A DNA stretch of 27,691 bases from a virus. Position numbers and translations under genes: made by a program. The stretch spans positions 1-27,691 of IMG/VR virus record IMGVR_UViG_3300033143_001169. One strand, 5' to 3'. Of this stretch, positions 1 to 27,691 are shown piece after piece (position 1 is the first letter of the stretch; each line of letters opens with the position of its first letter). Under the pieces are notes generated by a model, which saw only the letters and a list, made by a program, of their open reading frames with translations, made no database searches and had not been told where the DNA came from.

Positions 1-354
1 ATCATTCTTGCTAGTGAGGTTGAGGCTAAATCATCAAAAAAGGAGTTAATAATCCCCGAAAAGAAGTCGATACTCACTATTTCTGGGGTCACAAAGGAAT
101 CAAGTGAGGATACAAGAAGTGACACAGAGAGTGCAGATGTGGACTTTCTTTATATCTTGGGGCCTCGTGGTATTGCTATCTCGGCTAATGACTGGAGTGG
201 ACTAACCAAACATGGCTGTGGCTCGTGTGCTTGTGACTTAGATATTAAAGATAGTTTCGATGTAGAATGGATGGGGGATAATAAAGATCAACCTGTCTGT
301 GGTTCATGTTTTGCAGGAATGTATGGTAAAGGTAATAAAGACAAGGTACATTAA
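1..354 (+). CDS. 3' end of unrecognised protein with CxxC motifs (partial)
   Basis: The reading frame is open from the first base of the window, so this is the C-terminal end of a gene that begins upstream; a GTG at 139 is possible but has no obvious ribosome-binding site. About 117 residues are visible. The first part is polar and charged, rich in Ser, Glu and Lys, and looks unstructured. The C-terminal part carries CGSCACD and, about 25 residues later, CGSC, a spacing that suggests a small zinc-binding knuckle. The TAA stop is followed at once by the palindromic module at 354-387. I do not recognise the family, and no function can be given. Confidence 0.6.
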   Translation: MILASEVEAKSSKKELIIPEKKSILTISGVTKESSEDTRSDTESADVDFLYILGPRGIAISANDWSGLTKHGCGSCACDLDIKDSFDVEWMGDNKDQPVCGSCFAGMYGKGNKDKVH

Positions 355-387
355 ACTAGTCTAGACTAGATTCGAGGAGGTTGTATG
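354..387 (+). repeat. Palindromic stop module, copy 1 (palindrome + SD + ATG)
   Basis: AACTAGTCTAGACTA at 354-368 is identical to 3114-3128, and the palindrome is perfect over 14 bp (356-369). It has TAG in all three frames and, being palindromic, on both strands. Six bases further on, AGGAGGTTGTATG (375-387) is also identical to 3136-3148 and supplies a full Shine-Dalgarno and start codon for a short peptide. The two copies bracket the ATP-grasp/cyclotransferase cassette. Whether it acts as an operator, a translational insulator or a recombination site cannot be told from sequence. Confidence 0.8.
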
Positions 388-480
388 AAAATATTATTAA
401 TGATTATAGGTGTCTGTTTAGATATATGGTTATATGTCTTATTAATCATGGCCTTATTAAAATATGTATATGGAGGATAA
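385..480 (+). CDS. 31-residue hydrophobic membrane peptide
   Basis: This short ORF starts at an ATG five bases after a full AGGAGG (375-380). Almost the whole product is hydrophobic (starting MKILLMIIGVC, with an LYVLLIMALL run later), so it should form one membrane-spanning helix. Its last codons (TAT GGA GGA) are also the Shine-Dalgarno of the next gene, whose ATG lies one base after this stop, so the two are probably translationally coupled. The strong ribosome site and tight coupling argue that it is real despite its size. Function unknown; an inner-membrane effector or a pure leader peptide are both possible. Confidence 0.6.
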   Translation: MKILLMIIGVCLDIWLYVLLIMALLKYVYGG

Positions 481-481
481 T

Positions 482-1294
482 ATGCAACGACGAAGATTAA
501 GACAGAGAGTACCACAATTCCGTATCTTACCTTATAAGATGGGAAGTAAGGGAGCTACTCTATTAGCAGAAGGATTACGTATGGAAGGAGAGAAATGCTT
601 TAAGGTATTTCCTAACCGAGCATATATCCCCCGACCCCTCCATACTATCATCAACTGGGGCTCTGGAGATGCCCCTAATTGGGACGTAGGGGATGCTACT
701 ATGCTAAACCATCCATATTATGTACGGGGAGCCTCTAACAAGCTCACAGCCTTTCAGATGATGAAAGAGGCAGGGGTATCCATACCAGAGTTTACAACAG
801 ATAGTGATGTAGCAAGAGGGTGGGTACGGAATGATGAGAAAGTAGTATCTCGTTATAAGTTACAAGGACATAGTGGAGATGGTATTGAGATAAGTGGTGA
901 TTATGACACATTCATACATCGTCCTCGCCCACCTCTATATGTAAAATACATAAAGAAACAAGATGAATACCGTGTACATGTATTCAACGGTAACGTAATT
1001 GATATTCAACAGAAAAGAAAGAAGCGGGAGATAGATAATGAAGAAGTGGATTACAAAGTACGGAGCCACGATAATGGATGGGTATTTTGTAGGGATAATC
1101 TTAACCCTCCTCCGAGTATTAGCAGTGATGCTACATCTGCTATGGCTGCTCTTGGCCTTGACTTTGGAGCTGTTGATATCATTTGGAACAACCATCAGCA
1201 AAAGAGTTATGTCTTGGAAGTCAATACTGCTCCGGGATTAGAAGGAACAACATTAACAAAGTACGTAAATGCAATTAAACAATCAATCAGATAG
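482..1294 (+). CDS. ATP-grasp ligase-like protein
   Basis: A 270-residue protein with the layout of an ATP-grasp enzyme, the fold that activates a carboxylate as acyl-phosphate and joins it to an amine or thiol. Visible marks: NKLTAFQMMKEAGVSIPEF at about 86-104 (pre-ATP-grasp helix and hinge), a glycine-rich loop GHSGDGI at 129-135, YVKYIKKQDEYRVHVFNG at 153-170 (adenine/ribose contact strand), D232, and a C-terminal LEVNTAPGLEG with E246 and N248 as likely Mg ligands. The length fits small RimK-like phage ATP-grasp proteins. The start at 482 is chosen because GGAGG at 472-476 precedes it; the in-frame ATG at 464 lies inside the previous ORF. Phage ATP-grasp enzymes have been linked by others to amidoligase and peptide-tag chemistry. 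A cyclotransferase-like gene lies 1.4 kb downstream in the same run of genes. The acceptor and donor are unknown. Confidence 0.82.
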   Translation: MQRRRLRQRVPQFRILPYKMGSKGATLLAEGLRMEGEKCFKVFPNRAYIPRPLHTIINWGSGDAPNWDVGDATMLNHPYYVRGASNKLTAFQMMKEAGVSIPEFTTDSDVARGWVRNDEKVVSRYKLQGHSGDGIEISGDYDTFIHRPRPPLYVKYIKKQDEYRVHVFNGNVIDIQQKRKKREIDNEEVDYKVRSHDNGWVFCRDNLNPPPSISSDATSAMAALGLDFGAVDIIWNNHQQKSYVLEVNTAPGLEGTTLTKYVNAIKQSIR

Positions 1295-1305
1295 GAGTAA
1301 AAAAA

Positions 1306-1761
1306 ATGAGTCAATTTCATAATTTTAAAACACCACACGGTTCTGTATATTTTAACGTAGCACAGATGCATGGGTGTTGTGGTACTACTGTAATTTATGA
1401 TGTAGGTTTCAGAAATGTTTCAGATGCTGATAAATTATATCAATATTTCCATGATGAAATTATCTTTGGTGGGGAAGATTTATCAGAGGCTAAACAGGAC
1501 GGTAGATTTGTATCAGCAATAAATAGAGATAATGATAAGTGGTTAGTTAATAAATTTATCTTAACAGATGCAAAACGTAGTAAAACTGCAAACTCAATTT
1601 ATAACTTCTGTCATTCAGTAGGTGCTCACTATGGAACAGTAACTCATAACCCTAATAGTGGTAATAAAGTACAAGTCTTTGAACTATCACGTCCTAAAGA
1701 TAAATATCTTAGTAAGCATGGTCGTTATGTATCACAAGAAACAGGTGTACAAACTCCATAA
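1306..1761 (+). CDS. CCG-motif protein, paralog A
   Basis: A 151-residue protein of no family I can name. It starts at ATG 1306 after GGAG about ten bases upstream, only 11 bases after the ATP-grasp gene. Visible features: HGCCGTTVIYD with C24 and C25, an IYNFC segment with C102, and HNPNSGNKVQVF at 114-125. The same three landmarks (CCG with VI, IY..C, NP.SGNKV..F) recur in the same order in the next gene, so the two are paralogs. There is no signal peptide or membrane helix. The conserved cysteines could bind metal, be redox-active, or be a modification site. Being next to an ATP-grasp gene makes a role as its substrate or partner possible, but that is inference only. Confidence 0.75.
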   Translation: MSQFHNFKTPHGSVYFNVAQMHGCCGTTVIYDVGFRNVSDADKLYQYFHDEIIFGGEDLSEAKQDGRFVSAINRDNDKWLVNKFILTDAKRSKTANSIYNFCHSVGAHYGTVTHNPNSGNKVQVFELSRPKDKYLSKHGRYVSQETGVQTP

Positions 1762-1855
1762 AAATCAATACCTTAACAAATAAATAGAAAATAAATTGAA
1801 CTTATTGGATATTTAGTTGTCCAAAACCTATTAAATAATACAGGAGATTAAATAC

Positions 1856-2485
1856 ATGACAAGAAATAATAATTCACGAGGGACACCTTGGTATGATTAT
1901 GCTAGAGCATATGGTGTAGCTGATCTACGTGGATCAGCACAATTATCTACTCAATCTCCTACAATACAAGAGGAAAGGAAAAAAGATATGAATAAAAAAG
2001 AAGTAGAACAAACAGAAGCACAGAAGTTAAATCCTGAGGAAGCCTATTGGGCATTCAGAACAGAGAATGGTGCAGTAAGATATCAACATAATGGTTTACC
2101 ATCTTGTTGTGGTATTATTGTTATCCATAAATTATTCTTTGGTAATATTAAGGAAGGTATGAAGAAAGAGTTCTATAAAGAGTTTGAAGAACACCTACGT
2201 AAAATATCAGGAGTAAATGAATTAGATGGTGATTGGGATATGGATCGTGGTGTACTTATGATGAGTGATGCAGTAGGTGGGGAACAGAATCAAAAGGGCG
2301 GTACTAGCCCCTGTATCTATGATATGTGTACAACATTAGGATGGGATATTAGTAATGAATATTATAATCCACGTTCAGGTAATAAGGTAGTAACCTTTAT
2401 GACAGCAAGAGAGGCTTATGGTGACGCATTACAATATCCTTTAGAAAAAAGTAAATGGGCAAAACAATTTGGAGTAGAAGTATAA
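1856..2485 (+). CDS. CCG-motif protein, paralog B, with N-terminal extension
   Basis: A 209-residue paralog of the preceding gene. Shared marks: LPSCCGIIVIH with C84/C85, CIYDMC (C153, C158) and YNPRSGNKVVTF at 170-181. It differs in a polar leader of about 44 residues. Two in-frame starts both look usable: ATG 1856 (AGGAG at 1842-1846) and ATG 1988 (AAGGA at 1975-1979); the second gives a 165-residue protein close in size to paralog A. The 94-base gap upstream (1762-1855) is very AT-rich and holds only a weak hairpin (TTGGA/TCCAA); I see no clear promoter in it. Not recognised as any known family. Two protein forms may be made. Confidence 0.72.
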   Translation: MTRNNNSRGTPWYDYARAYGVADLRGSAQLSTQSPTIQEERKKDMNKKEVEQTEAQKLNPEEAYWAFRTENGAVRYQHNGLPSCCGIIVIHKLFFGNIKEGMKKEFYKEFEEHLRKISGVNELDGDWDMDRGVLMMSDAVGGEQNQKGGTSPCIYDMCTTLGWDISNEYYNPRSGNKVVTFMTAREAYGDALQYPLEKSKWAKQFGVEV

Positions 2486-2733
2486 TGAATAAGATACAAT
2501 ATAGAGTAATTAAAGTAAATTCACGTGGAGAGATCATAACTAATGTTGTTTCCAGAGATACATTAATAGAAGCAGAAACAGTAATTAATAATTATCTCAA
2601 AACTAATCCTAGTAGTATATATGAAATACATAAGGTTATCCCATTAGTACAGATTAAACGTAAAGTAATACCTATTGAAACTGAAATAATTAACTTAGAT
2701 CTTGATAACAAAGAAGAGGAGAATAAAGTATAA
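2485..2733 (+). CDS. Small hypothetical protein
   Basis: An 82-residue protein whose ATG overlaps the previous stop (TAATG), preceded by GGAG about ten bases upstream. An earlier in-frame ATG at 2455 lies inside paralog B and lacks support. The N-terminal half reads like an alpha/beta segment beginning MNKIQYRVIKVNSRGEIIT; the C-terminus is acidic and charged. No motif is recognisable. It sits between the CCG paralogs and the cyclotransferase-like gene, coupled to both by TAATG overlaps, so it is probably made with them. Confidence 0.6.
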   Translation: MNKIQYRVIKVNSRGEIITNVVSRDTLIEAETVINNYLKTNPSSIYEIHKVIPLVQIKRKVIPIETEIINLDLDNKEEENKV

Positions 2734-3119
2734 TGGATAAATTAATACATATGGGTGGAGATCAATTAGAAAAGGTACGTGTCTTTGTATATGGTTCTTT
2801 AAAGAAAGGATTTGGTAATCATCCTTATCATTTAAGTAAGGCAAATATGATTGGTGAGGCAGAGACATTACCACAGTATTCTTTATTCTCTTTAGGTTCA
2901 TTTCCTGGAGTCATTAAAGGTGGTGTTACCTCTGTACAAGGTGAGTTATATGAGGTAGATCGTGAAGAACTACGTAGTCTTGATCAACTAGAAGGACATC
3001 CGGGTTTCTACCAACGAGAAGTTATTGATACTAGTGAGGGTGAGGCTTGGATCTATCTCTTACCAGAAGATAAGTACAAAGGGTATGAAGTGATTGAGTC
3101 AGGAATCTGGGGTAACTAG
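2733..3119 (+). CDS. Gamma-glutamylcyclotransferase-like (AIG2/GGCT fold) protein
   Basis: A 128-residue protein with the marks of the GGCT/AIG2-like family, whose classical members release 5-oxoproline from gamma-glutamyl amines. Visible: VFVYGSLKKG at 17-26 (substrate-binding YGSL loop), FPGVIKGG at 57-64, GELYEVD at 70-76, and LDQLEGHPGFYQR at 83-95 with E87 as likely catalytic acid/base. Length is typical. The start at 2733 overlaps the previous stop as TAATG, with GAGGAG 11 bases upstream; an ATG at 2751 is an alternative. Its TAG stop is built into palindrome copy 2. Together with the ATP-grasp gene upstream it suggests making and breaking of gamma-glutamyl or peptide amide bonds; the family also contains amidotransferase-like members, so the substrate is open. 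Confidence 0.82.
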   Translation: MDKLIHMGGDQLEKVRVFVYGSLKKGFGNHPYHLSKANMIGEAETLPQYSLFSLGSFPGVIKGGVTSVQGELYEVDREELRSLDQLEGHPGFYQREVIDTSEGEAWIYLLPEDKYKGYEVIESGIWGN

Positions 3120-3148
3120 TCTAGACTAAGTTTATAGGAGGTTGTATG
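3114..3148 (+). repeat. Palindromic stop module, copy 2 (palindrome + SD + ATG)
   Basis: AACTAGTCTAGACTA at 3114-3128 repeats 354-368 exactly, and AGGAGGTTGTATG at 3136-3148 repeats 375-387 exactly; only the 6-7 base linker differs. The palindrome is perfect over 12 bp here (3117-3128). The stop codon of the cyclotransferase-like gene is the first TAG of the palindrome. As in copy 1, the module ends on the start codon of a short peptide. Confidence 0.8.
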
Positions 3149-3265
3149 GAGGATAATGAATCAGTATTCCCATGTAGTTTAATAATGTGGGTATACTATA
3201 ATACAGGTAGTAGGTTTAGATTTCTAGTAAAGTTATCTAATTGGTACTATAGTAAGGTAATTTAA
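3146..3265 (+). CDS. 39-residue peptide after module copy 2
   Basis: Short ORF starting at the ATG of the second module, five bases after AGGAGG. The product begins MEDNESVFPCSLIM and continues with an aromatic stretch WVYYNTG and a basic, Tyr-rich end. It is not similar to the 31-residue peptide after copy 1 beyond its small size and hydrophobic patches. The strong ribosome site is the main evidence that it is translated. Function unknown. Confidence 0.5.
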   Translation: MEDNESVFPCSLIMWVYYNTGSRFRFLVKLSNWYYSKVI

Positions 3266-3277
3266 GAGGGAAGGATA

Positions 3278-3472
3278 ATGAATGAAGAATATGAAGAAAA
3301 GACATATGTAGTACGATGTACACATTGTGAAAGGGATGTACTCCATGCAGCAGATACAGGGGAACCTATCCTAGAAGAGAGTTGTGGGGATATGAATTGT
3401 GAGCTACTATCATCAGCACGTAATGGTGGAGATCCTGAGCCTTTAGATTTTAACAATGATGGGGGGTGTTGA
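3278..3472 (+). CDS. Small Cys-containing protein (possible zinc knuckle)
   Basis: A 64-residue acidic protein preceded by AAGGA six bases before the ATG. It has CTHC near residues 14-17 and a second Cys pair further on (SCGDMNC), spaced as in small zinc-ribbon proteins, then an acidic, disordered tail ending in GGC. Its stop is followed one base later by the next start. Family not recognised. Small zinc-binding proteins of phages often bind host enzymes or nucleic acid, but nothing here says which. Confidence 0.6.
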   Translation: MNEEYEEKTYVVRCTHCERDVLHAADTGEPILEESCGDMNCELLSSARNGGDPEPLDFNNDGGC

Positions 3473-3473
3473 T

Positions 3474-3623
3474 ATGAAAATATATATAGTACTTTATTCT
3501 TTAAAGTCTGGAGATATAGATATTGCACTCTTTGATAATTATAAAGAAGCTAGCGATTTCCATATGAATGAAACTACTTCATTTTCACTTAAAAGTAGAA
3601 TACTAAATGAAATGATGCAATGA
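3474..3623 (+). CDS. 49-residue hypothetical protein
   Basis: Short ORF that starts one base after the preceding stop (GGGGGG about 11 bases upstream) and ends in an ATGA overlap with the primase-helicase start. The product begins MKIYIVLYSLKSGDIDIALF, looks like a small alpha/beta protein and has no motif I recognise. Position and overlaps on both sides support it as a real member of the operon. Confidence 0.55.
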   Translation: MKIYIVLYSLKSGDIDIALFDNYKEASDFHMNETTSFSLKSRILNEMMQ

Positions 3624-5278
3624 GTAAAGAATTCAAAGAGAGTGGAACAAACATAGGCCATGAAGCATGTATTAAATGTAGTAGTAGTGATGCTATGGCC
3701 TTATACGAGCATGAGGATGGGTCTGTAGATGGGTATTGTTGGTCATGCGATACTTACATCTCAGATCCTATGGGGGAAGAAAAGGTTATGAAAAAGAATG
3801 AGAAAGCGGATGTATCATCCTATGAGAATGTAGAGGATATCTTAAAGTATCCTATGAGGGAATTAACCAGTAGAGGTATATCCTTAGATGCAGCACAGAA
3901 GTATGGTGTACGAGTAAGTACAAATCAAACTACAGGAGAGATTGATGCCCACTACTACCCATATGTAAAGAACGGGCGAGTAGTTGGTTATAATAAAAGA
4001 AGTTTACCAAAGTCATTCCATGCAGTAGGGGATAGGAAAGATCCTACCTTATTTGGACAACATCTCTGTGGTAATGGTGGTAAGTTATTAGTAATTGTAG
4101 AAGGAGAATTAGATACCTTAGCTGCTTATGATATGTTTAGGCAGAAGGGTAAAAAGTATAGAGTAGTTGGCCTACCTACTGGAGCTAATGCAAAGGCGAT
4201 TCGATCAAACTTAGAATGGATTGAAAAGTTTGAGACAGTAATCTTAGCATTAGACCAAGATGAAAAGGGACAGGAGGCTAAGGATATCATAAGCAATCTA
4301 ATCAGTAATGGAAAGGTTAAAATCGCTTCATTCTCTGAGAAAGATCCTAATGAGATGTTAGTGAAAGGAAAAGTAGAAGAGTTCTTTAGTGCAATAATGA
4401 ACGCTGCTGAGTACAGACCTGATGGGATTGTAAGTATTGATGATATCTTTGAGCAGGCAGTTAAGCCTGTAGAATGGGGACTCTCTTGGCCTTGGCCTAA
4501 GTTGACTGAATTAACATTCGGCAGACGTAGGAAAGAGTTATATGGGCTAGGAGCAGGTACGGGGACTGGTAAAACTGAGTTGTTTAAGGAAGTAATAGAC
4601 CATATCTTAGATACAGAAGACAGTCCCGTAGGACTCCTATTCTTAGAAGAGGAACCAGCTATGACAGCTAAGATACTAGCTGGAAAGAGCGTTAATAAAA
4701 CATTCCATATTCCAGATAGTGGATGGAAGCAGGAAGAACTAGTGGGTGCCCTTAATGGTATGAGAGGAAGGGTATTTTTATATGACCATTGGGGGAGTAA
4801 GGATTATGAAACTCTTCGTGCAAAGATACGATATATGGTTGTTACATTAGGGATTAAGGATGTATTCTTAGATCACCTTACTGCATTAGTAGCAGAAGAA
4901 CCAGATGAGAATAAGGCATTAGGCCGTATCATGGCTAATCTAGCAGCTCTGACGCAAGAGTTAGATTTTACCTTATATTTTATATCACATTTAACAACAC
5001 CGTCTGGTACTCCTCATGAAGAGGGGGGACGGGTAACATCTAGTCAATTTAGGGGGAGTCGTGCAATTGCGTTCTGGGCGAATTACCTATTTGGACTAGA
5101 GAGGAATCAACAAGCAGATGATCCAGAAGAACGCCACACCACTACCTTCCGAGTATTGAAGGATAGGTATACTGGTAGAGCAACAGGAGAGGTATTCTAT
5201 ATGGGTTATAATCATGAAGAAGGGCGATTCTATGAAAGAGAGGAGCCTCCAGTTAAAGTAGAGGAGAGTGAATTCTAA
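3620..5278 (+). CDS. T7 gp4-type primase-helicase
   Basis: A 552-residue bifunctional replication enzyme: the N-terminal part makes RNA primers, the C-terminal part is a hexameric 5'-3' DNA helicase. Domains in order: zinc-binding domain with C17/C20 and C40/C43; TOPRIM primase core with VIVEGELDT (E161) and LALDQDE (D211, D213); RecA/DnaB-like helicase with Walker A GAGTGTGKT at 311-319, Walker B VFLDH (D418), and SQFRGSRAI at 475-483 as a likely DNA-binding/arginine-finger region. The acidic tail ends in a Phe (EESEF), as in T7 gp4, where the tail contacts the polymerase. Length is close to T7 gp4 (566). The ATG overlaps the previous stop. An internal ATG at 3788 could give a form lacking the zinc domain (see findings). 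Confidence 0.95.
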   Translation: MSKEFKESGTNIGHEACIKCSSSDAMALYEHEDGSVDGYCWSCDTYISDPMGEEKVMKKNEKADVSSYENVEDILKYPMRELTSRGISLDAAQKYGVRVSTNQTTGEIDAHYYPYVKNGRVVGYNKRSLPKSFHAVGDRKDPTLFGQHLCGNGGKLLVIVEGELDTLAAYDMFRQKGKKYRVVGLPTGANAKAIRSNLEWIEKFETVILALDQDEKGQEAKDIISNLISNGKVKIASFSEKDPNEMLVKGKVEEFFSAIMNAAEYRPDGIVSIDDIFEQAVKPVEWGLSWPWPKLTELTFGRRRKELYGLGAGTGTGKTELFKEVIDHILDTEDSPVGLLFLEEEPAMTAKILAGKSVNKTFHIPDSGWKQEELVGALNGMRGRVFLYDHWGSKDYETLRAKIRYMVVTLGIKDVFLDHLTALVAEEPDENKALGRIMANLAALTQELDFTLYFISHLTTPSGTPHEEGGRVTSSQFRGSRAIAFWANYLFGLERNQQADDPEERHTTTFRVLKDRYTGRATGEVFYMGYNHEEGRFYEREEPPVKVEESEF

Positions 5279-5703
5279 TGGGGGATATGTCAGATTATTA
5301 CCTTGAGATGGAAATGTATCCTGAGTGGGATAGGATATATGATCCTCCTAAAAGGCAGAAGTATCCTAAGGATAAAAGGTCTTTAGAGTTAGCTAATACC
5401 CTAAAGGGATTACTTAAACAAAGAGGTCTTATAGTCCGTATTAACCAAGCAGCTAGTGGTTCATGTTATATTACTTTTACTGACGATAGGATTGGTCAAT
5501 GTAGGGTTGGTAATCATGAAGAGTTAGGAAGGTTAGGGTATAGATGGCATGTTAGGTGGGATATTAAGGAGAGATATGTCAATAAGGATAAAGGACATAA
5601 TCAATTCATATATCCATCTAATGAGTTAAGAGATTTAGTATCCCATATCTATAATTATTATCAGAAGATATTAGGAACAGGAGATGAATTTAAATGCGTT
5701 TAG
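5278..5703 (+). CDS. Hypothetical protein in replication operon
   Basis: A 141-residue protein, start overlapping the primase-helicase stop (TAATG) with GGAG 11 bases upstream. The N-terminus is acidic and aromatic, then comes a likely alpha/beta core around SCYITFTDDRIGQCRVGNHE and YRWHVRWDI. Basic and Tyr-rich C-terminal part. No family recognised. Its place between helicase and polymerase exonuclease suggests a DNA-metabolism accessory role, but only by position. The last ten bases overlap the next gene. Confidence 0.65.
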   Translation: MGDMSDYYLEMEMYPEWDRIYDPPKRQKYPKDKRSLELANTLKGLLKQRGLIVRINQAASGSCYITFTDDRIGQCRVGNHEELGRLGYRWHVRWDIKERYVNKDKGHNQFIYPSNELRDLVSHIYNYYQKILGTGDEFKCV

Positions 5704-6164
5704 TATTTGATTGTGAAACAAACGGTTTACTAGATGAGGTTACTCAAATTTGGTGTATTGTTGCAAAGGATATTGATCAACCAGACAATGCACTATATTA
5801 CTTCCAACCAGATGATATAGCTGTTGGATTAGAATTTTTATTAGAAGCAGAGGTGTTAATTGGTCACAATATTATCGGGTATGATATACCTGTATTTAAG
5901 AAATTCCATCCTTTTGAATATACTGGGGAACTTATTGATACATTAATTGTCTCAAGGTTACAATGGCCTGATAGGCCAAGCCCTAAAGAATATAAGGGGA
6001 GAGCACCTCATAGTGTTGAGGCTTGGGGGCATAGGTTAGGTTTCCATAAGCCAGAACATAATGATTGGACACAGTTTAGTCCTGAGATGTTACATAGATG
6101 TAAGGAGGATGTACTGGGGACTGAGAAGATTTATAATGCTTTATTAGAGGAGAGAAAGAGATGA
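5694..6164 (+). CDS. DNA polymerase 3'-5' exonuclease domain, separate gene
   Basis: A 156-residue DEDD-type exonuclease matching the N-terminal proofreading domain of T7 DNA polymerase (gp5). Marks: FDCETNG with D6 and E8 (Exo I), GHNIIGYDIP with D64 (Exo II), IDTLIVSRL with D82, HSVEAWGHRLG at 106-116 (T7 has a closely similar HALEAWGYRLG), and a final KEDV with D139 (Exo III). It ends after about 156 residues with no polymerase domain; that domain is encoded 790 bases downstream at 6955. The two products must work together, presumably as a complex, to give a proofreading polymerase. The ATG overlaps the previous gene; an ATGATG junction joins it to the next. Confidence 0.88.
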   Translation: MRLVFDCETNGLLDEVTQIWCIVAKDIDQPDNALYYFQPDDIAVGLEFLLEAEVLIGHNIIGYDIPVFKKFHPFEYTGELIDTLIVSRLQWPDRPSPKEYKGRAPHSVEAWGHRLGFHKPEHNDWTQFSPEMLHRCKEDVLGTEKIYNALLEERKR

Positions 6165-6361
6165 TGCCAATAGATGTTTTATTCTTAGCTAATGTTATGG
6201 AAAGAGTAGTTAATAAAACTCCTAAAATGGGGTTTGAAGGAGCTATGGGGTTCATGATAATGGAACTAAGAACTGGAGTTAAAGAATATCAAAATGGAAA
6301 TCAAAAGGCACTTACTATGGATAATGTTAAATCAGGAAGAGTAAGAGGAGATAGAAAATGA
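6161..6361 (+). CDS. Small hypothetical protein between the polymerase parts
   Basis: A 66-residue, largely helical protein beginning MMPIDVLFLANVMERVV with a basic C-terminus. ATG at 6161 overlaps the exonuclease stop; a second Met at 6164 is equally possible. No motif recognised. It is the first of four small ORFs that lie between the exonuclease and polymerase genes. Confidence 0.55.
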   Translation: MMPIDVLFLANVMERVVNKTPKMGFEGAMGFMIMELRTGVKEYQNGNQKALTMDNVKSGRVRGDRK

Positions 6362-6423
6362 TATACTATGCAGTATATACAATATTATATATAGAACCAG
6401 TTATGAAGGTGATATGGGTATGA
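6358..6423 (+). CDS. 21-residue ORF (possible leader peptide)
   Basis: A very short ORF (MIYYAVYTILY...) with ATGA overlaps at both ends, joining the 66-residue gene to the SLOG gene. It closes what would otherwise be a gap of about 60 bases, so its main role may be translational coupling. The upstream GAGGAG (6346-6351) supports initiation. No function can be given and it may be only a spacer. Confidence 0.35.
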   Translation: MIYYAVYTILYIEPVMKVIWV

Positions 6424-6776
6424 AGTTAATTATAGCCGGGAGCAGGACACTTAATGAGGTAGGGTTAATAAGTGCTGTTATTGAAAGGAATGATATCTTA
6501 TTAGATATTAAAGAAGTTGTATCAGGGTGTGCCAAAGGTATTGATACAGCAGGTGCAGAGTGGGCAGCTATTCATGGTATTACAATAAAATCATTCCCAG
6601 CAGATTGGAATAAATTTGGAAGATCTGCTGGTTATATACGAAATTCAGAGATGGCTAAATATGGAGATGCATTATTAGCTATTTGGGATGGTCATAGTAA
6701 GGGGACTCTTAATATGATTACTACTATGCAGAAACTTGAGAAGCCTGTATATATTATGGAGGTCTATTATAAATGA
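6420..6776 (+). CDS. SLOG-superfamily (DUF2493/YspA-like) protein
   Basis: A 118-residue Rossmann-like protein. Marks: MKLIIAGSRTL at 1-11, VVSGCAKGIDTAGAEWA at 34-50 (the SGxAxGID loop shared with DprA and LOG proteins), and FPADWNKFGRSAGYIRN at 61-77, followed by ALLAIWDG. Known SLOG members bind nucleotides or nucleotide-derived ligands, some as sensors, some as hydrolases. Start 6420 is preferred to the ATG at 6414 because it gives an ATGA overlap, places AAGGT nine bases upstream, and fits the family's usual N-terminus. It lies between the exonuclease and polymerase genes; a direct link to the polymerase is not shown. Confidence 0.85.
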   Translation: MKLIIAGSRTLNEVGLISAVIERNDILLDIKEVVSGCAKGIDTAGAEWAAIHGITIKSFPADWNKFGRSAGYIRNSEMAKYGDALLAIWDGHSKGTLNMITTMQKLEKPVYIMEVYYK

Positions 6777-6955
6777 AAAGTAGACAAGAGAAAGCTAATG
6801 AGATACGTGATTTGATAACACAAATTAATGCTCGTGTTGCTGAATTACAGGAAGACGGATATAGTGTTGTATTTAGTATAAGAGACTCTCAGGTAGCGTG
6901 GGATATCATAGGTAAAATAAGAGATGTTAAAATAACTAGAGTATCATCACTATAA
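6773..6955 (+). CDS. Small hypothetical protein, coiled-coil-like
   Basis: A 60-residue protein with ATGA overlap at its start (GGAG upstream) and TAATG overlap with the polymerase at its end. The first 30 residues (MKSRQEKANEIRDLITQINA onward) look like one amphipathic helix, followed by a short beta segment around YSVVFSIRD. No family recognised. Being coupled to the polymerase start, it could help set polymerase translation. Confidence 0.55.
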   Translation: MKSRQEKANEIRDLITQINARVAELQEDGYSVVFSIRDSQVAWDIIGKIRDVKITRVSSL

Positions 6956-8334
6956 TGGCTAACTGGGAGGAGAGTCTATACATAGAAACGAGAGTCGCAC
7001 AAATAATCTCCCAACAAGAACAGAATGGTTGGTTGTTTGATAGCGAGTTAGCTAGGAGACACGTCGACTCATTAGATAAGATAACAGGAGAATTATATGA
7101 TAAGATCACACAGGGATTCGGGCCTGTCAGGGACACGAAGAAGAGAACGTGCGTTCGACCGTTTGCAAAGGAAGGTGGTTATGCTGCAAAGGTCACTAAA
7201 CTCCTACAGGGAGATGAATTACCTATTGGAGGCCCGTTTACATACATTAGAGGTAAGCTCTCAGAAAAGGGATGGGTTGCAGATAACTTACTTTCCAGAG
7301 GATGGAAGCCAACCATATTTACAGAAAAAACCGGACAACCAAAGCTAACAGAGGAGGGTGAACCAGTCCAATCTCTATTAGATATGGAGGACAGTATAGG
7401 TAAGGACTACAGTGATTGGCTTACGTATGAAAAGAGACGAGCTACTATCATGAATAGGACGAATGATAAGAGGGGGTGGTTGAATAATGTACGAGAAGAT
7501 GGTAGAATACCTGCCTATGCTAATAGTTGTGGTACTAATACTGGGCGTATGCGGCACAGCCTCGTTGTTAATGTCCCTAAAGCCTCTAAAGGAATCTTGT
7601 TCGGGAAAGAAATGCGGGAGTTGTTTACAGTGCCGGAGGGAAAGGTACTTATCGGGCACGACGCAAGCGGACTGGAGGCAAGAATCACAGGACACTACCT
7701 CAACGACAAAGGACTAATATACAATCTTATAAACGGTAACTCTAAAGATGGTACTGATTTCCACACCCAAATATGGAATCCTATTAGAGATTTTATTAAG
7801 GATAGGGATGAAGCCAAGACAGTAGAATATGCCTTGATATATGGGGCTAGTGATAAGAAGTTAGGATCTATAGCATCATATAATCCTAAGAACTGGGGAC
7901 ATAGTAAACTAGGCAAAGAGATACGTAGACGTATTATGGAGAGTATGCCAGCATTAGGTGAGTTGACAGATAGGGTTAAGAAGGCTTCTGAGAGGGGCTA
8001 CTTGATTGGATTGGATGGTAGGAAGTTATATACTAGATCATCCCACAGTGCCTTAAACGTCCTCTTCCAAGGTGCTGGAGCCATAGTAATGAAGAAGAGT
8101 ATGATATTATTAGATGATTGGATCAAAGAGGAGGGTTGGACTAGTGAAGAATACTTAAAAGTAGGAGACTTTCACGATGAGGCTCAGGCCGAAGTGAAAA
8201 ATAATAAAGAAATAATTGAACTTTATTCCGATTTAGCTGTCAAATCAATAAGACAATCAGGAGAGCACTTTAATTTAAGATGTCCTCTTGATGCAGAAGC
8301 TATAGTTGGAAGTAATTGGGCAGAGACCCACTAA
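6955..8334 (+). CDS. Family A DNA polymerase, polymerase domain only (T7 gp5-like)
   Basis: A 459-residue protein matching the polymerase part of T7 gp5. Marks: N-terminal WEESLYIETRVAQIISQQEQ, which lines up with the T7 segment just after its exonuclease domain; NTGRMRHS at 195-202; motif A GHDASGLEAR at 234-243 (D236); motif B AKTVEYALIYG at 287-297; LDGRKLYTRS at 353-362; motif C FHDEA at 406-410. All key metal ligands are present, so it should be active. The segment between about 56 and 118 is shorter than the T7 region that holds the thioredoxin-binding loop, so thioredoxin use is doubtful. There is no exonuclease domain; this is supplied by 5694-6164. Starts in a TAATG overlap. Confidence 0.93.
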   Translation: MANWEESLYIETRVAQIISQQEQNGWLFDSELARRHVDSLDKITGELYDKITQGFGPVRDTKKRTCVRPFAKEGGYAAKVTKLLQGDELPIGGPFTYIRGKLSEKGWVADNLLSRGWKPTIFTEKTGQPKLTEEGEPVQSLLDMEDSIGKDYSDWLTYEKRRATIMNRTNDKRGWLNNVREDGRIPAYANSCGTNTGRMRHSLVVNVPKASKGILFGKEMRELFTVPEGKVLIGHDASGLEARITGHYLNDKGLIYNLINGNSKDGTDFHTQIWNPIRDFIKDRDEAKTVEYALIYGASDKKLGSIASYNPKNWGHSKLGKEIRRRIMESMPALGELTDRVKKASERGYLIGLDGRKLYTRSSHSALNVLFQGAGAIVMKKSMILLDDWIKEEGWTSEEYLKVGDFHDEAQAEVKNNKEIIELYSDLAVKSIRQSGEHFNLRCPLDAEAIVGSNWAETH

Positions 8335-8351
8335 ATAGAGGAAATAAACAG

Positions 8352-8798
8352 ATGGTAATTCAAGGTAAAGCAATGTGGTGTGCAGTACAAGCACCAAACG
8401 ATAAGTTCCCACCACCAGTATATGTGGTAGACTTAGTAGTTGATGAATCTAATGCAGCTACATTACGTGCAGCAGGTATTGAAGTCAAAGATAAGGATGG
8501 TGTACTTAGTGTCAAAGCTAAACGTAAACAATTCCGTAAGGATGGTACATTAAATACTAAACCTAATTGTGTTGATGCACAGAAGCGTCCATTCGAGGCA
8601 TTGATTGGTAATGGCAGTCTAGTTAATCTACAAGTAAACCCTTTCGATTGGGAATTTGCAGGTAAGACAGGTCGTTCATTAGACTTCGTAGGTATCCAAG
8701 TATTAGAACTTGTAGAGTTCTCAGGTACTAGTGATGAGTTTGAAGCATCAGAAGTAGCACCAGATGTAGCTGATGGTCAATTTGACGATGAGTTCTAA
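8352..8798 (+). CDS. Single-stranded DNA-binding protein
   Basis: A 148-residue protein that resembles phage ssDNA-binding proteins: it opens MVIQGKAMWCAVQAPNDKF, carries a basic stretch KAKRKQFRKDGTLNTKPN, then LIGNGSLVNLQVNPFDWEFAGKTG, and ends in an acidic tail DGQFDDEF with a terminal Phe. That tail type, as in T7 gp2.5 and bacterial SSB, contacts polymerase and helicase. It is shorter than T7 gp2.5 (232). Start 8352 is chosen for GAGGAAA nine bases upstream; an ATG at 8316 lies inside the polymerase gene. Codons look like those of a well-expressed gene (many CGT and GGT). Function is assigned by pattern and place rather than by a diagnostic motif. Confidence 0.72.
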   Translation: MVIQGKAMWCAVQAPNDKFPPPVYVVDLVVDESNAATLRAAGIEVKDKDGVLSVKAKRKQFRKDGTLNTKPNCVDAQKRPFEALIGNGSLVNLQVNPFDWEFAGKTGRSLDFVGIQVLELVEFSGTSDEFEASEVAPDVADGQFDDEF

Positions 8799-9009
8799 AG
8801 ATACACAGGTTGGTGGAACACATTACCAATTCCCTATACAACCTATAGATTATATCGTAAAGAATGATCTAGGGTATAGGGAAGGGAATGTTATCAAATA
8901 TGTAACAAGACATAAGTTGAAGGGTAGTGGAAAGGAAGACCTTACTAAGGCGATTCACTACTTAGAGATGATTATAGAGGAGTATAATGAAGATGGAAGT
9001 AATCCATGA
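8788..9009 (+). CDS. DUF3310 protein (T7 gp1.7-like domain)
   Basis: A 73-residue protein with the DUF3310 pattern: VGGTHYQFPIQPIDYIVKND, then GNVIKYVTRHKLKGSGKEDLTKAIHYLEMII. T7 gp1.7 carries this domain and has been reported to phosphorylate nucleotides and affect dideoxythymidine sensitivity; whether this shorter version has activity is unknown. The start at 8788 overlaps the last 11 bases of the SSB gene; an ATG at 8773 is an alternative, and neither has a strong ribosome site, so re-initiation after the SSB gene is likely. Confidence 0.88.
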   Translation: MSSKDTQVGGTHYQFPIQPIDYIVKNDLGYREGNVIKYVTRHKLKGSGKEDLTKAIHYLEMIIEEYNEDGSNP

Positions 9010-9253
9010 TACAGAACATTATCAAGTAGAATTACACACTGATGATGAGAATGGTGAGTGGTATTGGATTGTTAGTAAGGAATATGGTCTTGCTGAGAGT
9101 AAGGAGAGTTTAAAACCTCAAGCATTAGTATATTGTGAACAGTTTAATATCTTATTACAACAAGAGACACATAAAACTATCGCTGAGAATATGGTAAACG
9201 GTATGGCAGAAGAAGCCTTACAAGTTTATGCCTTTGGTGATGTTGAACATTAA
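8987..9253 (+). CDS. Hypothetical protein
   Basis: An 88-residue acidic protein, start at ATG 8987 or 8993 behind GAGGAG at 8977-8982 (the second gives the better spacing). It shows a YQVELHTDDENGEWYWIVSK segment and a helical C-terminus. The next gene but one element (9339) has a similar layout, YRVEKISLQTG followed by YGVYSNTYGVLE, and both are acidic, so the two may be distant paralogs. Function not recognised. Confidence 0.6.
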   Translation: MKMEVIHDTEHYQVELHTDDENGEWYWIVSKEYGLAESKESLKPQALVYCEQFNILLQQETHKTIAENMVNGMAEEALQVYAFGDVEH

Positions 9254-9318
9254 ATAAGATGCATCGGTGATCTGGCATCGTCAGGGTTTCGAGCACACAA
9301 ATCCTTCCAGACTTATTT
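9252..9318 (+). ncRNA. Candidate structured RNA / processing hairpin in intergenic gap
   Basis: This 85-base gap can fold into one long interrupted hairpin: AAATAAG (9252-9258) with CTTATTT (9312-9318), TCTGG (9271-9275) with CCAGA (9307-9311), and AGGGTTT (9283-9289) with AAATCCT (9299-9305, one G-T pair) closing a nine-base loop. Asymmetric internal loops separate the stems, as in T7 RNase III processing sites. It is not a tRNA: no T-loop or anticodon arm fits. It ends 20 bases before the next ATG. A hairpin by eye is not proof of a functional RNA. Confidence 0.45.
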
Positions 9319-9338
9319 TAATAGAGAGGAATAAAGAT

Positions 9339-9644
9339 ATGAGTGAAGATACAAAAGAAGAAGCATGTTGTGAAGATGAAACATGTAAAGGTAATGATGG
9401 GGAGCAAGAAGTAATCTATTCTAACGATGGTTATCGTGTAGAGAAGATTTCATTACAGACAGGTATGGATCAATATCAATACTTATATGGTGTATATAGT
9501 AATACATATGGTGTATTGGAACTTGAGACTCCTATTCTAGCTAAGGCACTTAATAGTGCTGATGAGTTAGAGGCTGCTGTTAATGCATTCTTCCAAAGTA
9601 AGTCCTTTGATGTTAAGTCCGACTCGGTAATTGAGTCAGCTTAA
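9339..9644 (+). CDS. Hypothetical acidic protein
   Basis: A 101-residue acidic protein. ATG 9339 is preferred because GAGAGGA lies eight bases upstream; the longer frame from 9267 would run through the hairpin region and lacks a ribosome site. It opens MSEDTKEEACCEDETCKGND, a Cys-dotted acidic segment, then has a YQYLYGVYSNTYGVLELE core and ends near the exonuclease start in a TAATG overlap. May be distantly related to the gene at 8987. No known family recognised. Confidence 0.6.
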   Translation: MSEDTKEEACCEDETCKGNDGEQEVIYSNDGYRVEKISLQTGMDQYQYLYGVYSNTYGVLELETPILAKALNSADELEAAVNAFFQSKSFDVKSDSVIESA

Positions 9645-10528
9645 TGAAGGTCTTAATCGACGCGGATATAATTGTATATTCTTGTGGCTTTAGTGCTGAG
9701 AAACCCATCTGGCGTGTAGTGGTTGAGGGGTCAGTATTGGCCTCTTTCCGTTATAAGAAGGAGTTAGATGAATGGGTATCTTCTGTAGGGTTAGTTGACT
9801 ATAAGGCCGTTAAGGATGCTGAGGTTGGCCCTGTAGCCCATGCTTTAGGTAATGCTAAGGAGTTAATCAAGAAGATATTGTTACGTACTGGAGCTGATGA
9901 GTATCAGTTGTATCTAACAGGTAAGGGTAATTTCAGGGATGAGATTGCTACCATTAAACCTTATAAGGGGAATAGAGATTCATCTCATAAACCACATCAT
10001 TACGATAGTCTTATACGTTATCTCACTGAGAACTGGGGAGCTATTACTGTAGAAGGGATAGAGGCAGATGATGCTATGTCTACTGAGCAGATGAGATGTC
10101 ATATAGGTAGTTTATCCGCTGAATTTGGAATTACTAAGTACTTATTTGAAGAGTTAAAAAACTTCGGTACTACATGTATAGCTACTATTGATAAAGATTT
10201 AGATATGGTTCCCGGTTGGCATTATAACTGGAATAAGGATGTTAAGTATTTTATTGATGAAGAGACTGCTATAACTTGGTTCTATGCACAGTTAATAATG
10301 GGGGATCAAACAGATAACATACAAGGTATCCCCGGAGCTGGTAAGGCTAAAGCTAAGAATACACTAATGTCTTGTGACACAGAAGAGGATATGTATTGGG
10401 CTGTACTTGATTTATATCAAGCCTATTATAGTACACTAGGTATGAAACCTATGACAGCGTTGCTGGAGAATGCTCGGTTACTTTGGATGAGACGAGAGGA
10501 GGGAGTAGATTGGAATCCCCCTTGTTAA
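9644..10528 (+). CDS. 5'-3' exonuclease (FEN/T7 gp6-like)
   Basis: A 294-residue metal-dependent nuclease of the FEN/PIN type, which removes RNA primers and, in T7-like phages, degrades host DNA and helps recombination. Acidic ligands are visible in order: LIDADII (D6, D8), VEGIEADDAM (E140, D142, D143), ATIDKDLDM (D183, D185) and GDQTDNIQGIPGAGKAKA at 220-237, the helix-hairpin-helix (H3TH) with D221 and D224. Length agrees with T7 gp6 (about 300). The ATG overlaps the previous stop as TAATG. The C-terminal codons contain the ribosome site and TTG start of the next gene. Confidence 0.9.
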   Translation: MKVLIDADIIVYSCGFSAEKPIWRVVVEGSVLASFRYKKELDEWVSSVGLVDYKAVKDAEVGPVAHALGNAKELIKKILLRTGADEYQLYLTGKGNFRDEIATIKPYKGNRDSSHKPHHYDSLIRYLTENWGAITVEGIEADDAMSTEQMRCHIGSLSAEFGITKYLFEELKNFGTTCIATIDKDLDMVPGWHYNWNKDVKYFIDEETAITWFYAQLIMGDQTDNIQGIPGAGKAKAKNTLMSCDTEEDMYWAVLDLYQAYYSTLGMKPMTALLENARLLWMRREEGVDWNPPC

Positions 10529-10917
10529 TAATCTCTCCTTTGAGAGTACCACAATCACAAAAGAAAGACTTTATACTTAATCTAAATAACTATAGGAACA
10601 CACACTTTAGATCTCTGAATACAACTAAGATAAACTATAAGTTAGCTGTAGAACCACAGATTAGAGAACTTCCTACATTTGATCAGATTAAAGTACACTA
10701 TACTGTATACCCTGCTTCTAAAAGAAGAACTGATTTAGGTAATGTAGTATCAGTACATAAGAAATATTTTGAGGATGCTTTAGTAGAATTTGGTAAGATA
10801 CCAGATGATGATTATACGCATATAGTTTTTAATTCAGAATCTTTTGGAGAAGTAGATAGGGAGAATCCAAGAGTAGAAATTGAGATAAGGGAAGTAAGTT
10901 ATGATACAACTGACTAA
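10510..10917 (+). CDS. RusA-like Holliday junction resolvase
   Basis: A 135-residue protein with the RusA pattern: KVHYTVYPASKRRTDLGNVV with the conserved Asp, then HKKYFEDALVEFGKIPDDDY with further acidic residues that would bind metal, and a closing beta segment NPRVEIEIRE. RusA-type enzymes cut four-way junctions and here would resolve branched replication intermediates, the job done by gp3 in T7. The start is most likely TTG at 10510, because AGGAGGGAG (10497-10505) lies just upstream, whereas the in-frame ATG at 10483 has no ribosome site and would add an unlikely leader. Overlaps the exonuclease gene by 19 bases. Confidence 0.82.
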   Translation: MESPLLIISPLRVPQSQKKDFILNLNNYRNTHFRSLNTTKINYKLAVEPQIRELPTFDQIKVHYTVYPASKRRTDLGNVVSVHKKYFEDALVEFGKIPDDDYTHIVFNSESFGEVDRENPRVEIEIREVSYDTTD

Positions 10918-11128
10918 AACAGAAGCCCTCTATATAGAGGAAGTACTGCAGGAGGTATTATCTATGGTACAGAATGAAGAAGTATTAGAAAGTGCTGAGG
11001 AAGTAGAGGAAGCATTAAATATAATTAGGTCATGTAATACCTACTCAGAAGAAGAGATGATTACATTAGAAGAAGGATATACAGAAGAGGCTGTTAGGGC
11101 TGAGGAGATGTTAAATGAAGTTAAATAA
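10901..11128 (+). CDS. Small acidic helical protein
   Basis: A 75-residue, strongly acidic protein beginning MIQLTKTEALYIEEVLQEVL and rich in Glu throughout. It is almost entirely helix-forming and may dimerise as a coiled coil. ATG 10901 lies within the RusA gene's end with GGGAAG upstream. No family recognised; small acidic phage proteins sometimes mimic DNA to block host enzymes, but this is only a possibility. Confidence 0.6.
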   Translation: MIQLTKTEALYIEEVLQEVLSMVQNEEVLESAEEVEEALNIIRSCNTYSEEEMITLEEGYTEEAVRAEEMLNEVK

Positions 11129-11249
11129 GGATAAAATATTAGAGAATATTGTAGGGTTTAGTATTGGAAGTATATTAATATTAGTAATGTTAATTGTAAC
11201 TAAATTTGCTATTATGTTCTTATTTAATATAAATCAGGCGGTGTGTTAA
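11115..11249 (+). CDS. 44-residue single-pass membrane protein
   Basis: This short ORF fills what would otherwise be a 120-base gap. It starts at ATG 11115, overlapping the previous gene with GAGGAG ten bases upstream, and its TAA overlaps the next ATG (TAATG). The product has a basic start (MKLNKDKILENIV) and a long hydrophobic stretch SIGSILILVMLIVT followed by FAIMFLF, consistent with one transmembrane helix. Overlaps on both sides support it. Function unknown. Confidence 0.55.
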   Translation: MKLNKDKILENIVGFSIGSILILVMLIVTKFAIMFLFNINQAVC

Positions 11250-11941
11250 TGAATAATACATTAATTATATCAGACACACATTTCCCCTATGAACATCCAG
11301 ATACATTTGATTTCTTAGAAGCATTAGCTTGGGCTTATGATATTAAAGAAGTTAAACATACTGGTGATATGGTAGATAATCATACTGGTTCTTATCATGA
11401 GATTGAGTATGGTTGCTTATCCCCTAAAGAGGAGCATGAACAAGCAAAGGAGAAGATCCAACGTCTATATAAGATGTTCCCAGATATGAATGTTATCATT
11501 GGTAATCATGGGAGTATGAGTTACCGAAAGGCTAAGACAGCAGGTATTCCAGAAGATCATCTAAAATCCTATAATGATATGTACGATGTAGATTGGAACT
11601 GGATGGATAAGGATTACTTTAAGGTTGATGAATATGGCTCATGTTTACTTGTACATACTATGGGTGCTAATACCCTTAGCAACTCTCGCAACCACTCACA
11701 CCATTCGATTCAAGGCCACCATCATGGTCGCTTTGGTATTGAGTTCTTTGGTGATACTGAGGTACTTAGATGGAGTATGACATGTGGTTGTTTGATTGAT
11801 CCACACCACCCTGCATTTAATTATGGAAGTAAGGCTACGTTAAATAGACCTATTATAGGTTGTGGTGGTATTATTGATAATGAACCTAGACTCTTTAGGA
11901 TGCAACTTAAATCTAACGGTAGATGGGATGGTAAGGTATGA
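11249..11941 (+). CDS. Calcineurin-like metallophosphoesterase
   Basis: A 230-residue binuclear metallophosphoesterase. The metal-binding motifs are present in order: SDTHFP (D9, H11), HTGDMVDN (D40), IIGNHGS (N86, H87), LLVHTMG (H136) and QGHHHGRFG (H157, H159). Such enzymes cleave phosphomono- or diesters; in phages the substrate may be nucleotides, nucleic acid ends or modified bases, and it is not determined here. The start at 11249 overlaps the previous stop, with AGGCGG just upstream; a GTG at 11243 is an alternative. Located between RusA and the reductase, it likely serves nucleotide or DNA metabolism. Confidence 0.88.
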   Translation: MNNTLIISDTHFPYEHPDTFDFLEALAWAYDIKEVKHTGDMVDNHTGSYHEIEYGCLSPKEEHEQAKEKIQRLYKMFPDMNVIIGNHGSMSYRKAKTAGIPEDHLKSYNDMYDVDWNWMDKDYFKVDEYGSCLLVHTMGANTLSNSRNHSHHSIQGHHHGRFGIEFFGDTEVLRWSMTCGCLIDPHHPAFNYGSKATLNRPIIGCGGIIDNEPRLFRMQLKSNGRWDGKV

Positions 11942-12054
11942 ATAAGAAAGAGAACCCACCATTACATCCAGATGATTATTGGCCTCCACTAACTCATGAA
12001 AAATATCAATCACAATTAAAGAAGTATAATGATTGGTTGGAGAAAACAAAATGA
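11938..12054 (+). CDS. 38-residue hypothetical peptide
   Basis: A short ORF with ATGA overlaps at both ends, preceded by GGTAAGG. The product is polar, with a Pro/Trp-rich middle (PPLHPDDYWPPL) and a basic helical tail ending in WLEKTK. The DYWPPL-like segment looks like a short binding motif. No family recognised; retained because it precisely fills the space between two supported genes. Confidence 0.5.
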   Translation: MNKKENPPLHPDDYWPPLTHEKYQSQLKKYNDWLEKTK

Positions 12055-12251
12055 CAGCAGATGTAGTAGACTTTAATGACTATAAGTATACTAGGATAGC
12101 AAAAGAGTTTGTACGATTAAGAAATGAGAGTCCCTCTGCAGCAGCACAGTACGCAAGGGAACAAGTACCTGCTGAGAAGTTCTCAGTACTATCTAAGTAT
12201 ATTGAATTAGAATTAATTAAGATAGGGGAATTTGAACCCCATGAGGAGTGA
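12051..12251 (+). CDS. Small hypothetical helical protein
   Basis: A 66-residue protein, MTADVVDFNDYKYTRIAKEF at its start, helical throughout with an acidic end (GEFEPHEE). The start at 12051 overlaps the previous stop (ATGA), with GGAG nine bases upstream; the earlier ATG at 12033 has no support. Its last codons contain GAGGAG, the ribosome site of the ribonucleotide reductase, so the two are coupled. No family recognised. Confidence 0.6.
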   Translation: MTADVVDFNDYKYTRIAKEFVRLRNESPSAAAQYAREQVPAEKFSVLSKYIELELIKIGEFEPHEE

Positions 12252-12253
12252 TA

Positions 12254-14233
12254 ATGAGTTTTGAAGGAACATCAAATCCTATGTATAGCCAATACATACA
12301 TACAAGTAGATATGCTAGATGGCTACCAGAAGAGAATAGGCGTGAGTCTTGGGAAGAGACTGTTACAAGATATACAGACTTCTTCTATAGTAAGATTATA
12401 GAGGGAGATATTGGGTTCAAAGGTTCAGCTAAGGAAAGAGATTCTATCTTTGGAGAATTACGAGAGAATATACTTAACTTAGAAGTTATGCCCAGTATGC
12501 GTACTCTAATGACAGCAGGCGATGCTCTAGAAAGAGATAACGTGGCAGGATATAACTGTGCTTATGTTGCAGTAGATAATCTAAAGGTATTCGATGAGGC
12601 TATGTTTGTACTGATGTGCGGTACTGGTGTAGGTTTCTCTGTAGAGAGACAATATATCAATAAGTTACCTGAGATAGCGGAGGAATTCCATGACACAGAT
12701 ACCACCATCACCGTCGCTGATTCAAAAATTGGATGGGCTAAATCATACAGAGAGATGTTGTCGATGTTATGTAGCGGGCAAATTCCCAAGTGGGATGTGT
12801 CTAAGGTGCGTCCAGCGGGAGAACCTCTTAAAACATTTGGAGGTAGAGCTTCAGGGCCTCAACCCTTAGTAGATTTATTTGAATTTTCAATAGAGGTGTT
12901 TAAGAATGCAGCAGGTAGAAAACTCACAAGTATCGAATGTCACGACCTTATGTGTAAAGTTGCGGACATTGTTGTGGTTGGTGGGGTTCGTCGGAGTGCT
13001 CTTATTAGTTTATCTAATCTTACAGATGAACGGATGCGAGTCGCTAAATCAGGACAATGGTGGGTGGATAACCCGCAGCGAGCTCTTGCGAATAACTCAA
13101 TAAGTTATACAGAAAAACCTGATATGGGCATATTCTTAAAGGAGTGGGCAGCATTATATGAAAGCAAAAGCGGAGAACGTGGTATCTTCAACAGAGAAGC
13201 GGCTAAAAGAAGTGCTGCAAGATCTGGACGAAGAGATGTTGATCATGAGTTCGGCACTAATCCTTGTTCGGAAATATTACTTAGATCCAAACAATTCTGT
13301 AACTTGTCAGAAGTTGTTGTACGAAGCACTGATACATTCGAGGATCTTAAACGAAAAGTTAGAATTGCTACAATACTTGGAACACTTCAAAGTACCCTCA
13401 CAAACTTCAGATATTTGAGTAGTGTGTGGAAACGTAATACAGAAGAGGAGCGTTTATTAGGTGTTAGCTTGACTGGTATTATGGATCACCCTGTATTGAG
13501 TGGAAGTTGGAATGATGTAGGATTAGCAGCAGGATTCCAAGATGAAAAAATACCATATACATTAACAGATATATTAAATGAATTAAAGGAGATATCAATT
13601 GAAACTAATAAAGAATGGTCTGAAAAACTGGGAATCCCTCAGTCCACAGCAATCACTTGTGTTAAGCCTAGCGGCACTGTGTCTCAGCTTGTTGATTCAT
13701 CCAGCGGTATTCATCCTCGGTATAGTGAGTATTATGTGCGTACTGTCAGACAAGATAAGAAAGACCCTCTCGCAGACTTACTCATCAGTCAAGGATTCCC
13801 TTACGAAGATGATGTAATGAAACCAGACAGTACTTATGTCTTCTCTTTCCCTATGAAGGCTCCTACTGGGAGTGTGATGAGGGACGATAGAAGTGCTATT
13901 GAACAATTAGAGTTATGGAAGATATATCAGGAGGCATGGTGTGAACATAAACCATCAATTACTGTTTATGTTAAAGAAGATGAATGGTTTGAGGTTGGAG
14001 CGTGGGTCAACAAATACTTTGATTCAATTTCAGGGGTATCATTTTTGCCCCACAGTGAACACTCTTATAAACAGGCTCCTTATCAAGAGATCTCAGAACA
14101 AGAGTATAATGAACTCAAGGAAGCTATGCCTAAGGAGGTAGATTTTACAGCCTTAATAGAACATGAAAAGGAAGATACCACTACTGGTATGAAAGAATAT
14201 GCATGTACTGGAGGTGCCTGTGAAATATTATAA
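12254..14233 (+). CDS. Class II (adenosylcobalamin-dependent) ribonucleotide reductase, monomeric
   Basis: A 659-residue reductase that makes deoxyribonucleotides for phage DNA. It matches the monomeric B12-dependent ribonucleoside-triphosphate reductase type (Lactobacillus leichmannii, 739 residues). Visible: first active-site Cys in YNCAYVAVD (C102); GVRRSALISL at 244-253; NPCSEILL with C338 (thiyl position) and E340; QFCNLSEV with C349, eleven residues after C338 just as C408/C419 in the leichmannii enzyme; KPSGTVSQLVDSSSG at 471-485 (phosphate loop); and the C-terminal CTGGACEIL with C651/C656, the swinging dithiol that is re-reduced by host thioredoxin. All needed residues are present. 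It needs the host's coenzyme B12, and no small subunit is needed. ATG 12254 follows GGAG at 12245-12248. No cobalamin riboswitch is visible upstream. Confidence 0.92.
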   Translation: MSFEGTSNPMYSQYIHTSRYARWLPEENRRESWEETVTRYTDFFYSKIIEGDIGFKGSAKERDSIFGELRENILNLEVMPSMRTLMTAGDALERDNVAGYNCAYVAVDNLKVFDEAMFVLMCGTGVGFSVERQYINKLPEIAEEFHDTDTTITVADSKIGWAKSYREMLSMLCSGQIPKWDVSKVRPAGEPLKTFGGRASGPQPLVDLFEFSIEVFKNAAGRKLTSIECHDLMCKVADIVVVGGVRRSALISLSNLTDERMRVAKSGQWWVDNPQRALANNSISYTEKPDMGIFLKEWAALYESKSGERGIFNREAAKRSAARSGRRDVDHEFGTNPCSEILLRSKQFCNLSEVVVRSTDTFEDLKRKVRIATILGTLQSTLTNFRYLSSVWKRNTEEERLLGVSLTGIMDHPVLSGSWNDVGLAAGFQDEKIPYTLTDILNELKEISIETNKEWSEKLGIPQSTAITCVKPSGTVSQLVDSSSGIHPRYSEYYVRTVRQDKKDPLADLLISQGFPYEDDVMKPDSTYVFSFPMKAPTGSVMRDDRSAIEQLELWKIYQEAWCEHKPSITVYVKEDEWFEVGAWVNKYFDSISGVSFLPHSEHSYKQAPYQEISEQEYNELKEAMPKEVDFTALIEHEKEDTTTGMKEYACTGGACEIL

Positions 14234-14798
14234 AGACTTAAAAGAAAATATATATAGTGTAGTGTTAGCATTGGGATTGATTATATCAGTCTCATATAAC
14301 CTACAACAGTCTAATACTAATGAGGTATTAGAGAGGGAAGTTGCATCCTTAAAGAGTGAATTGGTTACAACTGATTCAACCCTTGCTAAACATAGGAAGA
14401 GTAGACCTGCTGTTGTATCATGTGCTAATAACCAAGCAGACTATATTAATGCTTTGATTAATATGGAGAAGGAGTATAAGATGCCTAATGGTATACTGCA
14501 GAATATCGCATACCACGAAAGCAGATACAATCCAAATGCTGTATCTCACGCTGGTGCTATTGGTATTATGCAGATTCACCCAAGGTGGCATAAAGGGGTA
14601 AATGCATATGATCCATATGAATCTATTAAGTATGGGGCTAAGTACTTACAGTCTTTATATGATAGATTCGAGAACTGGGAGATGGCCTTAGCAGCTTGGA
14701 ATTGGGGACAAGGTAATCTAGCCAAACACTCATTCCGTAAGGCTCCATTGGAGACAAGGAACTTCATTAAGAATGTTATGACAGGAGTAGTTACATGA
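14220..14798 (+). CDS. Membrane-anchored lytic transglycosylase (SLT-type endolysin)
   Basis: A 192-residue cell-wall enzyme. A hydrophobic segment at about 11-28 (IYSVVLALGLIISVSYNL) serves as signal anchor; next comes a helical linker, then a soluble lytic transglycosylase domain from about 75 on, with YHESRYNP (E100 catalytic), SHAGAIGIMQIHP, YDPYESIKYGAKYLQSL and ALAAWNWGQG. It would cut the glycan strands of peptidoglycan. The start is taken as GTG 14220 because GGAGG at 14210-14214 lies five bases upstream; ATG 14199 has no ribosome site. The gene overlaps the reductase by 14 bases, and its ribosome site lies in the codons for the reductase's C-terminal Cys motif. The anchor could work as a releasable SAR sequence; this is unproven. 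Confidence 0.85.
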   Translation: MKYYKDLKENIYSVVLALGLIISVSYNLQQSNTNEVLEREVASLKSELVTTDSTLAKHRKSRPAVVSCANNQADYINALINMEKEYKMPNGILQNIAYHESRYNPNAVSHAGAIGIMQIHPRWHKGVNAYDPYESIKYGAKYLQSLYDRFENWEMALAAWNWGQGNLAKHSFRKAPLETRNFIKNVMTGVVT

Positions 14799-14941
14799 GT
14801 ACCGAGGAAGAGATGGAAAAAGCAAAAAAGGACTTACTAATCTATGGTATAATGGTAATACGTCGAACAGAAGATGGAGGGGTTGAACGAGTATACCCAC
14901 CAGATATACTTATAGATTTTCCAGAGGTAGTTGAATTATGA
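14795..14941 (+). CDS. 48-residue hypothetical protein in lysis cluster
   Basis: A short ORF with ATGA overlaps at both ends and AGGAG ten bases upstream. The product begins MSTEEEMEKAKKDLLIYGIM and ends DFPEVVEL: an acidic/basic helix followed by a short beta and Pro segment. There is no membrane segment, so it is not a holin or spanin. The overlaps with both lysis genes support its reality; function unknown. Confidence 0.6.
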   Translation: MSTEEEMEKAKKDLLIYGIMVIRRTEDGGVERVYPPDILIDFPEVVEL

Positions 14942-15228
14942 GTCTAAGTAGGAAACAACGTGACTTTTCAGCAGCCCTATTCTCTTTTGGAGTATGGTTG
15001 TATGAAGAAGGATATGAAGTAACACTAGGGGATGCTTATGCCACTGATGGTCATAAGGATGGATCATTCCATTATAAACGATTAGCTATTGATTTGAATC
15101 TATTTATTGATGATGAGTACCAAACAACTACAGAAGCCCACCGTCCTTTAGGGGAGAAGTGGGAAGAGATGGGCGGTACTTGGGGTGGTAGATTTAACGA
15201 TGGTAATCATTACAGTTGGGGAGAGTAA
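14938..15228 (+). CDS. Peptidase M15-type endolysin (L-Ala-D-Glu / D,D-endopeptidase-like)
   Basis: A 96-residue zinc peptidase of the M15 (VanY/T5 endolysin-like) type that cuts peptide stems of peptidoglycan. Marks: GSFHYKRLAIDL with H45 and D52 as zinc ligands, and GGRFNDGNHYSW with catalytic D88 and third zinc ligand H91; the D..H spacing matches T5 endolysin (D130, H133). The length is near the minimum for the catalytic domain. No signal peptide, so it needs a holin to reach the wall. It overlaps the previous gene by four bases and is followed three bases later by the holin gene. Confidence 0.87.
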   Translation: MSLSRKQRDFSAALFSFGVWLYEEGYEVTLGDAYATDGHKDGSFHYKRLAIDLNLFIDDEYQTTTEAHRPLGEKWEEMGGTWGGRFNDGNHYSWGE

Positions 15229-15231
15229 GAA

Positions 15232-15639
15232 ATGTTATTAGAGATATTTAGTTTTGTAAAAGAGATATTTACACCGGCAGCAGATTTAATTGACAATCTA
15301 CATACAAGTGATGAAGAGAAGGATACATTACGTAATGAACTAGCTAAGATTGAACAAGGGACTACGCTTAAGGTTATTGAGTATGAGGGTAAGTTATTAG
15401 AGGCACGTTCTAGTATTATTATGGCTGAGACTAAGAGTGATGCTTGGTTAGTTAAGAACTGGCGACCTATGACTATGCTAACCTTTACAGGTATTGTTGT
15501 ATCATATTGGTTTGGTTATCAACCTACTAATATGTCACCAGAGACTTTATCTGATGTATTTGATTTAATCAAGATTGGTATAGGCGGTTATGTGTTAGGC
15601 CGTAGTGGTGAGAAAATCGCATCCACTATTAAAAAATAA
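15232..15639 (+). CDS. Holin (3TM gene-transfer-release family type)
   Basis: A 135-residue protein like the '3TM holin' family. It has an amphipathic N-terminal helix, a charged coiled segment (about 25-65), then KSDAWLVKNWRPMTMLTFTG leading into a transmembrane helix, and a C-terminal helix DLIKIGIGGYVLGRSGEKIA typical of the family. It would open the inner membrane and let the M15 peptidase out. Start ATG 15232 follows GGGGAGAG at 15218-15225. It is the last gene of the plus-strand arm, 15 bases before the terminator region. Confidence 0.8.
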   Translation: MLLEIFSFVKEIFTPAADLIDNLHTSDEEKDTLRNELAKIEQGTTLKVIEYEGKLLEARSSIIMAETKSDAWLVKNWRPMTMLTFTGIVVSYWFGYQPTNMSPETLSDVFDLIKIGIGGYVLGRSGEKIASTIKK

Positions 15640-15654
15640 TAAATAACACGCATT

Positions 15655-15685
15655 AAAAAGCCCTCTTAATTGAGGGCTTCTTTTT
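15655..15685. terminator. Bidirectional intrinsic terminator between convergent operons
   Basis: AAGCCCTC (15658-15665) pairs perfectly with GAGGGCTT (15672-15679) around the loop TTAATT. TTTTT follows at 15681-15685 for plus-strand transcripts, and AAAAA at 15655-15659 gives a U-run for minus-strand transcripts. It lies between the two converging gene sets, where it would stop both. Confidence 0.92.
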
Positions 15686-15701
15686 GTCTGCTGTTTATGT
15701 A

Positions 15702-15887
15702 TTATTTCCTATTCCTATAGTGATCTATCGTCCGTACAGCCCAAGTACCTATTTGGATACTTAACCATATAATAGACAATGTAGCAGCTAAAGGGGGTAA
15801 ATATTCCATAAAGGAAGCTCCTGCTACTGCAGCAGCCCCAGCATCTACTCCGTGTTTCATTGTGTCAACGGTGTGTTGTTTCATCAT
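15702..15887 (-). CDS. Small holin-like membrane protein
   Basis: A 61-residue protein with a soluble, Ala-rich N-terminal helix and a hydrophobic segment YLPPLAATLSIIWLSIQIGTW, then a short basic tail RTIDHYRNRK. This size and layout resemble T7 gp17.5-type class II holins. It is the last gene of the minus-strand operon, 11 bases after the large ejection-protein gene, read toward the shared terminator. Start at 15887 or the next Met at 15884; GGGTGAGAA lies upstream. Since another holin is encoded on the plus strand, this may be a second holin, an antiholin or an unrelated membrane protein. Confidence 0.6.
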   Translation of the reverse strand: MMKQHTVDTMKHGVDAGAAAVAGASFMEYLPPLAATLSIIWLSIQIGTWAVRTIDHYRNRK

Positions 15888-15898
15888 TTCTCACCCAT

Positions 15899-18800
15899 CT
15901 ATCTACTTCCACTAGAAGATCTACTTCCACTAGAAGATCTACTTCCACCACGAGACTTACCCTCTGAAGCTATCTCATCAATTATATATCCTTTTCCGGG
16001 CATTACAAACATACGCTGTATATCATCTAATGCCTTAGTAGGATCTTGGTCTATTATTAGCTTCTTACCAGCTATTAAAACACGACCTATATCGGATACT
16101 GTAGGTCCCGCTATAGCAGCAGCGAAACCACCAGTACGGGTAGCTCCTGAGGATATTAAATCTTGCAGAAGACCTACACCACCAATTGATGTTACACCTC
16201 TTAGGTATCTCTCAGTATTGGTGAACTCTCTATCATCCCCTTTAACAACCCTACGTAGCTCGTCGATACTCATACCTATCGTACTTGCACCTCCAGCATA
16301 CCATATTAAAGGTTGAGCATTCCCCCTTAGTAAGGGTTTTATAACATTATCCTTAACGAACCTAGATTGGTGGAATGCGAAAGTCTTAAACTTAGTAAGT
16401 AATCTACCATAAGGAGTTTGCCACCCTAGGGGTATCTTATCAGGAGTATTCCTAAAGTTAATATCATTTGAGAACCTCAAACCAGCTCTATATAAATCAG
16501 TATCCGTAATAGGTCTTTGTGTAGGTAGCCCCATTTCTCTCATTCGCGCTGTAATCTTTCTAGCCTTAGCACCCTTTATCTCACCTTGTTGTATCTTTTT
16601 AAACTTAGACATTAAATCTTCTGCATAAGCACGTCCTATATTAGCACCTAGTCTACGTTGTATCTTCTCAGCAGCAATGAATCCCGTATATTTAAGGACA
16701 CGTTCTCCATGCTTACCAATACTACTTGACTCACCCGCAATCTCCATAAGTGTGGTCTCTAATGCTGCACCAGTGCGTTCTGAAAAATCACCACCCTCTT
16801 TAGTCAAAGCATTCTTAAATCCCTTTGAGAATACCTTTAGGGTAGTGAATGGGTTAGCAGTAAGATTACTCAATCTAGTAATACCATTTACTGTAGCCTG
16901 CATCATATTTAACATCTGAGCTGTTGATAACTTAGTGGCTGTCTCAAAGGAGGATGCAGATTGTAAGAACTTACGCTGCTGATCCCCTAATTTCATCGCA
17001 CTTCTTATTATATCAGAGTTAGAGTCTCCTATAGACGTGTAGAATGTTTGTCTTGCCAACTCAGCATCCTTTGGACTTCTCTCTTTAGCTATACGGCTAA
17101 AGATAGCATCTGCATGATAATCCTGTACTAAGACACCCTTACTGTTGACACCATCAAACATCCGAGCTGACTCTATTCTTCTGTACGAATCATTATAATA
17201 ACGAGCTACAACAGCAGAGGGATCTTTTACTAGGAAGGGTTCTAGTATATTCTCGAATTTCTCACTTATACTTCTAGGGTTTTCTAGATGTGAGGATCTT
17301 GAGTGATGGGATTTATTCATCATTACTCTTAAAAGATCTAGGGCTTGAGATTGGGACATTTGTTTCTCCCCATTCTTACCTGTCTTAGCAGCCTTTAAGA
17401 ACTCAGATACAACATCCTTATCCCCCACTATAGAGTGGAGTGTCTCCTTCATACTACTACCATTAATACTTGTTTTTGTCCAAGCATCAACCCAAGCCTT
17501 TTTCCCCTCCTTTGAGGATAACAAATCCTTATCATATATACGTGGGAAGTAACCATCTTTTGATGCCTTCGCCTTCATTTTAGCTCCGGCCTTCCTAGTA
17601 AGGACACCTACACCTACAGCATCATCAATTACCTGATTAAACTCTCTTCTCATCTGTTTAGCGGCAGCCAGCACATGAGGTGAGGCTTCTGAGGGTTTCA
17701 TTGTATGGTTTAATAGATTACGCACATCAGACATCTCTTCCTTATTCAAATGTCCTACCTTCTTTTCAAAATGCCACAGTCTATCTGCAACCTTAAGATC
17801 TATATTCTCTAAGGTTCTATTTAATCTTTCAGCTAAAGATCTACCAGCACTACCAAATCCTTTAATAACGGCAGTCGGAGAAGACCATATATGTGCATTA
17901 GCTAATACCCTAGCAGTATCATCATTAGCCCACTCACTCATCTTACCTATGCCTTTACGTGTATGTCTAAATGCTAAAGGCATTCCCATACCCAACATAC
18001 CACCATATAATGCACCTTCTGGCCCGTCAACATAACCACCAATAGCAGCACCTACAGATGATGATGCAAGGTGATGAGATAGAGATTGGCTTATAGAACC
18101 CCCCTGATTGAGGTGATTACCTAGAGCAGCAACACCCTCTTCCTGATTCTTGACAGCCTTATCAAAGGAATCTAACATTACAGAATTAGGATGTATTGAA
18201 TCTGTTAATATCTCTCTTTCTGTCTTAAGAGCTAGCTTCTCATACTTTACTGCCGACTTAACAGATTTAGAAGTTGTACCAGAGATATTATTAGTAAATG
18301 CCTTCTCAAAATCATCCTCTCTACCTATCCAACTATCCAATGATCTTTGTTCCCAAGAGTCTATAATTGTAGTCTCATTAGTACCTTGGGCTGTAGTAGG
18401 TTGAACCCCACCCTTCCTATTAACAAAGTAGGGTGCTGCGGTCTTTCCCGGAGAGGGGAGAGCCTTCTTCACCTCTGGGGAGGGAAGTACTTTAAGAACC
18501 TCTGGAGGTGCTAATCGTTTGACCTCCTTTGGAGAGGGTAGAGACTTTAGTACCTCTGGGGGCGGGAGGGCCATCTGCATAGCTTCCTCATGAGGAGCAC
18601 CTTTTGCACGGTATTTCTTATATGAATCAATAACCTGAGCACCTACATACTTAATAGCAGGGCCTAGTATGGCCCCGAAGGAAGCAGCAATTCCTACATC
18701 AGATGCATGGATTTCACCATCCTCGGCCAAATTATACGCAGCCATATCAATAGCAGCGACGCCACTCCCAATTATGGCAGCAGCCTTATATGTTTGACCA

Positions 18801-19273
18801 ATAGGCAACCAAGATGAAGGATCTGAAACAATTTGGATACCCTTAGCTGTTACTTCTGCTGCAATACTATCACTTAGATTATTTCTATTCTTTTCTGTTG
18901 ATAACCTCACCCTCTCACTTCTTTCCAATTCAGTTTCAGATCTAGTACCTAAGAAGTTACCTTGTTCATCATATTCAGGAACAGCCTGCTTAACTGAGTT
19001 GAATAGACTTCTCCATACATTCTGGAGAACTGAGAAGCTATCATTATATTTCATCTGATCGCCAACATCACTGATGAAGTCAGATGCCTTAGTATATATA
19101 TCCAAATCTTGAGCTTTCATTTGAGGATAATCTTTATACTCCTCAGACACCTCACTTCTTATAGAAGAGATGTCAGGCATCCCAGAGTTGGGATCACCAC
19201 CATCCATCTCATTCTTATTACCCTCACGGATATCAGCTATATCAGGAAGATCACCACTTAATAAAGCACCCAT
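15899..19273 (-). CDS. Large internal virion (ejection) protein
   Basis: A 1124-residue protein, the largest gene in the window, placed in the third position of an ejection set like P22 gp7-gp20-gp16. Such proteins leave the capsid ahead of the DNA and form a channel through the cell envelope. N-terminus is acidic and disordered; small Gly/Ala-rich hydrophobic helices follow (about 165-182, 196-213 and near 410-435, AAIGGYVDGPEGALYGGMLG); the long middle is charged and helical. Two repeat zones stand out: Pro-rich LPSP/APPEVLK repeats at 237-276 and a Ser/Gly/Arg repeat at the very end. No lytic transglycosylase motif is seen, unlike T7 gp16. The ATG overlaps the preceding stop (TAATG). Confidence 0.75.
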   Translation of the reverse strand: MGALLSGDLPDIADIREGNKNEMDGGDPNSGMPDISSIRSEVSEEYKDYPQMKAQDLDIYTKASDFISDVGDQMKYNDSFSVLQNVWRSLFNSVKQAVPEYDEQGNFLGTRSETELERSERVRLSTEKNRNNLSDSIAAEVTAKGIQIVSDPSSWLPIGQTYKAAAIIGSGVAAIDMAAYNLAEDGEIHASDVGIAASFGAILGPAIKYVGAQVIDSYKKYRAKGAPHEEAMQMALPPPEVLKSLPSPKEVKRLAPPEVLKVLPSPEVKKALPSPGKTAAPYFVNRKGGVQPTTAQGTNETTIIDSWEQRSLDSWIGREDDFEKAFTNNISGTTSKSVKSAVKYEKLALKTEREILTDSIHPNSVMLDSFDKAVKNQEEGVAALGNHLNQGGSISQSLSHHLASSSVGAAIGGYVDGPEGALYGGMLGMGMPLAFRHTRKGIGKMSEWANDDTARVLANAHIWSSPTAVIKGFGSAGRSLAERLNRTLENIDLKVADRLWHFEKKVGHLNKEEMSDVRNLLNHTMKPSEASPHVLAAAKQMRREFNQVIDDAVGVGVLTRKAGAKMKAKASKDGYFPRIYDKDLLSSKEGKKAWVDAWTKTSINGSSMKETLHSIVGDKDVVSEFLKAAKTGKNGEKQMSQSQALDLLRVMMNKSHHSRSSHLENPRSISEKFENILEPFLVKDPSAVVARYYNDSYRRIESARMFDGVNSKGVLVQDYHADAIFSRIAKERSPKDAELARQTFYTSIGDSNSDIIRSAMKLGDQQRKFLQSASSFETATKLSTAQMLNMMQATVNGITRLSNLTANPFTTLKVFSKGFKNALTKEGGDFSERTGAALETTLMEIAGESSSIGKHGERVLKYTGFIAAEKIQRRLGANIGRAYAEDLMSKFKKIQQGEIKGAKARKITARMREMGLPTQRPITDTDLYRAGLRFSNDINFRNTPDKIPLGWQTPYGRLLTKFKTFAFHQSRFVKDNVIKPLLRGNAQPLIWYAGGASTIGMSIDELRRVVKGDDREFTNTERYLRGVTSIGGVGLLQDLISSGATRTGGFAAAIAGPTVSDIGRVLIAGKKLIIDQDPTKALDDIQRMFVMPGKGYIIDEIASEGKSRGGSRSSSGSRSSSGSR
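15901..15954 (-). repeat. 18-bp tandem repeat at 3' end of ejection-protein gene
   Basis: ATCTACTTCCACTAGAAG occurs twice exactly (15901-15918, 15919-15936), followed by a diverged third unit at 15937-15954. It keeps the reading frame and encodes repeated SSSGSR at the extreme C-terminus of the 1124-residue protein. Being a whole number of codons, its copy number could change by slippage without breaking the gene. Confidence 0.85.
18446..18565 (-). repeat. Degenerate Pro-rich coding repeat
   Basis: This stretch encodes residues about 237-276 of the large ejection protein, made of repeated units of the type PPEVLK.LPSP (for example PPPEVLKSLPSP, APPEVLKVLPSP, SPEVKKALPSP). On the DNA it shows as repeated 'acctctgg(r)g' and 'ggagagggtag' blocks. 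It probably forms a stiff extended linker between the N-terminal and main domains. Confidence 0.75.
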
Positions 19274-20091
19274 TAATCAACCCATCCTACAAATGTATTA
19301 CCATCAGCATAGAAAGATCTTCCGGTCTTTGGATCTATTAAAACATCAACCTTATCCTTCCACTCACTCTTCAATCCTATCTTATTCTTACCCCAAATCT
19401 CCTTATCTTCCTCATAATACTTAGTGATATGAGATCTAGATTGGTGTATATTCTTACCACTTTGTAGTAAAGTGTTAGAAGTAGATGCTAGAAGATTAAA
19501 ATGTTCACTGTCCACATTATCAATATTTAGACCTAGAGATGAGGAAGCTATATCATCAGCAGTCTTGCTCATCTTATCCGTAGCCTTAGATTGATCTGAC
19601 TGCTGTTTCTGGGCTATTGAATTATTCAAGACAGTCAACATATTATTACGGGCCTCACCCTCCGGCATACTCTTAATTATGGTTAGAATATCACCAAACT
19701 TCTTACCCTCAGGAGATTTAAGATTAAACCCCTTCCCCTTCAGTTTCTCATTAGCCTGTGTTAACCTATCAGCTCTATCCTGTTGTAGGTTAGCAGACTT
19801 AAGTAATTCCATACCAAGTCTCTTGTCACCAGTAGCAAAGACTTCCTCAGAGGTAGAACGAGTACCCTCTATAGTACTTAGGTCAGCTTGTCCCATAACA
19901 TCCTTAGAGTCTCTTTTTATCTTTTGGTTATCAGCGAACTCTTGCATCTCAAGAGACTTTACTTGCATATTTTGTTGGGACTCCCGCCTCTTCCTACCTT
20001 CTGCCATAGCACCAATAACATCAGTACCTTGCTCTAGACCAAGACCCATACCCTGAGTCATTCTAAGAGTTAATTGTTCTAATATATTCAT
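19273..20091 (-). CDS. Internal virion (ejection) protein, gp20-position
   Basis: A 272-residue helical, charged protein between the gp7-like and the large ejection proteins. It begins MNILEQLTLRMTQGMGLGLE, then a Gln/Lys/Glu-rich stretch typical of long coiled helices, and ends DPKTGRSFYADGNTFVGWVD. The start is ATG 20091: a longer frame would begin with TTG inside the previous gene's end and is not supported, while GGGGGG lies six bases upstream of the ATG. There are two bases between it and the previous gene. Assignment rests on neighbours and composition more than on a motif. Confidence 0.65.
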   Translation of the reverse strand: MNILEQLTLRMTQGMGLGLEQGTDVIGAMAEGRKRRESQQNMQVKSLEMQEFADNQKIKRDSKDVMGQADLSTIEGTRSTSEEVFATGDKRLGMELLKSANLQQDRADRLTQANEKLKGKGFNLKSPEGKKFGDILTIIKSMPEGEARNNMLTVLNNSIAQKQQSDQSKATDKMSKTADDIASSSLGLNIDNVDSEHFNLLASTSNTLLQSGKNIHQSRSHITKYYEEDKEIWGKNKIGLKSEWKDKVDVLIDPKTGRSFYADGNTFVGWVD

Positions 20092-20093
20092 TA

Positions 20094-20981
20094 TTAACCC
20101 CCCTGCCAACTCATGTTATTAAACATCCCACTAGTATCATATTGATTAGAACCACCACTCCAATTACCACCAGAGTCATAACTTCCTTGAGTTCCTTGAT
20201 TCATACCAGTATTCTGTCCTCCCTGACCTAACCCAGTTTCTCCAGCTCCGGGGGAAGATGCACCACCTCCTCCGGGAACCATAGACATACCCATCTTAGC
20301 CATATCCTTATGGATACCAGCATATAGTTTAGCAGATGCTTGATACTTACCATAGACAGCACCAGCTCTAGCACCGGCCTTACCCATTATATTCTGTTGT
20401 AATTGACCACCATAGTACTGATCTAAACCACGACGAGCACCAAACATATCACCACGCCATCTATTAGATGCTTGATCTGCTTGCATCCCCATGTTCATAA
20501 GATTCCCATAGCCCTGTGACTTACGCCCATAGACATTACCATACTCTTCAGATGCTAGTCCTTGAGAGTATTGCTCAAGTCCCATAATTAAACCACCAGA
20601 GAATCTATTACCAAAACGAGAGGCACTTCTTTCACGAGCCTGTAAGCCTTGTTGCATCCTAAACTTGTACGCTGGATCTTGTTCTAATTCTTCTTGGGTA
20701 AGACCGCCACTAATTAAACCTTCATAATCAGCTCTAGCCTTATCCCCTGCTTCCTGCCAATCTTGGTAGGTAGAGAGACCAGCAGCCTCTGTAGCAGCTA
20801 CATCTTCCCCTGCTATATCTCTTCGTGCTTCAAGATCAGCAGTACTCTCTGCATACCCTTTCTGTTGTTCATCAAGAGCACCAGCAATACCCTTCCTCTC
20901 TTCCATCATGGCTAAACCACCAAAGATAGAGAAGGTAGGTACTATATTAAATAAGAAATTGAGTAAGTTAAATTTAAACAT
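20094..20981 (-). CDS. P22 gp7-like DNA-transfer (ejection) protein
   Basis: A 295-residue protein with the signature of phage DNA-transfer proteins of the gp7 type: ELEQDPAYKFRMQQGLQARE at 98-117, FSGGLIMGLEQYSQGLASEE at 127-146, followed by NVYGRKSQGYGNLMNMGMQA. A hydrophobic N-terminal segment (about 8-26) and a Gly/Ser/Asn-rich tail (from about 232) are further marks. These proteins are packed in the capsid and ejected early. GAGGA precedes ATG 20981. It is followed directly by the second and third ejection genes, the P22 gene order. Confidence 0.8.
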   Translation of the reverse strand: MFKFNLLNFLFNIVPTFSIFGGLAMMEERKGIAGALDEQQKGYAESTADLEARRDIAGEDVAATEAAGLSTYQDWQEAGDKARADYEGLISGGLTQEELEQDPAYKFRMQQGLQARERSASRFGNRFSGGLIMGLEQYSQGLASEEYGNVYGRKSQGYGNLMNMGMQADQASNRWRGDMFGARRGLDQYYGGQLQQNIMGKAGARAGAVYGKYQASAKLYAGIHKDMAKMGMSMVPGGGGASSPGAGETGLGQGGQNTGMNQGTQGSYDSGGNWSGGSNQYDTSGMFNNMSWQGG

Positions 20982-20982
20982 T

Positions 20983-21555
20983 CTATACAGTCCTCTTCCA
21001 CATATATACTACGATATACGGTTGTACAATTGTATGAGCACCATCACCACCTGTTGGGTCTGTATCTTTAGTATATGTTCCATCATAAAGACGAGCGGCT
21101 CCTGTTCCTGAACTACCTTGTGGAACTCTGTTGTTAGGAATATTGTGTGTATGAGAAGGCATTTCTGCTTCTGTTAATGTATGTGTCTTAGAACCACCAG
21201 TCTCTTCTACTGTATCAAAGTCAGTATCTCCACTATCTAAACCTATTGGAACCCGACCTGCACCAAAGGCAACCCATGTACCAAATCCTAGAAGTGTTGC
21301 TGGATTAGTAGATACAGAAGCATTGAGATATATAGATCCTACAGGATATGCAGCAGTATTTACTAAAGTAGTCAGAGTGGCGACAGTATAACCACTATCC
21401 TGTACATCATCACTAGCATCAAAAGAAGCTAGACTGTCAGTTGCAGGTGTACCTACAACATCAGGTTTATCATTATTTAGATTGGTAAAGTTAGAGTCCA
21501 TCTCTGTATGAGATAAGGCACTTCCTTTTACTGATCTTATTACTATTGTAGCCAT
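20983..21555 (-). CDS. Tail fibre protein with phage tail-collar domain
   Basis: A 190-residue protein. The N-terminal part (MATIVIRSVKGSALSHTEMD...NFTNLNND) is typical of short fibre proteins that trimerise; residues from about 90 form a tail-collar domain with YPVGSIYLN, FGTWVAFGAGRVPIGLD, and ETGGSKTHTLTEAEMPSHTH, ending in the usual VQPYIVVYMWKRT. Such domains make trimeric short fibres that can bind the host surface. Start ATG 21555 follows AGGAA. Relatively Thr/Gly-rich. A 61-base AT-rich gap separates it from the gene before it. Confidence 0.85.
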   Translation of the reverse strand: MATIVIRSVKGSALSHTEMDSNFTNLNNDKPDVVGTPATDSLASFDASDDVQDSGYTVATLTTLVNTAAYPVGSIYLNASVSTNPATLLGFGTWVAFGAGRVPIGLDSGDTDFDTVEETGGSKTHTLTEAEMPSHTHNIPNNRVPQGSSGTGAARLYDGTYTKDTDPTGGDGAHTIVQPYIVVYMWKRTV

Positions 21556-21616
21556 TAGTATGTATTCCTATTAATTATAATTTAGCCTTATACCGGCTTA
21601 TCGCATATAACTTGCA

Positions 21617-22486
21617 TTAGTTTTGTCCTCTAAAATCTATATATCCTGGAGTTTGTACAGATCCTGTAACAGTAGATGAACTAGAGAACATATAATAAAA
21701 ACCATCCTGCTGTAAAGAATGGAAGACACTACAGCCATAATCGTAATTGTCTCTTGTAGGGGCTACAGTATATAAAGTATTTTCTAAGTCTGAATGGTAA
21801 GATAACGTTCCTCCCCCTGTCGCACCGCAAGTAGCAAACATTACTAAATTAACTATGCAATTTACCCCTAACGGTTTATATGTGTTTGCTTGATAAGTGC
21901 TACTAGTAACTACAGTTGTGGTAATTGTTTTTACGTCTACCCAAACAAAAGTATTCCCTTCTTGCACAAACGCATATATATTCGCACTACCGTCGGTAAG
22001 AACTGATCCTATTCTTCTATAGGAAGTTACACTATGGTCTGTTACACCATTAGCACATGTTAAAGATGTATCAAAAATAACATCGACTGTACCAGCAATA
22101 GTTACCAAGAAGACATGATACCAAGTACTATTTGCTACTGTTAAACTAGAGGATAAACCACCAGCATCATCACCTGTTGCCCATGATGCATCTATTTGTT
22201 TAGTCAGAATAGACCCCAACTCTAAAAGATCTGTTAGAGTAGAGTCGTAAGCATTACCAGTAGCTACATCTATATCATGGTCTGTATCTGTACCATTAGA
22301 AAGTGCTAATCCAGTAATGTGACTATATGTAGGGGTTGAAGCACTCTGTAGACTACTTACATCACTTTGTAGTGTACTAATATCTGAGGAATTACCAATA
22401 ACCTTAATACGTAAGGTATTTAACCAAGTCCTCCATATTTCATTAAAGGATTGGATAAGTGTAGGAGTAGGAGCAATTTTTGACAT
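21617..22486 (-). CDS. Tail fibre / receptor-binding-type protein
   Basis: A 289-residue protein: an N-terminal helix (FNEIWRTWLNTLRIKVIG), a coiled segment SDISTLQSDVSSLQS, then a beta-rich body with GLALSNGTDTDHDIDVATG, TKQIDASWATGDDAGGL, NSTWYHVFLV and RRIGSVLTDGSANIYAFVQ. This body is a pattern I know from distal domains of fibre proteins in many phages and prophages. It is likely a trimeric surface-binding protein attached to the tail hub encoded just before it (TAATG overlap). Confidence 0.75.
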   Translation of the reverse strand: MSKIAPTPTLIQSFNEIWRTWLNTLRIKVIGNSSDISTLQSDVSSLQSASTPTYSHITGLALSNGTDTDHDIDVATGNAYDSTLTDLLELGSILTKQIDASWATGDDAGGLSSSLTVANSTWYHVFLVTIAGTVDVIFDTSLTCANGVTDHSVTSYRRIGSVLTDGSANIYAFVQEGNTFVWVDVKTITTTVVTSSTYQANTYKPLGVNCIVNLVMFATCGATGGGTLSYHSDLENTLYTVAPTRDNYDYGCSVFHSLQQDGFYYMFSSSSTVTGSVQTPGYIDFRGQN

Positions 22487-24018
22487 TACACTGTCCCTAA
22501 GAGTATATTATATTCCAGAGCTTCTAATCTTAGAGTATCAGATCCTGAATATTCAAGTTGATAAGTTCTACGATTATACTTCCCTATTCTACTTAACTTT
22601 TCTCTCTTACTAGTATCTAATGTCCTAGTAGAAGTAAATGTATCATGATCAGTGTCAGACCACTTAATTGTAAGTGTTTGTGAAGAAGGAGTATAATCAC
22701 TTACTATCTCTAAGATATTACCAAACTTATTCTTATTACTATTAGTATCTAAATGTCCCATACGACATACTAAATCAATATTAGTACCTCCCTCAGTACC
22801 GAATGGGGCGATATAGTCAGTAGTTGCATAATCATCTTGGTCTTCTATATAAAATTTAATAAAGAATGTATCTATTGGATCAAATGTACCTTTTAGGGTA
22901 ATTAAGTCACCATTGGTTAATACACCAGAACCATACCTACTACTAGTAGATGTAGTCCATGAAATTACGGGGAACCCACTTACATTAGAAAGTTCATCCA
23001 TCTCTGAAGTCCAAGGACCCCAAATACCAGTACTCCTATCATATATAAATGAGGCTATTGGGGAAATAGCAGAAGGAGTAGTATGTATAGTTAATGATAT
23101 AAAACTATGTCCTCTACCAGAGAAACCTGCTATAAGTGGTAAGAATGAAGCATCAGCATATACACTAGTTAAATAAGAATTAAATTCAGAATTACTTATA
23201 GGACTTGCTTGGAAGTTATCTATAGAATATATACCATAATCACCACGTTGAGATCTACCTAGAAAGTAGACAACATCACCATCTTCCCATACACCCTGCT
23301 CATGTGGACAACCTATATTATAAAATATATCTTGTCTACGGGACAATACTGAACCCGTTGCATTAGCAGCATTATAAAAGAATTCAATAGTACTCTTACC
23401 AAAGGCAACTATATGATCTCTGTGTCTTCCTAAGAAGGTTCCTGTGTCTGGTTCTCTCTCAGCCTCAATAAAGTTTAAAGCATTCCAAGAAGTAGCATCA
23501 TCAAGATCACTCTGCCAGATTACACCGCCTTCATCCATTATAAATAAGTAACCATCTAATACAGCTCCACCACCAACAATAGTACTTGGTAAATCTACAT
23601 CAGTAACTTCTGCTAAGGTATCTCCAGAAGTAATAGTCCACACTTCATTATTCTCTGGATCTACTATAACTAAACGAGCACCTACCTCAAAGAAGTAGCA
23701 TCTCCCTACACCAGAAGTGATAGTACCTACTGTAGTAACGTATCCACCTTTATATATAGTATCGTCATTAATGAAATAATCAGCACTATTAGTCTCCCAA
23801 TAGAATATCCCTCTCCCTTTAACTTTAGCTACAGTAGTAGAAGCATCCACCACCATATCAATAGCAGGTCTCTGAGTAACTATAAATCTTTCACCTGTAT
23901 CAGAATCTATCTTATCTACCATAGCATTCTGCATATAGGAAGAGTAACCTGTAATGGTACCACCACTAAAGTCAGATATCTTCATATCTCTTGCTATTGG
24001 TAGTCTAATTTCAGGCAT
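22486..24018 (-). CDS. P22 gp10-like tail hub / packaged-DNA stabilisation protein
   Basis: A 510-residue protein resembling P22 gp10, which forms the hub under the portal-adaptor and closes the tail. Marks: opening segment RLPIARDMKISDFSGG, a repeated beta body with HIVAFGKSTIEFFYNAANAT (P22 has a closely similar FGSSTIEYF), GCPHEQGVWEDGDVVYFLG, FIYDRSTGIWGPW and a terminal LSRIGKYNRRTYQLEYSG segment typical of the family. Length is near P22 gp10 (472). It overlaps the adaptor gene by one base (TAATG). Confidence 0.8.
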   Translation of the reverse strand: MPEIRLPIARDMKISDFSGGTITGYSSYMQNAMVDKIDSDTGERFIVTQRPAIDMVVDASTTVAKVKGRGIFYWETNSADYFINDDTIYKGGYVTTVGTITSGVGRCYFFEVGARLVIVDPENNEVWTITSGDTLAEVTDVDLPSTIVGGGAVLDGYLFIMDEGGVIWQSDLDDATSWNALNFIEAEREPDTGTFLGRHRDHIVAFGKSTIEFFYNAANATGSVLSRRQDIFYNIGCPHEQGVWEDGDVVYFLGRSQRGDYGIYSIDNFQASPISNSEFNSYLTSVYADASFLPLIAGFSGRGHSFISLTIHTTPSAISPIASFIYDRSTGIWGPWTSEMDELSNVSGFPVISWTTSTSSRYGSGVLTNGDLITLKGTFDPIDTFFIKFYIEDQDDYATTDYIAPFGTEGGTNIDLVCRMGHLDTNSNKNKFGNILEIVSDYTPSSQTLTIKWSDTDHDTFTSTRTLDTSKREKLSRIGKYNRRTYQLEYSGSDTLRLEALEYNILLGTV

Positions 24019-24956
24019 TATGGAGTATACTCTGGTTGGAATTGGAAACCATCTTCTGTATCAAAAGACTCAGCTAACTTCTTATATTCCACAGCTAATC
24101 CCTTTATGTATACCCTATCAAATCTAGGAACACCATACTTAGTACAAGACAGAGCTGCAAGATTAAGAGCTAAAGGCAATAACCATTCTTGTGGATAGTC
24201 AGCATCATCAGTAGCTGAATCAAAATCTTCTAAGGTACGTTGTACCCATATCACTAAGTACTTATCAACTGTATCACTTTGAGGCCATACACTTAAGATA
24301 CCTGTACCTACTTGTGGATCATACCATATTTGATTAACAGCACCATCACTACCCTTATTCGGTAGTTCTATATATTCTTGTCTACTTGTAGTCCATATTG
24401 GAGTATCTTGCTCAGAAGTAGAGTCTCGTAAGACAACATTAACAATCTTCATTGGACGATTAGCCTTTGAAGTATAGAAGTAGATTAATGTACCACTATC
24501 CATAGCACCAGTTAGTGCATCATTTAAAGTAAGAGTGAGTGTTGTTATATTTGTTACTGTAGTCCACTGCATTGTACCATCAGATAACTTAATACCTATA
24601 TAGTCAGATACTGCCATATTAGTAACTGAGGTTACATCAATAGTAGTATCAGTAGCTACAGCAGCAGCAGTTGTAGTAGTTTGATTAAATTCATTAGAGA
24701 AGTGATCAGTAGTAGTAGAACCGAGATCATACTCTTGCTTATCCTTCTCTAAGTATACGTATAATTTTTGTAAGGCAAATAGGTTCAAACCCTCACCTTG
24801 CCAAGCCTTAACTAGCATATTAAGAGTACGAGCCATAGATGTTAGTTGGTCTGCTGAAGGAGTCTGTCCCTCTGCTAATACCCCCATCTGCTCTAAGGCT
24901 TCTATGATTATATCATCACGAGTAGCTGAGAAGTCAATTGATCCAGAAGTAGCCAC
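24018..24956 (-). CDS. P22 gp4-like head-tail adaptor protein
   Basis: A 312-residue protein. The N-terminal helical region RDDIIIEALEQMGVLAEGQT...LTSMARTLNMLVKAWQGEGL and the C-terminal YPQEWLLPLALNLAALSCTKYGVP...IKGLAVEYKKLA are hallmarks of the gp4-type adaptor that sits between portal and hub. Compared with P22 gp4 (166) there is a long beta insertion at about 85-165 (repeated Thr/Asp/Val pattern), as in many environmental phages. It uses GTG 24956 as start, overlapping the previous stop, with GAGGA nine bases upstream. Confidence 0.8.
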   Translation of the reverse strand: MATSGSIDFSATRDDIIIEALEQMGVLAEGQTPSADQLTSMARTLNMLVKAWQGEGLNLFALQKLYVYLEKDKQEYDLGSTTTDHFSNEFNQTTTTAAAVATDTTIDVTSVTNMAVSDYIGIKLSDGTMQWTTVTNITTLTLTLNDALTGAMDSGTLIYFYTSKANRPMKIVNVVLRDSTSEQDTPIWTTSRQEYIELPNKGSDGAVNQIWYDPQVGTGILSVWPQSDTVDKYLVIWVQRTLEDFDSATDDADYPQEWLLPLALNLAALSCTKYGVPRFDRVYIKGLAVEYKKLAESFDTEDGFQFQPEYTP

Positions 24957-25261
24957 TATAAAGTATCCTCATTAAATGTACCAGTAGGTATCGTAGTGTC
25001 TGCACCTTGCCCTGAGAGGGTTGGAGAGACATCTATTTCTGTAGGTTGTGGTGCTACTATTGTAGCTGCAATCTTATCCTTACGGGCTCGTACGAAGTCC
25101 TGAGGGTGTCTAGTCTCATAGTCCTCTGGGCATACTAATACACCATCCCATCTCTTCTTAATATCACTTGCATAGGTATCCATACCACATACCTGACATT
25201 CTACCCAATTATCCCCATCCTTAAATCCGGGGTTAGCTGTATGTTTATTATGAGAATTCAT
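24956..25261 (-). CDS. Small CxxC structural-region protein
   Basis: A 101-residue protein with ECQVCGMDTY (C22, C25), VLVCPEDYETRHPQDFVRAR (C44, H52) and a Thr/Pro-rich disordered C-terminus. The spacing suggests a rubredoxin-like zinc knuckle. Similar short proteins with a 'RHPQDF' segment occur near tail genes of other phages (recollection). Role unknown; position between the tail adaptor and other small virion-region genes suggests a structural or assembly part. TAATG overlap at its start. Confidence 0.65.
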   Translation of the reverse strand: MNSHNKHTANPGFKDGDNWVECQVCGMDTYASDIKKRWDGVLVCPEDYETRHPQDFVRARKDKIAATIVAPQPTEIDVSPTLSGQGADTTIPTGTFNEDTL

Positions 25262-25602
25262 TATTCTACTCCTGTATTCCCAACAGTTCCCTTATCATTT
25301 ATAAGGATAGAAATCATCCTTTCTAAGGCTGGCATTAAAGCTCGTAGGATAATCCCATTTGGTCCCGGTTTACTGTCGGCTTCTTGTCTGAAATTCAGAG
25401 AATCTATTTTATGTACCTTATTCTGATATACCCTAACATTCCCAGTATCAATAGCATACAACTTGAAATAAACTGTAACAACTAAAGAAGAAGGATTATT
25501 ATTATCTGAACTAGGGGACTCAGAGAAAATCACCTCTGTAATATGTATATTGTCATATGTTAGTGCCGGTGTTGGTATCCCTGCGTTTACTTTAATACTC
25601 AT
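25261..25602 (-). CDS. Hypothetical virion-region protein
   Basis: A 113-residue protein, beta-rich, beginning MSIKVNAGIPTPALTYDNIH, with a central SSLVVTVYFKLYAIDTGN segment and a C-terminal helix ILRALMPALERMISILIN. The ATG overlaps the preceding stop (ATGA). No family recognised. Small beta proteins in this place are often tail or fibre adaptors, but this is inferred only from context. Confidence 0.6.
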   Translation of the reverse strand: MSIKVNAGIPTPALTYDNIHITEVIFSESPSSDNNNPSSLVVTVYFKLYAIDTGNVRVYQNKVHKIDSLNFRQEADSKPGPNGIILRALMPALERMISILINDKGTVGNTGVE

Positions 25603-25775
25603 CTTCTACCTCGTCCTCGACGCATACTACGTCTAACATTTTGTGCTGCTAACATACTTCCATTACGTACAACAGTAGCAACTATAACACAGGCAGGTTC
25701 CCACCATACGCAATCATCCCATACAGTAGAAGCCCATACATTTGCTTTCCATACACCATCAGTAGTCAGACTCAT
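25599..25775 (-). CDS. 58-residue Trp/Val-repeat protein with basic tail
   Basis: Short ORF with ATGA overlaps at both ends. The N-terminal half has a regular VW pattern (VWKANVWASTVWDDCVWW; VW at 8, 13, 18 and 23), a short hydrophobic stretch CVIVATVV follows, and the C-terminus is strongly basic (RRSMRRGRGRR). The five-residue VW repeat suggests a small beta structure; the tail could bind nucleic acid or phosphate. Reminiscent of small VW-repeat proteins in other phage tail regions (recollection). Overlaps and regular pattern make it likely real. Confidence 0.62.
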   Translation of the reverse strand: MSLTTDGVWKANVWASTVWDDCVWWEPACVIVATVVRNGSMLAAQNVRRSMRRGRGRR

Positions 25776-27157
25776 ACATTAAACGGAGTACCACTTCCAT
25801 CTCCAGTAATAGTTACTCCATTAACTTTATCAACATTAGAACCTAGATTCCCATTAGTATGAGCAACTTGTAATTCACTAACCTCTGAAGTAGTATCATC
25901 ATAGGAAATAGTAGCTCCACCTGTGTTAGTAACCTTAAAGTTACCACGTACAGATATATTACCACCACTTGAAGCAGCCACTGAAAGTTGACCGTTTCCT
26001 TCTAGACTCATGTTGTCTGTACCAGTTGTGTCCTTATTATCAATTTGGATACCACCAGAGTAGTGTCTCATATTTAGATTTGTATTACCCACTGCTGCTC
26101 CAAAGTCAATAGCAGGAGTATTAGAGCCAGCAACACCGGACATACAACCCAGTAATAAGTAATTACCAGCAGCGGACAGTGTAAGGGTAGTGTGTAAGAT
26201 ACACTTGTGGAGATGGGCAGTACCAAGAGTTGTAGTATTAATATCACAATCTCTTAGTTGTATATCACCAGTCGGACTTGTTGCTATACCAGATACACTA
26301 GCACCTGTTATTTCTGTGTTTGAAAAGTCTTGTCCACCTAATGCCGCTGTCCACCCTACACCTTCAAACTTCTGTGAGGTCTGACTGGCTGCAAAAGTAA
26401 TACTTGATCCCGGTGTAACTATGAAGCGAGAGAACCCTAATGAAGCAGCAAGAGTATTTGCATCTGCTATATTATTTACAGGATTATCTGGTAAACCATT
26501 AGTATAGTCTACAGCACCGGCAGTACCATTAACTGTATCAATCCAAATAGACCCAATGTAATCAGCTTCAACCTGACGTAAACGCCTACCCGCACTAGAC
26601 GTTACATTATGCGTAGCCCCTGTCAGTACTTCATCCCATATAAGATCAACACCAGCAGCACCAAGGACAACACCATCGGTATCTGTAATTATATCTAAAT
26701 CATTTTGTACTGTTGTAATAGTTCCCGGAATAGTTGTTCCTGTATCTACAAGAATAGAATCCACATTGGTATCAACTGTAGCTAAGTTAGTAGCTGTGGC
26801 TGCGTTATCAGTACCTCGCATAGTCTCTGCTGCTGTGTCTAAATCAAAGGCATGTTCAGCAGAAGCATGTCCATAAGTCTCAACACCAAGAGATACATCT
26901 AACCATATCTTAGTGCCAGTTTGATCAATAACATATACTCTAATACGAGCAGCACTCATCTCTGTTGCTGTAAGAACTAAAGAGTAACCAGTACCCTCAT
27001 CAGTAGGAAGGTTAGTGGTATTCGCCTCAGCACCCTCGTCCTTCATAATCTTTAAGTCACCAGTAGCAAAAGTAGCATTGATAATTAAATCAATACCATC
27101 AGGAGCTACTAGGTCAAATGTAATTGTTTTAGATTGATTATACTTACCTAGTATCAT
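25772..27157 (-). CDS. Fibre / tailspike-like protein with beta-helix character
   Basis: A 461-residue protein. The N-terminal beta domain (MILGKYNQSKTITFDLVAPD, then VYVIDQTGTKIWLDVSLG) resembles upper-fibre attachment modules. A helical, possibly coiled linker follows (VDTNVDSILVDTGTTIPGTI). From about 205 there is DYIGSIWIDTVNGTAGAVDY, NNIADANTLAASLGFSRFIV and a run of short beta turns with Gly/Asn/Thr, as in pectate-lyase-like right-handed beta-helix proteins. It probably binds or cuts surface polysaccharide, though no catalytic residues can be named. Overlaps neighbours on both sides. Confidence 0.72.
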   Translation of the reverse strand: MILGKYNQSKTITFDLVAPDGIDLIINATFATGDLKIMKDEGAEANTTNLPTDEGTGYSLVLTATEMSAARIRVYVIDQTGTKIWLDVSLGVETYGHASAEHAFDLDTAAETMRGTDNAATATNLATVDTNVDSILVDTGTTIPGTITTVQNDLDIITDTDGVVLGAAGVDLIWDEVLTGATHNVTSSAGRRLRQVEADYIGSIWIDTVNGTAGAVDYTNGLPDNPVNNIADANTLAASLGFSRFIVTPGSSITFAASQTSQKFEGVGWTAALGGQDFSNTEITGASVSGIATSPTGDIQLRDCDINTTTLGTAHLHKCILHTTLTLSAAGNYLLLGCMSGVAGSNTPAIDFGAAVGNTNLNMRHYSGGIQIDNKDTTGTDNMSLEGNGQLSVAASSGGNISVRGNFKVTNTGGATISYDDTTSEVSELQVAHTNGNLGSNVDKVNGVTITGDGSGTPFNV

Positions 27158-27691
27158 TATACGTATCTCATCATCATTCTGCGTCTTAAAGGAGGAACTG
27201 AATCAGCACCTGCTGTATCTGGGAAAAATTCATTCACTAGAGTCCAGCCTGTTCCATTACGTGTTCCATCATAACCATTACCAGATTGGTCAGTCTCAGT
27301 AGCGTTACTTCCTCTGAAGCGTAAATCCAAGTAGGGAGAACCACGTACAGCATCTATATGAGCACCAGCAGCCAGTGTAGTAAGTTCTGCATCAGATAAA
27401 TAATCTGACTCTAATATAAATACCTCACCAACTACATTACCAAAGTAACGTGTTGAGTTACCATCTGGTCTACGACCAATATTTAAGGATGGGAATGTAT
27501 TTGCTGTATTAGCATTATTACTAAAAGAATTAGTAGCACCAGATACTGTATCACCTTCTTTTATCCAGTACGTGTAGATAGTGGAGCCATTACGCTGGAC
27601 TACCATTAAATAGTCGTCAGTATTAATACCAGTAGTGGCATTACCGACACCAGTAGCAATATTCTGATTCACTTCTGTGCCAGTATTTCCA
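27157..27691 (-). CDS. LamG/concanavalin-like virion protein (5' end outside window)
   Basis: The frame is open to the right edge of the window, so the N-terminal part of this gene is missing; a GTG at 27672 is probably not the start. The visible 178 or so residues include DDYLMVVQRNGSTIYTYWIK, TFPSLNIGRRPDGNSTRYFG and VVGEVFILESDYLSDAELTT, the pattern of a LamG-like jelly-roll domain, with a second short part around YLDLRFRGSNATETDQSGNG. Such domains in phage virion proteins bind sugars. A basic end (RRRMMMRYV) overlaps the next gene's start. Confidence 0.7.
   Translation of the reverse strand, partial: GNTGTEVNQNIATGVGNATTGINTDDYLMVVQRNGSTIYTYWIKEGDTVSGATNSFSNNANTANTFPSLNIGRRPDGNSTRYFGNVVGEVFILESDYLSDAELTTLAAGAHIDAVRGSPYLDLRFRGSNATETDQSGNGYDGTRNGTGWTLVNEFFPDTAGADSVPPLRRRMMMRYV

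Follow-up and report, generated by a model that had tools for sequence, protein, structure and literature searches.

The locus considered here raises the question of whether a T7-type DNA polymerase whose exonuclease and polymerase parts lie in two separate genes is a broken gene, a pair of independently acting enzymes, or a proofreading polymerase made of two chains. It is found in the window, the whole stretch of 27,691 bases that was analysed (IMG/VR record IMGVR_UViG_3300033143_001169), which is a fragment of a larger genome. The setting is a replication module on the plus strand, ordered as a T7 gp4-type primase/helicase (3620-5278; PHROG 239, E = 2e-173), a 141-aa ORF with no assigned function, the exonuclease gene, four small ORFs and the polymerase gene. 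Downstream, on the same strand, lie genes for a gp2.5-type single-stranded DNA-binding protein (8346-8798; PHROG 112, E = 7e-15, the matching ORF being listed as 8316-8798), a T7 gp6-type 5'-3' exonuclease (9644-10528; PHROG 107, E = 5e-66) and a RusA-like resolvase.

Some features elsewhere in the window may be recorded alongside. Upstream of the replication module, a gene resembling ATP-grasp S6 glutaminyl transferases (464-1294) and one resembling gamma-glutamyl cyclotransferases (2733-3119) are situated near each other, and an ATP-grasp gene is also close to the primase in Citrobacter phage CVT22. On the minus strand, ORFs of 1124 aa (15899-19273) and 461 aa (25772-27157), neither of which matches a PHROG at E <= 0.001, stand among the apparent structural genes.

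Two halves of a T7-type polymerase

The exonuclease gene (5694-6164, plus strand) encodes 156 aa and matches PHROG 17, 'DNA polymerase' (E = 1e-31), PHROG 403, 'DNA polymerase exonuclease subunit' (E = 9e-19), and, using phmmer, residues 2-182 of T7 gp5 (E = 2e-9). Its AlphaFold model has a pLDDT of 97.3 and a pTM of 0.91, and the top PDB matches to this model in Foldseek are the exonuclease domain of T7 DNA polymerase (E = 1e-11). Alignment places its D6, E8, D64 and D139 at the four DEDD carboxylates of T7, D5, E7, D65 and D174. The survival of all catalytic residues, claimed when the locus was first described, therefore holds for the carboxylates of both this gene and the polymerase, but not for the exo-III tyrosine (T7 Y170), which is replaced by Arg135. 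As fused relatives in the Zobellviridae have the same H-R-C-x-E-D motif at this site, the substitution is a trait of the lineage rather than a sign of decay.

The polymerase gene (6955-8334, plus strand) encodes 459 aa of a family A enzyme without an exonuclease domain, matching Pfam DNA_pol_A (E = 4e-29), PHROG 17 (E = 1e-85) and T7 gp5 (E = 2.5e-40). The palm carboxylates D236 and D408 are present (T7 D475 and D654), as are R284, K288, Y292, H407 and E409 (T7 R518, K522, Y526, H653 and E655), which include the arginine, lysine and tyrosine of the O-helix. Modelled singly, as was the exonuclease, from an alignment of the window with relatives in viral contigs, it reaches a pLDDT of 91.9 and a pTM of 0.87, with T7 DNA polymerase providing the top PDB matches (E = 3.5e-28, TMq about 0.8). 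The insertion in the thumb that corresponds to the thioredoxin-binding region of T7, which had been thought shortened, is so relative to T7 (50 residues against 76, at the same place), but this is nothing special: other relatives range from 19 to 86 residues and many fused ones have 19, so that its length is ordinary and unrelated to the split. The blocks of residues 61-100 that cover this insertion are modelled at low confidence (57-82).

Looking at the two genes together, they match consecutive stretches of PHROG 17 (672-827 for the exonuclease and 834-1233 for the polymerase); in native T7 numbering, the former stops at about residue 191 and the latter starts at about residue 207. This implies that only the interdomain linker is missing and that the cut lies within it, confirming the original proposal of a T7-type polymerase split at its domain border, with both ORFs located as first described. 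They occupy different reading frames, and other genes fill the 790 bases that separate them; hence the single polypeptide of the T7 gp5 type is not what is found here.

The four small ORFs originally reported in this gap are also present, all on the plus strand. The first (6161-6361; 66 aa), which has no match in Pfam or PHROG and is not assigned a function, overlaps the exonuclease stop codon by ATGA. It is followed by the 21-aa ORF MIYYAVYTILYIEPVMKVIWV (6358-6423), a 120-aa SLOG protein (6414-6776; YspA/cpYpsA-related, YAcAr; PF10686, E = 1.6e-10; PHROG 289, E = 1e-28) and a 60-aa ORF (6773-6955) directly before the polymerase. The six genes from exonuclease to polymerase all overlap or abut stop to start, by ATGA or a similar sequence.

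The same split in an independent genome

The nearest relative, L006 (IMGVR_UViG_3300032212_000016; 49,976 bp), comes from another metagenome and is essentially a complete genome, as its contig ends overlap by 253 bases, 252/253 of which are identical. It likewise has separate exonuclease (142-606) and polymerase (839-2203) genes, with 66% and 75% amino acid identity to those of the window respectively; the primase/helicase counterparts are 76% identical and region 8346-8798, encoding the gp2.5-like protein, 81%. The corresponding thumb insertion of its polymerase is also 50 residues long. The preliminary description had named two observations that would overturn it, a faulty assembly join or read error and a separate intact polymerase elsewhere. 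The recurrence of the same split in this independent assembly argues against the first, while the second is contradicted by the single family A polymerase in the 27.7-kb window fragment and the single one in the L006 genome; no match to a PolC/DnaE-type or PolB polymerase was obtained.

Comparison of the window and L006 by the NG86 method gives, with dS near saturation, a dN of 0.29 and dS of 1.69 for the exonuclease (dN/dS about 0.17) and a dN of 0.21 and dS of 2.74 for the polymerase (dN/dS about 0.07). These ratios indicate that both genes are under purifying selection. In combination with the intact catalytic carboxylates, this bears out the earlier view that the split is not decay. Hence the split is real, old and stable, and reflects neither an assembly error nor a decaying gene.

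The contents of the gap are less constant. In L006 it extends to 232 bases and holds only ORFs of 22 aa and 53-55 aa. The 22-aa ORF (603-671) is 71% identical over 21 aligned residues to the 21-aa ORF of the window, making this hydrophobic sequence (MIYYAVY...) a candidate microprotein, and the 53-55-aa ORF is 45% identical to the 60-aa ORF, each being directly upstream of the polymerase. A proposed homology between the 60-aa ORF and a small ORF in another split relative, L014, was dropped, as the alignment is unconvincing. The 66-aa gene is absent from the L006 gap, and a search of the L006 genome for a SLOG counterpart, run without a positive control, gave no match. Each of these genes sits exactly where, in the shorter L006 order (603-670), one gene stops and the next starts at an ATGA, and the overlaps are left unbroken. 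Because the nearest relative is without them, they are read as probable later cassette insertions and not as parts of the polymerase. The idea that SLOG is a functional partner of split polymerases was rejected, since no T7-type exonuclease or polymerase occurs within 3 kb of the SLOG relatives found in six other viral contigs, and the search of L006 gave no SLOG gene. By eye, a further ORF in L006 (5049-5510) resembles an HNH endonuclease; it is situated between the 5'-3' exonuclease and the gene that follows, a position at which the window has no counterpart.

Repeated origins of the split

The arrangement of the two domains was compared across 90 loci containing both, a sample biased by being chosen on exonuclease similarity and by the addition by hand of three named split phages; 74 were fused and 16 scored as split. 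One of the latter, L033, was discounted as a border split, having a frameshift inside the polymerase domain (3956-5705) and near-identical fused neighbours, which leaves 15. The break probably reflects an error in sequencing or a mutation that arose recently. Matches in pelagiphages and roseophages labelled jointly as 'DNA polymerase' and 'hypothetical protein' were considered as extra splits and set aside, the two examples checked being fused. Other split relatives (L014, L007, L060, L104 and L099) have different small ORFs in the same position.

Parsimony on the trees requires 4-5 changes between the fused and split states. On a thinned polymerase tree, AU tests rejected a single clade of all split loci (p = 9e-44) and a clade of the window with L006, L060, L104, L014 and L007 (p = 0.001), but did not reject one consisting of the window, L006, L060 and L104 (p = 0.30). 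These rejections imply that the split state arose separately at least three times. Fission is a simpler reading of the direction of change than fusion, given that T7 is fused, as are most of the relatives.

The exonuclease and polymerase trees both place the window in the clade that holds the Zobellviridae L002-L004, and by these two replication genes the phage is Zobellviridae-like. The split loci L007 and L014 have polymerases that pair strongly and exonucleases that do not (AU p = 0.035, in a post hoc comparison involving long branches), which may hint that split exonucleases are exchangeable. A separate conflict is seen at the fused locus L047, where the exonuclease (3998-4426) groups on the Zobellviridae side of the trees and the polymerase (4457-5713) on the other; this suggests that domains are exchanged between fused genes too.

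Alternative readings of the locus

The alternative that survives best, though it is unlikely, is that the exonuclease acts alone, as a free proofreader or as a nuclease for end trimming or nucleotide salvage, leaving the polymerase to replicate without a bound editing domain. The exonuclease folds well by itself in the AlphaFold model, free DnaQ-like exonucleases exist and the polymerase model is complete without it; the L007/L014 mismatch adds a weak hint of exonuclease exchange, and purifying selection on the gene would be equally expected were its product to act alone. However, the gene is located exactly at the place of the gp5 exonuclease domain, its nearest relatives are the exonuclease domains of fused polymerases, and the two trees broadly agree on the clade to which the window belongs.

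There is a slim chance that the exonuclease/polymerase border is a recurrent site of both fission and gene insertion and that the product of the 60-aa ORF is a third subunit, bridging or regulating the two chains in place of the linker. Slightly less credit can be given to the exonuclease and polymerase having separate phage origins and being joined later, instead of descending from one divided gene. The difference in identity to the same Zobellviridae-type proteins, about 50-58% for the exonuclease and only 26-33% for the polymerase, could be taken to favour two sources, but both belong to one large clade with the Zobellviridae, and the stem branch of the polymerase is simply longer (0.87 against 0.31).

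That a group I intron, an intein or a programmed frameshift rejoins the halves into one chain is very improbable. The DNA polymerase genes of phages are known to attract introns, Pf-WMP3 being one example (PMC3428280), but the region between the genes has no Rfam match to a group I intron and no homing endonuclease among the Pfam and PHROG matches of its ORFs, and the halves start and stop independently, in different frames, on either side of the intervening genes. Sequencing error, assembly error or a decaying polymerase can be dismissed, for while a frameshift-type broken copy does occur among the relatives, inside the polymerase domain of L033, the coding sequence filling the 790-base gap, the intact and selected genes and, decisively, the conserved split in L006 all stand against it.

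Comparable systems

The split does not stand out as unusual, as the same division has been deposited for other phages and is in print for the Zobellviridae. Most members of this family were reported in 2023 to have a single two-domain polymerase gene, with independent exonuclease and polymerase genes in a few (PMC10143988). The latter resemble the window in having a T7-type family A polymerase, a two-domain split and the same kind of replication module; the SLOG and 66-aa insertions are particular to the window, and the paper gives no analysis of the split. GenBank records of Synechococcus phages S-SBP1 and WH11-B and of uncultured Mediterranean phage uvMED S45-C4 (Ashivirus and kin, Autographiviridae) annotate a separate exonuclease next to the polymerase; it is a DnaQ-like or 'T7-like DNA polymerase 3'-5' exonuclease' gene, and the family A polymerase comes after it. 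The cut is at the same border, but these are a separate lineage, whose two genes share about 40 bp and have none between them. Podoviridae sp. ctwe8250 (MW202615, uncultured) has adjacent exonuclease and polymerase genes, in that order and both annotated as DNA polymerase, separated by one small ORF; it differs from the window in the identity of this ORF, in its 65-kb genome and in a polymerase only about 35% identical. PHROGs contains families named 'DNA polymerase exonuclease subunit'. Hence the border-split, two-gene T7-type polymerase has been recorded before, and the window adds another case. The split occurs in three lineages or more, marine cyanophages and ctwe8250 among them.

Other divided phage polymerases differ in where or how they are cut. 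In the OM43 phages MEP401 and MEP402 the cut is inside the polymerase domain (PMC10580990), rather than at the border as in the window. The T4-type gp43A and gp43B of Aeromonas phages 25 and 44RR are likewise a phage replicative polymerase in two chains, but of family B, and the split goes with either a seg-type homing endonuclease or an insert that is not translated. In phage 25 the two chains co-purify and show polymerase activity (PMC2988022), providing a precedent for a two-chain enzyme. No study testing the assembly of a T7-type exonuclease-polymerase pair was found in the literature searched.

A probable polymerase in two chains

The preferred explanation, to which a probability of roughly 0.8 is attached, is a stable fission of a fused gp5-type polymerase, the halves of which are probably co-translated and assemble in trans into a proofreading enzyme, with the SLOG and 66-aa genes as later insertions. 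The ancestral fused gene, in a Zobellviridae-like phage, would have been severed within the linker joining its domains, after which small genes came to occupy the gap, both halves being retained as whole, folded and selected enzymes. Joint translation of the six genes from exonuclease to polymerase is probable, because they overlap or abut stop to start. The two chains would most likely bind in the geometry of T7 gp5 to form the replicative polymerase, which would then work with the gp4-type primase/helicase and gp2.5-type single-stranded DNA-binding protein of the phage itself. The original suggestion that the chains would have to reassemble for proofreading is thus a reasonable expectation.

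The new observations are the recurrence of the split, the recurrence of unrelated small ORFs at the border and the probable insertion of SLOG and 66-aa genes at ATGA junctions. Separate exonucleases of this kind are missed or given the wrong label when annotation relies on whole-gene similarity. Natural two-chain forms of the best-studied proofreading polymerase offer a ready-made test of whether editing needs a covalent link between the domains. The recurrence of the split in at least three lineages implies that phages can do without the linker, and that having copying and proofreading under separate control is tolerated and perhaps favoured.
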